This document shows, in pieces, positions 1 through 64,000 of a stretch of DNA of 64,000 nt. The position numbers and the translations under genes were made by a program. Origin of the DNA: Candidatus Limnocylindrales bacterium (GTDB lineage Bacteria; Desulfobacterota; Binatia; UBA1149; CAITLU01); the NCBI GenBank assembly GCA_035571835.1, contig DATNBU010000038.1, forward strand, positions 1 through 64,000, in the 5' to 3' direction. Within the stretch, counting starts at the first letter, position 1. Each line of letters begins with the position of its first letter. The notes below the pieces were generated by a model. It was not told the DNA's origin and did not search any database. It saw nothing but the letters and a program-made list of their open reading frames with translations.

Positions 1-702
1 AACGCTGGAGGCGCGTATTTTGCCAACGCAGACCTTTCCAGCGCGATTTGCACCAATGCTGATTTTGAAAGCACCACGCTCGACGGCGCGAATGTTGCCG
101 GAACCGATTTCACAAATGCCGACTTCTCACTCGTCCACGCGATTGGTATCGTCGGGTGCCCCGCCGCGTTGCCGTCCAATTGGGTTTGTTTATCGGGGAT
201 GCTCGTCGGTCCGTTCGCCGGACTGAACTACGCCAACTTGTCGGGGGTCGATTTTTCCGGACTGAACCTCGATTCCATCGTGCTCGTGCACGCCAATCTT
301 ACGGGTACGGTGTTTGCCGGCACCAACCTTTCGTACGCGAGGCTTGATCACGCCAACCTCACGAATGCGGACATGAGCACTGCGACGTTGACGCGGGTCT
401 CTGCAAGCTCACTCGCCGGGTGCCCCGCGGCTCTGCCGCCGGGGTGGGCATGCATCGCGAATACTCTCGTCGGTCCGGGTGCGACCATGGAGGACGCCGA
501 TTTTACCGGCGTCAACTTTGCAGGTTTCGATCTCACGGGAGCGACCTTCCGTGACTGTAACATCTCGGACGCGACGTTTGCCGGCGCCAACCTGACGGGC
601 GTCGACTGGTACTACAGCATCTGTCCGGATCACGAGCAGTCTTACAACTACATCTCGTGCTGCAGCCATCTCATCGACGTGCCGGCGTCGTGCGGACCTT
701 AG
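1..702 (+). CDS. pentapeptide-repeat protein (5' end outside window)
   Basis: The reading frame is open from base 1 to the TAG at 700-702, giving 233 visible residues; the start lies upstream. It is built of A(D/N)LxG-type pentapeptide units (ANLSGVDFSG, HANLTGTVFAG, ANLTNADM, ANLTGVDW), which fold as a right-handed quadrilateral β-helix in known members. The repeats are interrupted at least twice by a Cys/Trp-containing spacer, GCPAALPxxWxCxxxxLVGP, suggesting a larger tandem unit of about 80 residues. It ends in a short Cys-rich tail (CC near the end). The role is unknown; such composite proteins are often extracellular, but the N-terminus needed to see a signal peptide is missing. Confidence 0.8.
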   Translation, partial: NAGGAYFANADLSSAICTNADFESTTLDGANVAGTDFTNADFSLVHAIGIVGCPAALPSNWVCLSGMLVGPFAGLNYANLSGVDFSGLNLDSIVLVHANLTGTVFAGTNLSYARLDHANLTNADMSTATLTRVSASSLAGCPAALPPGWACIANTLVGPGATMEDADFTGVNFAGFDLTGATFRDCNISDATFAGANLTGVDWYYSICPDHEQSYNYISCCSHLIDVPASCGP

Positions 703-739
703 AGCTGGGACTCACGCAGCTGATGTCCACCGGCATCCC

Positions 740-1021
740 TCCACGGCCCTTCTCGTCGTGGAGGTTTCCATCAGCACGGTGGCGCAGGATCGATTGTCGA
801 AGACCCGGATCTACGCCGCTGCAGGAGTGAACAACTACTGGATCGTCAACCCGGCGGAAGAGTGGGTAGAGGTCTATCGCTCAGTGAATCCCGAGCTTCG
901 CGTGTACTCGGATATCCGGCGGTTCGCATCCGGCTCGATTCTCGACCTTGACGCAGCGCCGGACGTAACGGTGCCTGCGGACGCATTGTTCCCCTCCCGC
1001 GCGGGGCCGGGCGTAGCCTGA
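740..1021 (+). pseudogene. Uma2-family (DUF820) endonuclease fragment
   Basis: The frame encodes the C-terminal half of a Uma2-type PD-(D/E)XK restriction-like nuclease: LLVVEVS, then DRLSKTRIYAAAGVNNYWIV, matching the family pattern LvvEv(S)...D...K...YA..GV.eYWivd. Intact members are about 180-200 residues; here only about 90 remain. No family N-terminal region is found upstream, where the frame merges into the end of the pentapeptide gene. The first available start is a GTG at 758, inside the conserved β-strand, so the remnant probably makes no functional protein. It looks like a decayed accessory gene. Confidence 0.7.
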
Positions 1022-1061
1022 CGCTGGCATCCGCCACTTTTCAGGCCGAAACTCCAGCCCC

Positions 1062-1844
1062 ATGAACACGAGGACGACCGACCGCCCCCTCTGGCACAGC
1101 AAGCTCAGGATCGAGATGCCGTCGCAGCTCGACCTTTACGAGAAGACCAAGCTCCTTCAGTGGAACGCGACGAGCGAAGTCGACTGGTCGCGCCCGATCG
1201 TGAACTTCTCGGAAGCATCCTACGCGCCGTACGCGTCGAGCATCTCGCGCGAGGACTTCGACCGCATGGCCGCCGAGCGCCGCGCGTCCACGTTCACGCA
1301 GCTGTTCTTCGGAGAGCAGGCGGCGCTCGCGCTGTCGGCGCAGCTCGTCAACCAGTGCGACGAGCTCGAGGCGCGCATGTGCCTCGCGGGCCAGATCATC
1401 GACGAGGCCCGCCACGTGGAAGTGTTCGGCCGCTATCTCGACAAGCTCGGTGTCGACTCGCCGATCGATCCGATGCTCGAAGGCATCGTGCACCGCATCC
1501 TCGACAGCGACTTCTACGGCGAGAAGATCGTCGGCATGCAGATCTTTCTCGAGGGCATTGCGGTCGGCCTTTTCCAGATCTTCCAGAACGAAAGTCCCGA
1601 CCCGCTGCTGCGCGACCTCATGCGCGGCGTGCTGCGCGACGAATCGCGCCACGCAGGCTTCGGCGTGATGTACCTCGCGAACAAGTTCGAGCACGCGACC
1701 GAAGCCGAGAAGAAACGCACCGAGGAATTCGTCGGCGACCTTCTGCGAGGATTCGGCGCGCTGATGGGCGGCGGAGCGTTCCTCGGCTCGACCTTCAGCG
1801 ACATCCGCCACCGGCTGAAGCAGATCGGCCTCGATCCGCGCTAG
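1062..1844 (+). CDS. ferritin-like diiron protein (ribonucleotide reductase R2-like fold)
   Basis: The 260-residue protein has the two metal-binding helix pairs of class I R2/AurF-type diiron enzymes: Glu85 (FFGEQAA) with DEARH (Glu115, His118), and Glu164 (FLEGIA) with DESRH (Glu194, His197). The 30-residue spacing inside each pair is regular, and all six expected carboxylate/imidazole ligands are present. It is shorter than RNR R2 (about 350 residues) and no R1 subunit is nearby, so an oxidase/oxygenase of the R2-like or N-oxygenase kind is more likely than a nucleotide reductase; substrate unknown. It stands alone and converges on the next gene with a 22-base gap. Confidence 0.75.
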   Translation: MNTRTTDRPLWHSKLRIEMPSQLDLYEKTKLLQWNATSEVDWSRPIVNFSEASYAPYASSISREDFDRMAAERRASTFTQLFFGEQAALALSAQLVNQCDELEARMCLAGQIIDEARHVEVFGRYLDKLGVDSPIDPMLEGIVHRILDSDFYGEKIVGMQIFLEGIAVGLFQIFQNESPDPLLRDLMRGVLRDESRHAGFGVMYLANKFEHATEAEKKRTEEFVGDLLRGFGALMGGGAFLGSTFSDIRHRLKQIGLDPR

Positions 1845-1866
1845 CGGATCGTTGGAAGGGTCCGCG

Positions 1867-3426
1867 CTACTCGGCTGCTTTTCCCTTGAAACTCCCGTCC
1901 GCATTCTTGCGGACTGTCGTCGAATCGACTTTCGATTCGAAGCACGCGCCGCCCCGGTCGATCGTTGCCTGAATTCGAAGCGGAAGATCGAAGGGAGAAA
2001 GCGGAAGGCCGCTGCCGGGAATGCCGTATTCCGGGTCGATCCCGGAGCCGAGACCACCGTTGTATGCAGAGATTTTGAGCTCGCTCTGTTTGTCGGCGCC
2101 TGGCTCGATCGATACGCGTTCCTTCTTTAGCTGTCCGCCGGGGGTAAAGACGGTCTGGCTGAACGAAACCCCGTCCCTGGTATCCCACCCGCGATCGTAC
2201 GGATTCCAGTAGGCCCGGAACAACACATTGGAATTCGCATCGAAGATGCAGACCTGCAGGCCGCTGCCGAGCGAAAGATCCCCGAGCATGCGCGATGGCA
2301 CGGCGGCCCCGTCCGTCCACTGCCACGTCAGCCGCTGCTTGTCCGGATCTGCTGCAAGGATCTGTAGCTTGCTCCGCGCGGGATCGAGCGAGTGGAGGCA
2401 ACCCGGACGCGGACCGGGCACGCATCGATTCGGAGCGTTGCCCGTTTGGCACGGCGGGCATTCATCGGGCACAACGAGGCATTCGCCGTCGGCGCATCGA
2501 TGGGCAGTCTGTGAGAACGCGAAGTCGCCGCCGCACAGACCGGGAAACGCCTGGTGCAGGATGACCTGAATGGTCGTATTGCCCCCGGATCCCGAGCCGC
2601 TGAATGTCTGGCCATCGGCACTGACCGTGCCCGCAAGCGACACGTCACAGCTTCCGATCGCTTCGTTGAGGGACGAGTAGAAGTACGGCGCGTCTCCGTA
2701 AAGTACTGCGCCGGAGAGCTCGAGACTGCGCGTTGCCTGGTCGAGCGTCCCGACTTCCGCGCCGCCGGTCGTGGGTCGGCTGAATCGAACGATGCCGTCG
2801 CGCTGCTCGACGTCGCGCAGGTCTTCGAGGAGAAAACCAGGATTTCCCCCGGAGGTTTCGACTTTCCAGCGGCCAGTCATGTCGATGCAGGAAGGTACGG
2901 TGGTGCCGCCGCTGCAGACGCCGGAGCTGCACGTCTCGCCGCTGGTGCAATCGTGGTGATCGCTGCATGCGGCGCCATCTCCGAGCGGCGTGCAGATGCT
3001 CGGCTCACCTTCGCAGGAGAAGCACGGCTCGACGCGGCAGCGCGCATCGCAGCCGTCGCTGTTGGTGGTGTTGCCGTCGAAACATTCGCAGCGCGTCGCC
3101 ACCAGGCGAATATTCCCCGCATTGAATCCGAAGATGAGTGGAAGATTTGCGTCGATTACGCCGTCGCCGGCAAGGACGCGTGCCCGGAACGGGAGGCCTC
3201 CGTACTGGCCCGCCAGCGTGCTTCCGCTGAGCGTCGAATCCAGGGTTCCGTAAGGGAACGCACTGTTGAAGGCGGGCATCGGTATCGAGACCGCGTCGCC
3301 TGTCTGGGAGATCTCGAACAGCGTTCCGCGGTCGTTAACCCAATGTCCACTCAGGTCCGTCGCCGATGCCTGCGACCGGAACGCCGCGAGGCACACAACC
3401 GTGACGAGAAGGCGGAGTCGGTTCAC
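1867..3426 (-). CDS. secreted Cys-rich protein with DUF4215-type repeat
   Basis: This 519-residue protein starts at a GTG (3426) with an AGGG 4 bases upstream and carries a classic signal peptide (MNRLRLLVTVVCLAAFRSQA). Residues around 110-170 contain a Myxococcus-type Cys-rich repeat (GNTTNSDGCDARC) followed by a dense Cys segment (CFSCEGEPSIC, CTSGETCSSGVCSGG). The rest has β-rich stretches of unknown family. The C-terminal third shares its style with other secreted proteins in this window but has no recognisable catalytic motif. It is probably exported and disulphide-stabilised. It may be co-transcribed behind the transporter gene 31 bases upstream. Confidence 0.7.
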   Translation of the reverse strand: MNRLRLLVTVVCLAAFRSQASATDLSGHWVNDRGTLFEISQTGDAVSIPMPAFNSAFPYGTLDSTLSGSTLAGQYGGLPFRARVLAGDGVIDANLPLIFGFNAGNIRLVATRCECFDGNTTNSDGCDARCRVEPCFSCEGEPSICTPLGDGAACSDHHDCTSGETCSSGVCSGGTTVPSCIDMTGRWKVETSGGNPGFLLEDLRDVEQRDGIVRFSRPTTGGAEVGTLDQATRSLELSGAVLYGDAPYFYSSLNEAIGSCDVSLAGTVSADGQTFSGSGSGGNTTIQVILHQAFPGLCGGDFAFSQTAHRCADGECLVVPDECPPCQTGNAPNRCVPGPRPGCLHSLDPARSKLQILAADPDKQRLTWQWTDGAAVPSRMLGDLSLGSGLQVCIFDANSNVLFRAYWNPYDRGWDTRDGVSFSQTVFTPGGQLKKERVSIEPGADKQSELKISAYNGGLGSGIDPEYGIPGSGLPLSPFDLPLRIQATIDRGGACFESKVDSTTVRKNADGSFKGKAAE

Positions 3427-3457
3427 GAAACCCTATACGGGCCTGCCCACGGCCGAG

Positions 3458-4474
3458 TCAACGACCGCTTCGTCCGAGCGACGTCATCAGCGACCCGGCA
3501 ACGACCAGCATTGCGCCTGCAATCCCTGCGTGACTGACCGGCTCGGCCGTGAAGATCACCGGATTCACGAGCGACGCGACGTGCACGGCAAGAAGCGTCC
3601 CGAGCGGCGTGATCGCAAGAATCGCACTCACGCGCGTGGCCTCGGCGTGCGCGAGCGCCTCGGAAAACGTCGCGTACGATACCACCATGTTGACGATGCA
3701 GAACACTACGGCCGCGACCTCGACGTGGTTCATCAGCACCAGCGTCGACGGTGACGAGAGCGGCAGGAAGATCAATGCTCCGGCAGCATAAAGGCAAAGC
3801 ATGATCTGCGCCGACCCCATGCGCTCGAGCAGCTGCTTTTGCGCAAGCCCGTAGGCTGCCCATGCAATCGCCCCGATCACGATGAAGACGAGACCCGCGT
3901 AGTAACGGTCGAGGCCGCTCAGCATGTGCGAGATCTGGTCCGACGAGAACACGCCGAGCCCGACCACGAGCACGAAGAACCCGAGCCACTGCACGACCGA
4001 GAAGCGCTCCTTGAAGAACACGATGCCGCCGAGCGTGAACAGCATCGGCGCAATCTGGATGACGACCTGCGCGGTTCCGGCGTTCGTGTACTGGAGCCCG
4101 AGCGCGTAGAGCCCGTAATTGCCCGCAAGACCGACGGCGGCAATGCCGAGCAGCACCCAGTGATGCCGCGCGAAGCCGCGAAGCATGGGCATGCTTCCGC
4201 GCGCGCGCAGCAGCACGCCGAGAAACGCAGTGGCGGCAAGAAAGCGGATCCACGTAAGCGTCATCGCATCGAGCCGCCCGAGCGCGATCTTGAGCCCGAG
4301 CGGCAGGATCGACCACATCGACACGGTGGTGACGGCGAGCGCGAGGCCGTAGGCCGAGCGGCCCGAAGTCTGGTGAAGCTGGCGCGGCGCACGCGGCGCA
4401 GGAGCGGAATGTGGCGCAGGAGCGGAGCGTAGCGGAGGAACCGCGCGCGGCGGATGAGATTGCAGGGCTGGCAT
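3458..4474 (-). CDS. EamA/DMT-family transporter
   Basis: The 338-residue inner-membrane protein has about ten hydrophobic segments arranged as two EamA domains, the usual drug/metabolite transporter layout; the first helices hold SMWSILPLGLKIALG and the second half repeats the pattern. The N-terminal 40 residues are an unusual Pro/Ala/His-rich extension (LRSAPAPHSAPAPRAPRQ) encoded by a short tandem DNA repeat (GGCGCAGGAGCGGA-like, near 4395-4435), so the true start could be further in. It begins 7 bases after the amidohydrolase stop and is almost certainly co-transcribed with it. The substrate cannot be read from sequence; a metabolite linked to the amidohydrolase is a reasonable guess. Confidence 0.85.
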   Translation of the reverse strand: MPALQSHPPRAVPPLRSAPAPHSAPAPRAPRQLHQTSGRSAYGLALAVTTVSMWSILPLGLKIALGRLDAMTLTWIRFLAATAFLGVLLRARGSMPMLRGFARHHWVLLGIAAVGLAGNYGLYALGLQYTNAGTAQVVIQIAPMLFTLGGIVFFKERFSVVQWLGFFVLVVGLGVFSSDQISHMLSGLDRYYAGLVFIVIGAIAWAAYGLAQKQLLERMGSAQIMLCLYAAGALIFLPLSSPSTLVLMNHVEVAAVVFCIVNMVVSYATFSEALAHAEATRVSAILAITPLGTLLAVHVASLVNPVIFTAEPVSHAGIAGAMLVVAGSLMTSLGRSGR

Positions 4475-4481
4475 CGCGGGC

Positions 4482-5645
4482 TCAGGAAGCCAGCGATTGT
4501 CCCATCAGATCCTCGAAGTTCAATCTGTAGAAGCGCTCGACGGCGTTTTGCGATAGCCCCTTCATCGTTCCTTCGAAGCGGCGGATCGGATTGCGGCCGC
4601 CTTCGACGTGCGGATAGTCGCTCGAAAACAGGCAGACCTCTTCGCCGGCCTGCTCGATGATCCAGCCGACGTCTTCGGACGGGTAGGGCGTCACACGGAC
4701 CTGGCGCCGCACGATCTCGCTCGGCAGCGCCGACAGCGCGCGCAGCCGCTCTTCCATCTTCGAGAACGCGGCGACGGCCGAATCCATCATCCGCATCCAG
4801 CCCGGAACCCACGACGCGCCCTGCTCGATGACTCCGAACTTGAGATCCGGATGGCGATCGAGCACGCGGTCGAAGATCAGCGTGGCCAGCGTCTGCGCGG
4901 GCGGTCCGGGAATGGCCATGTAGTCTACAGAGCGGAAGTTCTCGTCGCCGCCGTGGAAGTCGGGAATCGGCGGCAGGCCGTTGTTGAAATACTCCGGATC
5001 GAGAAGCTCGCCGCCGCCCCCGACATGAAACAGGATCGGAACGCCGGCCTCGGCGGCCTGCGCCCACACCGGATACAGGCCGACGTGGCTCGGCGAGTGG
5101 CCGACCGGACAGTCCGACGGCACCAGCAGTGCTTTGGCGCCCATCGCGATGGCTTCGCCGGCGGCGCGCTCGGAGAGCTCGAAATCGGCCAGCGGGACGT
5201 AGCACGTGGCGATCAGCCGCTTGTCGGTCCCGCAGAAATCGATCATCGCGCGGTTGTGTCCGGTGGCGACTTCGTACGCGAGGTCGACGTCGTCGCTGTG
5301 CTCGAGGTCGACGAGGTACTTGCTGAGGAACGTGTTGAACACGAGCTGGCTCGAAAAGCCGAGCAGGTCGAGCGCACGCGGCCGGTCTTCCTTGAGGAAC
5401 GAGCCGGTGGCGCTCCAGTTCTTGCGAAGCAGGATCTGCTCCTCGTCGAGCGCGCGATAAGCGGGGTCGTGGTGGTCGCGGCGCGCCTTGTCGATCAGCT
5501 TGTGCTCGCCGGGCCGCACGGCGGAAAGCCCGAGGCGCGGCATCCTCTGGCGCACGTCGCGCGGAAGAAACGGATCGAGCCAGTCGGGAGTCTCGACGAT
5601 GTGCGAATCGGCGTCGTGAACGACGCGGCCTTCGACGTACGGCAT
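4482..5645 (-). CDS. amidohydrolase-2 family metal-dependent hydrolase/decarboxylase
   Basis: The 387-residue protein fits the amidohydrolase_2 (COG2159) TIM-barrel family. It has the N-terminal metal-site strand DADSHIVE (Asp13, His15), a mid-protein His in LFHVGGG, and the C-terminal Asp in CLFSSDYPHVEGGRNP. Family members hydrolyse or decarboxylate aromatic and cyclic acids (ACMSD, γ-resorcylate decarboxylase); many uncharacterised ones with the SDYPHxEG motif occur in soil bacteria. It is the first gene of a likely two-gene unit with the EamA transporter and diverges from the WS/DGAT gene across about 90 bases. The substrate is unknown. Confidence 0.85.
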   Translation of the reverse strand: MPYVEGRVVHDADSHIVETPDWLDPFLPRDVRQRMPRLGLSAVRPGEHKLIDKARRDHHDPAYRALDEEQILLRKNWSATGSFLKEDRPRALDLLGFSSQLVFNTFLSKYLVDLEHSDDVDLAYEVATGHNRAMIDFCGTDKRLIATCYVPLADFELSERAAGEAIAMGAKALLVPSDCPVGHSPSHVGLYPVWAQAAEAGVPILFHVGGGGELLDPEYFNNGLPPIPDFHGGDENFRSVDYMAIPGPPAQTLATLIFDRVLDRHPDLKFGVIEQGASWVPGWMRMMDSAVAAFSKMEERLRALSALPSEIVRRQVRVTPYPSEDVGWIIEQAGEEVCLFSSDYPHVEGGRNPIRRFEGTMKGLSQNAVERFYRLNFEDLMGQSLAS

Positions 5646-5737
5646 GACGCGGCCCCTATAGACGATTTCTTCGCCTTACGCACGAGAGTAGGCTCGCGCC
5701 CCCACCTCGGTGACGCGGGGCGACGGAGGAAAACGAC

Positions 5738-7159
5738 ATGCAACGACTCTCCGGCGTGGACGCGGCTTTCCTCTACATGGAGACGCCGGCCCAGCACATG
5801 CACGGGCTCGGCGTCACCATCGTCGATCCGTCGACGATCCCCGGCGGCTACGACTTCGAGGCGGCGCGCGCCGAATACGTGCGCCGGCTGCTCGCGCTTC
5901 CGGCCTTCGGCCGCCGCCTCGTCGAGTTTCCGCTCGGTCTCGACCATCCGGCCTGGATCGACGCGCGCGTCGAGCTCGCGTCGCACATCATCCGGGCCGA
6001 GCTGCCGGCGCCGGGAACACAGGAGCAGTTCGAAGCGTTCGTCGGCCACTACGCGGGCCAGCAGCTGCGCCGCGACCGGCCGCTGTGGGAGTTCTGCCTG
6101 CTCGAAGGTCTCGAAGGTGGCCGCCTTGCGATCCTTGCGAAGGTTCATCACGCGATCGTCGACGGCGTGTCGGGATCGCAGATGCTGCAGGAGATCTACG
6201 ATCTCGAGGCGATCGCGCCCGAGCGCGACGTCTATCCGGAAGGCTACGGCGAGGACGAAGCCGCGCCGTCCCTCTTCAATCTGGCGGCGGCGTCGATCGC
6301 GGCGCGCGTCGGCGATCCGATCCGCGCGGTCAGCGTCGTGACCGATACGCTGATGTCGGCGGCCGAAGCGGTGGTCGCGCTTTCCGAGAGCGAGAACGTC
6401 ACGCTGCCGATGGCGGCGCCGCTGACGCCGTTCAGCCATTCGCTGACGCCGCGGCGCGCGGTGTCGTTCGCGCGCGCCGCGCTCCCGGACGTCAAGGCGA
6501 TCAAGAACGCATTCGGTGCGACGGTCAACGACGTCGTGCTCGCGGCCTGCGCGATCGCGATGCGCCGCCGGCTCGACAGCGCGGGCGTGCTGCCCGATCG
6601 CCAGCTGATCGCGTCGGTGCCGGTCTCGGCGCGCAAGACCGGCGAAAAGACCGGAGAGGAAGCCGAGAGCTTCAACCGCGTTTCGGCGATGTTCGTCGGG
6701 CTTCCGGTGCATCTGTCGGATCCGGCCGAGATCCTGGCCGAGGTCAGCCGCAATGCGGCGACGTCGAAGAAAATGATGGCGTCGATGGGAACGGACCTTC
6801 TCGGCGACTGGGTCGAGCTGCTGCCGCCGCTGCTGTTCGCGCAGGCGATGCAGCTGTACTCGGCGCTGCGCATGGCCGAGCGGCATGCGCCGGTGCACAA
6901 CCTGGTGGTCTCGAACGTGCCGGGACCACCGTTTCCGTTCTATGCCGGCGGCGCGCGCGTGCTCGCAGTGTATCCGCTCGGACCGATCCTCGAGGGCGCG
7001 GCGCTCAACGTCACGGTGTTCAGCTACGAGGACGCGCTCGACATCGGCGTGGTCACCTGCCCGGACCTCGCGCCGGAGATTGGCCCGCTATCGGCAGCGA
7101 TCGTCGAGGCGGTGGCGGAGCTGAAGGCCGCGGCCGACTTCGCGCTGCGGGCACGATAG
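5738..7159 (+). CDS. wax ester synthase / diacylglycerol O-acyltransferase (WS/DGAT)
   Basis: The 473-residue protein is full length for bacterial WS/DGAT. It opens with the typical MQRLSGVDAAFLYMETP, carries the acyltransferase motif HHAIVDG (residues 137-143, catalytic His138) and ends with the family signature SNVPGPPFPFYAGG. The enzyme uses acyl-CoA to esterify fatty alcohols or diacylglycerol, giving storage wax esters or triacylglycerol at the inner membrane and lipid bodies. A clear GGAGG precedes the ATG. It stands alone; the other acyl-CoA genes of the window fit a lipid-active metabolism, and some paralogues have unknown acyl acceptors. Confidence 0.92.
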   Translation: MQRLSGVDAAFLYMETPAQHMHGLGVTIVDPSTIPGGYDFEAARAEYVRRLLALPAFGRRLVEFPLGLDHPAWIDARVELASHIIRAELPAPGTQEQFEAFVGHYAGQQLRRDRPLWEFCLLEGLEGGRLAILAKVHHAIVDGVSGSQMLQEIYDLEAIAPERDVYPEGYGEDEAAPSLFNLAAASIAARVGDPIRAVSVVTDTLMSAAEAVVALSESENVTLPMAAPLTPFSHSLTPRRAVSFARAALPDVKAIKNAFGATVNDVVLAACAIAMRRRLDSAGVLPDRQLIASVPVSARKTGEKTGEEAESFNRVSAMFVGLPVHLSDPAEILAEVSRNAATSKKMMASMGTDLLGDWVELLPPLLFAQAMQLYSALRMAERHAPVHNLVVSNVPGPPFPFYAGGARVLAVYPLGPILEGAALNVTVFSYEDALDIGVVTCPDLAPEIGPLSAAIVEAVAELKAAADFALRAR

Positions 7160-7402
7160 CTTCAGCGATCGGCCGCTTGCCTCCTCACTGTCATTCCGGG
7201 AGCTGAGAAACCGGCTGCGTTTCGACTCCACACTTGCGAACTGCGCATTCGCGGGAAAAGTGGAGCTCACCACCATTCCCGAGAACCGAGGCCTTTTTGG
7301 CGTGCTGGCTCCGGTGGCGCGGCCTTTGCATAGTACGCGGCGAGGGACCCCTAACCGGTGTGCCAGCCAGGACGCATCGAGAACCGAACAGGAGATCGAC
7401 CC

Positions 7403-7789
7403 GTGAAAGCAACCTACCGAACGAAAGCAATCCTCCAGACCAATGCGATCATCGCCCTGACAGGCCTCTGCGCGCTGCTTGCGCTCCCCGCCATGGGCTT
7501 TGCCGGCGAGTCGGCGAAGAGTCTCGAGGCCATTGCGGCAGAGACGGCGACGACCGCCGCACAGCACCAGGCGCTGGCTGCCTATTACCGCGAGAAGGCC
7601 GCTGACCAGCGGGCCGTCGTCAAGACCCACAAGGACATGGCGGCATCCTTCGTCAGCAAGGCAGATACCGGCGCATCGAACATGCGCGCTCACTGCGAGA
7701 GTCTGGGGAAGGCGGCTGAGCAGCTGGCCGCCGAGTACGATGCGATGGCCGCGGTTCAGGACGAAGAGGCGAAGAAAGCCGGAAAGTAA
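7403..7789 (+). CDS. small secreted helical protein
   Basis: I place the start at GTG 7403 (GGAG 8 bases upstream) rather than at an in-frame GTG 45 bases earlier, because this start leads straight into a signal peptide (AIIALTGLCALLALPAMGFA). The mature part, about 90 residues, is predicted helical and polar (EAIAAETATTAAQHQALAAYY), with one Cys and a charged tail. It resembles small periplasmic or lipid-associated helical proteins of no named family. It is followed by a strong hairpin and is probably monocistronic. Confidence 0.7.
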   Translation: MKATYRTKAILQTNAIIALTGLCALLALPAMGFAGESAKSLEAIAAETATTAAQHQALAAYYREKAADQRAVVKTHKDMAASFVSKADTGASNMRAHCESLGKAAEQLAAEYDAMAAVQDEEAKKAGK

Positions 7790-7799
7790 ATCGTGATTC

Positions 7800-7835
7800 G
7801 AGCGGCGCCGTTGCGGAGAACGAACGGCGCCGCTC
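7800..7835 (+). terminator. strong hairpin, probable terminator
   Basis: Bases 7800-7812 (GAGCGGCGCCGTT) pair perfectly with 7823-7835 around a 10-base loop, 11 bases after the small secreted gene's stop. No T-run follows, so this is a terminator-like hairpin rather than a canonical intrinsic terminator. Confidence 0.55.
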
Positions 7836-7932
7836 GCGTCTGTCCGCTCCGCAATTGCCTCTTGCCGTAAGGCCGATTTCCCAATAATGGACCGCGACGC
7901 CGGCTGAGCAGCGGGCATTGCGGGAGGAAATC

Positions 7933-9327
7933 ATGCAGAGGCGAGCTCTTGGAGCACACTTAATCTTTGCGATCGGGTTTGTGGTCGTCCTGGCCTCGTC
8001 GAGCATCGCAGCTCCGACGGCTTCCGAGAAGTGCAACGGGTCCAAGCTCAAGGCGACCGGCGCGGCCGTCTACGCCGAAGCGAAATGTCACCAGAAGGCG
8101 ACGCTGTCCGAGACGGCGGTCGACGGTGCGTGCATCACCGGCGCGGAAGGAAAACTGTCTTCGTCGTTTTCGAGCGCGGAGGGCAAAGGCGGCTGCGAGG
8201 TCACCGGCAACTACGGCGACGCGAGAGACGGCGTAGAAGCCTGCATCACGAGCTTCGCGTCGGCGATCAGCGGAGACGTCGCCTGCGCGGCCTACAAGAT
8301 GAAGGCGGTCGGCAAGAAGACCAGCGCCAAGATGAAATGCTGGCAGAAAGGCGTGCTCGGCGGCGGCTCGGCGGCGTCCGACTGCCTTTCGAAGGCCGAG
8401 GACAAGTTCGACTCGGCCATCGTCAAGGCCGACAGCCTCGGCAACTGCACCGACACGGGACCGGCGCTCGAAGCCCTGGTCGACGATTGCGTGACGAGCC
8501 TCGTCACCACCGCAAACCAGACAACGACCACCACGACGACCACAACCACGACGGCACCCGACTCGTGCACGCTCAACGACAACACGACGGTCATCGGAAC
8601 GCCGAGCCCGAACGACTGCGGGCTTCTCGACCGCGACACGAGCGCGTGCGATGCGAGCCGCGGCGCGCTCGGCCTGACCGGCTACTGGCTCAAATTCTCG
8701 TGCCGCGTCACGCTCGGAAAATCCGGTTCGAACGTAACGGCCCAATCCGACGGCCAGCCGGACTACAAGAGCAACTACTTCGCGAACGCGAATCCGTGCC
8801 ACGAGACCTACACGGGCGGTATCCAGAACCCGAACACGATCGCGGCGCAGAGCTATTCGCTGACATTCCCGGCTTCGCCGAATACGACCGCCCAGACGAT
8901 GAACGGAACCGCCGTCGTCGGCCTGTCGATCAACGGTGTGCCGATTTTCGGAAACTTCGCGGCGCCGGGCGACAACATCTTCGACGAGGCTGCGACGTTC
9001 GATCGCTGCGGTGCGCATCCGCAGAATACGGGCAAGTACCACTACCACAGCGAGCCGTACGCGATCACGTACGACGACTCGAGCTTCGTCGGCGTGATGC
9101 GCGACGGCTATCCGATCTACGGAAGGCGCGATCCCGATAACTCGTTACCGACCGATCTCGATGCGTACGGTGCCCACACCAGCGTGACGGTCGACAGTCC
9201 GGGGACGCCCGTCTACCACTACCACGTCAACGAGCAGATCAATCCCGAGAATGCGAGCGACTCGCAGTGGTTCATCACCACCGGCCAGTTCCGCGGGACC
9301 CCGGGCGCCTGCACGGGCTGCAACTGA
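7933..9327 (+). CDS. secreted YHYH-domain protein with poly-Thr linker
   Basis: The start is ATG 7933 with GGGAGGAA just upstream, giving 464 residues with a signal peptide. Layout: two copies of a Cys/Lys helical module (EAKCHQKATL... and KMKCWQKGVL..., each with an AEGK/AEDK...F..A segment and further Cys), a Thr-only linker near residue 200, then a YHYH domain. The YHYH domain contains GKYHYHSEPYAI, DGYPIYGRRDP and VYHYHVNEQI, the metal-binding-like histidines of PF14240. YHYH proteins are extracellular, of unknown biochemical role. An AATAAT hexamer at 7883-7888 could serve as the -10 element. The gene ends just before a perfect 52-bp palindrome. Confidence 0.85.
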   Translation: MQRRALGAHLIFAIGFVVVLASSSIAAPTASEKCNGSKLKATGAAVYAEAKCHQKATLSETAVDGACITGAEGKLSSSFSSAEGKGGCEVTGNYGDARDGVEACITSFASAISGDVACAAYKMKAVGKKTSAKMKCWQKGVLGGGSAASDCLSKAEDKFDSAIVKADSLGNCTDTGPALEALVDDCVTSLVTTANQTTTTTTTTTTTAPDSCTLNDNTTVIGTPSPNDCGLLDRDTSACDASRGALGLTGYWLKFSCRVTLGKSGSNVTAQSDGQPDYKSNYFANANPCHETYTGGIQNPNTIAAQSYSLTFPASPNTTAQTMNGTAVVGLSINGVPIFGNFAAPGDNIFDEAATFDRCGAHPQNTGKYHYHSEPYAITYDDSSFVGVMRDGYPIYGRRDPDNSLPTDLDAYGAHTSVTVDSPGTPVYHYHVNEQINPENASDSQWFITTGQFRGTPGACTGCN

Positions 9328-9335
9328 CGAAGACA

Positions 9336-9387
9336 GAAATCGGGGACAGACACCGATTTCCGGAAATCGGTGTCTGTCCCCGATTTC
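9336..9387. repeat. 52-bp perfect palindromic repeat, copy 1
   Basis: The arms 9336-9361 and 9362-9387 are exact reverse complements (26 bp each, no loop), containing GGGGACAGACACC. It sits between two convergent genes, 8 bases after the YHYH stop and 6 before the next gene's stop, so its transcript would form a long hairpin for either strand. Two near-identical copies lie at 10441-10492 and 49410-49463. Confidence 0.9.
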
Positions 9388-9393
9388 GTAGGC

Positions 9394-10386
9394 CTAGTGC
9401 GAGGACTCGAGCACGTACGCAAACACGAGCGGCGCGACGATCGTCGCGTCCGACTCGATCACGAAGCGCGGCGTGTCGACGCCGAGCTTCTCCCACGTGA
9501 TCTTCTCGTTCGGCACGGCGCCCGAGTATGAGCCGTAGCTCGTCGTCGAATCGCTGATCTGGCAGAAATATCCCCACAGCTTGATGTGCTCGAGCTGCAG
9601 GTCCTGCCGCATCATCGGCACGACGCAGATCGGGAAGTCGCCGGCAATGCCGCCGCCGATCTGGAAGAAGCCGATCGACTTGTCCACGGTGGTCTTCTGG
9701 TACCAGTCCGACAGCGACATCATGTACTCGATGCCGGAGCGCACGGTGTGCACGTTCCCCACCGTCCCGCGGATGCAGTGCGACGCGTAGATGTTGCCGA
9801 GCGTCGAGTCCTCCCATCCCGGAACGAAGATCGGCAGTTTCTTCTCGCACGCGGCGACCATCCAGCTGTCGGCGGGATCGATCTGGTAGTGCTGCTTCAG
9901 CACGCCCGAGTCGATCAGCCGATAGAAGAACTCGTGCGGAAAGTAGCGCTCGCCGCTTTTGTCGGCGGCCATCCATTCGTCGAGCACGACGTGCTCGAGA
10001 CGGCGGATCGCTTCCTCCTCCGGAATGCACGTGTCCGTCACGCGATTGAGATGCCGCTCGAGCAGCTCGACTTCATCCTGCGGCCCGAGCTGGCGGTAGT
10101 GCGGCACGCGAACGTAATGATCGTGCGCCACCAGGTTGAAGATGTCTTCCTCGAGGTTGGCGCCGGTGCACGTGATCGCGTGCACCTTGCCGCGACGGAT
10201 CATTTCGGCGACGGAGATGCCGAGCTCGGCGGTGCTCATCGCGCCGGCCATCGTCAGCAGCATGTGGTTGCCGCCGGCGAGGAAGTCGACGTAGCCCTGG
10301 GCGGCATCGACGACGGTCGCGGCATTGAAGTGCCGGTAGTGGTGGCGGAGAAAGTCGGAAATTCCCTTGGGTGCGACGTACGGCAT
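9394..10386 (-). CDS. deoxyhypusine synthase-like protein
   Basis: This 330-residue protein belongs to the deoxyhypusine/homospermidine synthase fold: LTMAGAMSTAELGISVAEMI, ITCTGANLEEDIFN, and the active-site Lys segment NEKITWEKLG (Lys300) followed by DATIVAPLVFAYV. Archaeal and eukaryotic members transfer the aminobutyl group of spermidine to IF5A. Bacterial homologues lack that target and make polyamines or guanidino-polyamines. I start it at ATG 10386; longer versions of the frame read through the palindromic repeat and are implausible, though GTG 10422 is possible. It is the last gene of a long minus-strand run. Its product is probably a polyamine derivative (inference). Confidence 0.85.
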   Translation of the reverse strand: MPYVAPKGISDFLRHHYRHFNAATVVDAAQGYVDFLAGGNHMLLTMAGAMSTAELGISVAEMIRRGKVHAITCTGANLEEDIFNLVAHDHYVRVPHYRQLGPQDEVELLERHLNRVTDTCIPEEEAIRRLEHVVLDEWMAADKSGERYFPHEFFYRLIDSGVLKQHYQIDPADSWMVAACEKKLPIFVPGWEDSTLGNIYASHCIRGTVGNVHTVRSGIEYMMSLSDWYQKTTVDKSIGFFQIGGGIAGDFPICVVPMMRQDLQLEHIKLWGYFCQISDSTTSYGSYSGAVPNEKITWEKLGVDTPRFVIESDATIVAPLVFAYVLESSH

Positions 10387-10440
10387 CGCGCGCTTGTGCG
10401 GCGGAACGGCGGGCTTTTCAACTCGAGTCTTTTGCCGGCC

Positions 10441-10492
10441 GAAATCGGGGACAGACACCGATTTCCAGAAATCAGTGTCTGTCCCCGATTTC
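10441..10492. repeat. 52-bp palindromic repeat, copy 2 (two mismatches)
   Basis: The left arm 10441-10466 is identical to copy 1; the right arm 10467-10492 differs at two positions. It overlaps the 3' end of the epimerase gene, supplying its last six sense codons and stop, and lies 54 bases before the start of the deoxyhypusine-synthase-like gene. Confidence 0.9.
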
Positions 10493-11578
10493 GCGGTGCT
10501 TGCGCTGCCAGTCGGCGCTGTCGCGGAACGTCTCGGCGACGTCACGGAACGTCACGCCGAGCTCGCGCGCAGCCTTTGACGAATCGAGCGAGATCCGCGC
10601 GTGCATGGTGCGCACGGCCAGCGGCGTAACCAGCGGCGCGCCGCCGGTCAGCCGGCCCCAGGCTTCGCAGCCGTACGCGTAGGCGAGCAGCACGACGAAC
10701 GGAATCTCGAAGCGCGGCGCAGGAACGCCGGTCACCACCGCGAGATGGTCCATGATCTCCTTCATCGAGCAGAAGCAGCCGCCGACGATGTATTTTTCGA
10801 TGGCGGGCGCAGCACCGGCGGACGTGCCCGATGGTGCGGATGCGCCCGATGAACTCGACGCAGCTGACGCGCCGGGTATCGCGGATGCGGCGCGCGGTGC
10901 GCTCGCACGAACGGCAGCAGCGATCATCGCGGCGGCAACGTCGCGCGCATCGACCACGCTGGTTCCGCCGCCGATGTTGGCCGGGATCTTTCCGTCGGTG
11001 AACTCGGCGACGAGTTTTCCGGCGCCGGTCGGTGCGGCGTCCCACGGTCCCCAGATCCAGCCGGGCAGGATCTCGACGATCGTGATGCCGTTTTTGCTGC
11101 GCCACGCGGCAAGCGCGGCATCGCCCTTCAGCTTGCTGCGGAAATACGGATTCTCGCGCTGCATCGGAAGCGGCGGCGTCGACTCGTCACCTGGGCTGCC
11201 GTCGCTCTTGCGGCCGATCGTGCCTCCGGAGCTTACGTGCACGAAGCAGCGCACCGCCGCGGCGTCGGCGGCATCGAGCAGCTTCATCGTTCCGCCGATG
11301 TTGATTTCGTCGAGCTCGGCTTCGTCCGATCCGGGCTCGAAGGCTTCGCGGAAATACGCGGCGGTGTGAAAGACGGCGTCGCAGCCGGAGAGTGCGCCGG
11401 CAAAGTCCGACACGCGTTTCATGTCGCCGACGACGATCTCCGCAGAGCATCCTGCGAGCACGCGCGACGCCTTGCTCGGATCGCGGGCGAGCGCCACGAC
11501 CTGATGGCCGGCGGCTTCGAGCGCGCGCACGAGGTTGTTTCCGAGCAGGCCGGTTGCGCCGGTAACGAAGGCTCTCAT
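10472..11578 (-). CDS. NAD(P)-dependent epimerase/dehydratase (extended SDR)
   Basis: The 368-residue protein has the extended-SDR Rossmann motif TGATGLLG (6-13), HVSSGGTIG, and the active-site pair Tyr145/Lys149 (PYFRSK). It most resembles the dihydroflavonol-reductase/hopanoid-type sugar or sterol epimerases (COG0451). Residues 224-259 are an Ala/Ser/Gly-rich low-complexity insert that normal homologues lack. The last six residues (EIGDRH) and the TGA are encoded by the palindromic repeat, so the ancestral C-terminus was replaced or truncated. The start is 34 bases after the SRPBCC stop, in the same transcription unit. The substrate is unknown. Confidence 0.85.
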   Translation of the reverse strand: MRAFVTGATGLLGNNLVRALEAAGHQVVALARDPSKASRVLAGCSAEIVVGDMKRVSDFAGALSGCDAVFHTAAYFREAFEPGSDEAELDEINIGGTMKLLDAADAAAVRCFVHVSSGGTIGRKSDGSPGDESTPPLPMQRENPYFRSKLKGDAALAAWRSKNGITIVEILPGWIWGPWDAAPTGAGKLVAEFTDGKIPANIGGGTSVVDARDVAAAMIAAAVRASAPRAASAIPGASAASSSSGASAPSGTSAGAAPAIEKYIVGGCFCSMKEIMDHLAVVTGVPAPRFEIPFVVLLAYAYGCEAWGRLTGGAPLVTPLAVRTMHARISLDSSKAARELGVTFRDVAETFRDSADWQRKHREIGDRH

Positions 11579-11612
11579 GCGAACTCCGTGGACGATTCCG
11601 TAAGCGTCGGAA

Positions 11613-12077
11613 TCAGGCTTTCGTCAGCGACTTGCGAAGGTTGGCGAGGTAGTCGCGCGCGGCTCCGGCGGTCTCGGCCTCGACGAACGAACGGATCAGC
11701 GACTGCAGCAGCCACGGCACGGGAGTGTCGGGAGCGAGCCTCTGCTTGAGCGTGATGCGCGTGTTGGCACCTTCGCCCGCAAGGCGAAGCTGGCCGCGCA
11801 CGTCGGTGTTGTCGTCGCCGGCGGAGATTCCCTCGAAGGTGATTTCGTCCTTGCCGTTGCCGCGGTAGCGCGCGGTGTAGCGCACGATCATGCTGACCGG
11901 GCCGGTCGACCGTTCCTTGTAGATGAAACGGTAGGTCTCGGGCCCGACGCTCTCGCAGCGGTCGATGCCCGGGATGCAGATCGAGGAGCCCACGACGTCC
12001 CACAGGAACGCATAGACTTCGTCGACCGGCGCAGGGACGGTCACGGATTCTTCGATTTCGGTCGGAAACTTGGCCAT
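11613..12077 (-). CDS. SRPBCC-family protein (polyketide cyclase/START-like)
   Basis: The 154-residue protein matches the SRPBCC helix-grip fold: an N-terminal strand with ESVTVPAPVDEVYAFLWDV, repeated β-strands, and a long amphipathic C-terminal helix. Such proteins bind hydrophobic ligands in a central cavity; catalytic residues are not conserved and cannot be assigned. It starts 6 bases after the DUF4404 stop and precedes the epimerase, indicating co-transcription. A role in handling a lipid-like or polyketide-like intermediate of this cluster is possible but not shown. Confidence 0.75.
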   Translation of the reverse strand: MAKFPTEIEESVTVPAPVDEVYAFLWDVVGSSICIPGIDRCESVGPETYRFIYKERSTGPVSMIVRYTARYRGNGKDEITFEGISAGDDNTDVRGQLRLAGEGANTRITLKQRLAPDTPVPWLLQSLIRSFVEAETAGAARDYLANLRKSLTKA

Positions 12078-12083
12078 TGCCGC

Positions 12084-12338
12084 TCAGATTCCCATGCGCG
12101 CGAGCTGGTCGGCGACCGCGCCCATCGCGCTCGCAAGGCTCGGATGGCTGGTCTCGAAGCGCTCGATGGCCGCGCTCAGGCGCTCGCTCAACGAATGAGG
12201 CGAGGTCCTGTCCATGACGGCGTCGATGTCGGCACGGATCTCGGCGAGCATCTGCTCGAGGTCCGAATCGACGTCACCGACTTCGCCGAGCTCGCGTCGA
12301 AGCTCGGTCAGTTTGCGGCGTAGCTCGTGTTCAGACAC
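12084..12338 (-). CDS. DUF4404 family small helical protein
   Basis: The 84-residue protein begins at GTG 12338 (GGAGG 9 bases upstream) with SEHELRRKLTELRRELGE, typical of DUF4404. It is almost entirely amphipathic helix, with an acidic central part (DVDSDLEQMLAEIRADID) and a C-terminal AMGAVADQLARMGI segment. Family members are small cytoplasmic proteins of unknown function. A longer frame starting at 12395 exists, but its first 19 residues are unlike the family. It is followed 6 bases later by the SRPBCC gene. Confidence 0.75.
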   Translation of the reverse strand: MSEHELRRKLTELRRELGEVGDVDSDLEQMLAEIRADIDAVMDRTSPHSLSERLSAAIERFETSHPSLASAMGAVADQLARMGI

Positions 12339-12580
12339 GTCGGTTCCTCCATCGTTTTTCCATGATTGCGGGGCGGACGACGATAAGGGCCACATCTGCT
12401 TCGTTGGATTCCGGCTTCGTTCGGTCGACGCACGGGAAGTGCGACTCCCTCTCTACGCCGGAATCCGCCTCGCATCTGAACCCTTCTCCTCGCCCGCGCT
12501 TGACCCGTTTCGTGCGCAGCCTCGGGGACATCGTCAGCCCGTCTGCGCCGACAAATCAAACAGGACGAATTAGCTTGCGG

Positions 12581-13183
12581 TCAACCGAGCATCGGCTTGT
12601 GGCGCGGCTGGCTGCGAACCCGCTCGAGCCACGCGCGGATGTACGGGAACGGGCTCAGGTCGAAGCCGCCCTCGTCGGCAACGTGCGTGTACGCGTACAG
12701 CGCGATGTCGGCGATCGTGTAGCGGCCGCCGACGAAGAACGTGTTGGTGCTGAGGTGCTTCTCCATGACCTGCAGAGCGGCGACGCCGTCCTTGATCTTC
12801 TCGGCGTAGCGGCGCCGGCGATGCGAATCGAACTCGGTGTGGCGCAGCCAGAACCGCGACGTCGCGATGTTCGGCTCGTGGCTGTACTGCTCGAAGAACA
12901 TCCACTGGAACACTTCGGCGCGCTCCCATCGTCCGAGGGGAAGAAACGGGGTTCCATCGGCCAGGTAGACCAGGATCGCGTTCGACTCGGCCAGGCGGCG
13001 TCCGTCTTCGATCTCGAGCAGCGGGATGCGCCCGTTGATGTTCTTGGCGAGGAACTCCGGCGTGCGCGACTCGCCGGCCAGAATGTCGACCTCGACGTAC
13101 TCGTACGGAATGTCGAGCTGCGCGAGCAGCAGCCGGACCTTGTAGCCGTTGCCGGAGTCGTGGAAGTCGTAGAGTCGCAGCAA
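12581..13183 (-). CDS. glutathione S-transferase family protein
   Basis: About 200 residues with a thioredoxin-like N-terminal domain (LYDFHDSGNGYKVRLLLAQL, then GRIPLLEIEDGRRLAESNAI, the conserved cis-Pro and glutathione-binding ESNAI) and an all-helical C-terminal domain (TIADIALYAYTH, the family N-capping box). No ATG or GTG exists in the right place; TTG 13183, with AGGTG 7 bases upstream, is the best start, 38 bases after the SRPBCC stop. The frame can be extended into that gene but this is unlikely. Candidate roles are conjugation or isomerisation of an electrophile; the partner genes are SRPBCC, DUF1295 and the reductase. Confidence 0.85.
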   Translation of the reverse strand: MLRLYDFHDSGNGYKVRLLLAQLDIPYEYVEVDILAGESRTPEFLAKNINGRIPLLEIEDGRRLAESNAILVYLADGTPFLPLGRWERAEVFQWMFFEQYSHEPNIATSRFWLRHTEFDSHRRRRYAEKIKDGVAALQVMEKHLSTNTFFVGGRYTIADIALYAYTHVADEGGFDLSPFPYIRAWLERVRSQPRHKPMLG

Positions 13184-13221
13184 AACATCACCTGCCGCCG
13201 CTTCCGGCGGGCCCGGGCGGA

Positions 13222-13656
13222 CTATCGCTCCGGAAAATATCGTTTCGCCAATCCGGCGAGTGCATTGCGGAAGATGCGCTCGACGAACATCCGCATCGCC
13301 CATCCCATTCCGGGCACGCGCGATTCGAACCGGCAGCGCCACGTGACGAGCGTGCCGCCGTCGTCGGCGGCGAAGATGGTCTCGCCGAGATGATCCTTCA
13401 TCGGCAGGCCGCCGCGGATGATCCGGTACGCGAAGCGCTTCTTCGGCTCCCACTCGACGACCTGCTCGTAGACGTTGACGCCGTTCGAGCCGAACCCGCG
13501 GATGCAGCCCATCCCGTTCCTGTCGGGCGAGCCCTGCTTTTCGAGCCACGAGTTGGAAAAGCCGGCCCAGTTCTTCCAGTCGGCGTGGTCGGTGTACGCG
13601 TCCCAGACCTTGTCGACGGGGGCGTTGAAATGTCTTTTGACTTCGATGTGCTGCAT
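13222..13656 (-). CDS. SRPBCC-family protein
   Basis: The 144-residue helix-grip protein starts MQHIEVKRHFNAPVDKVWDA and contains WKNWAGFSNSWLEKQG, VVEWEPKKRFAYRI and TLVTWRCRFES, a pattern common to polyketide-cyclase-like/START SRPBCC proteins. It ends in a long amphipathic helix (MRMFVERIFRNALAGLAKR). Such proteins bind hydrophobic ligands. It is 22 bases downstream of the DUF1295 gene and upstream of the GST, on the same strand. No catalytic residues can be named. It is a different subfamily from the SRPBCC protein at 11.6 kb. Confidence 0.8.
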   Translation of the reverse strand: MQHIEVKRHFNAPVDKVWDAYTDHADWKNWAGFSNSWLEKQGSPDRNGMGCIRGFGSNGVNVYEQVVEWEPKKRFAYRIIRGGLPMKDHLGETIFAADDGGTLVTWRCRFESRVPGMGWAMRMFVERIFRNALAGLAKRYFPER

Positions 13657-13678
13657 CGGTGCTGCCTCGCCGTTGCCT

Positions 13679-14536
13679 CTACGATGCCGGCCGGCGCGGC
13701 GGCATCGGGACGAGCGCGGAAACGCGCTGCATGTGGTCGCGGTAGCCCGGCCGGCGCGCGGCGCTGCGCTCGTCGAGCAGCGGTACGCTGATGAACACGA
13801 ACATCACGGTGATGGCGGCCGCTCCGGCAACCGACCACAGGTGCGGATCGGCGGCGAGGCCGAACAGCGCAAGGCCCCACCAGAACGTCGCTTCGCCGAA
13901 GTAATTCGGATGCCGCGAGTACTTCCACAGACCGCTCGCGAGGATCTCTTCGTGATTGCGCCGCATCAGCACGTAGCTGCGCAGCTGCTGGTCGGAGACG
14001 GCCTCGATGATGGTCGCACCGATGGCGACGAAGAACGCGGCGATGTCGAGCGCGCCGAGCGGGGCAGGCGAGAACATGGCCGAGTAGACCGGCAGCAGCC
14101 CGGCGAAGACAATCAGCGTCGGGAAGAAATGCACGCCGGCAAAGCTCGCAAGCGGCCATGCGCGCCCGGTCCTGGCGCGGATGTCGACGTAGCGCCAGTC
14201 CTCGTGCTCGAGGCCGCGCCACTGCCGGTACCAGTTCCACGTCAAGCGCGCTCCCCAGAACGCGAGCGCGAACAGCACCAGCCCCTGTCGAACCGGATTG
14301 CCGCCGGGCACCTCCCAGTACGACGCGATCGCGAACGGAGCCACGCTCCAGTACGGATCGTAGAAGCTCGAGTTGTCGAACGACATGCTGAATGCGAACA
14401 CGGCGATCGTCGCAGCGCAGTCGGCGACCAGCGCGACGAGGATCGGATGCGACGCGTCGATCGCGCGCCCCGCAATCATCGCCAGCATGAGAGCCGCTGC
14501 GTAGGCGAGAAGAACGAGTGCGGTCGCCCGGCGCAT
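13679..14536 (-). CDS. DUF1295 / steroid 5-alpha-reductase-like membrane protein
   Basis: The 285-residue integral membrane protein has about six hydrophobic segments and the DUF1295 signature SFYDPYWSVAPF near residue 55. Its C-terminal block, LWKYSRHPNYFGEATFWWG, is the NADPH-binding region shared with 3-oxo-5α-steroid 4-dehydrogenases and isoprenylcysteine methyltransferases. It lies 4 bases after the ferredoxin-reductase stop and is evidently co-transcribed, which suggests a membrane redox reaction on a steroid- or isoprenoid-like lipid. The exact substrate is inference. Confidence 0.85.
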   Translation of the reverse strand: MRRATALVLLAYAAALMLAMIAGRAIDASHPILVALVADCAATIAVFAFSMSFDNSSFYDPYWSVAPFAIASYWEVPGGNPVRQGLVLFALAFWGARLTWNWYRQWRGLEHEDWRYVDIRARTGRAWPLASFAGVHFFPTLIVFAGLLPVYSAMFSPAPLGALDIAAFFVAIGATIIEAVSDQQLRSYVLMRRNHEEILASGLWKYSRHPNYFGEATFWWGLALFGLAADPHLWSVAGAAAITVMFVFISVPLLDERSAARRPGYRDHMQRVSALVPMPPRRPAS

Positions 14537-14540
14537 GGGT

Positions 14541-15605
14541 TCAGTCGGGGTATTCGACGGCGCAGTCGTCGGTGTCGGGCACCGACTGGCACGTAAGGAC
14601 CCAGCCTTCGGCGAGCTCGGCTTCGCTCAGGAAATCGTTGTGCAGCATGTGCACCTTGCCGCGCACGAGCTTGGCCATGCAGCAGCCGCAGAACCCGCTC
14701 TCGCACGACGACGGCGGCTCGAGGCCGGTCCTCTTGGCGGCGTGAAGCACGGTTTCGCCTTCGCGCACTTCGATGGTCTGGCGCGCACCGTCGAGCGTGA
14801 GCTCGATCCGCCTGACCGGAGCGCCGCTGCCGGCGACCTCGTCCTCCTCGGCGAGCGACGTGAAGCGCTCGATGTGCACGGCGGTCGCGGGGATGCCCGA
14901 GACGAGCAGCGTGCGCTCGATCGTGTCCATGAACGGCCCGGGGCCGCAGATGTAGATCTCGCGATGCCGGCACCCGTCGAGATGGCGCCGCACCGCAGCT
15001 TCGTCGAGGAAGCCTTCGCGGATGTCGAGCCGATGCACGACCTCGAGTCTGTCCGGATGGCGCGCGGCAAGCTCGTCGAGCTCGCGGCGGAAAATGATCG
15101 AGGCTTCGTCGCGGTTCGCGTAGATGAGCCGCACGCTTCTCTTCCCGCCGGCAAGAGCGGTCTTTACGATCGAGATGACGGGCGTGATGCCGCTGCCTCC
15201 GGCAAACATCAGCAGGTCGGCGTCGTCTGCGCCGAGAACGAATTGTCCGGCTGGCGGCAGCACCTTGACGACGTCGCCCGCGGTAATGTGCTCGTTGATC
15301 CAGTTGGAGATGCGCCCGTCGGCGACGCGCTTGACCGTAACCTTGTGCTCGGACTCGACGGCCGGCGAGCTCGCCAGCGAATAGCATCGATAGAGGTGCT
15401 TGCCGCGGTGCGGAACCTGCAGCGTCAGGAACTGGCCCGACTGGTATTCGAAGACCGGGGCGAGCTCGGGCGGGATTTCGAAGACGATCGAGCTCGAGTC
15501 GGGCGTTTCGCGCACCACGCGCAGCACGCGAAGCTCGTGGTAATGATGCCTGGCCTTGGCGATTTCCATCTCGCCTTGCCCGCCGGTCGTGGTGGTGTCG
15601 CTCAT
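14541..15605 (-). CDS. FAD/2Fe-2S oxidoreductase (PaaE/KshB-type reductase)
   Basis: The roughly 354-residue protein has three domains in order: an FAD-binding β-barrel (YRCYSLASSP, the RxYS flavin motif), an NAD(P)-binding domain (MFAGGSGITPVISI, YICGPGPFMDT), and a C-terminal plant-type ferredoxin with ligands CX4CX2C (SCESGFCGCC) and a fourth Cys 29 residues later (LTCQ). This is the architecture of reductases that feed electrons to Rieske or diiron oxygenases, such as KshB and PaaE. I use ATG 15605; another ATG at 15644 is possible. No oxygenase gene is adjacent. Confidence 0.9.
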   Translation of the reverse strand: MSDTTTTGGQGEMEIAKARHHYHELRVLRVVRETPDSSSIVFEIPPELAPVFEYQSGQFLTLQVPHRGKHLYRCYSLASSPAVESEHKVTVKRVADGRISNWINEHITAGDVVKVLPPAGQFVLGADDADLLMFAGGSGITPVISIVKTALAGGKRSVRLIYANRDEASIIFRRELDELAARHPDRLEVVHRLDIREGFLDEAAVRRHLDGCRHREIYICGPGPFMDTIERTLLVSGIPATAVHIERFTSLAEEDEVAGSGAPVRRIELTLDGARQTIEVREGETVLHAAKRTGLEPPSSCESGFCGCCMAKLVRGKVHMLHNDFLSEAELAEGWVLTCQSVPDTDDCAVEYPD

Positions 15606-15773
15606 TTCGGTTCGTCGTTGTGACGCGTCGCGCCGACGCGGCATTCCGCAACGATTGCGGTTGCGGCGCCGTACTTACGGGCTAAGAGTCTCCGTCACAA
15701 ACCGCCGTAGTCCGGCGGCGCTCGCCTCGCATTCCGGGCGCGCCGACACGCACTATCACGGTGGAGGCGAAGT

Positions 15774-16493
15774 GTGACGGTCTATCGTCTGGGAAAAACG
15801 CTGGCGTTTCCGCCTCCCGAAGAAGCCGAGCCGAACGGCCTGCTCGCGGTCGGCGGCGATCTGACGCCCGACCGCCTGCTGCTCGCCTACGCGATGGGCA
15901 TCTTCCCCTGGTACACCAACGAGACCCCGATCCTGTGGTTCTCGCCCGATCCGCGCGGCGTGCTGACGCCGAAGACTCTCATCGTGCATCGCTCGCTCGC
16001 CCGGCGTGCCCGATCGGATGCGTACGAAGTCACGCTCGACCGGGCGTTCGGTGATGTCATCCGCAGCTGCGCGGCAGTCGTGCGTCGCGGCCAGAACGGC
16101 ACGTGGATTACCGAGGACATGATCACTGCCTACGACGCCCTGTTCGAGCTCGGCTTCGCGCACAGCGTCGAGGTCTGGAAATCGGGAACGCTCGTGGGCG
16201 GTCTCTACGGCGTGTCGCTCGGCGCGGCGTTCTTCGGCGAATCGATGTTCGCGTGCGAGCGCGACGCCTCCAAGGTGGCGCTCGTGCATCTGGTGCGTCA
16301 GCTCGACCGCTGGGATTTCGCACTGATCGACTGCCAGGTGCGAAACGACCACCTTGCCAGCCTCGGCGCCGAGCAGTGGCCGCGCGAACGGTTCCTGTCG
16401 GCGCTCCAGGCGGCGCTGCACTGCCGCACGCGCCGCGGGCCGTGGCAGTTCGACGAGGATTTCTTCGAGTCCCTTTCGCAGTCGGCGCAATGA
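15774..16493 (+). CDS. aat: leucyl/phenylalanyl-tRNA-protein transferase
   Basis: The 239-residue protein is typical of Aat: GLLAVGGDLTPDRLLLAYAMG, GIFPWYTNETPILWFSPDPR, VEVWKSGTLVGGLYGVSLG, FFGESMFACERDASKVAL and DCQVRNDHLASLGAE. It moves Leu or Phe from aminoacyl-tRNA to N-terminal Arg/Lys of proteins, marking them for ClpAP (N-degron pathway, cytoplasm). The start is GTG 15774 with GGAGG six bases before. It overlaps the next gene by the 4-base ATGA, so it is coupled to rsmE. Confidence 0.95.
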   Translation: MTVYRLGKTLAFPPPEEAEPNGLLAVGGDLTPDRLLLAYAMGIFPWYTNETPILWFSPDPRGVLTPKTLIVHRSLARRARSDAYEVTLDRAFGDVIRSCAAVVRRGQNGTWITEDMITAYDALFELGFAHSVEVWKSGTLVGGLYGVSLGAAFFGESMFACERDASKVALVHLVRQLDRWDFALIDCQVRNDHLASLGAEQWPRERFLSALQAALHCRTRRGPWQFDEDFFESLSQSAQ

Positions 16494-17194
16494 ATCTCGT
16501 CCTCGTCGAGCCCGACGAGCTCGATGGCACGCGCGCGACGATCTGCGGGCGCCGCGCGCGCCACGTTGCGCTGGTCCACCGCGCCGAGCCCGGCCGCACG
16601 CTCCGCGTCGGCGTTCTTGGCGGCCGCGTCGGCAGCGGGACTGTCGTGCGTTGCTCCGCCGACCGCGTCGAGCTCGACGTCACGCTCGAGCACGCGCCGC
16701 CCGCGGCGCTTGCCTGTACGCTCGTGCTCGCGCTGCCGCGCCCGAAAGTCCTTCGCCGCGTGCTCGCGGCGGTCGCGGCGTTCGGCATCAAGAACGTCGT
16801 GCTCACCGGTGCGCAGCGGGTCGAAAAATCGTACTGGCAAAGTCCGGCGCTCGACGACGACGCCATGCGCGATGAATTGCTGCAGGGGCTCGAGCAGGCG
16901 GGCGATACGCTGCTGCCGCTCGTCGAGCAGCGGCGCCGCCTGCGGCCGTTCGTCGAAGACGAGCTCGCAGGGCGCGCGCGCGGCTCGCTCGCGATCGTCG
17001 CGCATCCCGCGTCGAGCCAGGCATGTCCTCGCGCCGGGGCAGAGCGCGTGACGGTCGTCGTCGGACCCGAAGGCGGCTTCACCGATTTCGAGCTCGACCT
17101 GCTGTGCGCGGCGGGAATGCGGCCGGTCACGCTCGGCACGAGACCGCTGCGCGTCGAGCATGCGATCTCTGCGCTCGTCGGCCGACTGTTCTGA
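16490..17194 (+). CDS. rsmE: 16S rRNA (uracil1498-N3)-methyltransferase
   Basis: The 234-residue SPOUT-family protein starts with an ATG overlapping the aat stop. It contains an N-terminal PUA-like region (RRARHVALVHRAEPGRTLRVG), KVLRRVLAAVAAFGIKNVVL in the SPOUT core, and the SAM-binding knot VVVGPEGGFTDFELDLL followed by TLGTRPLRVEHAISALVG. These are the diagnostic RsmE motifs. It methylates U1498 of 16S rRNA. The protein is Arg/Ala-rich and slightly short of the usual 240-250 residues, but no key segment is missing. Confidence 0.92.
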   Translation: MNLVLVEPDELDGTRATICGRRARHVALVHRAEPGRTLRVGVLGGRVGSGTVVRCSADRVELDVTLEHAPPAALACTLVLALPRPKVLRRVLAAVAAFGIKNVVLTGAQRVEKSYWQSPALDDDAMRDELLQGLEQAGDTLLPLVEQRRRLRPFVEDELAGRARGSLAIVAHPASSQACPRAGAERVTVVVGPEGGFTDFELDLLCAAGMRPVTLGTRPLRVEHAISALVGRLF

Positions 17195-17246
17195 GCCTGT
17201 GTCTGAGCTTCCTTGACCTCGGCCGGTCGTAACCCTATGCAGCGCC

Positions 17247-18410
17247 ATGCGACGCCGTCCAGGCCCGCTTTCCGGTCTGCGTGTCCTCGAAGTTGCGGCC
17301 ATCGGACCGGTGCCGTTCGCGGGCATGCTGCTCGGCGATCTCGGCGCCGACGTCGTGCGCATCGATCGCACGCGACCGGATCCGGCCAGCACATGGAGCG
17401 ATCCGCGCCTCGACGTTCTCGGTCGCGGGCGGCGCTCGATCGCCGTCGACCTCAAGAGCGAGCGCGGCGTCGAGGTCGTGCTGCGGCTCGCCGAGAACGC
17501 TGACGTGCTGCTCGAAGGCTTCCGTCCCGGCGTCGCCGAGCGTCTCGGCATCGGCCCGCAGGCGTGCATGATCCGCAACCCGCGCCTCGTCTACGGTCGC
17601 ATGACCGGCTGGGGCCAGACCGGGCCGCTGGCCACGGCGGCCGGCCACGACATCAACTACGTCGCCCTTACGGGCGCGCTGCACGCGATCGGCGGCGCCG
17701 AGGCTCCGCTGCCGCCGCTCAATCTCGTCGGCGATTTCGGCGGTGGTGCGCTCTACCTCGTCACCGGCGTGCTGGCGGCGCTGCTCGAGCGCGTGCGCTC
17801 GGGCAAAGGCGACATCGTCGATGCCGCGATGGTCGACGGCGCGGCGTCGCTGATGTCGATCTTCTACGTCATGCAGCAGATCGGGTTCTGGCAGGACCGG
17901 CGGTCCGCGAACTTCCTCGACGGCGGCGCACCGTTTTACGGGACCTATGCGACGCTCGACGGCAAGTTCGTCGCGATCGGTGCGATCGAGCCGCAGTTCT
18001 GGTCGGAGCTGCTCGCCCGCCTCGGGATCGAAGCAGATCAGATCGGCGGTCAGCACGATCGCGATGCGTGGCCGCTCATGCGCGAGACGCTGGCGGCGGT
18101 GTTTCGCACGAAGACGCGCGACCAGTGGTGCGAGCTGCTCGAAGGCAGTGACGCATGCTTCGCGCCGGTGCTGTCGATCGGCGAGGCGGCGTCCCATCCG
18201 CACATGGCGGCGCGCGGCACGTTCGTGGACTCCGCCGGCATCAGCCGACCGGGTCCGGCGCCGCGCTTCGACCGTTGCCGCGTCGAGGTCGGCGCGATCG
18301 CCCCGGTGATCGGTGCGAATACGCGCGAGGTGCTCGCCGAGGCCGGTTATGGTCCCGGACAGATCGAGTCGCTGCTCGAGTCGGGCACGATCGCCGTCGA
18401 GGCAACCTAG
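17247..18410 (+). CDS. CaiB/BaiF CoA transferase, alpha-methylacyl-CoA racemase type
   Basis: The 387-residue family III protein shows [54 protein letters not shown], and the racemase-specific [17 protein letters not shown] with LVGDFGGG. In α-methylacyl-CoA racemase, the His of GHD and an Asp of the GDFGGG loop are the acid/base pair that inverts 2-methylacyl-CoA thioesters. This supports branched-chain fatty acid or sterol side-chain β-oxidation rather than carnitine/oxalate CoA transfer. It sits 53 bases after rsmE and 1 base before the esterase gene. Confidence 0.9.
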
Positions 18411-18411
18411 C

Positions 18412-19254
18412 ATGCGCCTTGCGCTCGCCGCCGGCCGCATCGCCGCTTTGCTGATCTGTGTCGCCGTCGCGACCGGCGTGCACGCCGACGGCGAGCAGCT
18501 GCTTCGCGACGAGACGAGCGGGCTCCAGTATCTCGAAGTGCTGACGGGAGGAGCGGCAACCGCCGACCCGGTGCCGATCGTGGTCGCGATGCACGGTCTC
18601 GGGGATCATCCGGAGACGTTTCGCCTGCTCCTCGACGATCTTCCGGCGAAAGCGCGCGTGATCTTCCCGCGCGGGCCGATGCCGCACGGCGACGACGGCT
18701 TCTCGTGGTTCGACTTCCAGCCGGATGACGACGAAGGGCAGGCTGCGCTCGGCGACGGCATCAAGGCGGCCGCGGAACGCATCACGCAGCTCGTCGAATC
18801 GCTGAAGAAACAGCGCGGCGGACCGGGGCGCGTCGTCGTCTGCGGTTTCTCGCAAGGCGGAATTCTCTCATTCGAGATGGCGGCGCTCCATCCCGACCTG
18901 ATCGCAGAGGCGATTCCCGTCAGCGGCTACCTGCCGTCGCCGCTGTGGCCGGCCGAGCGTCCGAAGACGCGGCCGCTTCCGAAGATCATCGCGCTGCACG
19001 GCGAAGCCGACCGGCTCATTCCGCTGCAGTGGGCCAACTGGACGGTCGAGGCGCTGCGCAGCAACGGCTACGACATTTCGCTGCGCTCGTGGCCGAAGGT
19101 ATCGCACGCGCTGTCGCCCGAAATGCGCGCCACTTTGATCAGCGCAGTCGTCAGCGCCGTCGAAGCGCTCTCGCCGCACGATGCATCGGTGGGTCCGCCC
19201 GAGAAGGACGCACCCGCGCCGCCGCCCGAAGTCCCTGCATCGCCGGCAAGATAA
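18412..19254 (+). CDS. exported carboxylesterase/phospholipase (alpha/beta hydrolase)
   Basis: The 280-residue protein belongs to the phospholipase/carboxylesterase (abhydrolase_2) family. The triad is visible: Ser147 in GFSQGG, Asp200 in HGEADRLIP, His232 in KVSHALSP; the oxyanion segment is VAMHGLGDHPE. An N-terminal signal peptide (RIAALLICVAVATGVHA) and a Pro/Ala-rich C-terminal tail indicate secretion to the periplasm. It starts 1 base after the CoA-transferase stop, so the two are co-transcribed. A short-chain acyl ester substrate is likely. Confidence 0.88.
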   Translation: MRLALAAGRIAALLICVAVATGVHADGEQLLRDETSGLQYLEVLTGGAATADPVPIVVAMHGLGDHPETFRLLLDDLPAKARVIFPRGPMPHGDDGFSWFDFQPDDDEGQAALGDGIKAAAERITQLVESLKKQRGGPGRVVVCGFSQGGILSFEMAALHPDLIAEAIPVSGYLPSPLWPAERPKTRPLPKIIALHGEADRLIPLQWANWTVEALRSNGYDISLRSWPKVSHALSPEMRATLISAVVSAVEALSPHDASVGPPEKDAPAPPPEVPASPAR

Positions 19255-19405
19255 CGACGCTCACTTTGTCCGGCACGCCGATTGCTCCGCGTGATTGCCG
19301 TCTCTCGGGCTCCAGCGATCGCATGCCGCGCTGCGCACGCGTCTGTGTCGTGCAGTACGAAGTACGCTCGACAACGCGTCGTGCGGGGCTATTCTGCCCG
19401 TTGCG

Positions 19406-20038
19406 ATGAGCTGCGGGGGTCTACAGTTCGATTGCGATCTACGACGCCGGATCAGCGCTAATCTCGATACGTTCGAGCGCCGGGCATATCCGCGTTCGTG
19501 CCTGAAAGCGGCGGCCGTTGCCGTGACGATCCTTTCCGACGACGAGCAGCGTCCGTGCTTCGTGCTCACGCGTCGCGCCGCGCGCATGCGTTCGCACAGC
19601 CGGCAGTGGGCGCTTCCGGGCGGACGCATCGATCATGGCGAAACCGCAGCGCAGGCTGCTCTGCGTGAGCTCGAGGAAGAAGTCGGGCTGGTTCTTTCCG
19701 CGGATCGCGTGCTCGGCCTGCTCGACGACTATCCGACGCGCTCCGGTTACGTGATCACGCCGGTCGTTTTGTGGGCGCGGCGCGATTGCCAGCTGATTCC
19801 CAATCCGGCCGAAGTGGCCGAAGTCTACCGCATACCGCTCGCCGAGCTCGAGCATCCCGAAGTTCCCCAGGTCCGCAATATTCCCGAGAGCTCCCGCCCC
19901 GTGATTTCGATTCCGCTGATGGGAACGAACGTTCATGCACCGACCGCGGCGGTTCTGTATCAGCTTCGCGAGGTCGCGATCTGGGGACGCAAGACCCGCG
20001 TCGCCCATTTCGAGCAGCCGGTTTTTGCGTGGAGCTGA
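19406..20038 (+). CDS. Nudix hydrolase, CoA pyrophosphatase-like
   Basis: The 210-residue protein has a perfect Nudix box at residues 73-95 (GX5EX7REUXEEXGU: GGRIDHGET...RELEEEVGL). Before it lies VLTRRAARMRSHSRQWALPG, matching the CoA-specific UPF0035 pattern of NudL/NUDT7. It would cleave CoA or acyl-CoA to 4'-phosphopantetheine and 3',5'-ADP. I start it at ATG 19406; earlier in-frame codons lack a ribosome site. It is followed 23 bases later by a second, unrelated Nudix gene. Confidence 0.88.
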   Translation: MSCGGLQFDCDLRRRISANLDTFERRAYPRSCLKAAAVAVTILSDDEQRPCFVLTRRAARMRSHSRQWALPGGRIDHGETAAQAALRELEEEVGLVLSADRVLGLLDDYPTRSGYVITPVVLWARRDCQLIPNPAEVAEVYRIPLAELEHPEVPQVRNIPESSRPVISIPLMGTNVHAPTAAVLYQLREVAIWGRKTRVAHFEQPVFAWS

Positions 20039-20061
20039 CCAGCTCCTTCCGATGGAGCTGA

Positions 20062-20598
20062 ATGCTCCGGCAGCCGCTACTCACACTGCTCGCCGCCTAT
20101 CGGCCGTTCGACGAGCACGATGCCCGCGCGCGTGATCGCATCGTGCGCTTCGTCGAGTCGCATGCCGACTGCTTCGAGCGCTCGCTGGCGATCGGCCACG
20201 TGACCGGCTCGGCATGGATCGTCGATCCGTCGCGGTCGCGCTGCCTTCTGACTCACCACCGCAAGCTCGACCGCTGGCTGCAGCTCGGCGGGCACGCCGA
20301 TGGAGAGTGCGACGTGCTTGCGGTCGCGATGCGCGAGGCCCGCGAAGAGTCGGGCCTTACGTCGCTGCGTGCGGTTTCCGACGCAATCTTCGATTGCGAC
20401 GTGCATCCGATCCCGGAGCGCAAGTCCGAGGCCGAACATCATCACTACGACGTCCGTTTCCTCGTCGAGGCCGATCCGGACGAGCCGCTGGTCGTCAGCG
20501 ACGAGTCGCACGAGCTCGCGTGGATCGCGCTCGAAGACGTCGCGAGCCTCTCCGGCGACTGGTCAGTCGAGCGCATGGCGGCAAAGACCGCGCGCTAG
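20062..20598 (+). CDS. Nudix hydrolase (second, divergent box)
   Basis: The 178-residue protein contains a Nudix fold with QLGGHADGECDVLAVAMREAREESGL. Compared with the consensus GX5EX7REUXEEXGU, the position of the first Glu is Cys with Glu one place earlier, while the catalytic REAREESG is intact; this substitution is common in the GGHaDGD subfamily. SEAEHHHYDVRFLVEAD follows, as in that subfamily. The substrate is unknown. Its TAG stop lies inside the first unit of the tandem repeat at 20588-20691. Confidence 0.85.
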   Translation: MLRQPLLTLLAAYRPFDEHDARARDRIVRFVESHADCFERSLAIGHVTGSAWIVDPSRSRCLLTHHRKLDRWLQLGGHADGECDVLAVAMREAREESGLTSLRAVSDAIFDCDVHPIPERKSEAEHHHYDVRFLVEADPDEPLVVSDESHELAWIALEDVASLSGDWSVERMAAKTAR

Positions 20599-20691
20599 CG
20601 CGGTCGGTCAGAAGCCCCGCGCGCTAGCGCGGTCGGTCAAAAGGATCCGCGCGCTAGCAGCGGTCGGTCAGAAGCCCCGCGCGCTAGCTGG
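20588..20691. repeat. 29-30 bp tandem repeat, 3.5 copies, each with palindrome core
   Basis: Units at 20588-20616, 20617-20646, 20647-20676 and a partial one at 20677-20691 share CCGCGCGCTAGCGCGG followed by TCGGTCAGAAGCC. The core is a near-perfect palindrome able to form a hairpin, so the region may slow or end transcription after the Nudix gene. The first unit contains the Nudix stop codon. Confidence 0.85.
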
Positions 20692-20838
20692 TAAACCTCG
20701 CCCGCTGTGCATAAAGTCCGCCGCCGGGTTCGCAAAACGGACCCGACCTGGGTCGCCGCTCCGCCTGAGCCGCGACGACGGCAGGCGCCGCCCAGACTCC
20801 ACCGGCCCCAAGCTCCACAGGTTCCAGAGGATCCCGCA

Positions 20839-22497
20839 ATGTCCGAAACAAATGATTCCACGCGGCGGCCGGCAAAGGGTCCCCGAATCGGTCTGGCGCA
20901 GATCGCGCCCGCGCTCGGCGACACCGAGGCCAATCTCGAGCGGCATCGCGCTGCGGTCGAGAAGGCCGTTGCTGCCGGCTGCGACGTCCTCGTCTTTCCC
21001 GAGCTCGGCCTGGCCGGTTATCGGCTGAAGGATTCGGTTCCCGACGTCGCCGTGCAGCAGGGCGGCGAGACGTGGAAGCAGCTCGAGGAGCTTTCCACCG
21101 GCATCACGCTGTTCGTCGGGCTCGTCGAGGAATCGGCCGATCATCTCTTTTTCAATTCCGTCGCATGCTTCGAGGGCGGCCGCACGCTCGCGGTGCATCG
21201 CAAGACGTACCTGCCGACCTACGGCATGTTCGACGAGCAGCGCTACTTCGCGCGCGGGCGCAGCATCGCGGCGTTCGACACGAAGCACGGCCGCGTCGCG
21301 ATGCTGATCTGCGAAGACATGCTGCATCCGAGCGCGGCGACGATTGCCGCGTGCGACGGCGCGACGCTTCTGATCGTTCCATCGGCGAGCCCGGCGCGGG
21401 GCGTTACCGGCGAAGGCGAAGCCGACGGCAATGCGCGTTCGTGGGAAGCCTACCTGCAGGTCATGGCACGTTCGTTCGGCGTCTGGATCGCCTACTGCAA
21501 CCGCGTCGGCGTCGAAGACGGCGTATCGTTCTGGGGCGGCTCGGAGATCCTCTCGCCCGCCGGCGACCGCGTTGCCAAGGCTGCCTACTACGACGAAGAC
21601 TTCGTCAGCGGCGTGGTTTCGGATGATGCGGTGCGCCGCCGGCGCATCGCCAATCCGCTCGTGCGCGACGAAGACCTCGATCTTACGATCAACGAGCTTT
21701 CGCGCATTCGCGGCCGCGCTGTCGAGAGCGCGGCGCAAGCCGCAAGCGGCGACAGCGACAAGCGAAAGGCCGCAAAGGGCAGCGACTTCGCCGACGGCGA
21801 GAAGCCTCCGCGGCGTTTTGACCGCAAGGAGCCGCGCCAGGATCGCGAGGATCGGCCGCGTCGCGACGACGGCGGCTTTGCGCCGCCGCGGCGCGCCCGC
21901 GACGACGACGATCGCCCGCGCTTTCAGAAACCGCGCTTCGACGAGCCGCGCGACCGTTTCGCGCCGCGCTTCGGCGGCGGTGCACGCGACGAAGGCGATC
22001 GCCCGCGCTTCCAGAGGCAGGACTCGGACGGTCCGCCGCGCGACCGCTTCGCGCCGCGTTTCGGCGGCGGTGCGCGCGACGAAGGCGATCGCCCGCGCTT
22101 TCAGAAGCCGGGATTTTCGAAACCGGGATTCGGCGGTGCGCGCCGCGACGATCGCGACGAAGGCGATCGCCCGCGTTTTCAGAAGCCGGGCTTTCAGAAG
22201 CCGGGATTTGCGGGTCCGCCGCGCGGCCGCTTCGGCGGCGGAGCACGCGATCGCGACGACGCTCCGCGTGGACGCTTCGGCGGTGGTGACCGGCCGGGCG
22301 ACGACAAGCCGCGCGGTCGCGGCAGCTTCGGTGGCGCAGCCGGCTTCGGTCCGCCGCGCGGAGGCGAGGGCGGAGGATTCGCGGGCAAGGGACGCTTTGC
22401 GGCGTCCGCGCCGCGCGAACGCCAGCGCCCCGATCCGGCGCGCAAACCGTTTCACAAGGGCGCCAAGCCGCGCGGCCGCGGCCGAAGGGACGACTGA
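20839..22497 (+). CDS. carbon-nitrogen hydrolase (glutaminase half of NAD synthetase) with long disordered tail
   Basis: The 552-residue protein starts at ATG 20839. Residues 1-290 are a nitrilase-fold amidase with triad Glu55 (VFPELGLAGY), Lys122 (HRKTYLPTYG), Cys158 (LICEDMLHP), like the N-terminal glutaminase of glutamine-dependent NAD synthetase. From about 296 to the end, some 255 residues are low-complexity: tandem RF/RGG-like units such as DRPRFQKPGF, RDRFAPRFGGGARDEGD and RGRFGGG, strongly charged and presumably disordered. The NAD synthetase ATPase gene follows with no gap, so together they form a split GAT-dependent synthetase. Confidence 0.85.
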   Translation: MSETNDSTRRPAKGPRIGLAQIAPALGDTEANLERHRAAVEKAVAAGCDVLVFPELGLAGYRLKDSVPDVAVQQGGETWKQLEELSTGITLFVGLVEESADHLFFNSVACFEGGRTLAVHRKTYLPTYGMFDEQRYFARGRSIAAFDTKHGRVAMLICEDMLHPSAATIAACDGATLLIVPSASPARGVTGEGEADGNARSWEAYLQVMARSFGVWIAYCNRVGVEDGVSFWGGSEILSPAGDRVAKAAYYDEDFVSGVVSDDAVRRRRIANPLVRDEDLDLTINELSRIRGRAVESAAQAASGDSDKRKAAKGSDFADGEKPPRRFDRKEPRQDREDRPRRDDGGFAPPRRARDDDDRPRFQKPRFDEPRDRFAPRFGGGARDEGDRPRFQRQDSDGPPRDRFAPRFGGGARDEGDRPRFQKPGFSKPGFGGARRDDRDEGDRPRFQKPGFQKPGFAGPPRGRFGGGARDRDDAPRGRFGGGDRPGDDKPRGRGSFGGAAGFGPPRGGEGGGFAGKGRFAASAPRERQRPDPARKPFHKGAKPRGRGRRDD

Positions 22498-23574
22498 TTG
22501 GCAACGACGAGGAAAAAACCCGCGGCGTCTTCCGTGAAGCCGCCGGCCGCGAAGAAGCGCGCGACGACGAAGAAGGCCGCGGCGACGAAGGCCGCGGCGA
22601 AGCTCGAGCCGGAAGCGGCCGCCGAGAAGCCCGTGCGCAAAGCGCGCGCGCGCAAGGCTGCGCCGGCCGAAGAGCGGAGCTCAGGCAGTTCGGCCGCCAG
22701 CGCGGCGAGCGATGCAGCCGTTCCTGCGGGCGATGCCGCTCAGCTTGCCGGTCCGCCGTTTCCCGAAACCGAATATTCCGTCGTCGAGAAGCTGCTCGTC
22801 GGCTTCGTCAAGCACGAGGTACGCAAGGTCGGCGTCGAGCGCGCCGTGCTCGGCCTTTCGGGCGGCGTCGACTCGGCGGTTTCGGCCGCGATCGCAGCGC
22901 GCGCGCTCGGCGCCGAGAATGTGCTCGGCGTCTTCATGCCGTATCGTTCGTCGGTTCCCGAAAGCGAAGCGGATGCGCTCGAAGTCGCCCGCTCGCTCGG
23001 CATCGAAACGCTGACGGTCGAGATCACGCCGCAGGTCGACGCGTACTTCGAGCGTTTTCCGGACGCCTCGCGCCTTCGTCGCGGCAACAAGATGGCCCGC
23101 GAGCGCATGACGATCCTGTACGACCACTCCGCGGCGCGCTCGGCGCTCGTGATCGGCACGTCGAACAAGACCGAGCTTCTGCTCGGCTACGGAACGCTCT
23201 ACGGCGACATGGCCTCGGCGCTCAATCCGATCGGTGATCTCTACAAGACGCAGGTCTGGGGCATTGCGCGCCATCTCGCTCTTCCGGCGTCGGTCATCGA
23301 CAAGGCGCCGACGGCGGACCTGTGGAGCGGGCAGACCGATGAGACCGAGCTCGGGTTTTCCTACCACCAGGTCGACCGGCTGCTCTATCGCATGATCGAC
23401 GAACGTTCGGACACTGCCGAGCTCGTCGAGATGGGTTTCGGCGAAGCATTCGTCGAGCGCATCTCGCGGATGGTGCGCTCGTCGCAGTTCAAGCGCCGGC
23501 TTCCGATCATCGCGAAGCTTTCGGCGCGAAGCATCGACACCGATTTCCGGTATTCCCGCGACTGGGGACTGTAA
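22498..23574 (+). CDS. nadE: NAD+ synthase, ATP-pyrophosphatase subunit
   Basis: The start is TTG 22498, directly after the amidase stop. Residues 1-86 are an unusual Lys/Ala/Glu-rich histone H1-like tail ([20 protein letters not shown]). The 270-residue catalytic domain follows with the P-loop SGGVDS (121-126), [29 protein letters not shown] and [16 protein letters not shown], diagnostic of NadE. The enzyme amidates deamido-NAD with ATP and ammonia, and the linked amidase would supply ammonia from glutamine. Both subunits carry disordered extensions at opposite ends. Confidence 0.93.
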
Positions 23575-23577
23575 GCC

Positions 23578-24465
23578 ATGGCCGGTCGGCTCTACGTCGT
23601 TGCGACGCCGATCGGCAACATGGGAGATCTGTCGCCGCGCGCGGCCGAAGTGCTCGCGAAGGTCGACATGGTTGCCGCCGAGGACACGCGCGTGACCGGC
23701 AAGCTGCTCGCGCGCATCGATGCGAAGAACCGCATGGTGAGCTACCGCGAGCAGACCGAGCGCCGGCTGTCGGAAGATCTCGTCGAACGGATGCTCGCCG
23801 GCGAGAGCGTCGCGCTGGTGTCGGATGCGGGCACTCCGACGATCTCCGATCCGGGCTACCGGCTGGTGCATGCGGCGGCGGAGGCGGGGCTCGAAGTGGT
23901 TTCCATCCCGGGGCCGTCGGCTGCGATCGCGCTGCTTTCGGTGAGCGGCCTTCCGACCGACCGCTTTCGCTTCGAAGGATTTCCGCCGTCACGAGTGTCC
24001 GCGCGGAGGCGCCTGCTGGAAAGTCTGCGCGGCGCCGGCACGACGGTGATCTTCTACGAATCACCGCATCGGGTCGTCGAGTTCCTCGGCGAGGTCGCCG
24101 ATGCGCTCGGCGATCCGCCGGTCGCGGCCGGACGCGAGCTTACGAAGATGTACGAGGAAGTGGTGCGCGGGAAGGCGTCCGAAGTCGCGGCCCGGTTTTC
24201 AACCCGCGAGCCGCGCGGCGAGTTCGTGCTTGCCGTTCGCGTGGAAGCCGATGACGACGAGCTGGCAGGCGAGGCTCTCGATCGCGAAGTGGCGGCGCTC
24301 GCCGACTCCGGTGTGCCTGCGCGCGAGATTGCGCGGCGATTGAAGCCGCGCGGCGCGCATAGGCGCGACGTGTACGATGCGCTTCGCCGGCTCGGCGCGG
24401 CCGACGCCGATGACGAAGAGCAGGTCGTCGAGGAAGAAGCCGACGACGACGGGCCGGCGACCTGA
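23578..24465 (+). CDS. rsmI: 16S rRNA (cytidine1402-2'-O)-methyltransferase
   Basis: The 295-residue tetrapyrrole-methylase-fold protein shows RsmI hallmarks: LYVVATPIGNMGDLSPRA, DMVAAEDTRVTGKLL, VALVSDAGTPTISDPGYRLV, VVSIPGPSAAIALLSVSGLP, and FYESPHRVVEFL with GRELTKMYEEVVRG. It 2'-O-methylates C1402 of 16S rRNA. A short acidic C-terminal tail (DADDEEQVVEEEADDDGP) is an addition to the usual protein. It starts 3 bases after nadE and closes this plus-strand run, converging on the DUF4019 gene. Confidence 0.95.
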   Translation: MAGRLYVVATPIGNMGDLSPRAAEVLAKVDMVAAEDTRVTGKLLARIDAKNRMVSYREQTERRLSEDLVERMLAGESVALVSDAGTPTISDPGYRLVHAAAEAGLEVVSIPGPSAAIALLSVSGLPTDRFRFEGFPPSRVSARRRLLESLRGAGTTVIFYESPHRVVEFLGEVADALGDPPVAAGRELTKMYEEVVRGKASEVAARFSTREPRGEFVLAVRVEADDDELAGEALDREVAALADSGVPAREIARRLKPRGAHRRDVYDALRRLGAADADDEEQVVEEEADDDGPAT

Positions 24466-24478
24466 TCGGGCGGACCGT

Positions 24479-24901
24479 CTACTTGATCAGATAGCCGGCG
24501 GCCTTCCACGCGCCGTCTTTTTCTTCCACGAAGGTCACGGTCTCGACCGCGGACGCTTTCTTCTCGAAGCTCGCGTCGAACTGCATCACGACGTAGTTGC
24601 CGTCGGGCGCGCCGGGCAGCGACTTCATCGCATCCGCGCTCTTCAGCTTGCGCCACGACTTCCTGCCCAGCGGCGTGCGAACGCCTTCGAGCGAGCCGAC
24701 CCACGATTTCTCCGGGACTGCGCCCCGGAAGTACGCCGACGCGTCCTTCCAGCTGGCGGCGTAATCGCCTGCGTCGATCTTGCCAAGCCACGTCGAGGCC
24801 GCAGCCTGCGCCTTCGATTGCGACGCATCGTCGGCAAGCACGGCCGGCGATGCGAGACAGATGCCGAGCAGCGCGGCGCCGAATGCCTGAAACAGTCTCA
24901 T
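24479..24901 (-). CDS. DUF4019 secreted protein
   Basis: The 140-residue protein begins at ATG 24901 with GGAGG upstream and a signal peptide (FGAALLGICLASPAVLADD). The mature part (AASTWLGKIDAGDYAASWKDA, then PLGRKSWRKL, ETVTFVEEKDGAWKAAGYLI) matches DUF4019, periplasmic proteins with an NTF2-like cone fold and no established function. Its ATG overlaps the stop of the VOC gene by four bases, so translation is coupled. It is the last gene of a three-gene unit. Confidence 0.85.
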   Translation of the reverse strand: MRLFQAFGAALLGICLASPAVLADDASQSKAQAAASTWLGKIDAGDYAASWKDASAYFRGAVPEKSWVGSLEGVRTPLGRKSWRKLKSADAMKSLPGAPDGNYVVMQFDASFEKKASAVETVTFVEEKDGAWKAAGYLIK

Positions 24902-25296
24902 GGTTCCTCCCCCGGTTGTCGTGCGTAGCTTACCGTCAGGATTTCCCACTGGTGACCTTCGGGATCATTCCAGTACAGCATCCTGCCGCCGTAGCTCGTG
25001 TTGATCTTTCTGTCGACGGGCCCGTGCACGACGCTTCGATAGTCGATTCCGGCCGCTTCGATCCTCCCGAGGATCGCATCGAACTCGGCTTCGCTTACGC
25101 GAAAACAGAAATGCTCGATCGGAAACGGTTCGTCGGTCTCGATGAAGTCGAGTGTGAGTCCATCGTTGACGTAGACCGCGAAGAACGGACCCTCTTTCGC
25201 CGGACCGCAGGCAACCCCGAGAAGATCGGCGAGCCGCGTTGCCGATGCGTCGCGAGTGCGCGCCGATATGATGACGTGGTCGAGCTCAATCGTCAT
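24898..25296 (-). CDS. VOC-superfamily (glyoxalase-like) protein
   Basis: The 132-residue protein has two βαβββ modules: MTIELDHVIISARTRDASA, LTLDFIETDEPFPIEHFCFR and YGGRMLYWNDPEGHQWEILT. The family metal-ligand positions (His7, His62, and Glu119 of HQWEIL) are present, so a metal-dependent lyase, isomerase or dioxygenase role is possible. It overlaps both the upstream DUF4336 gene and the downstream DUF4019 gene by four bases. The substrate is unknown. Confidence 0.85.
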   Translation of the reverse strand: MTIELDHVIISARTRDASATRLADLLGVACGPAKEGPFFAVYVNDGLTLDFIETDEPFPIEHFCFRVSEAEFDAILGRIEAAGIDYRSVVHGPVDRKINTSYGGRMLYWNDPEGHQWEILTVSYARQPGEEP

Positions 25297-25964
25297 AGCC
25301 ACTCGTACCCTTTTGCAAGCGCCTCGCTCCCTCCCGACTCGAGCACCGTGCCGTGGGCGACGATGACGCGTTCGAACGGCCACGCGAGGATGCGTTCGAA
25401 CGAAGCCCGGAACTGCGCGCGGTCGCGGATGATGATGCGCTCGAGAAATGTCGGAGCAAGTCTTCCGTATGCACCCGACAGTCGAAATGCGATTCTCGTC
25501 AGCGCCGGGCTTTCCGGTCCGATGTGGAATGCGAGATCGGTGGCGATCAGCGTGCGGCTTGCCGGGTGGAAGAACACCACCTCGTTGGTCAAAGGCAGAC
25601 CGCGAAGGACGACCTGCTCGAGGACGCCGCTCCACATCGGATCGGGCTGGTCCGAAAGAATTGCGGTGACGGCAAGGTCGGGCCGCTTCGTGTCGAGGCC
25701 GGGCGCGACGAACAGGCCGGCGTCGGGAAAGGCTTCGCGCCAGTCGGCTGCGAACAGATGGTGGAAGCGGTTGGGCGCGACGAGCGCGCCGACGCCGCCG
25801 AGTGCGCGGGCTTCACGGACGAGCTCGCTCGTCGGCCGGATCGGCGAATGAAGCAGCAGCCGGCCGCTCGCGAGGCGCACGACGGTCATGCGCGCGCCGA
25901 GCTCCACTCCGGCAACGCGAAGCGGCTGATCGGCTATCCACAGGCCGGCATCGATCTGTTTCAT
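25293..25964 (-). CDS. DUF4336 protein (metallo-beta-lactamase-like fold)
   Basis: The 223-residue protein begins MKQIDAGLWIADQPLRVAG and carries HSPIRPTSEL, GALVAPNRFHHLFAADW and VIVAHGTVLE, matching DUF4336, an uncharacterised family resembling metallo-β-lactamases with a reduced metal-binding set. The FHH motif and HG near the C-terminus could bind metal. It is the first gene of the DUF4336-VOC-DUF4019 overlapping cluster and diverges from the lipase gene. Its function is unknown. Confidence 0.82.
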   Translation of the reverse strand: MKQIDAGLWIADQPLRVAGVELGARMTVVRLASGRLLLHSPIRPTSELVREARALGGVGALVAPNRFHHLFAADWREAFPDAGLFVAPGLDTKRPDLAVTAILSDQPDPMWSGVLEQVVLRGLPLTNEVVFFHPASRTLIATDLAFHIGPESPALTRIAFRLSGAYGRLAPTFLERIIIRDRAQFRASFERILAWPFERVIVAHGTVLESGGSEALAKGYEWL

Positions 25965-26120
25965 ATCTGCCTCACGCGGCTTCCCGTTGATTGCAAAGGA
26001 CTTACGACGGCGCGGGCGTCGACGGAAATCTCCGTAGCAATTCGGTTAGCGGATTGCGACAGCTGCACGGTTCGTGGTGTTTCCGTGGATTGCGTGGCCG
26101 GGCAGTGCTACTCGGATCTC

Positions 26121-27341
26121 GTGTCCAGGCCGACCCATCTGCATCCAGCCGACATCCACGGTATCGCGCGGCTTGCGACCGACGCGACGAGCGCGGTGAC
26201 CGACATCGTCGAGGCCATGCACGAAGTGATCGCGTCGCCATGGCTGCGCGGAATCCCCGGCGCCTCCGCGTTGGCCGGGCTCGCGTACTCGAGCGTACGC
26301 GGCGTCGCGAAGATCGTCGGTGGCGGTTTCGACATGGCCGCTGTGCCGCTGGTGCCGATGCTCGGCGAACGCCAGTCGTCGCCGCAGCGCGATGCGCTGG
26401 TCTCCGTGCTGAACGGTGTCATCGGAGATCATCTGCTCGCAACCGGAAATCCCCTCGCGATACGAATGGGGTTCCGCCGTCGCGGCAAAGCGCTGATCCT
26501 CGAGAGCGAACAGCTTGCCGCCGCGCTGCCGGGCATATCGCCGCGCGTGGCCGTAATGATTCACGGACTGTGCGGTACCGACGCGCAGTGGAAACGCGGA
26601 GAGACCGATTACGCGGCCATGCTCGAGCGCGATTTCGGATTCACGCCTGTCTACCTGCGCTACAACAGCGGCCTTCACATCTCGACGAACGGTCGCGCGC
26701 TGGCGGGTCAGCTCGAAGAGCTCGTGCGCGCGTGGCCTGTTCCCGTCGAGGAGCTGCTGCTGATCGGCCACAGCCTCGGCGGACTGGTTGCACGCAGTGC
26801 GTTCCATTACGGGCTTCAGCTCGGCTGCGAATGGCCGTCGCTCGTCCGGCGCATGGCGTTTCTCGGCAGCCCGCACCACGGCGCGCCGCTCGAGCGCGGC
26901 GGGCACTGGTTCGAGCAGCTCGTCGGCTCGATCCCGCTTGCCGCGCCGCTGTCACGCCTCGGCCGCCTGCGAAGCGCGGGCGTCACCGATCTGCGTCACG
27001 GAAATCTCGTCGACGACGACTGGGGCAACCGCGACCGCTTCAGCCATCCGGAGGATTGCCGCACGCCGGTTCCGCTTCCCGTCGGCGTCGACTGCCTCGC
27101 CGTGGCCGCGACGACCGGTGCGCGCAGCGGCGATGCGCGTGATCGCCTCGTCGGTGACGGGCTGGTGCCGGTTGCGAGCGCGCTCGGTCATCACGCGGAC
27201 GCCGGACGCGAGCTGGCGTTTACGGCGCCGCGACAGGTCGTCATCTACCGGACGCATCACATGGGACTGCTCAGCGATCCGGAGGTCGGCGGAATTCTGT
27301 CGGACTGGCTGCGCGACCCGGTCGGCTCGCGTCATCTCTAG
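26121..27341 (+). CDS. alpha/beta hydrolase, triacylglycerol lipase-like
   Basis: I choose GTG 26121, giving 406 residues; the frame is open another 770 bases upstream, but that stretch is antisense to the DUF4336 and VOC genes. The core has MIHGLCGTDAQWKRG (oxyanion region), GHSLGG with Ser218, LGSPHHGAPLERGG (as in PGAP1-like and LipA/EstA lipases), an Asp candidate in VGDGLVPVASALGH and a His in RTHHMGLLS. The first 130 residues are a helical region of unknown use. It converges on the methyltransferase with a 5-base gap. A lipid ester substrate is probable. Confidence 0.78.
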   Translation: MSRPTHLHPADIHGIARLATDATSAVTDIVEAMHEVIASPWLRGIPGASALAGLAYSSVRGVAKIVGGGFDMAAVPLVPMLGERQSSPQRDALVSVLNGVIGDHLLATGNPLAIRMGFRRRGKALILESEQLAAALPGISPRVAVMIHGLCGTDAQWKRGETDYAAMLERDFGFTPVYLRYNSGLHISTNGRALAGQLEELVRAWPVPVEELLLIGHSLGGLVARSAFHYGLQLGCEWPSLVRRMAFLGSPHHGAPLERGGHWFEQLVGSIPLAAPLSRLGRLRSAGVTDLRHGNLVDDDWGNRDRFSHPEDCRTPVPLPVGVDCLAVAATTGARSGDARDRLVGDGLVPVASALGHHADAGRELAFTAPRQVVIYRTHHMGLLSDPEVGGILSDWLRDPVGSRHL

Positions 27342-27346
27342 CGCAG

Positions 27347-28369
27347 CTACTTGTAAGCGACGCCCGCGCTTGCCGGACCGGCAAGCGCAATCACCTCCGT
27401 CCTCGCAAAGCCGACCTCACGGCACCAGCCGGCGAAATCAGCGCCGGTAAAATCGAACGCGTCGCCGAACTCGATCAGCATATTGAGCGACATCAGCAGC
27501 CCGAATGTGTTCTCGCGGCGCGCGTCGTCGATCAGGTTCTCGATCACGACGAACGCCCCTCCGGCCGGCAGTGCGTCGTAGGCCGCACGGACGAGGTGCA
27601 TCTTCTTTTCGAGATTCCAGTCGTGAAGGATCATGCCCATCGTGATCACGTCGGCTTTCGGAAACGGCTCGGCGAAGAAATCGAGCGGCTTTGCCGTGAC
27701 ACGGTCCGCGAGTCCGGCGGCTGCGATCTTCCGCTCGGCGATCGAGGTGACGGCGGGCAGATCCGCCGAAATGCATCGAAGGTGCGGATGCTTTTCCGCG
27801 ACGAACATCGACAGCTGGCCGGTCGCCCCGCCTACGTCGCAGACCGTCCGATAGCTCGAGAAATCGAACTTGTCGGCAAAAGCCCGGAAGTTGGCCGCGG
27901 ATATTCCGCTCATCGCGTCCATGAACAGCTCGAGCCGCTCGGGCTTGCTGTACAGCTCGGCGAACATCGACGCGCCCGTTTGCTTGATCTCGTTCTGCGG
28001 TTTGCCGGTCTTGAGGCCTTCGCTGAGGTCGCCCCAGAAGGGATAGAGACGAGCGTTCGCCATTTCGAGGAAGCCGCCCATGAACTGCGGACTGCTGCGG
28101 TCGAGGAACAGCGCAGTCTCCGCCGTGTTGCGATAACGGGCGTCCGCACCGTTGCCGTCGCGCTCGAGGAACTGGAGCGCAACCAGCGTGTCGAAGAAGT
28201 CCGGGTTGGCGCGCGCGTGCAGTCGAAGCGCGTCCTGCAGCTCGCGACCGGTCATCGACCCCGCGCCGAGCGCGGTGAACACTCCGAGCTCGACGGCGGA
28301 AAGCAGGACTTTTGCCGGCCAGAAGGCCATGCCGACTTCCATGATTCGGGCGGGGGAGAGCTGGGTCAT
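27347..28369 (-). CDS. SAM-dependent O-methyltransferase (acetylserotonin/plant OMT type)
   Basis: The 340-residue protein has an N-terminal dimerisation winged helix (residues 10-100) and a class I methyltransferase domain: SAM-binding DVGGATGQLSMF (178-189), acidic loop SADLP, and MILHDW with the catalytic-base His249, the signature of Methyltransf_2 enzymes that methylate phenolic hydroxyls. Related bacterial enzymes act in polyketide and phenazine pathways, but no biosynthetic cluster surrounds it. It starts 10 bases after the lipoprotein stop, so the two may be co-transcribed. Confidence 0.88.
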   Translation of the reverse strand: MTQLSPARIMEVGMAFWPAKVLLSAVELGVFTALGAGSMTGRELQDALRLHARANPDFFDTLVALQFLERDGNGADARYRNTAETALFLDRSSPQFMGGFLEMANARLYPFWGDLSEGLKTGKPQNEIKQTGASMFAELYSKPERLELFMDAMSGISAANFRAFADKFDFSSYRTVCDVGGATGQLSMFVAEKHPHLRCISADLPAVTSIAERKIAAAGLADRVTAKPLDFFAEPFPKADVITMGMILHDWNLEKKMHLVRAAYDALPAGGAFVVIENLIDDARRENTFGLLMSLNMLIEFGDAFDFTGADFAGWCREVGFARTEVIALAGPASAGVAYK

Positions 28370-28379
28370 GACGGTTTCC

Positions 28380-29177
28380 TCATTGCTGTGCCGGGCGCGG
28401 CACGAATTTCCAGACCGCCGCCTTTTGAACGTAGTGGAATATGTCGTTCTTTCGCAAGCCGGATGTACCGCAGTGAAATTGAACTCCCATGTTCAGGGCG
28501 GCCTGGTCTCCATTCAGCAGATAGGTGTGATCCACGAAGCATTCCGGATAGGACGACGCGAAGTCCGACTGCAGTTGCGCGAGTGTTGGAGGAGTCAGGA
28601 TGTCGGGTTCGACCTGCGGGATGTGCGGTACCGGCGCGTCAGGATCGCCGTACGCGCCGCAGTTCGACTCGATGGACGTTCGGGTCGCAGTTCCATTGCG
28701 AATCCTCCATTCGGCATCATACGAACCTGCGCCGTCGCCGAAATGCCCTTTGAGGAGATACGATTCTTCCTCTTCCTGACGCGCCAGGCTGAATAGCGAA
28801 CCGTATGTCCCGGGGCTGTCCGGGTCGTACATGCCTTTTACGTCCAGACTGACCGTTCTTCCGTCCCGAAAGATCACCTTCGCCCCGGCGACCTCGCGCG
28901 TCGGCAGATTCCCGTCCGTTCCAAAGAACGAAATCCCATCAATGGAACGGACGTTTTCGAAACCGTTTTTCTCGAGATCGCTTTCAACAACATGCGCCTT
29001 TCGATCAAAGCGTACACTGACGAGCTCGAGCGATGCATCCGGACCAAGCTCGAATATTTGAGTGGCGCGCTCCCGGTCGTGAGGTGTGATATTGCGGTAG
29101 GTGCCGCACGCCGTAACGCCGAGGCCAAGCGAAACGGACGCAAGAACCGCAAAGCCGATGTGGAGTAGAAGTCTCAC
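28380..29177 (-). CDS. predicted lipoprotein, unknown family
   Basis: Starting at GTG 29177, this 265-residue protein has a signal peptide ending in a lipobox (LGVTAC, then GTYRNIT), so it should be lipidated and anchored in a membrane. The mature part is mixed α/β with an acidic RQEEEES segment, scattered Cys (SNCGAY, YPECFVD, FHCGTS) and no motif I recognise. It could be an outer-membrane-anchored binding protein. It precedes the methyltransferase by 10 bases. The ribosome-binding site is weak, so the start is uncertain. Confidence 0.6.
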   Translation of the reverse strand: MRLLLHIGFAVLASVSLGLGVTACGTYRNITPHDRERATQIFELGPDASLELVSVRFDRKAHVVESDLEKNGFENVRSIDGISFFGTDGNLPTREVAGAKVIFRDGRTVSLDVKGMYDPDSPGTYGSLFSLARQEEEESYLLKGHFGDGAGSYDAEWRIRNGTATRTSIESNCGAYGDPDAPVPHIPQVEPDILTPPTLAQLQSDFASSYPECFVDHTYLLNGDQAALNMGVQFHCGTSGLRKNDIFHYVQKAAVWKFVPRPAQQ

Positions 29178-29375
29178 TGTCTCACAACGAGCGTTACGCC
29201 AATGCCGAGCCACATCAGGTTTCCCGGATCGTGCGCCCGTCGTCAACGATCAGGCCAGTGAGTAGAAGTCTCACTCCCCGGCAGCATGGACAACAGATGC
29301 TTGTGGGGGATGCACACTGGGCCTTCGCTACCAGGACCGTCCACCTCAACAAGATCCGAACACCGACGACGTCGT

Positions 29376-30662
29376 TCATGGAGCGGCCGCCATCCCCTCG
29401 CGGTCGACGGCACGACATTCCGCGGGGAATGTTCGCGCATCGGCGAAATTGCCGCGCTTCGCGTCCATGAAGGCGCGGCCGAAGTCGAGGTCCGCCTGAT
29501 ACTGGTTGTGTGCAGCGCAGCGCAGCTCGATGTTCTGCGACGTTGGAGGTCCGCCCATGGCGAAGGGAGCTCTATGGTGGAACTCGATGTTGCCCGTCTC
29601 GCGGCAGCGACGTCCTCGGCCGTCTACGTAGCAGCAGCGTCCCGAATCGCGTCGCCATACCTCGCGCCGCACGGCCGCCGGGATGGTCCGGGATTGCTGT
29701 GCTCGCTGCGAGGCCGCCGCATCGGCTGTCGGCATTGCGCCCGGTCGACCGGTGCATTCCGCGTGCGTCGACGTCGTCGACTTCGGTCGATCGGTGCAAC
29801 CGGCCTTGCGCGCGAGTGTCCGGACGAGCAGGACGTCGATCGCACGGCTGATGATCGCGGCCGCGTCGCGACCGGTCGCCGATCGGCCGAGCAGATCCTG
29901 TAGCGACCGAAGCTTGTCGTGCGTGTCTTGGTCTACGGTGATCTCGATCTTGTAGCGGCGCGGGCTGAGAGCAACGATCGGCTTCGTCACTTTTGCCGGC
30001 TGCGCTGACCGTGGAGTGATCGCGACGCCGACGACCTCGGAGTCTGTGGAGGCCGGCGAGTCCGGCCGATTACTCGAGCAACCGGCGGACTCGCGGTCTG
30101 CCCAAGCGCGCGGATCGCTCGCACCGACGGCCTGCTCGTGACCCGGCGAACAACCGCCGGCCGATGTTGGCGCTGCCACCGCAGGCCCACGGTTCGCCGC
30201 GTCCGCACCACGAGGCCCGGGCATCGCACGAACACGCGACGCCACGTCCGCTCGCGGCGCCAGCTCGGCAACCAGCCGCTCGACCTCGCGCGAGCTCTTG
30301 TGCCTGGCGCGCTCGAGTACTCGCAGGTGGTTCTCGGTGGTCAGATGCCTGGCCAGCAGATGAATGGCGCTGAGATGCAGCTCGCCGCGTGCGACCAGGT
30401 CCAGCACGACCGGAAAGCGGCGCGCCGTACGCGCAGCCCAGATCCGCTTGGCCGTTACCTGCTCTGACATGTGGAACCGCTCCATGCAGAAGCTGAACAT
30501 GGAGGAGCAGGCATGCCTGGCCCAGAGCTTGCGCTCGTCGATCTCGGCGATCGCGACGAGTAGCGCCGCCGTCGTACGGCGGTCGCGGGCGACGAGGTGC
30601 TCGAAGTGATCGAGCAGTTCCTGTTCGGAGAGCTTTGCAATGCTGTTGAAGGATGTCGTCAT
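29376..30662 (-). CDS. DUF222/HNH endonuclease
   Basis: The 428-residue protein has a DUF222-type helical N-terminal half (LSEQELLDHFEHLVARDRR, RKLWARHACSSMFSFCMERF, ARGELHLSAIHLLARHL), a Ser/Pro/Gly-rich linker, and a C-terminal HNH nuclease (VWRRDSGRCCYVD, NIEFHHRAPFAMGG, NIELRCAAHN). The HNH His, Asn and zinc-binding Cys residues are present, so it is probably an active nicking or cutting enzyme. DUF222-HNH genes are numerous and mobile-like in many high-GC bacteria. An 18-bp palindrome lies inside its 3' end and again 300 bp upstream. Confidence 0.88.
   Translation of the reverse strand: MTTSFNSIAKLSEQELLDHFEHLVARDRRTTAALLVAIAEIDERKLWARHACSSMFSFCMERFHMSEQVTAKRIWAARTARRFPVVLDLVARGELHLSAIHLLARHLTTENHLRVLERARHKSSREVERLVAELAPRADVASRVRAMPGPRGADAANRGPAVAAPTSAGGCSPGHEQAVGASDPRAWADRESAGCSSNRPDSPASTDSEVVGVAITPRSAQPAKVTKPIVALSPRRYKIEITVDQDTHDKLRSLQDLLGRSATGRDAAAIISRAIDVLLVRTLARKAGCTDRPKSTTSTHAECTGRPGAMPTADAAASQRAQQSRTIPAAVRREVWRRDSGRCCYVDGRGRRCRETGNIEFHHRAPFAMGGPPTSQNIELRCAAHNQYQADLDFGRAFMDAKRGNFADARTFPAECRAVDREGMAAAP
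29415..29432. repeat. 18-bp palindrome bracketing the HNH gene, copy A
   Basis: ACATTCCGCGGGGAATGT has 7-bp inverted arms (ACATTCC/GGAATGT) around GCGG. It lies in the last codons of the HNH gene and differs from copy B (30964-30981) at only two central bases. Confidence 0.8.
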
Positions 30663-31007
30663 GACGACCCTTGTAACACGGGTTTTTCAGGCGTCGTTCT
30701 CGGTAAGGACGCGACCGCCGTCAAGCATGGGTCTGTGGCAGCGAAGCGCGAGATCCGAGCGGCGTAACGCGCGAAGTCGGCGAGAAAAGCGGTGCGCCGT
30801 GTTTCGCTTCGCTATAGGCGACCTCAAGCGGCGAAACTTCGCGTCAAGCGAAATCGACATCGCGACGACGCTTCCATAACAAAAGCGGCATAGCCCGCCG
30901 TGATCCACGTCCGACGCCGCGCGTATTATCCGACGAAAGCTTTCGGACTCGCCGCCATCGCCGACATTCCCCGGGGAATGTTGACTGAACAATGGAAAGG
31001 CTGCAGT
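30663..31007. other. 345-bp non-coding stretch upstream of the HNH gene
   Basis: No credible gene is seen on either strand. It contains the palindrome copy B, AT-rich patches (CACGGGTTTTTCAGG near 30680; GCGTATTAT near 30920) that could hold promoters for the HNH gene, and no RNA gene or terminator I can recognise. It separates the HNH gene from the cupin gene, both minus strand. Confidence 0.6.
30964..30981. repeat. 18-bp palindrome bracketing the HNH gene, copy B
   Basis: ACATTCCCCGGGGAATGT is a perfect 18-bp palindrome lying 302 bp upstream of the HNH start. Its near-copy sits in the 3' end of the same gene, so the pair brackets a 1.57 kb segment. Confidence 0.85.
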
Positions 31008-31448
31008 TCAGACCGCCACCTTCAACCCGTGGCGCCCGCCGACTTCCGCGAGCTGTTTCAGGTCGGGATTTACCGGCGCGATTTCTCTCGCGAAATCCGC
31101 GAACATCTTCGATGCGCCAAGCCGCGACGTCATCGAAATCATCTCCGCGCCGCCTTTGCCGAAACGGAACCAGTGGGTCGTACCTGCCGGGAGATGCACG
31201 AGCGTTCCGGCCGACACCGTCGTGGTCTCGCCATCGATACCGAACTCGATCTCACCTTTGATGACAAAGAAGGACTCGTCCCACGGATGATTGTGCGGCG
31301 GCGGGCCGCTGCCCTCGGGCCCGCGCTGCAGGAAAATCTCGTAGCCCTGCGTTGCTTCGCCGGACGCCAGCACGGTGACGTGCTCACCGACGATGTTGAG
31401 CGTGGGCGCGTAATCTTTCGGGGTGACGACGAACGGGCGTGCAGACAT
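31008..31448 (-). CDS. cupin-domain protein
   Basis: The 146-residue protein is a single cupin_2 barrel. Motif 1 reads PPPHNHPWDESFFVIKGEIE (two His, one Glu) and motif 2 contains VHLPAGTTHWFRFGKGG (third His). These residues normally bind one metal ion. Roles in this family range from dioxygenase to isomerase to sensor, so no substrate can be given. It stands alone between the HNH gene and the secreted protein. Confidence 0.88.
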   Translation of the reverse strand: MSARPFVVTPKDYAPTLNIVGEHVTVLASGEATQGYEIFLQRGPEGSGPPPHNHPWDESFFVIKGEIEFGIDGETTTVSAGTLVHLPAGTTHWFRFGKGGAEMISMTSRLGASKMFADFAREIAPVNPDLKQLAEVGGRHGLKVAV

Positions 31449-31565
31449 CTCGGTCTCCTGTTCGAGTGGTTCAACAGGTCGACATTATCAGCAGCGTGGA
31501 CCGAAAATAACCGGGAACGCGGGCCAGCACGGTCGCAGGAAGACCGGCAGGCAGGTGGGCGGTTG

Positions 31566-32123
31566 TTATTTCGGCACTGCGGTCCCGGCAATGCTGGCCG
31601 AGAGCAGGAAGTCTTTCACCTCTCCGCCCGCAACCGTCACGGCGAGTGAAACCTTCACGACCTTCGGATCCGTGGAAGCAAAGTCGTAGAGCAACGTCTG
31701 CTGCGACGGATAGCGGATGATCTGCGTCGGCTCGCCGTAAATTTTGCGCACGCGCGACTCCGGGTCTCCGATCGCGAGCCCGCGTGGCGTCGCAGCGGGG
31801 CGCGGAACGTCGGGCAGCGCTCCCGTCTCGTCGCGGCAGGTCGAGACCGGCGCCCGTCGCACCCAGATCTTCGTGACGTATCCGCGCGACCAGGGTTCTT
31901 CGGTGAACGTGAAAACGTCCAGGGTCTTCTGGTTGCAGACTTCGTACAGGACCTCTCCGCCCGCCAGGCGATGCGAATAGAAGCCGGGATAGGCATCGTA
32001 AAGTGAAGAGATCGGGCCGCCTATCCTCACCAGCGCGAGACTCAGGTCAGCCTCGGAAGCGACAGCGTTTGCCGCACCCAGCGCGAACAGCGTGACCATG
32101 GAGAAGGCGATCGATCGTTTCAT
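31566..32123 (-). CDS. secreted protein, unknown family
   Basis: I start it at ATG 32123 (AAAGG just upstream), giving 185 residues with a signal peptide ending AANAVASEA. A GTG at 32153 that overlaps the thpR stop is an alternative. The mature domain is mixed α/β (LVRIGGPISSLYDAYPGFYS, EVCNQKTLDVFTF, GEPTQIIRYPSQQTLLYDFA) and contains two Cys residues. It resembles small exported proteins with a SmpA-like pattern (short signal, GEPT-QI turn), but I cannot assign a family. Confidence 0.65.
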   Translation of the reverse strand: MKRSIAFSMVTLFALGAANAVASEADLSLALVRIGGPISSLYDAYPGFYSHRLAGGEVLYEVCNQKTLDVFTFTEEPWSRGYVTKIWVRRAPVSTCRDETGALPDVPRPAATPRGLAIGDPESRVRKIYGEPTQIIRYPSQQTLLYDFASTDPKVVKVSLAVTVAGGEVKDFLLSASIAGTAVPK

Positions 32124-32149
32124 CCTTTGCTTCGCTCCACGCTTCGCAA

Positions 32150-32698
32150 TCACGCGAGCTCACGCACCGCATGCTCGCGGAACAGCCGCACGCTGCGGTC
32201 CACCGAATGCGCATACAGCACGAGCTGCGACAACCGGACTCGGGGCTCACCGATATCCACCGACCGGGCCCACTGCATCGCATTCCTCAGCACGGGCCCC
32301 TTCGCCGAGCGCCGCGGCCGTGCGATCGTCACATGCGGTCGCGGCTCGCGCTCGTCGAGCCGAGCACCGGCCCGCTCGCACATCTCGTCACGCACGACGA
32401 GGATTGCATCACGCAGCACGTCGGCGCCCTCACGCACGATCGCGGAGAACGCATTCGGCCGCCGCGGATTTCCCATCGGCTCGACGCGCCCCAGCGTCAC
32501 GTCGAGCGCAAGCGTCGGCCACTTCGGCGCGATCGCGAATGCAGCTTCGGCAGCCTGCTCACCGCACGCTCCAAGGAACGCGACCGTGATGTGAAGGTCG
32601 TCCAGATGAAACAGCCGCACGCCGTCCGGAGGCTCGGCGACGCGCGAGAACCACGGCTCGCCCGGCACGGCGAGCGCAACGAACCAGTTCCCCGCCAT
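32150..32698 (-). CDS. thpR: RNA 2',3'-cyclic phosphodiesterase
   Basis: The 182-residue member of the 2H phosphoesterase superfamily carries both HxTx motifs: HITV (36-39, in LDDLHITVAFLG) and HVTI (122-125, in PRPHVTIARP). It hydrolyses 2',3'-cyclic phosphate ends of RNA (LigT/ThpR family) in the cytoplasm. Its stop overlaps a possible start of the downstream secreted protein by four bases. It begins 6 bases after the phosphotriesterase-like gene. Confidence 0.93.
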   Translation of the reverse strand: MAGNWFVALAVPGEPWFSRVAEPPDGVRLFHLDDLHITVAFLGACGEQAAEAAFAIAPKWPTLALDVTLGRVEPMGNPRRPNAFSAIVREGADVLRDAILVVRDEMCERAGARLDEREPRPHVTIARPRRSAKGPVLRNAMQWARSVDIGEPRVRLSQLVLYAHSVDRSVRLFREHAVRELA

Positions 32699-32704
32699 GC
32701 TGCC

Positions 32705-33694
32705 TTACGGAAGCGGAGGCGGCGTCTCGCCCGCGAAGAACCGGCGCGGGTTCTCGACGAGCATCATCTCGATCTGCTCGGTGGTTGCGCCGCCTTCGAT
32801 CAGCTTCGGGACGATCCCGGTGAAGAAATGGGACGGGGTCCAGACGGCGAGCATCTCGGCGAACGCTTCGGTGTTCGGAATCGGCTGGCCGCGCCAGCAC
32901 CACACCGAATCGTGCGAGATGACGACGCGCGATGCGGCGCCCTTCTTCAGCACGGCAAGCAGCGACGCGACGCGCTTCGCATCCGGCTGCAGCACTTCGA
33001 TTCCGAAGCGGTCGAAGCCGAGATACGAGCCGCCTTCGACGAGCTTCATGTGGTACGCGTTGTCGTCGGTGCCGCACGAATGACCGATGATGATCCGGTG
33101 CGCGGGAACGCCGCCGTCGGTCAGGATCTTCTGCTGCTCGTCGCCGAGCGAGCCGTGGTCGGTGTGGGTCGTGATCGGAGCGCCGGTCGCAACCGACGCC
33201 TTCGCGGCGGCCTCGAGGATCTTGCGCTCGTAGTCGCTGATCTTCGGCGCGCCGGTGGCGACCTTGATGATGCCGGCCCGGATTCCACTCTCGCCGATCC
33301 CGTCGGTCAGCTCCTTGATGAACAGCTCGGCCATCGAATCGGAGCTGTCACCGAAGTTGCCGCGGAATCTCCAGTACGCCACGCCGCCTTCGTCTTCCTT
33401 GTAGAGACCGGTCGCGCAGATCACGTTGAAGCCGGTGCGCGCGGCCATCTCGGCGGCAAACTCGACGTCGCGCCCGAGGTCGTTCGGGCACGGATCGAGC
33501 ATCGTCGCCACGCCGTGTGCCTTCATCTCGGCGATGCGGTCGCTGCACATCGCGACCATCTCGCTCTTTTTCGGACCGGGCCGCACGGTGTCGGACTCCC
33601 AGCCGGGATAGCCGATGAGCATGTGCTCGTGCATCAGCGTTCGCCCGAGGTCCTTGATGTCGATCGGGCCGGTGACGGTCTGGATCTGGGTCAT
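32705..33694 (-). CDS. phosphotriesterase-family amidohydrolase
   Basis: The 329-residue TIM-barrel protein has the family's binuclear metal site: HEH at 22-24 (LMHEHMLIG), Lys144 (IIKVATG, carbamylated bridging Lys), His177 (ITTHTDH), His205 (IIIGHSCGT), Asp262 (VVISHDSVWCW). PTE-fold members include lactonases and hydrolases. A PTE-like homologue in bacteria is more often a lactonase or ester hydrolase than a true organophosphate hydrolase. It begins the thpR-containing unit. Confidence 0.9.
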   Translation of the reverse strand: MTQIQTVTGPIDIKDLGRTLMHEHMLIGYPGWESDTVRPGPKKSEMVAMCSDRIAEMKAHGVATMLDPCPNDLGRDVEFAAEMAARTGFNVICATGLYKEDEGGVAYWRFRGNFGDSSDSMAELFIKELTDGIGESGIRAGIIKVATGAPKISDYERKILEAAAKASVATGAPITTHTDHGSLGDEQQKILTDGGVPAHRIIIGHSCGTDDNAYHMKLVEGGSYLGFDRFGIEVLQPDAKRVASLLAVLKKGAASRVVISHDSVWCWRGQPIPNTEAFAEMLAVWTPSHFFTGIVPKLIEGGATTEQIEMMLVENPRRFFAGETPPPLP

Positions 33695-33725
33695 GACGGG
33701 GCTTGCTCCTTGCGTGCAGGCGAGG

Positions 33726-34004
33726 TCATCGCCGCACCTGAAACGTCTTTTCTCCGGCCGGCGGCTCCGGATTCGATTTCACCTCGATGACGCGCGCGGA
33801 TGGCGGTCCGTGGTGGCACCACGATTCCATCTCGCGAACGGCGTCCGGCGGTCCTTCTAGGACGGCTTCGACGCTACCATCGGGGCAGTTCCTCACCCAG
33901 CCCGAAACGCCGATGCGTTCGGCTTCGATGCGCGTGGCTTCGCGAAACCACACCCCCTGCACACGGCCGGATATCTGCAGCCGCAGCCTCAGCACTTCCG
34001 GCAC
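33726..34004 (-). CDS. acyP: acylphosphatase
   Basis: The 92-residue protein has the acylphosphatase fold: LQISGRVQGVWFREATRIEA with the catalytic Arg (GVWFRE), SGWVRNCPDGSVEAVLEG with the second catalytic residue Asn (WVRN), and SWCHHGPPSARV. It hydrolyses carboxyl-phosphate bonds of small acyl phosphates in the cytoplasm. It lies between the phosphotriesterase gene and ligA, and follows ligA by only a few bases. Confidence 0.93.
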   Translation of the reverse strand: MPEVLRLRLQISGRVQGVWFREATRIEAERIGVSGWVRNCPDGSVEAVLEGPPDAVREMESWCHHGPPSARVIEVKSNPEPPAGEKTFQVRR

Positions 34005-34010
34005 GTGCGG

Positions 34011-36185
<2,175 letters not shown>

Positions 36186-36439
36186 CTAACACAGCAGGCG
36201 GCGCAGACCACCGCACGCGGTTCGCCCGCTATCACAGCTATGTTCTGCGACAGCCGACATCACATGCATGTCGTTGAGAGTAACCGGCTCACTGCTCCAT
36301 GGTGCGTCCTGAAGCCGACGCGCCGGCCATGGACGAGCGGACAACAGGACACGCCGACAGCCGGATAGCCGGACAGGCAGTGGAGCAGACAGAAGGGCAG
36401 GCGGGCGGCAATTCAACAGGCCAACAGGAGGACGAAAAA

Positions 36440-36784
36440 ATGTACGGATACACGAACAGGATGCAGCTCGTCAGGGCTGCGCTCGGCGCAGCGGTGATGT
36501 CGGCGGTGGTGCTGGTCGCAAGCGGCACGGCAATGGCGGCGACCGCCGGCGGTCCGGCTGCGCAGGCAGCGGCGGCCGAGGTTTCCGGACGCGTCGACGT
36601 GAACACGGCGACCGCTGCCGAGCTCGCGAGCCTTCCCGGCATCGGAGCGAGCAAGGCCGCCGCAATCATCGCCGAGCGCGAAAAGAAACCGTTCGGATCG
36701 GTGGAAGATCTCGAGCGCGTGCGCGGCATCGGCGCGCGCACCGTCGAAGATCTTCGCGGCAAGGTCTCGGTCGGCGCACGCTGA
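36440..36784 (+). CDS. ComEA-type helix-hairpin-helix protein, exported
   Basis: Starting at ATG 36440 with AGGAGG upstream, the 114-residue protein has a signal or membrane segment (AALGAAVMSAVVLVASG) followed by two HhH motifs: LASLPGIGASKAAAIIAERE and LERVRGIGARTVEDLRGK. This matches ComEA-family proteins that bind DNA non-specifically in the periplasm during transformation or other DNA handling. No other competence gene is nearby. Confidence 0.88.
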   Translation: MYGYTNRMQLVRAALGAAVMSAVVLVASGTAMAATAGGPAAQAAAAEVSGRVDVNTATAAELASLPGIGASKAAAIIAEREKKPFGSVEDLERVRGIGARTVEDLRGKVSVGAR

Positions 36785-36835
36785 CTCCGATCTGCTGGCG
36801 TGCCGTGCACGCCGGTGCTGCTGGCGGCCGTCTGA

Positions 36836-36861
36836 CACGCGTGTTCCTCCCCTCACGCGTG
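36836..36861. repeat. paired CACGCGTG octamers
   Basis: The self-complementary octamer CACGCGTG occurs at 36836-36843 and 36854-36861, 18 bases apart. The pair could form a hairpin acting on the convergent ComEA-like and response-regulator transcripts, or be two binding sites. Confidence 0.45.
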
Positions 36862-36974
36862 GGGCGGCGGCGCGGACGATCGACATGGGCAACGATCTCC
36901 GCGCCGCCGCCGGATCAGGCATCGCCGAATGGTGCGCCGGCAGGAAGACAGAAGAGTCGTGTGGAGAGCGCGCG

Positions 36975-37406
36975 TCAGTCGTCGAGAGCGAGAATCGCCG
37001 CGACGGTCTCGATGAGCTGGCGCGGCCGGAATGGTTTGGCGAGCACGGGGCATCCGAAACGTTCGGCTTCGTGCCTTCCGGGAATGCTCATCAGATCGCC
37101 GGTGACCACTGCGCTTCGCCGCAGCAGCCCCGGATGCCGGTCGCGAAGCTTTTCGAGCAGCGCGCTTCCGGTCTCTCCGGCGAGGTTCCAGTCGAGAACG
37201 ATCGCGTCGACATCGTCGCGGTCGATGCGTGACATCGCTTCGGCAGCCGATGCGGCTTCGTAGACGATCGCTCCGGCAACCTGCAGGATCGTCGCGGTCA
37301 TCGAGCGAATGTCCTCGTCGTCTTCGACGACGAGCACGGCCCCCTGGAGGCGGGGTTTGGGCGTCATCGGCCGTTCGCTTGGCAGGCTGTATTGACTTCT
37401 GTGCAT
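36975..37406 (-). CDS. single-domain response regulator
   Basis: The 143-residue protein is one receiver domain, with the acidic pair in VVEDDEDI (Glu29/Asp30), phospho-acceptor Asp72 (IVLDWNLAG), Thr102 (VVTGD) and Lys124 (LAKPF). No output domain follows, as in CheY- or Spo0F-like regulators. I use ATG 37406, which has GGAA upstream; ATG 37367 is a possible shorter start. No histidine kinase gene is in the window, so its partner is unknown. Confidence 0.82.
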   Translation of the reverse strand: MHRSQYSLPSERPMTPKPRLQGAVLVVEDDEDIRSMTATILQVAGAIVYEAASAAEAMSRIDRDDVDAIVLDWNLAGETGSALLEKLRDRHPGLLRRSAVVTGDLMSIPGRHEAERFGCPVLAKPFRPRQLIETVAAILALDD

Positions 37407-37652
37407 GACGTTCCGGTTTCGCGGCATCCCTTACTTGCGTCCCGATCAACGTCATCATGCCGACACGCTTGAAAGTGAGCCAGCACGTCGGCCATCAAAT
37501 GCCCGAATCGGCCCCGGCCGGGAAACATGCGATTCTTTGATTCGACGGCAAATTCAAGGTTTTGCACACGTTGCCAGTCGGAGGTCGCTGCGGCATAACC
37601 GGCCGCCTGCTTGCCGGCAATACGCCCGCTGGGCGGCTACAGGGACTCTCTT

Positions 37653-38699
37653 TTGGATTTCGACGACCGTTTACAGCGCTTTCTCGCCAGGACAACCGGC
37701 GACACGAAAGCCGTCGTTCGGGATCTGAAGCGCCATACGGAAGGTTTCTCACTCGAGACGATCTCGTTCACCGGAGAGTGGAGCGACCGGGGGCAACCCC
37801 GGATTCGCCGCAGGCTGGTCCTTCGGCGCCAGCCGCCGGCCGGCCTGCTCGAGCCGTACGACCTTGCGCCGCAGGTCATGGCGATGCGCGCGGTTCACGG
37901 CCACCTCGCGGTACCGCTGGTTCGCTGGTTCGAGGAAGACGCGGATGTCCTTGGCGCTCCTTTCTATGTGATGGATTTTGTCGATGGCGACGTCCCGTTG
38001 CCGGTTCCGGGCAGCGCAGGGCAGCCTTCGATTGCCGATGCGGCCGAGCGCGGCGCACTTGCCCGCGACCTGACGGCCAACCTCGCACGCCTGCACCGGT
38101 TCGACTGGAAGAGCTCGCCGCTCGCGAGCTTCGATGCTCCGGCAGGCGTGCGCAGCGCTGCCGAGAGGCAGCTCGAGTGCTGGCGCGGATATTTCGAGCG
38201 AGCGTCGCCGGAGCCGTCGCCGATGCTCGAGCGCGCGTTTCGAGAGCTCGATCGCCGCATCGCCGGGCTTCCCGAGGACGGTCCGGTCACCGTCGTGCAC
38301 GGCGATTTTCGCACCGGCAATTTTCTTCGCGAAGGGCGCGAGGTGCGCGCGGTGCTCGATTGGGAGATGGTGCATCTCGGAGACCCGCTCGAAGATGTTG
38401 CCTGGGCCACCAGCCGGCTCTGGCGCGGGCAGACGAAGCTCGCGGGCGTGCTCGTTCCGATCCCCGAGTTCCATCGATTCTATGAAGAAGCCGGCGGCTT
38501 CCCCGTCGACGACCGCAGGCTCGCGTTCTACGACCTGCTGGCGGGAGTGAAGATGGCAGCGATCATGCTCACCGGGCTTCGTGCGTTCGCCGACCGGCGA
38601 ACCGACGACATGCGAATGCTCATCTTCCGTCATCAGCTCGTCGGCATGAACCTGATCATCGGTGAATCGCTCGGAATCGTCCCGGGTCTCGACGCATGA
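37653..38699 (+). CDS. APH-family phosphotransferase (ACAD10-like kinase fold)
   Basis: The roughly 348-residue protein has an aminoglycoside-phosphotransferase fold: RRLVLRRQPP at the nucleotide-binding lobe, HGDFRTGN (216-223, catalytic loop) and VLDWEMVHLGDPLEDVAW (metal-binding D236WE). Such 'ACAD10-like' kinases phosphorylate small hydroxy acids or their CoA esters in acid catabolism. I start at TTG 37653 (AGGGA upstream); an earlier TTG at 37611 lacks a ribosome site. It overlaps the next gene by ATGA. Confidence 0.85.
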   Translation: MDFDDRLQRFLARTTGDTKAVVRDLKRHTEGFSLETISFTGEWSDRGQPRIRRRLVLRRQPPAGLLEPYDLAPQVMAMRAVHGHLAVPLVRWFEEDADVLGAPFYVMDFVDGDVPLPVPGSAGQPSIADAAERGALARDLTANLARLHRFDWKSSPLASFDAPAGVRSAAERQLECWRGYFERASPEPSPMLERAFRELDRRIAGLPEDGPVTVVHGDFRTGNFLREGREVRAVLDWEMVHLGDPLEDVAWATSRLWRGQTKLAGVLVPIPEFHRFYEEAGGFPVDDRRLAFYDLLAGVKMAAIMLTGLRAFADRRTDDMRMLIFRHQLVGMNLIIGESLGIVPGLDA

Positions 38700-39166
38700 C
38701 GGCCGCAATGAACACGATGAACGAAGCGATGATCGCGACCGATCGCATCCTGGAAGGCGTTGCGAAGACGCTCGAGGAGATCGTGCTGCCCGCGCTGCCG
38801 CCGGGTTACGCGCGCGGACAGCTCTACGCCGTGCTCGAAGTGATCGGCAGTCTTCACGGCCAGCTGCTTTTTGGCGGACCGATGCTGGAGAATGAAGCGG
38901 CGATGATCGATGCGCTGCTCGCCGAAGCCGCGCAGTCGGTTGCCGGCGGCCTCGGCGAACGCTGCGGCGCGTACGCGACGCGAGCTTCTTCGACGCTCGC
39001 CGAGCGCGTGCGCGACGGCCGCTCGCTCGTCTGCGAGCTCATCGCGGGCGGCCACGGCGACGGTGGCACGCTCGGCGCGGCGATCGACAGCTATCTCGCC
39101 AACGATGCGATCTCGAGGGCCATGGCGCTGCGTCCCGGACGTCTCGCGGAGATCTCGCAAGGATGA
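38696..39166 (+). CDS. conserved-looking helical protein of unknown function
   Basis: The 156-residue protein starts with an ATG overlapping the kinase stop (ATGA) and ends by overlapping the next gene the same way, so it is coupled on both sides. It is predicted mostly helical (MNEAMIATDRILEGVAKTLE, EVIGSLHGQLLFGG, MIDALLAEAAQSVAGG) without signal peptide, membrane segment or known motif. Its position after an ACAD10-like kinase suggests an accessory role in the same pathway (inference only). I do not recognise the family. Confidence 0.7.
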   Translation: MTAAMNTMNEAMIATDRILEGVAKTLEEIVLPALPPGYARGQLYAVLEVIGSLHGQLLFGGPMLENEAAMIDALLAEAAQSVAGGLGERCGAYATRASSTLAERVRDGRSLVCELIAGGHGDGGTLGAAIDSYLANDAISRAMALRPGRLAEISQG

Positions 39167-39894
39167 TCGTCGGGCGGCATGCGGCGTCTGCGCTCGTGAT
39201 GGCGCTCGCGATCTCGACTGGCGGCTTGCGCGCGGCGGCGCAGGAAGCACGAGATCTGAACGCCGCACAGGAAGCTCCGGAAGCCGCACCGGCGGACGCG
39301 CCGATCGCAGAACCGGCGGATGCGGTGGTCGTCGAACCGGCGGATGCAGCGATCGCAGAACCGGTGGACGCAGCAGTCGTCGAACCGGCGGCGGCCACTG
39401 CCGAGGCCGTTGACGCCGAGCCGGCCGCTGCCGAGGCGGTCGATGCCGCGCCCGCCGACGTCCCGAAACCATCCGGGCCGCAGGTGCAGACGCTCGGGCC
39501 CGACGATCAGCGCCTGTACCTGGTCGATCACGGCGGCACGTGGTCGATGCACGCCGAGTCGGTCGTTGCCGGCTCGCTGCTGCACTCGTGGCACGAGGCC
39601 GGCGGTCCGCTGGTGACGTCGAAGGTGATTCTGGACTATCCGTTCACGCTTTCGGTGCACCGCACGAGCGCCGAGCGGATCCTCGAGCACATTCTCGAAG
39701 GCTGGAGCTACACGCTGCACTACGATGCGAAGGGCCGGCTCGAGGCCGTGCGGGTCTACAGTCCGGAGCCGCAGCGCATGTTCAAGACCCCGCGATTGAC
39801 GGAAAGCTTCTCGGCGTGGCGCCTGCTCGAGAATGGCGCGCCCGCGGCCGCGTCGCCGCAGAACGCCGCGCCGGCTCCTTCACCGGCAAACTAG
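39163..39894 (+). CDS. secreted protein with Glu-Pro-Ala-Asp tandem repeats
   Basis: The 243-residue protein starts with a signal peptide (AASALVMALAISTGGLRAAA) and then a low-complexity region of repeated EPADA/EPVDA units (roughly residues 45-95). The C-terminal 130 residues (LYLVDHGGTWSMHAESVVAG, VTSKVILDYPFTLSVHRTSA, ILEHILEGWSYTLHYDAKGR) have the βαβ rhythm of the STN/secretin short N-terminal domain; that match is tentative. Its start overlaps the preceding gene by ATGA, closing the three-gene unit. Confidence 0.7.
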   Translation: MIVGRHAASALVMALAISTGGLRAAAQEARDLNAAQEAPEAAPADAPIAEPADAVVVEPADAAIAEPVDAAVVEPAAATAEAVDAEPAAAEAVDAAPADVPKPSGPQVQTLGPDDQRLYLVDHGGTWSMHAESVVAGSLLHSWHEAGGPLVTSKVILDYPFTLSVHRTSAERILEHILEGWSYTLHYDAKGRLEAVRVYSPEPQRMFKTPRLTESFSAWRLLENGAPAAASPQNAAPAPSPAN

Positions 39895-39923
39895 CAATTG
39901 CGAAGAGTCTGCCCGCGCGGCGG

Positions 39924-41066
39924 TCAGTTCAGATCGTAAAGCGCGATGTCGAGCGGAAACGACGGGTCGGGTCCGCGCTTCGTGCTGCTGGTGGGAAAGT
40001 TCGGGGGAACGCCCGACTCGTCGAGCACGTACGCATCGATCCGGTTGATGCCGGCCTGCGAGACGTAAAGGATCCCGTCCTTGATCTCCATCTTCGACGG
40101 ATATGTCTCCGGATCTTCCTCGGTCCTGCTGAACGGAGTGTTGTGATTGAGCATTCCGTCGGACTCGATGTGGTAGAGGTCGATGCGGCCTGCGTTGTAC
40201 GCGGCAGCGTAAAGCAGGCCGTTCTCGATCAGGATGTCCTCGTAGTACTCCTCGGTCTCGGTGCGCGAGCTCTGGTCGGTCGGCAGGAATCCACCGGCGA
40301 CGAGCTTGTACGCGCGGATCGACTTGTCGCCCGCCGACGTGACGTAAATGATGTTGTTGTGAAAGACGAGGTCGTCGGGAAGCGCGATGCCGTCCTGCGG
40401 GCTCTGGTTCTCGGCATCGATCGGAACGTCGCCGTTCGGCTTCAGCAGGAACAGGTCGATGACTTCGCTGCTGCGCGCGCCGGCGTAAAGCGACGTGCCG
40501 TTGAATGCGAGTGATACGTAATCGCCCGGGATGCGGGCTTCGCCGCTGCCGGTGAACGATGGCGGAAGATCGCCGTCTTCGTCGAGCCGGAACGACTGGA
40601 CCCGGTTCAGGCCGGCGTCGGCCGAATAGACGACGTTGTTCTGCACTGCGATCTGGATCGGATCGGAGTTCTGATTGAGGATCGTCTCGGAAGTCGGGGA
40701 GTCCGGCAGCGAGCCGTCGGCGCCGAGCCGCATGGCGATGAGCTGCTTGTCGAGCGACGCGTAAAGGACACCGTTGGCAATCGCGAGACGCCGCGGGTTG
40801 CGCACGGAGATCGAGTCGAACGGCTTGCCCGGAAGCAGTCCGTCGGTGCCGAGCCGGTATGCATCGATGCGGTTGCCGCGCGACATCGCGGCGTAGAGCA
40901 CGACGTTTCCCGGAGGAGCCGTGGTCTGCGGTCCGGGAGTAAGAAAGGCCGACGTGCCGCTGCCGCTCGACCCTCCGCCGCACGCCGCAAGCCAGGCTGC
41001 CGAGACGAACAGGGCAGCGAATGTCGAAAAGCGAAGGACGCGGGAGCGGAGCGTGGAATACGGCAT
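39924..41066 (-). CDS. beta-propeller lipoprotein (lactonase-like)
   Basis: Starting at ATG 41066, the 380-residue protein has a signal peptide and lipobox (SAAWLAAC, then GGGSSGSG). The mature part is a series of propeller blades, each with a YAAxxxxNRIDAYRLGTDG-like strand set (seven expected), similar to the YncE/lactonase fold. It should be lipid-anchored and probably outward facing. A catalytic function cannot be inferred from sequence; scaffold or binding is equally possible. Confidence 0.78.
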   Translation of the reverse strand: MPYSTLRSRVLRFSTFAALFVSAAWLAACGGGSSGSGTSAFLTPGPQTTAPPGNVVLYAAMSRGNRIDAYRLGTDGLLPGKPFDSISVRNPRRLAIANGVLYASLDKQLIAMRLGADGSLPDSPTSETILNQNSDPIQIAVQNNVVYSADAGLNRVQSFRLDEDGDLPPSFTGSGEARIPGDYVSLAFNGTSLYAGARSSEVIDLFLLKPNGDVPIDAENQSPQDGIALPDDLVFHNNIIYVTSAGDKSIRAYKLVAGGFLPTDQSSRTETEEYYEDILIENGLLYAAAYNAGRIDLYHIESDGMLNHNTPFSRTEEDPETYPSKMEIKDGILYVSQAGINRIDAYVLDESGVPPNFPTSSTKRGPDPSFPLDIALYDLN

Positions 41067-41089
41067 GGCGCCGACGCTTAACCAAGGGA

Positions 41090-41134
41090 ACGTCGGCTGT
41101 CCAGCCGCATGGGGACGTCGGCTGTCCAGCCGCA
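41090..41134. repeat. 25-bp tandem hairpin repeat, two copies
   Basis: ACGTCGGCTGTCCAGCCGCA occurs at 41090-41109 and 41115-41134, separated by TGGGG. GGCTG/CAGCC inside each unit makes a small stem-loop. It lies in the divergent region between the propeller lipoprotein and THUMP genes, where regulatory sequence is expected. Confidence 0.75.
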
Positions 41135-41198
41135 GGCGCAGACAGGCTGTCCGCCACAGCGGCATTGCCCTCACGGCGACTGCCGTCATAATCCGCCG

Positions 41199-41756
41199 AT
41201 GCGCACCCGCGACGATGAAAGCTGGAACGTGCTCGCCATCGGTGCACGTGGCGAGACCGGCAAGGCGCTCGGGCTGCTCGGCGAAGTCGGGCGTTTCCGT
41301 ACCGGCGGATATCCGCAGGTTCTGATCGGCAGCGTCGCGCGTCCGCGCGGTGACGCCGCGCTTCTCGACGGCATCGACGGCCTCGTCGGCAATCCGGAAC
41401 GCACAGCCGGCATCATCGACCGCATCGTTCCCGTCGAGGAAGCCGTCTCGTTCGCGGGCGACGACGTGACCGAAACGCTGTGCGAAGCGCTCGAGTCGCG
41501 TGCCTCGCGACTGTGCGGAAAGTCGTTCTACGTGCGCGTCCATCTGCGAGGGCTCAAGGGCCGCATCGAGCATCCCGCCGTCGAGCGCGCGCTCGGCGAT
41601 TTCCTGTCGGAGTTTGCGGCCCGCGCCGGCGAGCCGCCGAACGTCTCGTTTCGCGATCCCGACGTGGTCGTGGTTGCCGAAGTCGTCGGACGCCGCGTCG
41701 GCTACGCGTTCCTCGGACGAGACGAGCGCAATACCGATCTGGTGCGCGTGAAATAA
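41199..41756 (+). CDS. THUMP-domain protein, TAN1-like
   Basis: The 185-residue protein contains a THUMP-type RNA-binding domain: VPVEEAVSFAGDDVTETLCE, LCGKSFYVRVHLRGLKGR and FLSEFAARAGEPPNVSFRDP, ending in VVVVAEVVGRRVGYAFLGRD. It has no methyltransferase or deaminase domain, resembling archaeal/eukaryotic Tan1-type helpers that present tRNA to an acetyltransferase. In bacteria, lone THUMP proteins are less common. The start is ATG 41199. Confidence 0.75.
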   Translation: MRTRDDESWNVLAIGARGETGKALGLLGEVGRFRTGGYPQVLIGSVARPRGDAALLDGIDGLVGNPERTAGIIDRIVPVEEAVSFAGDDVTETLCEALESRASRLCGKSFYVRVHLRGLKGRIEHPAVERALGDFLSEFAARAGEPPNVSFRDPDVVVVAEVVGRRVGYAFLGRDERNTDLVRVK

Positions 41757-41783
41757 TCGGCTTTCCGAGTCGCGGGCCGCGTG

Positions 41784-42833
41784 TCAGTCGGGCTCGGGGG
41801 CGAGCATGACCTTGATCGCACCACTTTTCTTGTCCGACGCGGTTTCGAACGCCGCCTGCACATCGGTAAGCGGAAAGGTATGCGTCAGAAGGCCGCGCAG
41901 CGCAGTGGCATGGGCCTCGATGCATTCGAGGCCCAGCTCGAAGTCGGCAATTCCGGTCGGCGGGCGGTTGTAGACCATCGAGCCGACGATTCGCACTTCC
42001 TTGATCAGCAGCACGCCGGGATCGAACACCGGCGTCTTCTCGAAGACACCGATGACGACGATCGTGCCGCCGCGCGCGACGGCGAGCATGCCGTCGGCGA
42101 CAGTCGTCGCGTCGCCGCCGACGGTTTCGAGCACGACGTCCGGCTTCTCACCGGACAGCTTGAGGCGTGCCGGATCGAGCACCTCGTCGACGCCGATCGC
42201 TTCGGCGACTTTCTTCTGCTGCGGATGACGGGCGCTGATCGCGACGTACGAGGCGCCCAGATGTCGCGCAGCCGCAGCGGCAACCAGCCCGATCGTTCCG
42301 GCGCCGAGCACGAGCACGCGCGAATGCTCGCCCACGCCGCCGAGCCGCGCGGCATGCACGGCGACGGCCATCGGCTCGGCCAGCGCGCCGAGCGCGTAGT
42401 CGAGCGAATCCGGAAGCGGAAACAGCGCGTAGTCGGGCACGACGAGCGAAGACGCCATGCCGCCCTGGAGCGTCACGCCATGCACCGCGAGCCGGCCGCA
42501 CAGATGGTAATTGCCGGACACGCAGTGCCGGCACTCTCCGCAGCGCCTGATCGGCTCGATGGCGACGCGGTCGCCTTCGCGAACGCTGGTCACGCCAGGG
42601 CCGATCGAATCGACGACACCGCTCATTTCATGACCGGGACATACGGGCGGCAGCGGCGCGTGGCCCCGGAACGCGTGCAGGTCGCTGCCGCAGATCCCGC
42701 AGCGCCGGATGCGGACGCGCGCTTCTCCGGCGGCCGGCGCGGTCTCGGCAACCTCGTGAACGTGGATCGTGCCGGCGGACAGGTATCGTGCTTCGATCAC
42801 GGCGTTGGTTCCTATCGGTGAGGGTGTCTCCAC
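41784..42833 (-). CDS. zinc-dependent alcohol dehydrogenase (MDR family)
   Basis: The 349-residue medium-chain dehydrogenase has catalytic-zinc ligands Cys45 (CGICGSDLH) and His68/Glu69 (PGHEMSG), a complete structural zinc loop (Cys98, 101, 104, 112 in RRCGECRHCVSGNYHLC), and the NAD(P) motif LGAGTIGLVA. This fits the threonine/sorbitol/butanediol dehydrogenase branch; the substrate is not decidable. It diverges from the downstream secreted lipoprotein across 200 bases. Confidence 0.9.
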   Translation of the reverse strand: METPSPIGTNAVIEARYLSAGTIHVHEVAETAPAAGEARVRIRRCGICGSDLHAFRGHAPLPPVCPGHEMSGVVDSIGPGVTSVREGDRVAIEPIRRCGECRHCVSGNYHLCGRLAVHGVTLQGGMASSLVVPDYALFPLPDSLDYALGALAEPMAVAVHAARLGGVGEHSRVLVLGAGTIGLVAAAAARHLGASYVAISARHPQQKKVAEAIGVDEVLDPARLKLSGEKPDVVLETVGGDATTVADGMLAVARGGTIVVIGVFEKTPVFDPGVLLIKEVRIVGSMVYNRPPTGIADFELGLECIEAHATALRGLLTHTFPLTDVQAAFETASDKKSGAIKVMLAPEPD

Positions 42834-43036
42834 GCAATGTCCCGGGGCCTCAGCGCCCGCAGAATGCGTCCGGACTCACAGCCGGATTGCAGGGCCGACG
42901 CCTGCAGCGTTGCGAATACTTTGCCCTCGCCAGAGCCCGTGCGGTAGTTTAGGATCCCCCCGCGCTTTTCAACACGGGCCACGGAGAGGAAGGGCGGACT
43001 TCCTCGAGCGGCCGTGCAAGACAAAGGAGAGATCGA

Positions 43037-44566
43037 ATGACAGGTTTTTGTCGTCGCTTCGGATCGTTCGCGATGGTTCTGGCGTTTGGGGCAATGCTGC
43101 TGAGCTGCAGTGGAAGCGGGGACGGTGACGGCGGAGGCGGCGGCGACGACCGGGTTCGGCTCTTCTTCGGCATCAACAACGACGGCGGCTGCAAGAGCCT
43201 GGTTTTCGACGTCGATGTCGCCGACGCCCAGGCCGTCATCGAGCGCAACGGAAACGCCGTCGATTGCACGCTCAATGCGGCGCTGACCAACGACGGCTGC
43301 GACGCGACGTTCACGCTCATCAACAATAACGACACGCTTCGCGTATCGATCACGGGATGCACGATTCCCGCGGTCACCAATGTGTTCCTCTGCGACTTCG
43401 TCGACGCCGACATCTCCGAGCTGACCGACCAGACGGTGGCTACGTGCAGCTGCAAGAACAACGGCTGCGACACCACGCCTCCGGTCTGCATCAGCGAAGT
43501 GCAGGACCCGGGGTCCTGCGAAGACTGCGACAACCACATCGACGACGACGGCAACGATCTCATCGATTGCGCCGATCCGAACTGCGAGCATTCGCCGCTG
43601 TGCGGCAACGTCGGGGAGACGTCCACGACGACGTCTTCGACGTTCATCGACGTCATCACGTCGTCGACGACGACGACGACGCTCGAGCCCACGGAAACCT
43701 GCACGCTGACGTACCGGATGACGACGGACGTTACGGCAGGAGGCCTGTCGTGGGAGACGGACTACGCGGGCACCGACGGCGGTTTCCGCGGCAAGGGCAG
43801 TGCCGTCAAGTGCGACAGCATCGTCCCGGGCGCACTCGCGGCGTTCTCGGACAACGACCATGCCCGGGTGCTTTCGTCGGGGCTCGTCAGCCTCAGCGGC
43901 ATTGACGGGCCGGCCGATCTCGTCGAGTGCAAGTTCGACGTGGTCACCGAGCCGCTGATCTCGGACTTCGACATCACGGTCACCGAAGCGACCGACGTCG
44001 ACGTGAATCCGATCCGGCCTTTCCCCGCGATCATCATCAAGAGCCTGGACTGTGTGCCGGTCACGACGACGACCACCGAAGGAAATACGACGACGACGAT
44101 CGACGGCGGCGGCACCACCACGACGATCCCCGGCGGCGGCACGACCACGACGATTCCCGGCGGCACCACGACGACGACGCTTCCCGGCCCGACCGACACG
44201 TACTCGATCACGTTCCGTCTCAATAGCGCGAGCGCGCCGGTCGGTGCGCTGCAGTTCAGCGTCAACTACGCGGGTGCGCCGGGTGAGTTCGAAGGCACCG
44301 GCGGCGACGTGACGTGCACGGGCGGCATCGAAGGCGCGCTGTTCGCGCCCAACGACATCGATGCCAGCCGCAAGCTGTCGCTCGGCATCATTGCGCTCGA
44401 CGCGTTCAGCGCGCCGGTCAACGTGGCCACGTGCAAGTTCGTCGCGAACGATGAGATCGACGTGCCGACTCCGGCCGACTTCATCATCACGATCGACGAC
44501 GCGACCGATGCGGACGGAGCCGACGTGACGGTCGGGGTCGGCGCGGTGGTGACACCGGTGCACTGA
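43037..44566 (+). CDS. surface lipoprotein with paired cohesin-like domains and Thr-rich linkers
   Basis: The 509-residue protein has AGGAG upstream of its ATG, a lipobox (AMLLSC, then SGSGDGDGG), a Cys-rich N-terminal domain (CEDCDNHIDDDGNDLIDC), then two β-sandwich domains of about 100 residues each (starting TYRMTTDVTAGGLSWETDYA and SITFRLNSASAPVGALQFSV). Both read like cohesin/type-B Ca-binding β-rolls (VxxGALxxxVNY...G). Thr-rich linkers (TTTTTLEP, TTTTIPGGG repeated) join them. It should be lipid-anchored and displayed outside. A strong hairpin follows. Confidence 0.75.
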   Translation: MTGFCRRFGSFAMVLAFGAMLLSCSGSGDGDGGGGGDDRVRLFFGINNDGGCKSLVFDVDVADAQAVIERNGNAVDCTLNAALTNDGCDATFTLINNNDTLRVSITGCTIPAVTNVFLCDFVDADISELTDQTVATCSCKNNGCDTTPPVCISEVQDPGSCEDCDNHIDDDGNDLIDCADPNCEHSPLCGNVGETSTTTSSTFIDVITSSTTTTTLEPTETCTLTYRMTTDVTAGGLSWETDYAGTDGGFRGKGSAVKCDSIVPGALAAFSDNDHARVLSSGLVSLSGIDGPADLVECKFDVVTEPLISDFDITVTEATDVDVNPIRPFPAIIIKSLDCVPVTTTTTEGNTTTTIDGGGTTTTIPGGGTTTTIPGGTTTTTLPGPTDTYSITFRLNSASAPVGALQFSVNYAGAPGEFEGTGGDVTCTGGIEGALFAPNDIDASRKLSLGIIALDAFSAPVNVATCKFVANDEIDVPTPADFIITIDDATDADGADVTVGVGAVVTPVH

Positions 44567-44585
44567 CGCCTCCGATGGGACACAG

Positions 44586-44622
44586 CCGGGAGGCCGGTCC
44601 GGGAAACCGGACAGCCTCCCGG
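44586..44622 (+). terminator. stem-loop terminator with GAAA loop
   Basis: CCGGGAGGC (44586-44594) pairs with GCCTCCCGG (44614-44622); an inner TCCGG/CCGGA stem closes a GAAA tetraloop. It lies 20 bases after the lipoprotein stop. It lacks a clear T-run, so termination may be factor-assisted. Confidence 0.6.
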
Positions 44623-44655
44623 TGCCGTCCCGCCGCCGTTTGTGATTCGCTGCGG

Positions 44656-45054
44656 ATGGAAATGCTCGTCTACATTCATCCGCTGATTGCCACGCTTGCG
44701 CTCGCGCTACTCGCGCACACCGCGTCCTTTGCGGTGCGCTCGCGCAATAACCGCCGCTATCGCTCGCTGTTTCTGGTGCGGCACTCGTACATCGCGCCGA
44801 CGATGTACGTGACGATCCTGGTCGCATGGGCAAGCGGGCTCATCTCGACGTGGGCGCTGCGGCCGCCGAATGAGGTCGCGGCCAGCGGTCACTTCAAGGT
44901 CGGAAGCGCGTTCGTCGTGGTGCTGACGCTGTCGGCGATTTCGTCACGCTGGATCGACAACCCGCGGATCCGCGCGATTCATCCATGGATCGGCGCGCTG
45001 GCACTGCTGCTGTCGGCTGCGCAGGCGTTCTTCGGCCTCGAGATGCTGCCGTAG
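44656..45054 (+). CDS. small membrane protein, cytochrome b561/DUF4079-like
   Basis: The 132-residue protein is mostly hydrophobic with four transmembrane segments (YIHPLIATLALALLAHTASF, IAPTMYVTILVAWASGLI, FKVGSAFVVVLTLSAISS, HPWIGALALLLSAAQAFFGL) and several His residues in or beside helices (H10, H22, H45), as in b-type cytochrome membrane proteins. I place the start at ATG 44656. Its stop is immediately adjacent to the convergent TPR lipoprotein stop. Confidence 0.7.
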   Translation: MEMLVYIHPLIATLALALLAHTASFAVRSRNNRRYRSLFLVRHSYIAPTMYVTILVAWASGLISTWALRPPNEVAASGHFKVGSAFVVVLTLSAISSRWIDNPRIRAIHPWIGALALLLSAAQAFFGLEMLP

Positions 45055-46764
45055 TCAGGACGCACCCGGCGAAAGGCACGCGCACGGAGACGTGATGGCA
45101 TAGTCGGCGCCGGCCCAGGCCTTTGCGAAGGCCGCACCGGCGCGCGCAGCCTCGGCGTTCCTGTGCTCGAGCCGCAGGCTTTTCTCCAGCCCGAACAGGC
45201 TCCAGCCGTTGTCCGGATGATGGACGAGGTCGTCGCGAAAGACTGCTTCGGCCTCGCGCCCTTTTCCTGAATCGAGCAGGGCCGCTCCGAGCGTGTGGCG
45301 CGCCGGCAGGATCCATGACGGAGGCTCGTCGTATTTGAGCTTCGATTCGTTCTCGACGGCATTGCGAAGCGACGCGAAGGCCTGCTCGCGCTTGCCCTCG
45401 CGGTAGGCGATCTCGCCGTCGAGAACGCGGTCGGCGACCGCAAGCAGGTCGGCCGCAGAGTTGTTGCCGAAGATCGCCTCGGCCGGCACCGCCGCACGCG
45501 CCGTCGCGAACTCGGCCTGCTCGGCTCGCGCCGATGCGGTGTCGCCTTTGGCCGAGAACGCGACGCCGCGCGCATAGTGCCGCATCGCGCGCGCGATCGG
45601 GAAGATCGCTTCGAGATCCGGTGCCGCGAGAATCTCGTCCCAGCGTGCGAAGCGCACGCGCACCTCGAGCGGCATCGCGAGATAGCCGTCGGCGATCGGC
45701 GAATACTGTTTTGCCCACTCCGGAGGAATGGCCGCGACCATCGTGTCGATGGCGTCGATGGCCTGCTTCTCGCGGCCGATCATCATCGCGGCAAACGCGA
45801 GCATGTGATGGTTGTGGGCCATGTAGAGCGCATAGAAGCCCTGCTTCGGCGTGATCGCCCGGTAGCGGTCGTCGGCGCGGATCGCCTTGGCGTTGGCCGT
45901 GACGGCGTCGCGCCAGCGACCGCGGCGGACGTCGATATGGCTCGGCATGTGCACCAGATGACCGAGCCCGGGCTGCAGGTCGCGCAGGCGGTTGGCGGCG
46001 ACGTCGGCGCGTCCGGGATCGCGCGAGGCTTCGGTTGCGTGGATGTAAAGGTGCAGCGCCAGCGGATGATCGGCGCGAAGCTTCATGACGGCATCGAGCG
46101 TCCCGAGAACTTCCTCGGTACCGGGCTGGGCCTTGCCCTCGGGCGTCCACTGGTTCCACGGGCGCAGATCCATCATGGCTTCGGCGAACAGCGCACCGAC
46201 ATCGGCATCGCGGGGATGGCGCTGCCAGACGCCGCGCATCGCATTGGCGTACGCAAGATCGAGCGGTGCGCGATCGGCGGCCGAAGCGGCCTGCGCGCCG
46301 GCCGGCGAAGGTTTGGTGTAACGCGCGGCGAGCGCGTCGATGAGCTCGCGCTCGACCGCGTCGGCACCGCCGGCCGCGGCTTCCTTCTGCGCGCGCCCGA
46401 GCGCATCCCACGCGACCACCGTGGATTCGGGCAGCATCATCGGGAAATTGATGTGCGGGCCACTCGCGATCGCGATTCCCCACCATGCCATCGCGGCATG
46501 CGGATCGAGCTCGGCGGCCTTGCGAAACGACCGGATCGCCTCGTCGTGGTTGAACGCGAACAGAAAGCTCAGCCCCTGGTCGAAGTAGCGCTGCGCTTCG
46601 CGTGACGACGTGGTGATCTTGCGTCCGTTGCTGCCGAGGCCTTCGTACAGCGGAACCGGGCCGACGCCGGCATCGTGCGGGGACGCTGTCCGGTTGCCGG
46701 TCGAGCAAGCGCTCGAAACGATCACGGCTGCGGCGAGCAGCGTCGATGCGATTGGTCGAAACAT
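45055..46764 (-). CDS. TPR-repeat lipoprotein
   Basis: Starting at ATG 46764 with GGAGGG upstream, the 569-residue protein has a lipobox (VIVSSAC, then STGNRTAS) and many degenerate TPR-like helical pairs (FNHDEAIRSFRKAAELDPHA, AWWGIAIASGPHINFPMMLP, HHPDNGWSLFGLEKSLRLE). Related secreted TPR lipoproteins are common in myxobacteria and Binatota-like genomes, with unknown roles. It converges exactly on the DUF4079-like gene and follows the ankyrin gene by 52 bases on the same strand. Confidence 0.75.
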   Translation of the reverse strand: MFRPIASTLLAAAVIVSSACSTGNRTASPHDAGVGPVPLYEGLGSNGRKITTSSREAQRYFDQGLSFLFAFNHDEAIRSFRKAAELDPHAAMAWWGIAIASGPHINFPMMLPESTVVAWDALGRAQKEAAAGGADAVERELIDALAARYTKPSPAGAQAASAADRAPLDLAYANAMRGVWQRHPRDADVGALFAEAMMDLRPWNQWTPEGKAQPGTEEVLGTLDAVMKLRADHPLALHLYIHATEASRDPGRADVAANRLRDLQPGLGHLVHMPSHIDVRRGRWRDAVTANAKAIRADDRYRAITPKQGFYALYMAHNHHMLAFAAMMIGREKQAIDAIDTMVAAIPPEWAKQYSPIADGYLAMPLEVRVRFARWDEILAAPDLEAIFPIARAMRHYARGVAFSAKGDTASARAEQAEFATARAAVPAEAIFGNNSAADLLAVADRVLDGEIAYREGKREQAFASLRNAVENESKLKYDEPPSWILPARHTLGAALLDSGKGREAEAVFRDDLVHHPDNGWSLFGLEKSLRLEHRNAEAARAGAAFAKAWAGADYAITSPCACLSPGAS

Positions 46765-46816
46765 GATCGGACCCTCCGAAGCGCGGGAATCGCCGGGACC
46801 AGAAGTATGAAGTCTT

Positions 46817-47623
46817 TTATTCGCGGGCGCCGTGTTCGCGCAACACGTTGACGACTTCGTTGGCGTCGCCGACGGCCTTGACGTTGCCGTCGAGAGCAAG
46901 CTCGGACGCCGACATCTTCGCGAGATGCAGCGGCGTCGAGCCGTCCGTCGCGCGCGCGTTCGGCCTGGCGCCGGCGTCGAGAAGCACCCGTGCGACTGCA
47001 GCATAGCCGGAAAGCGGGGGAACGCGGCGGCTTGCCACCAGATGAAGCGGAGTCTGCTGGCGCGCGTCGGTCGCGTTGGCATTGGCCCCCGCGGAAAGCA
47101 GTACGCGCGCGAGCTCGACGTGTCCCCAGGCGGCGGCCGAATGAAGCGGAGTCAGGCCGTATTCGTCGCGCGCGTTGACGTCGGCGCCGGCCGCAAGCAG
47201 CACCTGGGCGACGTTCATACGGCCTCGTGTCGCCGCGGTATGCAGCGGGGTCTCTCGCGCGTTGTCGGTCGCGTTGACCTTCGCACCGGCGGCGATCAAG
47301 AGCCTGGCGATCGCCGGGTTGCTCGCGGTCGCGGCGATCCGCAGGTCCTTGTCGAGGTCGCAGCTTCCGTCCTTCTTGCACGAGGCCATGTGCTGCTTGA
47401 CGGCCTGCACGTCGTTCTTTGCGACGGCGTCTTCAATGGAGATTCGAGGATGCTCGACGGCAACCGGTGCGCTGGTCGCCGCGGATTCGGTCAGGGCATT
47501 GTGGATGATCGCGCGAGGACGGCTCGTTACCGCATACATCACCGCGAGGTTCACGCCCGAGGCGAGAATGACCGCGATCGCGAACAGGCTGGCGATATGA
47601 GGACGGTCCGTCACGCGCCCCAT
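46817..47623 (-). CDS. ankyrin-repeat protein with N-terminal membrane anchor
   Basis: The 268-residue protein has one N-terminal transmembrane or signal segment (IASLFAIAVILASGVNLAV), a short linker, then four to five ankyrin repeats of the form GxTPLHxAAxxGHxELARVLLSAGANxNA (for example ETPLHTAATRGRMNVAQVLL, QTPLHLVASRRVPPLSGYAA). It should be anchored in the inner membrane with the repeats in the periplasm, or exported. Ankyrin repeats mediate protein contacts; the partner is unknown. Confidence 0.85.
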   Translation of the reverse strand: MGRVTDRPHIASLFAIAVILASGVNLAVMYAVTSRPRAIIHNALTESAATSAPVAVEHPRISIEDAVAKNDVQAVKQHMASCKKDGSCDLDKDLRIAATASNPAIARLLIAAGAKVNATDNARETPLHTAATRGRMNVAQVLLAAGADVNARDEYGLTPLHSAAAWGHVELARVLLSAGANANATDARQQTPLHLVASRRVPPLSGYAAVARVLLDAGARPNARATDGSTPLHLAKMSASELALDGNVKAVGDANEVVNVLREHGARE

Positions 47624-47746
47624 CGTCTACTCGAGGCCGACCCCTAGCAACGGGGTTGGAAACAGAATCGCACGGCGAGAGTCCGCTGCGCGACTCCTGT
47701 GCCGCAAGCGAAAACACGGGCTTCGGGACCCGGCCGGGGCAAAAGA

Positions 47747-47776
47747 TTGACACGGTCACAGCCGGCGTCGGATAGT
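47747..47776 (+). promoter_or_regulatory. σ70-like promoter candidate
   Basis: TTGACA (47747-47752) is a perfect -35, followed 18 bases later by GATAGT (47771-47776), a 4/6 match to -10. It lies 45 bases before the start of the secreted-protein gene at 47821, which has a GAGGAGGGG ribosome site. The region is divergent from the ankyrin gene. Confidence 0.5.
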
Positions 47777-47820
47777 CGCTCCCGGCTGGCGGCCGGAGGG
47801 GCCGCCGAGGAGGGGCGCCA

Positions 47821-49404
47821 ATGCGTGCAGCCCGGGCCCGTTTCTTTCTTGGTTCCTGTCGTTCGACCGCTCTTTTCGGCTTGCTCTCGGTGGCCCTTGC
47901 ACCATCGGCGGCGCAGGCGTCCGAAGCGGGCCAGGGTTCATTCTCCGGCACGCTGACGCCCGGAGTCGGCTGCGGGCCCGGTGCTCCGGCGCTGCTCGAG
48001 TTCACGTCGGCGTTCTCGTTCGACGACAAGACGTTCCAGATCAACATGCCGCCCGGCAACAACACGTTCGACGTCAACTTCTCCGAGCTCGGCACATTCC
48101 ACACCGAGGGCGAGATCAACTGCGTGTTCGACGTCGGCGGCGAGTTCGTCGGCGAAGCCGTCAACGAAGCCGGCGACTTCCGCTGGGTCGACATGCGCGG
48201 CGAGTATCTCGATCACAAACCGGGCATCAGCGAGGGCGATCCGTTCCCGTGGGTCGCCGGAGCACGCTGCGAGACGACGCGCACCGACAATTTCAAGACG
48301 CTCTGCGACAATTTCGAGCTGAGCTGGAACGGCCTCAGCAGGATGCTCGCACCGAATCCGGGCTACAACGACTTCGCGGGCGATCTCAACATCCGTACGG
48401 CAAATCGCGGACACGTTGCGCCGAACGGCAACAACGCCGTCGATACGACGGCGGAAGTCGACGGCCCGGGCGGCGACGTTCCCGAAGTCGTCGTCACGTT
48501 CCACAACGGCGTGATGTCCGAGGGCGATGTCAGCGTCAGCACGCTGGCCGATGCGCACGGGAGCATTCCGGGCAGCGTCAGCATTGCGCCGCGCGGCACG
48601 ACCGAGATCGACCATGGCGACGGCGCGGTGCCGTTCTTCGAAAACGGTGACGAGTCGTTCCTCGAAATCAGCACGGATGCGGAGCTTCCGACCGGACCCG
48701 ACATCGAAGTCTGCCTGCCGATGCCGGCGGTTGCTTCACCGTCCGACGCGCGGCCGGTGCACGTGCTGCACGGCGAAGGTGCAGATTTCCTGACGCGGAG
48801 GTTCGTCGACCGCACGTCGGACGTCGACCCGTCCACAGGCAAAGCTTGCGCGTCCGTATCGAGCTTCTCGCGCTTCGCGGTGGTCACGTCGGACCTTTGC
48901 GGCAAGGGCAGGAAGAGCTCCGACGGCATCCTTACTGTGGCCGGCGGCCTGACCGGCAAGAAGAGCGTCGTCGTCGACGGCGTCACCGACTGCACGGAGC
49001 TGCCGGCGGACTTCCCGGCTTCGCTCGCGAAACTGTGTGTTCCGGACGCCGACGGCTACAACGGCCAGTGCACGCTGTCGCTCAAGCTCGGGGTCGATCG
49101 CGCAGGATGCAACGAGGTCGCGGCCGGCATCGATGCGAGCGCGTCGGATGTCGACGTGTACTCCTACGACGGAACCATCCACGGCAAGACGGCGAACGTC
49201 GATCTCGGAATGCTTTTCCACGACGCGCTTTACGGCCTCGTCGATCGCACCGAAGCAATTGTCGGTCCGGTTGCGATCTCGCTTCCCGCCAACGGCTCCG
49301 TTGCCAAGTACAAGCTGTCGCACCACATGAACGGCGGCGAGCCGGGAAGCGGCGAGTACGTGCTCGACAAGGACGTCGCGACGATCCTCTGTATCGAGCC
49401 ATAA
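47821..49404 (+). CDS. secreted β-rich protein of unknown family
   Basis: The 527-residue protein has a signal peptide (STALFGLLSVALAPSAAQAS) followed by β-rich domains: GQGSFSGTLTPGVGCGPGAP, TFHTEGEINCVFDVGGEF, and a cadherin- or Big-like run (PEVVVTFHNGVMSEGDVSVS). Its Cys residues occur in pairs (CGPG, CETTR, CDNFELS). A C-terminal segment around CGKGRKSSDGILTVAGGLTG could be a separate domain. It ends before a palindromic repeat and a strong bidirectional terminator. Confidence 0.65.
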   Translation: MRAARARFFLGSCRSTALFGLLSVALAPSAAQASEAGQGSFSGTLTPGVGCGPGAPALLEFTSAFSFDDKTFQINMPPGNNTFDVNFSELGTFHTEGEINCVFDVGGEFVGEAVNEAGDFRWVDMRGEYLDHKPGISEGDPFPWVAGARCETTRTDNFKTLCDNFELSWNGLSRMLAPNPGYNDFAGDLNIRTANRGHVAPNGNNAVDTTAEVDGPGGDVPEVVVTFHNGVMSEGDVSVSTLADAHGSIPGSVSIAPRGTTEIDHGDGAVPFFENGDESFLEISTDAELPTGPDIEVCLPMPAVASPSDARPVHVLHGEGADFLTRRFVDRTSDVDPSTGKACASVSSFSRFAVVTSDLCGKGRKSSDGILTVAGGLTGKKSVVVDGVTDCTELPADFPASLAKLCVPDADGYNGQCTLSLKLGVDRAGCNEVAAGIDASASDVDVYSYDGTIHGKTANVDLGMLFHDALYGLVDRTEAIVGPVAISLPANGSVAKYKLSHHMNGGEPGSGEYVLDKDVATILCIEP

Positions 49405-49409
49405 CCGCG

Positions 49410-49463
49410 GAAAATCGGGGTCAGACACCGATTTCGGAAAATCAGTGTCTGACCCCGATTTCG
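49410..49463. repeat. ~52-bp palindromic repeat, copy 3 (GGGGTCAGACACC variant)
   Basis: The arms around 49411-49435 and 49437-49462 are reverse complements with a few mismatches. This copy reads GGGGTCAGACACC where copies 1 and 2 read GGGGACAGACACC; the compensating change in the other arm keeps base pairing. It lies 5 bases after the secreted-protein stop. Confidence 0.85.
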
Positions 49464-49474
49464 TCACGAACAAG

Positions 49475-49510
49475 AAAGGGGCAGGTTCGCATGAACCTGC
49501 CCCTTTTTTT
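49475..49510. terminator. bidirectional rho-independent terminator
   Basis: GGGGCAGGTTC (49478-49488) and GAACCTGCCCC (49493-49503) pair around a GCAT loop. The stem is preceded by AAA and followed by a run of seven T (49504-49510), so it serves the plus-strand secreted gene and, with the A-run, partly the minus-strand gene. It lies between convergent genes. Confidence 0.9.
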
Positions 49511-49542
49511 CGGGCCGCGCATGCGGCCGCGTGATCGTCTCG

Positions 49543-50766
49543 TCAGTTCAGCTCGGCCGAAGTGTACCCGAGCACTGCGCGCGCGATGATCAGCAGATTG
49601 ATCTGCTGCGTGCCTTCGTAGATGTCGGTGATCTTCGCGTCGCGCATCCACTTCTCGAGCAGGTGTTTGCGCGAGTATCCCATCGCGCCGGCGAGCTCGA
49701 CGCACTTCTGCGTGACGCGGGTGACGGCCAGGCCCGCTTTCGCCTTGGCCATCGACGCTTCCTTCGAGTTGCGCTTGCCGTGATCCATCATGTTGCAGGC
49801 TTTCCAGGTGAGCAGGCGCGAGGCCTGCAGCTGGGCTTCCATGTTCATGATCTCGCGCTCGAGCACGGTCTGGTCGAACGGGCTCGCCTCGTAACGGATC
49901 TTGATGCCGGCTTCGTCGAGCATCTGCTTGAGGAACTCGAGCGATGCACGGGCAACGCCGATGCCGCTCGCGGCAACGATCGGCCGCGTGCTGTCGAACG
50001 TGGCCATGACGCCGCCGAAGCCGGCGCGCGAGCCGTTTTCGTTGACCTCGGCGGTGCCGAGGATGTTGTCGGCGGGGATGCGAGCGTTGTCGAAGACGAT
50101 CATCGCGGTATCCGACGCGCGGATGCCCATCTTGTCTTCGACCTTGCTGACGGTCACTCCCGGCGTGCCGGCCGGAACGATGAACGACTTGATGGCCGGA
50201 CGGCCCTTCTTCTTGTCGAGCGTCGCCCAGACGACGACGAAGCCGTCGGACTTCTCGAGCGCGCGATGCCCTGACGTACAGAAGATCTTTGTGCCGTTGA
50301 GCACCCACTCGTCGCCGTCGCGCACGGCCGTGGTCGCGACCTGCTTGGAATCCGAACCGAAGTGCGGCTCGGTAATCGCCATCGCCGCCCAGCGCGGCTT
50401 GCCCTCATAGAAGTGCCCGAGGAAGCGCTGTTTCTGTTCGGCCGTGCCGACCGCCTGCACGGCCGCGCCGCCGAGCCCGGGGTTCGGAATCGACAGGTAG
50501 AGGCCGGCGTCGCCCCACGCGAGCTCTTCGATCTGCATGCACGCGAGCAGCGTGTTCTCGGACGGTCCGGAACCGTTCTTCTTGCCGCCCATGCTCGTCG
50601 CGTCGCGGTTGCCGCGGCTGACGTCCCACATCTGCTGGAAGAACTCCCACGGATCGGTGTGTTCTTCTTCGTCGTACTGGCGTGCGATCGGACGCATCAT
50701 CCCTTCGGCCGCCATGCGCGACATCGCGATTCTCGCCTCGGCCGCTTTCGAAAGAGAAAAGTCCAT
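49543..50766 (-). CDS. acyl-CoA dehydrogenase
   Basis: Starting at ATG 50766 with GGGAGG upstream, the 407-residue protein has the full ACAD layout: helical N-terminal domain, β-barrel with WAAMAITEPHFGSDSKQV and GTKIFCTSGHRA (FAD/substrate site), and C-terminal helical domain with QKCVELAGAMGYS and DIYEGTQQINL, where Glu384 is the catalytic base. It dehydrogenates an acyl-CoA; the chain type is unknown. It is the last gene of the TetR-ACAD-ACAD unit. Confidence 0.93.
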   Translation of the reverse strand: MDFSLSKAAEARIAMSRMAAEGMMRPIARQYDEEEHTDPWEFFQQMWDVSRGNRDATSMGGKKNGSGPSENTLLACMQIEELAWGDAGLYLSIPNPGLGGAAVQAVGTAEQKQRFLGHFYEGKPRWAAMAITEPHFGSDSKQVATTAVRDGDEWVLNGTKIFCTSGHRALEKSDGFVVVWATLDKKKGRPAIKSFIVPAGTPGVTVSKVEDKMGIRASDTAMIVFDNARIPADNILGTAEVNENGSRAGFGGVMATFDSTRPIVAASGIGVARASLEFLKQMLDEAGIKIRYEASPFDQTVLEREIMNMEAQLQASRLLTWKACNMMDHGKRNSKEASMAKAKAGLAVTRVTQKCVELAGAMGYSRKHLLEKWMRDAKITDIYEGTQQINLLIIARAVLGYTSAELN

Positions 50767-50892
50767 CTTGATACCTCCCTGCTGTTCCTGCCTGTGGAGC
50801 GGACGCCTGCTCATGACGTCCGTTCCATTTCATGCTCGACTCGTCAGACGCCAGCTTCTGAACGCTGGCTCCAAACGCTCTCTCCAAACGCT

Positions 50893-51978
50893 CTACACGC
50901 TCGCGATGCCCTCGAAGATTGCGAAGCCGCGCGCGTTGCGGGCCCACATCTCGACGGGATGATCGCGAATGAATCCGTGACCGCCGAGCACCTGCAGCCC
51001 GTTGTCGGTGACGGCCATCGCCATGTCGGCGCTGTATCGATGCGCGATCGCCACTTCGCGCGAGCCTTCCTGGCCCTGGTCGAGGTTCCACGCGGCTTCG
51101 TAGTTCAGGAGCCGCGCGGCTTCGGTCTCGGTGGCCATGTCGGCGATCATGAATGCGATGGCCTGCTTCTGCGCGATCTTGACGCCGAACGCATCGCGCT
51201 CCTTGGCGTACGCGATGGCGTAGTCGAGCGACGCCTTGGCAAGCCCGACGGCCATTGCCGACTGCGCGACGCGCGAGCGGCGAAGGAGCGCGGTGGCGTC
51301 GCCGCCGAGGCGCGCCGAAGCCGGCACGCGGCAGCCGTCGAAGCGCACCTCGTAGGTTTCGAGCCCGCGCAGGCCGAGATTCTTCTCGCGCTCGCCGATC
51401 GTCATGCCGGCGGTGCCGGCCGGAACGACGAACGCGCCGATGCCGCCGTCGACGGCGGCATAGACGACGATGTGCGGCGCCGACGCGGCCAGCACCGCCT
51501 GGCACTTCTCGCCGTCGATGACCCAGTCGCCGCCGTCCTGGCGCGCGGTCGTGCGCATCTTCGAGAAGTGGAAACCGAGCCACGGCTCGACCACGGCCGA
51601 CGAGCCGGGCGTGAAGACATCGGAAAGATAGGTGGGAAGGATCGCGTTCTTCTGTTCCTCGCTGCCGAGGCGGAGCACCGCATCGACGACCAGCCGCGGC
51701 GAGAGCAGGTGCAGCGCAATCGCGAGGTCGCCCTCGGCGAGGCCCTCGGCAACGATCGCACCGGTGATCGCCGACGGGTCGGCGCTGGCGTAGCCGCCGT
51801 AGCTCTCGGGCACCGAGCCCTGGATCAGCCCGAGATCCCACGCGGCCTTGACGATCGCGGCCGGGATCACGCCGGTCTCATCGGCCTCGCGCGCGGCGGG
51901 CCGCAGCTGCTCGGCGGCGAACGACGAGACGGTGTCGCGGATGAGCTGCTGTTCTTCGTCGAGTTCGAAATCGATCAC
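50893..51978 (-). CDS. acyl-CoA dehydrogenase (second)
   Basis: The 361-residue protein is shorter than most ACADs but contains the domains: DEEQQLIRDTVSSFAAEQLR at the start, WLGFHFSKMRTTARQDGGDW in the barrel region, and QVLGGHGFIRDHPVEMWARN at the C-terminus. The usual N-terminal helices are compressed, and the classic TEP(x)GSD motif is not seen (it reads TPGSSAVVEPWLG). It may therefore act on an unusual substrate or only with its partner. It overlaps the TetR gene by 4 bases. Its stop falls within a 13-bp tandem repeat (CTCCAAACGCTCT twice). Confidence 0.87.
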   Translation of the reverse strand: MIDFELDEEQQLIRDTVSSFAAEQLRPAAREADETGVIPAAIVKAAWDLGLIQGSVPESYGGYASADPSAITGAIVAEGLAEGDLAIALHLLSPRLVVDAVLRLGSEEQKNAILPTYLSDVFTPGSSAVVEPWLGFHFSKMRTTARQDGGDWVIDGEKCQAVLAASAPHIVVYAAVDGGIGAFVVPAGTAGMTIGEREKNLGLRGLETYEVRFDGCRVPASARLGGDATALLRRSRVAQSAMAVGLAKASLDYAIAYAKERDAFGVKIAQKQAIAFMIADMATETEAARLLNYEAAWNLDQGQEGSREVAIAHRYSADMAMAVTDNGLQVLGGHGFIRDHPVEMWARNARGFAIFEGIASV

Positions 51979-52634
51979 GGCTGAATTCCCCCTGCGGTCG
52001 TGTTTTCCATCGGAAGGCCAGGCGGCGAGTCGGCGGCTCGCAGATCGGCAAAAAGCTGCGCGAGAAACGTCCCGAGCGTCTGCTCGAGGCGGAAGCGTTC
52101 GGGATCGAGGTAGTACTGGGTCTCGGCGCCGATGACGGCGCTCGTGAGCGTGGCCGCGACCTGGTCGGCGTCGGCGTCGCGCCGGAACGCGCCGGACTCC
52201 TGGCCTGCCCGGACGATGTTGCGCAGGAACGCGCGGAAGCGGCGCATCATGCCGCGCATCGCGTCGAGCAGCGGATCGTGGGTGTCGATCGCCTCGACCA
52301 TCAGCTTGATGGCAAAGCGGGGCCGGTCGTTCGACACCGCGTGCTCGGTACAGACGGCAACGATGCGGCGGATGCTGTCTTCGGGCTCAGCCCCCTGGCA
52401 GGCGCTCTGGACGCGATCCTCGAACTCGGCGACGCGATCGGCGACCGCGGCGGCGAGCAGGTCGTTCTTGTCCTTGTAGTGGTAGTAGATCGCGCCCTTG
52501 GTGACGCCCGATTCGCGCGCGATGCGGTCGATCGACGTTCCCTGGTAGCCGTACTTCGCGAAGCAGTCGATGGCGGTCTCTTTCAGATCGACGCGCGCAT
52601 CATCGCCGCGGCGGGCTCGCTCGGGCTTGAACAT
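51975..52634 (-). CDS. TetR-family transcriptional regulator
   Basis: The 219-residue regulator has a typical N-terminal HTH (AIDCFAKYGYQGTSIDRIAR, SGVTKGAIYYHYKDKNDLLA, residues 21-60) and a C-terminal ligand-binding helical bundle of the FadR/PsrA-like acyl-CoA group. It is the first gene of the operon and 106 bases from the divergent CMD gene. Two palindromes (52654-52669 and 52676-52691) lie just upstream of its start, so autoregulation and control of both sides is likely. Confidence 0.9.
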   Translation of the reverse strand: MFKPERARRGDDARVDLKETAIDCFAKYGYQGTSIDRIARESGVTKGAIYYHYKDKNDLLAAAVADRVAEFEDRVQSACQGAEPEDSIRRIVAVCTEHAVSNDRPRFAIKLMVEAIDTHDPLLDAMRGMMRRFRAFLRNIVRAGQESGAFRRDADADQVAATLTSAVIGAETQYYLDPERFRLEQTLGTFLAQLFADLRAADSPPGLPMENTTAGGIQP

Positions 52635-52653
52635 ACCGAGCGTTTAGTAGGTT

Positions 52654-52691
52654 TTGACAATCGCGTCAAGAGTATTTGACGTTGATGTCAA
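52654..52691. promoter_or_regulatory. two TTGAC-N6-GTCAA operators
   Basis: TTGACAATCGCGTCAA (52654-52669) and TTGACGTTGATGTCAA (52676-52691) share TTGAC-N6-GTCAA with identical arm sequences, 22 bases centre to centre (about two helix turns). They lie between the divergent tetR and CMD genes, 20 bases upstream of the tetR start. This is the usual place and form of TetR-family operators. A possible half site (TTTGACTGACAGG) follows at 52714. Confidence 0.75.
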
Positions 52692-52739
52692 TATCGGCAG
52701 GCCCTCGCTGGCGTTTGACTGACAGGCTAAGCGTAAAGG

Positions 52740-53882
52740 ATGCTGCGCCCGCCGATGGCCTACATCCGACACATCGCTCCCTCGCAAGCGGGCGGACGAC
52801 TGGCGCAGGTCTATCGGGAGGTCCGCGGAGAGGTGCCGCGGGTGCCGAATCTGCTGCAGGTGTTCAGCCTGCGCCCGGAGACGATGGAAGGCGTCTACCG
52901 GCACTGGATCGCGCTCATGTGGAGCCGCAGGGTTCCACGCCAACTCAAGGAAATGCTTGCGGTAACGGTTTCGGTGGCAGCCCGCTGCGACTACTGCGCC
53001 GACGCCCATATGATCTACCTGCTGGCAAGCGGAATGGACGGCGACCGCGCGCGCGACCTCCAGACGCGCCTGGCCGATGCCGATGGGCTTTCCGACGCGG
53101 AGAGCGAGGCGATCCGCGCCGCGATCCGCCTGACGACCGACCCGCGCAGCATGAAAGCGGCACAGCGCGAGGCACTTGTCCGCGCGTGGCCGAAGCTCGA
53201 GGAACGCATCGAGATCGTCGCCGTGGTCGCGTCGTTCAACAGCGTCTGCCGGCTGGCCAATGCGCTCGGCGTCGACTCGGAGATCCCGTCGCCGCTTCGC
53301 CGCTTCGAAGTCGGCAAGCGAGGCGCCATCGGGCTGCTCGCGCGCCTCGCATCCTTCAGCATGGACATGGACGAGAAGTCGCTTCCGGGCGAGCCGCCGG
53401 AGGTCGACCGCGCCGCGCTGCGCGAGCTCTTCCTGCATCAGATCGGGTTCTCGTCGCTGCCGCCCGGCTTCGACCTGCTCGAGGCCTGTCCGGAGGTCTT
53501 CGATGCGCAGCTTCGCGTGATCCGCACCGCGGCGGCGGTGATGCCGCGCGACCGCTGGGTACGCGTGGGTCTGGTGGTCGCGCGCCTGACCGGCTGCGAC
53601 TACTTCTCGACCAACTGCGGCGACTGGCTGCGTCAGCGCGCCGAGAACCCTTCGGATGTCATTGCGGCAGCCGAAGGCTCGGCCTCGAGCCTTCCGGACG
53701 TCGAGCACGCCTGCGTCCGCTTCGCCCGCGACTTCACGCTGCACTCGCATACGATCACCAGGGAGCGCATCCACGAGCTGCGCCGCTGCGGCCTGAGCGA
53801 CGGCGCAATCCTCGACCTCGCGTACGTGACGGCTGTGTTCAACGGGCTGGTTCGCTTGGTGCTGGGTCTCGCCCCCAACTAA
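52740..53882 (+). CDS. double carboxymuconolactone-decarboxylase/AhpD-type protein
   Basis: The 380-residue protein consists of two CMD-like helical domains. The first keeps the AhpD redox motif: Cys83-x-x-Cys86 and His90 (ARCDYCADAH). The second is degenerate: Cys286-x-x-Phe289 with Cys293 where His would be (TGCDYFSTNC), so it is probably structural. One active and one inactive domain would make it an internal heterodimer. The divergent placement opposite TetR/ACAD suggests it is part of that regulon. A redox role (peroxide or acyl reduction) is inferred. Confidence 0.82.
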   Translation: MLRPPMAYIRHIAPSQAGGRLAQVYREVRGEVPRVPNLLQVFSLRPETMEGVYRHWIALMWSRRVPRQLKEMLAVTVSVAARCDYCADAHMIYLLASGMDGDRARDLQTRLADADGLSDAESEAIRAAIRLTTDPRSMKAAQREALVRAWPKLEERIEIVAVVASFNSVCRLANALGVDSEIPSPLRRFEVGKRGAIGLLARLASFSMDMDEKSLPGEPPEVDRAALRELFLHQIGFSSLPPGFDLLEACPEVFDAQLRVIRTAAAVMPRDRWVRVGLVVARLTGCDYFSTNCGDWLRQRAENPSDVIAAAEGSASSLPDVEHACVRFARDFTLHSHTITRERIHELRRCGLSDGAILDLAYVTAVFNGLVRLVLGLAPN

Positions 53883-53915
53883 GATGAACCATCCTTCGCT
53901 AGGGGCCTAAGCAAC

Positions 53916-54884
53916 GTGGAATCCGCCCAGATCTCCGGAAAAGTCTTTCGCTTCCTGTCGACGATGCATCCGTCGCTGTCCAAGCCGGAGCGCAAGCGCT
54001 ACGCCGAGTTCGATCCCGACAAATGGTATCCGTGGACGCCTGATATCGCGGGCGAGTTTACCGACCTCATGCGCCGGTCACCGCGCGACACCAGTTTTGC
54101 ACGCGGCCTCGCCTACGCGGCCACCAAGGGTCTTCCCGAGGATTCGAAGCTGTCTGCGACCGACGTCGTTGCCGGTCTTGCATCGCTTCCGGCAGCGTTC
54201 GTCGGTCCGGCCGGCAGCGGTTTCGAAGTCAGCATGGAACGGCCGGGCTACGCGGAGGTTTTCTACCGGGGCATGCCCGGGTTCTCGAACGTCTGCATCG
54301 CGATCGCCGGAGAGCTCACGCAAAGGCTGCAGGCCGTCGGCGCGCGCGGTCTCGACGTGCGTCACGGCGAAGGCTGCCGGCTGCAGGGTGCAGACGCGTG
54401 CCGCTTCGAAGTGCGCTGGTCGGCCGATCCCGGCGACCGGCACGCACCGGTGAACCCGCCCGAAGCCGCCGAAGCGCGCCGCCCCGAGCGGCCGGTCGAG
54501 CGTCCTTCGTTCGAACGATCCGCCGAGCCCGCGCCTGCGCGTGCCGCAGCCGCAACGATGCTGCGCACCGAGGATGTCTCGTCGCGAGCGGTCCCGAGCG
54601 GACGCCCCGTCGCTCCTCCGCCAAGGCCGATCTCGGCTGCACCGGTGATGCCGCAGGCGTCCGCCGGAGGCTCGGCCGAAGATCTCTTCGAGCAGCTTCG
54701 CTCGCGCCTCGTCGATGCCGAGCGCCAGAGCGCACGGCATTCGGAGCTGGAGTCGCACATTGCAGCACTCGACGCGCGTGCCGGAGAGCTCGAAGCGGCG
54801 CTCGCGCATGCCGAAGCCGAAGCGAATGCCGCACGCGGCGAGCTCGAGGAGCTGAAGCGCCGCATTCGCGATCTGGTCGGCTAG
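53916..54884 (+). CDS. V4R-like domain protein with C-terminal coiled coil
   Basis: Starting at GTG 53916, the 322-residue protein has an N-terminal α/β domain (residues 1-165) ending in GLDVRHGEGCRLQGADACRF, resembling the V4R/heme-NO-binding-type sensor fold of myxobacterial proteins. A Pro/Ala/Arg-rich linker follows, then a strong coiled coil (SAEDLFEQLRSRLVDAERQS, HSELESHIAALDARAGELEA, 250-320). It probably dimerises and transmits a signal or assembles a complex. No catalytic residues are visible. Confidence 0.65.
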   Translation: MESAQISGKVFRFLSTMHPSLSKPERKRYAEFDPDKWYPWTPDIAGEFTDLMRRSPRDTSFARGLAYAATKGLPEDSKLSATDVVAGLASLPAAFVGPAGSGFEVSMERPGYAEVFYRGMPGFSNVCIAIAGELTQRLQAVGARGLDVRHGEGCRLQGADACRFEVRWSADPGDRHAPVNPPEAAEARRPERPVERPSFERSAEPAPARAAAATMLRTEDVSSRAVPSGRPVAPPPRPISAAPVMPQASAGGSAEDLFEQLRSRLVDAERQSARHSELESHIAALDARAGELEAALAHAEAEANAARGELEELKRRIRDLVG

Positions 54885-54888
54885 TCTT

Positions 54889-55125
54889 CTACGGTACGGC
54901 GCAGACGTCGCTGATCGCGGACGAGTACGCGCCGTTCGAGAAGCAGTCGGCGGTTGAGAACGCCAGTTCGCCGCAGTCTCCATCGGCGGCGCCCTCCGCA
55001 CCGAACGCCAGCGTCATTTTCATCGGGATGTAGGCCGGCGAGGTGCCGTAGCCGCCGCCCGCGGTGCCAGGAAAAAGAAAGGCAAAACCGGCGATCGCGA
55101 GAAGAGCGGACAGCGGTCGCTTCAT
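54889..55125 (-). CDS. small secreted Cys-containing protein
   Basis: Starting at ATG 55125 with AGGAGG upstream, the 78-residue protein has a clear signal peptide (PLSALLAIAGFAFLFPGTAG). The mature part contains three Cys (DGDCGEL, ADCFSN, VCAVP) that could form disulphides. I do not recognise the family. It converges on the coiled-coil gene with a 4-base gap. Confidence 0.65.
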   Translation of the reverse strand: MKRPLSALLAIAGFAFLFPGTAGGGYGTSPAYIPMKMTLAFGAEGAADGDCGELAFSTADCFSNGAYSSAISDVCAVP

Positions 55126-55360
55126 ACCAGAGCCCTCCTTTTGTTCGCCTCGAAGCGCAGCCCGTGCCGCCTTTTCCGGCGCAACACAGTCGGCCGGGGG
55201 CGTATCAGGCAGCCAGGCAATGGGCGATCGCGACCGCCCCTGTGACATCTGTCGCTGTCCGGACGTGGGCCAGGGGGTTTCCCGGTCGCCGTCGACGCGA
55301 TGTGACCAAGTGCTGTCCGGTCATTGCCGCGACACCGCGCGGCGTGGTACTCGACGGTCG

Positions 55361-57280
55361 ATGCACCTCGTATCCCGGACCGTAATCGCGTCGGCCGCTG
55401 CTCTCCTCGTCTTCTCGACGACACCGGCCGAAGCCTGGATGAAGCGGATCGATCCGACCGGACTTGCCAAAGGAGGCCGCGGCTGGTCGGCCCCGCGAGT
55501 GTCGGGGATCGATAACGCTGGCGACCTGATCCTCGTCGGCGAGCCGTTCCGGCTCGCCAAGTACTCGGGTGTCAGCGGCGCGCTGCTCTGGCAGACGACC
55601 TCGCCGGCGAACGCTTTCGGACACACGCTCGAGATCGATGCGGCGAACGACATCTTCCTCGTCAACGGAGTGAAGATCGCCAAGTTCGACGGAGCGAGCG
55701 GCGCCGAGCTCTGGGAGCTCACGCTTCCGAACTACACGTCTTTCTACTCGGTCGCTCTCGATCCATCCGGGGACCTTTTCGCACTTTCCGGCGTATGGGA
55801 TGGTCACGAGTCGCTAATCTCGATCCGCAAGCTCGACGGGACGAGCGGAAGCGAGGTCTGGAGCACGAGCCTTCCCGGCCTTCGCGCACCCGGATACCGG
55901 TATTGCTGCGGGGCGCCGTTCGATGTGCACGATCTCTCCGTCACGCCCGACGGGAACGTCATCGTCGCCATGTACAAAGAGCGGATCACGCCGGAGTACG
56001 ATCTCGAGTATTCGCCGCTCTTCCAGGGTTTCGACGGTGACGACGGAACGCAGGAGTGGCAGTACGATCTCGACGCATTCAACACCGCCGATCCTCCAAC
56101 CGTGATGGGTCTCGTCGGTCCGTCCAATCGCTTCTTCGTCCGGCTTTATTCGAACGGTTCTCGTCTGCTCGCCATCGATGCGGCGACCGGTGCGCCGGTG
56201 TGGAACACGCCCATCGTCTCGCCGACGACCGTGTTCCAGTATCTTTCGGAGATTCTCCTCGACCCTTCGGGCGACGTCGTCCTCGTCGGCGAGTCGTACT
56301 CGTATGACGGCTACGGGACGAATTATCTCTACGCTGCGAAGTACGCGGCGAACGACGGCACGCGAACCTGGCTGAGCGAGATTCGAGGCGACGATCTGCG
56401 ACCGGGCCTTACCGAGGCCGACAGCAATTCGCGCGAGCGCGCGGTCACAGCGGCAGCCGATGCCGCCGGCAACATCTATGTCGGAGGCTCGCTCTGGGAC
56501 GGCGAGGATGACCTCGCGGTGCTTCGCCTGCGGGCGGCCGACGGCGCCACCGAATGGTGGAGACTGGCGGATGGCTCGACGCCGCCTCCCTACGGCGGCT
56601 GCGACATCGTCAGGGACATCTTCGCAGGAGCCGACGGCCACGTCCGCTTCATTGGAGAGATCGGCTACGCCGACATCGGCATCTGCTCGACGGTCGTCTC
56701 TTCGCTCGACTCGGCAAACGGCGCGCTCGACGACATGCCGATCGGGATCGATCGCCTGACGATCCAGAACTCCGCCAATCCCGCCGCGACGAGGATCTCG
56801 CTTCTGTCCTCCGGCATCAGCACGTTCCCGCCCGGTCCGGACAACATCGGCGATCCGCGGTGCGACGCGCCCGGCGGCGGCGGCGCGAATCTTTCCGTCT
56901 TCAGCACGGGAGGCGCGACCTCGAATGTTTCGATACCGCTACCGTGCGAGAACTGGATAGCGCTCGGCGATCCCGCGCATCCGATCGGTTACGAGTACGA
57001 GGATCGCGAGCAGGTCAACGGCCCGTGCAACTCCATCGTGCTCTACGACAAGTTGCGCAAGGGTCGGCTCTCGGTACGCTGCTCCGGCGCGAACCCGGCC
57101 TCCCCGCTCGACTACGAGCTCGACGCGATGGGGCAGGGCAGCGTGGCGCTTCGCCTCGAGCTGCCGGGAACCGTCTACTGCGCCGAGGCGACTCCGTCGT
57201 CGAGCTCGATCGGAGCGGACAGCCCCGCGTCGTTCCGCGCCACCAAGGGATCGGCTCCGCTCGCTTGCCCCGCCCCCTGA
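55361..57280 (+). CDS. secreted PQQ-like β-propeller protein
   Basis: I start it at ATG 55361, where a signal peptide follows (IASAAALLVFSTTPAEAWMK). The 639-residue protein consists of eight or so propeller blades with recurring GxxxLWxTxxP/SGxxxW patterns (GVSGALLWQTTSPANAFG, GTSGSEVWSTSLPG, TWLSEIRGD), as in PQQ-type propellers, but without the tryptophan-docking motifs that bind PQQ. Three Cys-rich stretches (PYGGCDIVRD, RCDAPGGGGAN, CENWIALGDP) are unusual. It is probably a secreted binding or adhesion protein. Confidence 0.75.
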   Translation: MHLVSRTVIASAAALLVFSTTPAEAWMKRIDPTGLAKGGRGWSAPRVSGIDNAGDLILVGEPFRLAKYSGVSGALLWQTTSPANAFGHTLEIDAANDIFLVNGVKIAKFDGASGAELWELTLPNYTSFYSVALDPSGDLFALSGVWDGHESLISIRKLDGTSGSEVWSTSLPGLRAPGYRYCCGAPFDVHDLSVTPDGNVIVAMYKERITPEYDLEYSPLFQGFDGDDGTQEWQYDLDAFNTADPPTVMGLVGPSNRFFVRLYSNGSRLLAIDAATGAPVWNTPIVSPTTVFQYLSEILLDPSGDVVLVGESYSYDGYGTNYLYAAKYAANDGTRTWLSEIRGDDLRPGLTEADSNSRERAVTAAADAAGNIYVGGSLWDGEDDLAVLRLRAADGATEWWRLADGSTPPPYGGCDIVRDIFAGADGHVRFIGEIGYADIGICSTVVSSLDSANGALDDMPIGIDRLTIQNSANPAATRISLLSSGISTFPPGPDNIGDPRCDAPGGGGANLSVFSTGGATSNVSIPLPCENWIALGDPAHPIGYEYEDREQVNGPCNSIVLYDKLRKGRLSVRCSGANPASPLDYELDAMGQGSVALRLELPGTVYCAEATPSSSSIGADSPASFRATKGSAPLACPAP

Positions 57281-57307
57281 GGGCATCTTCCCGAAACACG
57301 GGCCGAG

Positions 57308-58078
57308 ATGGCAGTTTCTTCCTCGCAACGCGCGGCGACGCTGCGCATCGTGCTCCTTCGTCCGAAGCGCGGCGCCAACGTCGGCGCCGTCTGCCGCGCA
57401 ATGAAGAACATGGGAGCGGGCGATCTCGTCATCGTCGGCGGCGAGTACGACGGCGAGGAAGCCCGTCGCACCGCCGTGCACGCCGGCGACGTCTACGAAT
57501 CGATCCGCACCGCCGCGACGCTCGACGAAGCGATTGCGCCCGCGACGTTCGTGGTCGGCACCACTTCGCGAACCCAGCCGTGGAGCATCCCTGTCGTGCC
57601 GATCGACCAGGCCTTTGCCGAGGCCCGGGCGCACGGGCAAGCCAGCATCGCGCTCGTGTTCGGCCCCGAAGATCACGGTCTCGACAACCAGCAGCTCGCC
57701 CGCTGCCACCGCCTTGCCTTCGTGCCGACGGCAGACGCGTACGCATCGCTCAACCTCGCGCAGGCGGCGGTCGTCTGCCTGTACGAATGGCTGCGCTCGA
57801 GCCGCAACGAAGCCGGCAGCATGCCGCGGTCCGGCGATGCCGCAGCAGCCGATGACCGGACGCAGTCGGCCGCGCTCGCCGATCTCGAAGACGTGCTCGA
57901 AGAGATCGGATTTCTCGAGGGCGACCAGGCCGAGCGCGTGATGGCGACGATCCGCTCGATCCTGACTCGCAGCGGACTCGACGAGCGCGAGGTCGGCATT
58001 CTTCGCGGCATCGCGCGGCAGATCCGCTGGGCCGCTCGCCGCGAGCCGGCGCGCAAGCGGGCGGCGACGATCAAGTGA
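57308..58078 (+). CDS. TrmJ-like tRNA 2'-O-methyltransferase (SPOUT)
   Basis: The 256-residue protein has the SPOUT TrmJ motifs: LLRPKRGANVGAVCRAMKNM, LVFGPEDHGLDNQQLARCHR and AYASLNLAQAAVVCLYEWL, with the C-terminal helical extension (VLEEIGFLEGDQAERVMATI) typical of TrmJ (about 245 residues). It methylates the 2'-O of nucleotide 32 in tRNAs in known members. It lies 27 bases after the propeller gene. Confidence 0.9.
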   Translation: MAVSSSQRAATLRIVLLRPKRGANVGAVCRAMKNMGAGDLVIVGGEYDGEEARRTAVHAGDVYESIRTAATLDEAIAPATFVVGTTSRTQPWSIPVVPIDQAFAEARAHGQASIALVFGPEDHGLDNQQLARCHRLAFVPTADAYASLNLAQAAVVCLYEWLRSSRNEAGSMPRSGDAAAADDRTQSAALADLEDVLEEIGFLEGDQAERVMATIRSILTRSGLDEREVGILRGIARQIRWAARREPARKRAATIK

Positions 58079-58217
58079 TCGAGCCGGCTCCGAACGCGGC
58101 CATCGCGCTGCGCCGATTCACCGCAGTCCGACGTTGTTGCATGGAAGGCACTCGGCAAGTACGGTTGCTCGTGAATCGTCCGCACAGGGCGCGCCCGCCA
58201 GCCGTGAGGTGGAGTCG

Positions 58218-61007
58218 GTGAATCGCTCGATGTTCGCGCTGGCCAGGCGGCCCCGACTGTCGCTGATCGTCATGGTGGCGCTGACGCTCGTTGCGCTGGC
58301 GGGCATCACGCGCATCGGCTTCGACGGTTCCCTCGCGTCGCTGAGCGTCCCCGACGATCCCGCCCGGCTCTACAACGAACAGGTCCGCAAGGAATTCGGC
58401 GACGAAGAGATCGGCATCGCGCTCGTCGAGAGCGCGAACGTCTACACGCCCGAGAACATCGCCGCGCTCCGCGACCTGACCGACCGCCTCGCCAAGGTTC
58501 CGGGCGTAACCCGCACGCTCAGCATCACCAACGCTTCGGATCCGGTCGCCGACGTCTTCAATCCGCCGGCGCTGCTCGAAGCGGGCCCGGTCACGGCGGC
58601 GAGCGTCAAGGCACTTCAGGAGCGGGTCAAGGCCAACCCGATCTACGTTCCCAACCTCGTCGCTGCCGACGGGCAGGCTGCGGCAGTCACGGTGTTCTTC
58701 AAGAACGCGGTCACGACCGACGACGAAGCTGTCGTCGACCACGCGGTCCAGGACGTGATCGACAGCTACAAGGGCGACGCGAAGATCCATTACACCGGGA
58801 TGTCGCACATCCGCGTGCAGGCGGTCGAGCGCATGCAGAGCGACCTGCTCGACTTCCTGCCGGCAAGCCTGCTGCTGATGGCGTTCGTGCTGTACGGCAT
58901 CTTCCGTTCGATCCGGGCGACGCTGCTGCCGCTCGCGGCGCTCGCGATCAACGTCGGCTGCCTGATCGGGCTCATGGGATGGGCGGGCGAGCCGATCACG
59001 CTCGCGACGCTGGTGCTTCCGTCGCTGCTTCTGGTGATCGGCGGCTCGTACGCGATCCACATCGTGGATGCGTACCTCGAGCTCATCCGCAAGCCCGAGT
59101 CGGCGACGCTGCTTCCGGAAGAGATCTTCGGCCGCGTGCTCGACGAAGTCGCGCTGCCGGTGTTCGTCTCGGCGGTTACCAATGCGATCGGATTCGGATC
59201 GCTCGCGATTCATCCGATTCCTGCGATCGCGGGACTCGGAAAGTTCGCGGTGCTCGGGATCGCGGTCGTCACGTTCGGCTGCGTGCTCGGCATCCCGCTC
59301 GCGCTGCTCGCAATGCCGGGCCGCAAGATCGTCCACGTGCAGAAGGAAGGCGAGGAGGCGGCCGACGAACCGGCCGGCGTCGGCATGCCGTGGCTCGAGC
59401 GCGTCGTGCAGCGCATCGGCGCGATCTGCGTCGATCACCGGCTGAAAGTCCTGACCGGCGCGGCGATCGTGACGGGGATTGCCGCGTACGGCGCGATGCA
59501 GGTCCAGGTCGACACCGACTTTCTCAAGGCGTTCCGCCCCGGCTCACCGGTGCGCGAAAGCTTCGATGCGATCCAGCACAAGCTGGCCGGTCCGAATCCG
59601 ATCTCGGTCGTGATCAGCGGACCCGAGCCCGGCTACTTCCGCGACATCGCGGCGCTGCGCCGCGTGAAAGACTTCCAGACATTCGTCGAAGGGCTGGACG
59701 GCGTCGACGAGAGCCTGTCGCTCGTCGACTACCTCGACGAGCTCGACCTCGGCCTTCAGAACGCCGGCGGCGAGATGATCCTGAACGAAGCGACCGGCGA
59801 GGTGATGGAGTCGCCGCCGCCGAAGAGCTTCTGGAAAGATCCTGAAAAGCAGCTTCCCGCCGTGATCCAGCTGGTCACGGCCAATCCGCGCTCGTTCTCG
59901 AGCGTGGTCGACAGGAACCTGCAGCGTCTTCACATCACGCTTCGCACGTCGCTGACCGGCTCGCTCGAGACGTCGGCGCTCGTCGAGAAGGTCAAGGCTT
60001 ACGCTGCCGAAGCGTTCCCGCGCGGCGTCGACGTGCAGATGACCGGAACGCTGGTGGTGATGGCGTCGATCTCCGACCGGATCCTGCAGGGTCAGGTCGA
60101 GAGCACGGTCGTCGCGTACGGAATCATCTTCGTGCTGCTCGCGTTCATGTTCCTCTCGCTGCGGGTCGGCCTGATGGCGATGATCCCGAACGTGATCCCG
60201 AACGTCGTGTTCTTCGGGGTGATGGGTTTCGGCGGCATCGAGCTCAACCTCGCGACCAGCATCATTGCCGCCGTCGCGCTCGGCATCTCGGTCGACGACA
60301 CCGTGCACTACATGGCGCGCCTGAACCGCGTCGTGAAGACCACCGGCACGCAGCGCGAGGCGCTGCTCGCGACGCTTCATCTCGTGAGCCGGCCGGTCAT
60401 CGCGACGACCATCACGCTGGCCGCCGGATTCATGGTCATGGTGACGTCGAGCTTCGTCATCATCTCGACGTTCGGATGGCTGACGGCGCTGACGATGATC
60501 GCGGCGCTCTTGTGCAACCTGTTCCTGGTGCCCGCCATCCTTGCCACGGTGCCGGTGATCAGCGTGTGGGATCTGGTCTCGTCGCGCCTCGGTCCGAGCC
60601 CTCACCTTACGATTCCGCTGTTCGAAGGCCTCGGGCGCCTCGGCGTGCGCCTCGTCGTGCTGCTCGGCCAGCTCAAGACGTTCCGCAGCGGCGAGTACAT
60701 CGTGCGTCGCGGCGAGGAAGGCCGCGAGATGTACCTGGTGCTGACCGGCGACGGGCAGGTGCAGCTCGATCACGGCGTCAACATTCCGCTTCCGCGCGGC
60801 GGCATCGTCGGCGAGATGGCGCTGCTGCGCCGCGCGCCGCGCGGCGCCGACGTCGTCGCGTCGAGCGATCTCGACGCTCTGGTGATCGACGAGGATTTCC
60901 TGCGGCGCCTGCGGATCCGCTACCCGCGTTTGGCTTCGAAGTTTTTCCTTAATATCGCCCGCATCCTCAGTGACCGGCTCGACGTGGCCAACCGGCGCGT
61001 AGGCTGA
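58218..61007 (+). CDS. MMPL/RND-family transporter with C-terminal cyclic-nucleotide-binding domain
   Basis: I start at GTG 58218 (AGGTGGAG just upstream). The 929-residue protein has 12 predicted membrane segments in two halves, each with a large exported loop, and MMPL/HpnN-type motifs (LLPLAALAINVGCLIGLMGW, GIELNLATSIIAAVALGISV-DDT). Residues 805-929 form a cNMP-binding domain: SGEYIVRRGEEGREMYLVLT, GGIVGEMALLRRAPRGADVV (phosphate-binding cassette with Glu and Arg kept). This fusion links lipid/small-molecule export to cAMP or cGMP. The substrate is unknown. Confidence 0.87.
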   Translation: MNRSMFALARRPRLSLIVMVALTLVALAGITRIGFDGSLASLSVPDDPARLYNEQVRKEFGDEEIGIALVESANVYTPENIAALRDLTDRLAKVPGVTRTLSITNASDPVADVFNPPALLEAGPVTAASVKALQERVKANPIYVPNLVAADGQAAAVTVFFKNAVTTDDEAVVDHAVQDVIDSYKGDAKIHYTGMSHIRVQAVERMQSDLLDFLPASLLLMAFVLYGIFRSIRATLLPLAALAINVGCLIGLMGWAGEPITLATLVLPSLLLVIGGSYAIHIVDAYLELIRKPESATLLPEEIFGRVLDEVALPVFVSAVTNAIGFGSLAIHPIPAIAGLGKFAVLGIAVVTFGCVLGIPLALLAMPGRKIVHVQKEGEEAADEPAGVGMPWLERVVQRIGAICVDHRLKVLTGAAIVTGIAAYGAMQVQVDTDFLKAFRPGSPVRESFDAIQHKLAGPNPISVVISGPEPGYFRDIAALRRVKDFQTFVEGLDGVDESLSLVDYLDELDLGLQNAGGEMILNEATGEVMESPPPKSFWKDPEKQLPAVIQLVTANPRSFSSVVDRNLQRLHITLRTSLTGSLETSALVEKVKAYAAEAFPRGVDVQMTGTLVVMASISDRILQGQVESTVVAYGIIFVLLAFMFLSLRVGLMAMIPNVIPNVVFFGVMGFGGIELNLATSIIAAVALGISVDDTVHYMARLNRVVKTTGTQREALLATLHLVSRPVIATTITLAAGFMVMVTSSFVIISTFGWLTALTMIAALLCNLFLVPAILATVPVISVWDLVSSRLGPSPHLTIPLFEGLGRLGVRLVVLLGQLKTFRSGEYIVRRGEEGREMYLVLTGDGQVQLDHGVNIPLPRGGIVGEMALLRRAPRGADVVASSDLDALVIDEDFLRRLRIRYPRLASKFFLNIARILSDRLDVANRRVG

Positions 61008-61067
61008 CACACCCGCTCCGAGACATCGTCGTTCGTCCGTCCGACCCGGTCCCAAGAGGAGCTCATC

Positions 61068-62159
61068 ATGCCGCGTGCCGCCGTCGTTTATCAGAAGGAC
61101 CAGCCGATGAAGGTCGAACAGGTCGTGCTTCGCCCGATCGGCGAGCACGAGGTGCTGGTTCGCGTCAAGGCGTGCGGCGTCTGCCACAGCGACCTTTCGG
61201 CGCTGAACGAATTCTTCGCGTGCCCGACGCCGGTCATTCTCGGCCACGAAGCGGCCGGCATCGTCGAGGCCGTCGGCGCCGCCGTGACGAACGTGGAGCC
61301 GGGCGATCATGTCGTGGCCGCGTGGTCGCCGGCATGCGGCGAGTGCCGCTTCTGCAAGTCGGGACGGACGCACCTGTGCAACCTGTCCGACGATCCGACG
61401 TCGCGCGCGATGGACCGCGCGTCGGCCGGCGGAACGCCGGTCGCGTCATTCCTCGGTGTCGGCGGCTTCGCCGAGCAGATCATCCTCGCCGACAACGCGG
61501 TGATCCCGATCGACAAGTCGATGCCGCTCGATCGCGCGGCGCTGCTCGGCTGTGCGGTCATCACCGGATACGGCGCGGCCCGTTACGCGGCCGAGGTCCG
61601 CAGCGGCGACGACGTGGCGGTATTCGGATGCGGCGGCGTCGGGCTCAACATCATTCAGGGCGCGCGCCTTGCCGGCGCGAAGACGATCATCGCGATCGAC
61701 CTCGACGACGGCAAGCTCGAGACCGCGCGCAGTTTCGGCGCGACGCATACGCTGCGCGGCGACGCCGAGAACCTGCACAAGCAGATCCGCGCGCTGACGC
61801 AGGAACGCGCCGGCCTCGACTTCGCGTTCGAGGCCGTCGGCAATCCCGAGATCGCCCGCATCGCGTTCCTGTCGATCGCCAAGGGCGGAGAGGTGATCCT
61901 CGTCGGCATCGCGCACATGAAAGAGAAAGTGTCGCTGTCGCAGATCGCCGCGGTCACGCAGGAGAAGGGCATGCGCGGCACGACCAACGGCTCGGCCGAT
62001 TCGTGGAAGACCGTGCCTCTGCTGATCGAGCTCTACAAGAAGAAACAGCTGATGCTCGACGAGCTCGTCTCGCGCACGTACACGCTCGACCAGATCAACG
62101 ACGCGATGGCCGACCTTCGCAGCGGACGCAATGCCAGGGGCGTCGTGCTGATGGACTGA
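61068..62159 (+). CDS. zinc-dependent alcohol dehydrogenase (class III/arylalcohol type)
   Basis: The 363-residue MDR enzyme has Cys36 (CGVCHSDLS), His60/Glu61 (LGHEAAGIV), the structural loop Cys90/93/96/104 (CGECRFCKSGRTHLC), and NAD motif FGCGGVGLNIIQGA. This matches the Zn-dependent long-chain/aryl-alcohol dehydrogenase branch. AGAGGAGCT precedes the ATG. It follows the MMPL gene by 60 bases and precedes a secreted protein by 23 bases. Confidence 0.93.
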   Translation: MPRAAVVYQKDQPMKVEQVVLRPIGEHEVLVRVKACGVCHSDLSALNEFFACPTPVILGHEAAGIVEAVGAAVTNVEPGDHVVAAWSPACGECRFCKSGRTHLCNLSDDPTSRAMDRASAGGTPVASFLGVGGFAEQIILADNAVIPIDKSMPLDRAALLGCAVITGYGAARYAAEVRSGDDVAVFGCGGVGLNIIQGARLAGAKTIIAIDLDDGKLETARSFGATHTLRGDAENLHKQIRALTQERAGLDFAFEAVGNPEIARIAFLSIAKGGEVILVGIAHMKEKVSLSQIAAVTQEKGMRGTTNGSADSWKTVPLLIELYKKKQLMLDELVSRTYTLDQINDAMADLRSGRNARGVVLMD

Positions 62160-62182
62160 CCGTGCGCGGCATCGTCATCCAT

Positions 62183-62878
62183 ATGCGCCCGCGAGCTGCG
62201 GGCGGCGCGATCGTTTCGAGCCTGCTGTCCCTGCTGATGACGGCCGTGCTGGCGCTGGCGCCGGCTCCGCTTCGCGCGCAAGTCGAGCCGGCGGAGCCGC
62301 CCGAACCCCCGGGGCCGATCGTCAGCCCGTTCGGTCCCGGTTACGATCCGACCAGACCGGCGCCGACCGAACCCGAAACCAGCGGTCCCGGCATCGCGTC
62401 GGCCACCGTGATCTCTTCCGGTACGGCCGACATTCGCGAGTTTCATGCGCCGGACATCCACGCAGCCATGTCCTACAGCGCCGTCGTGCTCGACGCGCAC
62501 ATCCCGGCGGCTTCGACCACGCCGGTACTCGGCGCATCGTCGGTGTTCGCGAAGTCCGACGACGGGACGCAGACGCCGGTATACGCGATCTGTCTTCCGA
62601 CGGCGGAAGCTCCGCTCACGGTCTACCACGGAGCCGACGGCCGACTGGCCAGGTGGCATATCGACACCGGGGGCAGGCTTTACGATTGCGGCGGACGAAA
62701 TGCGCGCCTCGCGTACAAGCTCGGCGAAGGCGGAATGCGCGTGACGACCGAATCTGCATGGGACGGGCCGATGCTGTTCCTTTTCAAGACACCGGCCTCT
62801 CCGATCCGCCACATCGTCGTGGCCGGCCTCGACGTCGAAGTCGTGCAGCCGAAGACGGACGGCGACAGCACGAACTGA
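62183..62878 (+). CDS. secreted protein of unknown family
   Basis: The 231-residue protein begins at ATG 62183 (an upstream GTG 62162 is possible) with a signal peptide (LLSLLMTAVLALAPAPLRAQ) and a Pro/Glu-rich linker (EPAEPPEPPGPIVSPFGPGY). The mature domain (IREFHAPDIHAAMSYSAVVL, VYAICLPTAEAPLTVYHGAD, GGRLYDCGGRNARLAY) is β-rich with two Cys. I do not recognise a family. It lies between the alcohol dehydrogenase and MaoC genes and may be co-transcribed. Confidence 0.6.
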   Translation: MRPRAAGGAIVSSLLSLLMTAVLALAPAPLRAQVEPAEPPEPPGPIVSPFGPGYDPTRPAPTEPETSGPGIASATVISSGTADIREFHAPDIHAAMSYSAVVLDAHIPAASTTPVLGASSVFAKSDDGTQTPVYAICLPTAEAPLTVYHGADGRLARWHIDTGGRLYDCGGRNARLAYKLGEGGMRVTTESAWDGPMLFLFKTPASPIRHIVVAGLDVEVVQPKTDGDSTN

Positions 62879-62886
62879 GGAAAACG

Positions 62887-63957
62887 ATGGCGGTCATTCG
62901 CAAGAAGACGGGAAACTTTCTCGAGGATTTCAAGGTCGGCGCCGTGATGCGCCACAAGGGCGGAAAGACCGTCAACGAGGGCCTGTTCAACGCGTTCACC
63001 GAATTCAACATGACGACCAATCCGCTCTCGAAGAACCGCGAGTATGCGCGCCTGTACGGTTACGACGACATCGTCTGCCCGCCCGGCCTCGTCATGCTCG
63101 TCGTGTTCTCGCAGACGGTCGAGGACGTTTCCGAGAACGCGCGCGCGAATCTCGAGTACATCAACATGCGCTTCGGTGCGCCCGTGTACCCTGGAGATAC
63201 GCTCGAGGCCGAGACCACCGTGCTCGGCGTCACCCGGTCGTCGAAGGATCCCACCCTCGGCGTCGTTCACGTGGCGAGTCTCGGCCGCAAGCAGACCGGC
63301 GAGGTCGTCATTGCGTTCGAGCGCAAGGTCCAGGTCTGGAAAGGCGACATGTCGGCAACCGTCGTCGATGCGCAGATCGGCCAGAAGCCGTCGGTCGAAT
63401 GCACGCCGTGGATCCCGCCGTACGACAAGACCCGCGCCTACGGGTCCAAGGCGCACCTTTCGAACCGCGACACGTACTTCGAGGATTTCCATGCGGGCGA
63501 CGTCTACGAGCATTCGCGCGGCCGCGTGATGACCGACGAGCACATCGCGCTGACGGCGCAGCTCGACAACACGTCGCAGGTGCACTGCAACCAGCACATG
63601 ATCGACTCGAACCCCGACAAGTACCTCGGCGGCCGCCTGATCATCTTTGGCGGCATTCCGTTCAACCTGTGTCTCGGCATCTCTTCGCCCGACATCGCCG
63701 ACAACTCGCTGGCCGACGTCGTCTACACGACCGGGCGCCACGTCGCGCCGCTGTTTTCCGGCGACACGGTGTTCGCGGCGACCGAGATCCGCGAGTGCCG
63801 CGACTATCCCGGTCGCCCGGATCTTGGTCTGGTTGCGGTGACGCTGCGCGGTCACAAATTTCGCAAGCCCAAAGAAGGCGAAGAGGGTCCGCAGAAGGTC
63901 GAGATCTTCATTCTCGACAGAGAGCTGGCCGTCAAGCGCCGCGGGTACTACACCTGA
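62887..63957 (+). CDS. MaoC-type double-hotdog dehydratase
   Basis: The 356-residue protein has two MaoC/hotdog halves: GAPVYPGDTLEAETTVLGVT in the first and SGDTVFAATEIRECRDYPG in the second, with the catalytic Asp/His-type segment (TAQLDNTSQVHCNQHMID) in the second half. This matches double-hotdog hydratases of the mesaconyl-CoA or 2-enoyl-CoA hydratase type (β-methylmalyl-CoA dehydratase). It starts 8 bases after the secreted-protein stop. The substrate is probably a branched enoyl-CoA. Confidence 0.88.
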   Translation: MAVIRKKTGNFLEDFKVGAVMRHKGGKTVNEGLFNAFTEFNMTTNPLSKNREYARLYGYDDIVCPPGLVMLVVFSQTVEDVSENARANLEYINMRFGAPVYPGDTLEAETTVLGVTRSSKDPTLGVVHVASLGRKQTGEVVIAFERKVQVWKGDMSATVVDAQIGQKPSVECTPWIPPYDKTRAYGSKAHLSNRDTYFEDFHAGDVYEHSRGRVMTDEHIALTAQLDNTSQVHCNQHMIDSNPDKYLGGRLIIFGGIPFNLCLGISSPDIADNSLADVVYTTGRHVAPLFSGDTVFAATEIRECRDYPGRPDLGLVAVTLRGHKFRKPKEGEEGPQKVEIFILDRELAVKRRGYYT

Positions 63958-63961
63958 AGTG

Positions 63962-64000
63962 ATGAAGAGCGAGAAACCGCGAGTGCCTGCCCGAGAGCCT
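63962..64000 (+). CDS. start of a further gene (cut by window end)
   Basis: An ATG at 63962, 4 bases after the MaoC stop and preceded by GAAGTG, opens a frame of 13 codons (MKSEKPRVPAREP) to the window end. Too short to identify. In genomes with this MaoC type, the next gene is often a CitE-like lyase; that remains a guess. Confidence 0.35.
   Translation, partial: MKSEKPRVPAREP

What the first reader, a model, noticed from the sequence alone, without database searches (positions are those of the whole stretch)
58218..61007. MMPL/RND transporter fused to a cyclic-nucleotide-binding domain
The C-terminal 125 residues keep the phosphate-binding cassette (GEMALLRRAPRGADV), so the pump could be gated by cAMP or cGMP directly. 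Hopanoid-type (HpnN) and other MMPL transporters normally lack such a domain. This would be an unusual way to couple lipid export to a second messenger.
Basis: partly seen in the sequence, partly recalled or inferred. Interest (0 to 1): 0.78.

Follow-up and report, generated by a model that had tools for sequence, protein, structure and literature searches.

The report
Cyclic-nucleotide-sensing MMPL pump family
A bacterial membrane pump that probably moves oily molecules carries a built-in sensor of the kind that binds the signal molecules cAMP or cGMP, and the same pairing is found in many distantly related bacteria, which suggests that cells can switch such a pump with a second messenger.

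Summary
Window 58218-61007 encodes a 929-aa protein: an MMPL/RND pump followed by a complete cyclic-nucleotide-binding domain (CNBD), both above Pfam cut-offs and confidently modelled. It is no accident of one genome: 27 of 39 genomes of its class, its own included, have the fusion, and so do 69 of 80 loci from titled genomes, under 12 phylum labels. The phosphate-contact Arg is kept in 61 of 61 aligned proteins and the ribose-contact Glu in 59 of 61; the CNBD is more conserved than the pump in 57 of 60. Outside the window's clade, a LolA-like gene (35 of 55 loci) and a DUF1302-like barrel gene (24 of 55) lie beside it; in the window's clade 0 of 31. In Desulfospira a cyclase gene heads that gene run. 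The genome has 21 cyclase-domain matches. HpnN membership is not met. Best reading: cAMP or cGMP gates a hydrophobe-exporting pump. Binding, gating and substrate are inferred, not shown. Six literature searches showed no description of it. A new variant of known parts.

The parts
58218..61007 (+). MMPL/RND pump fused to a C-terminal cyclic-nucleotide-binding domain, 929 aa
58218..60557 (+). MMPL/RND transporter part (residues 1-780)
   Evidence: PF03176 in two stretches; AlphaFold2 model of the whole protein pLDDT 90.3; Foldseek best match MmpL5, E 6.4e-25
60294..60308 (+). Asp693-Asp694 and His697, probable proton-relay residues (role recalled from RND pumps, not tested)
   Evidence: D693 in 60 of 61 and H697 in 60 of 61 aligned proteins
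60606..61004 (+). cyclic-nucleotide-binding domain (residues 797-929)
   Evidence: PF00027; own model pLDDT 89.6; VIA-align Z 19.0, rmsd 1.7, 128 aligned to T. thermophilus CRP 4ev0, and Z 17.9, rmsd 2.0, 131 aligned to GlxR with cAMP 3r6s
60798..60860 (+). phosphate-binding cassette (residues 861-881), with Glu866 and Arg875
   Evidence: R875 61 of 61, E866 59 of 61, A877 60 of 61
60924..61001 (+). C-terminal helix (residues 903-928), in the place of the CRP dimer helix
   Evidence: helix 903-928 of the full model and 109-134 of the CNBD model
57308..58078 (+). TrmJ/YjtD-family RNA methyltransferase gene, conserved upstream neighbour
   Evidence: TIGR00050 above cut-off; its cluster is found in 8 of 29 loci compared, this one included
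61068..62159 (+). zinc alcohol dehydrogenase (nearest NCBIfam model NDMA-dependent, below cut-off), 60 bases after the pump
   Evidence: directly downstream also in L028-L031
62881..63957 (+). MaoC/mesaconyl-CoA-hydratase-like gene, conserved downstream neighbour in order-level relatives (frame listed from 62653; 62881 taken as start)
   Evidence: PF19315 E 6.7e-22; its cluster is found in 8 of 29 loci compared, this one included

Best explanation
The protein is a proton-driven MMPL/RND (HAE3-like) exporter of a hydrophobic molecule whose cytoplasmic C-terminal CNBD binds cAMP or cGMP. Binding in the cassette moves the hinge and the C-terminal helix and thereby shifts the pump between a restrained and an active state, as in other CNBD-controlled channels and enzymes. 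The messenger is made by class III cyclases, which are numerous in this genome and in a few relatives lie beside the pump gene. Shown here: both domains, their predicted folds, the kept binding residues, the breadth of the fusion, the partner genes of relatives. Inferred: nucleotide binding, gating and its sign, proton drive, and the substrate.
For: Both domains above Pfam cut-offs. Cassette Arg 61 of 61 and Glu 59 of 61. CNBD more similar than pump in 57 of 60 comparisons with the window protein; 93% against 70% to the same-genus relative. CNBD model matches cAMP-bound CRP-type domains and SthK. 21 class III cyclase-domain matches in the genome, of which 12 pass a crude three-motif check. Genomes with the fusion hold more cyclases than those without: median 12 (n 27) against 2 (n 11), P 8e-5; per Mb P 0.001; in a size-matched subset (14 against 6) P 0.02. 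Cyclase gene within 2.5 kb of the fusion in 6 of 103 unique loci, three of them on the same strand: heading the gene run in Desulfospira L094 and in L127, and directly downstream in L211, a relative of the window type. LolA-like and DUF1302-like partners in relatives, as in the hydrophobe exporter AmeABCD (PMC6394551, abstract and passages). Bd1971, with a very similar cassette (FGEMALIDNQNRSA), binds cAMP and cGMP and is activated about 8-fold (PMC6717892, passages).
Against: No binding or transport was measured. The cyclase association is confounded with genome size (rho 0.75) and kinship; 10 of the 11 fusion-free genomes also have at least one cyclase match. Cyclase adjacency is only 6 of 103 with P from 0.001 to 0.15 by the cyclase density assumed, and 0.09 by inner against outer flank; three of the six are on the opposite strand. 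The window copy itself has no cyclase, LolA-like or DUF1302-like gene beside it in the stretch examined. Its family has Gly where 54 of 61 members have Thr or Ser after the Arg, and two of 61 members (L101, L106) lack the Glu.
Confidence: 0.67

Rival explanations
1. The CNBD serves mainly as a dimerisation or docking module (CRP-like C-helix pairing, or contact with a partner), and nucleotide binding is incidental or structural, not a switch.
For: The C-terminal helix is long and conserved (N912 60 of 61, R920 57 of 61); no ligand data exist; no cyclase gene was found in the flanks of most loci.
Against: A pure scaffold need not keep the phosphate-contact Arg in 61 of 61 and Glu in 59 of 61. 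In the parasite PKG alignments shown, the third CNBD, whose cassette does not follow the signature, scores 7-10 bits against this profile while the others score 43-56.
Confidence: 0.15
2. The domain senses a ligand other than cAMP or cGMP, for example cCMP, cUMP or an unrelated small molecule, and so couples the pump to another signal.
For: The CNBD fold is used for other ligands: CooA binds haem and another regulator chlorophenols (PMC2246266, passages); PycTIR with cUMP is among the structural matches (Z 15.3, rmsd 2.9, 130 aligned); Gly876 in the window protein departs from the usual Thr or Ser.
Against: The cassette is of the usual form across the family, and the survey passages say that CooA has a non-canonical one.
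Confidence: 0.12
3. The pump is a hopanoid exporter of the HpnN type with an added domain.
For: Same superfamily; HpnN 5khn is among the structural matches (rank 42, E 1.3e-18).
Against: HpnN models score 75.9 of 751.85 and 33.5 of 1100 bits; MmpL structures rank well above HpnN; no hopanoid gene among the neighbours examined.
Confidence: 0.03

Closest known systems
HAE3-type RND exporter AmeABCD of Castellaniella defragrans (PMC6394551; abstract and passages seen)
   Same: MMPL/HAE3-like inner-membrane pump; many relatives of the window protein sit with a LolA-like periplasmic protein and a DUF1302-like barrel, like AmeB and AmeA
   Different: AmeD (787 aa) is not described in the passages as carrying a CNBD; the window copy has neither partner gene beside it; AmeC was not sought here
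Hopanoid transporter HpnN
   Same: RND superfamily fold
   Different: Far below the HpnN model cut-offs; no CNBD in HpnN (recalled)
Bd1971, cAMP-activated c-di-GMP phosphodiesterase of Bdellovibrio (PMC6717892; passages)
   Same: CNBD of CRP type with almost the same cassette, controlling a fused output domain
   Different: Output is a soluble EAL enzyme, and the CNBD is N-terminal
SLC9C1, animal sperm Na+/H+ exchanger with a CNBD (PMC10602139; abstract and outline seen)
   Same: Transporter stimulated by cyclic nucleotide through a cytoplasmic CNBD
   Different: Other transporter fold (recalled), animal, also carries a voltage sensor
SthK and MlotiK1, bacterial cyclic-nucleotide-gated channels
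   Same: Membrane protein with C-terminal CNBD; SthK is the best Foldseek match of the CNBD model
   Different: Channel, not pump
MFS transporters fused to CNBDs (review PMC10710835; passages)
   Same: Regulatory CNBD recruited by a bacterial transporter
   Different: Different transporter superfamily; the passages seen name no RND or MMPL fusion

Membership tests
MMPL/RND transporter | Pfam MMPL above gathering score | tested here: met
   112.2 bits, cut-off 20.5, two stretches
MMPL/RND transporter | RND fold | tested here: met
   Model pLDDT 90.3, pTM 0.83; best Foldseek matches MmpL5 and MmpL4, E 6e-25 and weaker
HAE3 subfamily (TIGR00921) | Model score over curated cut-off | tested here: not met
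   210.6 bits, cut-off 351.9; best NCBIfam match all the same. Called HAE3-like only
HpnN hopanoid transporter | Model score over curated cut-off | tested here: not met
   75.9 of 751.85 and 33.5 of 1100 bits
HpnN hopanoid transporter | Hopanoid genes nearby | tested here: inconclusive
   None among the neighbours scanned; the genome was not searched for hopanoid genes
Cyclic-nucleotide-binding domain | Pfam PF00027 above gathering score and CRP-type fold | tested here: met
   51.2 bits, cut-off 27.5; Z 19.0, rmsd 1.7, 128 aligned to 4ev0
Cyclic-nucleotide-binding domain | Glu and Arg of the phosphate-binding cassette | tested here: met
   Present in the window protein; R 61 of 61, E 59 of 61 in alignment A2
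Cyclic-nucleotide-binding domain | Binds cAMP or cGMP | not testable with these tools
   Needs protein
AmeABCD-like envelope export system | Pump gene beside LolA-like and DUF1302-like genes | tested here: not met
   Window clade: 0 of 31 loci for either partner; other fused loci: 35 of 55 LolA-like, 24 of 55 DUF1302-like. The 30% paralogue in the same genome has a LolA-like gene and a contig-cut frame like the DUF1302-like ones
AmeABCD-like envelope export system | AmeC-type (COG4447) periplasmic protein | not tested
   Not searched for
Nucleotide-gated transporter | Transport changes with nucleotide | not testable with these tools
   Needs experiment

The most novel reading that the evidence does not exclude
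A widespread, old family of second-messenger-gated envelope export machines: a class III cyclase, a LolA-like carrier, an MMPL-CNBD pump and a DUF1302-type outer-membrane barrel act as one pathway, and together with CNBD-controlled phospholipases (a patatin/NTE-CNBD gene lies next to a cyclase in this genome and directly upstream of the pump in a myxococcal locus) let cAMP or cGMP remodel the lipid content of the outer membrane without transcription.
Probability: 0.3. Interest if true: 0.82.

Novelty: new variant of a known kind. Interest (0 to 1): 0.6.

Why it matters
Bacterial cAMP is known mostly as a transcriptional signal through CRP (recalled). A conserved pump that carries its own cyclic-nucleotide sensor would be a direct, post-translational route from second messenger to envelope export, and a handle on the role of the many class III cyclases in Binatia and other phyla. 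Desulfospira joergensenii DSM 10085, with cyclase, LolA-like, pump and barrel genes in one run, makes it testable.

Tried and rejected
Rejected: chance fusion or frameshift artefact (same frame in many genomes). Rejected: HpnN. Left weak: cyclase adjacency as proof, since 6 of 103 loci is only mildly above expectation under some densities. PDB sequence searches with two conserved neighbours of unknown family (window 53916-54884 and L048:11051-12670) found nothing at E 0.01, and Pfam and NCBIfam gave no family above cut-off for them. A first check of cyclase motifs read several minus-strand matches on the wrong strand; it was redone. The tree is a quick one with long branches, needs at least 4 changes of the CNBD label (2 forced by well-supported branches) and cannot fix the number of origins; its script ended in an error after the tree was printed.

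L077 is counted as fused though a contig end leaves only the start of its CNBD. In one search genome G035 was set aside (partial match), G018 (two frames) and G004 (two internal stops) were counted as having the fusion, and the counts were typed by hand. In one search the membership of the window clade was typed by hand from the tree. Loci are cut at contig ends, so neighbour counts are lower bounds; only 3 to 4 candidates per genome were scored, under strict E-values. Start codons of frames in other genomes were not verified.

Full report
What is there. The frame at 58218-61007 (+) encodes 929 residues. Pfam finds MMPL (E 3.3e-32) and, at residues 820-899, cNMP_binding (E 1.2e-13), each above its cut-off. 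Against NCBIfam the best model is HAE3 (210.6 bits, cut-off 351.9, so not a member by that test), and the two HpnN models are far below cut-off (75.9 of 751.85; 33.5 of 1100). A phmmer search of PDB sequences gives PKG, SthK and PKA domains for the C-terminal part and NPC1, Patched and RND pumps for the rest.

Structure. An AlphaFold2 model from 61 aligned family members has mean pLDDT 90.3 and pTM 0.83. Foldseek ranks mycobacterial MmpL5 and MmpL4 first (E 6e-25 and weaker), with HpnN at rank 42. A separate model of the CNBD (pLDDT 89.6) best matches SthK by Foldseek and T. thermophilus CRP by VIA-align (Z 19.0, rmsd 1.7, 128 aligned), then GlxR with cAMP (Z 17.9, rmsd 2.0, 131 aligned). A shared fold shows no function by itself.

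Is the nucleotide site intact? In alignment A2 (the window plus 60 of the 69 fused loci among L060-L139) the cassette Arg is kept in 61 of 61 and Glu in 59 of 61; the exceptions are L101 and L106. The residue after Arg is Thr or Ser in 54 of 61 but Gly in the window protein. The CNBD is more similar than the pump part in 57 of 60 comparisons with the window protein; with the same-genus relative it is 93% against 70%. This is what a domain under functional constraint would show. Bd1971, whose cassette reads FGEMALIDNQNRSA, binds cAMP and cGMP, and either raises its activity about 8-fold (PMC6717892, passages).

How widespread? The window's class is Binatia: G011, of the same order, has a contig of the same length as that of L061, whose title names Candidatus Binatia (inference). 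Of 39 genomes of the class examined, the window's own included, 27 have the fusion, 11 do not, and one is unclear. The genome has a second, 30% identical fused pump at C37:203910-206576. It has 13 MMPL-family matches in 10 frames, of which two carry a CNBD match. Of these 80, 69 encode the fusion, 10 lack the CNBD, and one (L078) was not picked up by my frame filter although its tblastn match spans residues 264-927. Phylum labels of fused rows are Binatota, Myxococcota, Thermodesulfobacteriota, Pseudomonadota, Verrucomicrobiota, Kiritimatiellota, Acidobacteriota, Planctomycetota, Deferribacterota, Spirochaetota, Omnitrophota and Rokuibacteriota; many are metagenome bins, so single assignments may be wrong. 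The fusion is patchy: 19 of 297 genomes sampled from the phylum have a match at E 1e-90 that reaches the CNBD (G018 in two frames; a twentieth genome, G088, has a match that stops before it), and 6 of 194 from the order of Desulfospira at E 1e-130. These strict limits miss distant members. On a quick tree of 85 fused and 17 unfused pumps the label needs 4 changes (shuffled mean 16.1, 0 of 500 as low), so the pairing is old and mostly inherited, but the number of origins is open.

Surroundings. Some relatives of the same order keep TrmJ upstream and an alcohol dehydrogenase, a MaoC-type hydratase, a GcvT-like protein and a protein of about 540-570 residues of unknown family downstream; some also have a CMD-family gene, a TetR regulator and acyl-CoA dehydrogenases further up. 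This looks like a locus for turnover of a lipid or other hydrophobic compound; that is inference. Outside the window clade the picture changes: of 55 unique fused loci, 35 have a LolA-like gene within 400 bases on the same strand and 24 a DUF1302-like barrel gene within 2 kb; in the window clade 0 of 31 have either. The identities rest on PF17131 in members tested and on DUF1302 matches just above cut-off in two members; the Desulfospira barrel itself has no Pfam match and is assigned by similarity. The window genome's other fused pump has a LolA-like gene and a contig-cut barrel-like frame beside it. The same kind of set, AmeABCD, raises the tolerance of Castellaniella defragrans to monoterpenes and lowers Nile Red accumulation (PMC6394551, abstract and passages), and Pseudomonas putida DUF1302, DUF1329, periplasmic-protein and efflux-transporter genes share a Tween 20 growth phenotype (PMC10866462, passages). 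So a hydrophobic substrate is likely, but the window copy may have changed partners or use them in trans.

Where would the signal come from? The genome has 21 class III cyclase-domain matches, one of them a weak fragment; 12 of 21 pass a crude motif check for both metal Asp motifs and the Asn-Arg motif. Cyclase matches occur in 38 of 39 genomes. Fusion-bearing genomes have more (median 12, n 27) than the others (median 2, n 11; P 8e-5). Density per Mb gives P 0.001 and a size-matched subset P 0.02, but cyclase number tracks genome size (rho 0.75) and kinship is not removed. A cyclase gene lies within 2.5 kb of the fusion in 6 of 103 unique loci, three on the same strand, and farther out in 2 closely alike loci; expected by chance 1.1 to 3.5 depending on the density assumed, P 0.001 to 0.15, and 0.09 for inner against outer flank. 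The individual cases are telling. In Desulfospira joergensenii DSM 10085 (L094) a PAS-cyclase, a LolA-like protein, the pump and the barrel are four consecutive genes: the pump and barrel frames overlap by 4 bases, and the cyclase and LolA-like frames as listed overlap by 20, though the LolA-like start is unverified. In a Methylocystaceae bin (L127) a cyclase precedes the same three, 432 bases before the LolA-like frame. In L211, a 39% identical pump is followed 99 bases later by a cyclase with TPR repeats on the same strand.

A wider network. The genome has 15 CNBD matches. Four further proteins that I scanned carry the CNBD with a patatin-type phospholipase, an MscS channel, a glutaminase and a PP2C phosphatase; the phospholipase gene lies 100 bases from a divergent cyclase gene. 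In the myxococcal locus L086 a CNBD-patatin gene ends 61 bases before the frame of the fused pump on the same strand. Two CNBD-bearing proteins that may act on lipids in one run fits a lipid response to a cyclic nucleotide.

Literature. Six searches of the held open-access library looked for the fusion. No paper holds 'MMPL' with 'cyclic nucleotide-binding' or with 'cNMP', and none holds all four terms. Searches were looser; only 20 of 79 and 20 of 223 papers were listed, and none of the listed titles describes it. The one paper with both 'RND transporter' and 'cyclic nucleotide-binding' is a review that mentions CNBDs on MFS transporters, with 'RND transporter' only in a reference title. The 2007 survey of CNBD architectures has no occurrence of MMPL in its text (PMC2246266, passages). 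Subscription papers and domain databases were not searched, so the pairing may well be listed in a domain database.

Verdict. Real, conserved, and probably a nucleotide-regulated hydrophobe exporter; new as a described combination so far as searched, built from known parts. Confidence in gating 0.67; substrate identity remains open.

Noticed in passing
L051:692-4532 (G000 contig C2, about 40691-44531): A class III cyclase gene and a CNBD-patatin phospholipase gene lie back to back 100 bases apart in the window's genome.
   Followed up: partly
L086:862-5536: In a myxococcal bin a CNBD-patatin/NTE-like phospholipase gene lies directly upstream of the MMPL-CNBD gene on the same strand.
   Followed up: partly
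L050:2325-4211, L052:2358-4685, L051:9268-10554 (window genome): Further CNBD fusions in the same genome: glutaminase-CNBD, MscS-CNBD and PP2C-CNBD.
   Followed up: partly
G037, G017, G038: Three genomes of the class hold 48, 35 and 30 class III cyclase-domain matches, a rich repertoire.
   Followed up: no
window 53916-54884 and L048:11051-12670: Two conserved neighbour genes (322 and 540 aa) have no Pfam or NCBIfam family above cut-off and no PDB relative at E 0.01.
   Followed up: partly
window 55064-57280: A gene with a PQQ_2/BamB-like repeat domain lies between the upstream conserved gene and TrmJ here; in L029, L032, L033 and L035 these two neighbours are adjacent.
   Followed up: no
L196 (G423:C157:5000-24000): Beside one fused pump lie two related pumps that lack the CNBD (44-45% identical to the Desulfospira query, one with an internal stop), which looks like loss of the domain after duplication.
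   Followed up: no
L037, L038, L040, L046: In one family of the class the fused pump is followed by a conserved 571-aa gene with an SMC/RecN-type N-terminal ATPase match.
   Followed up: no
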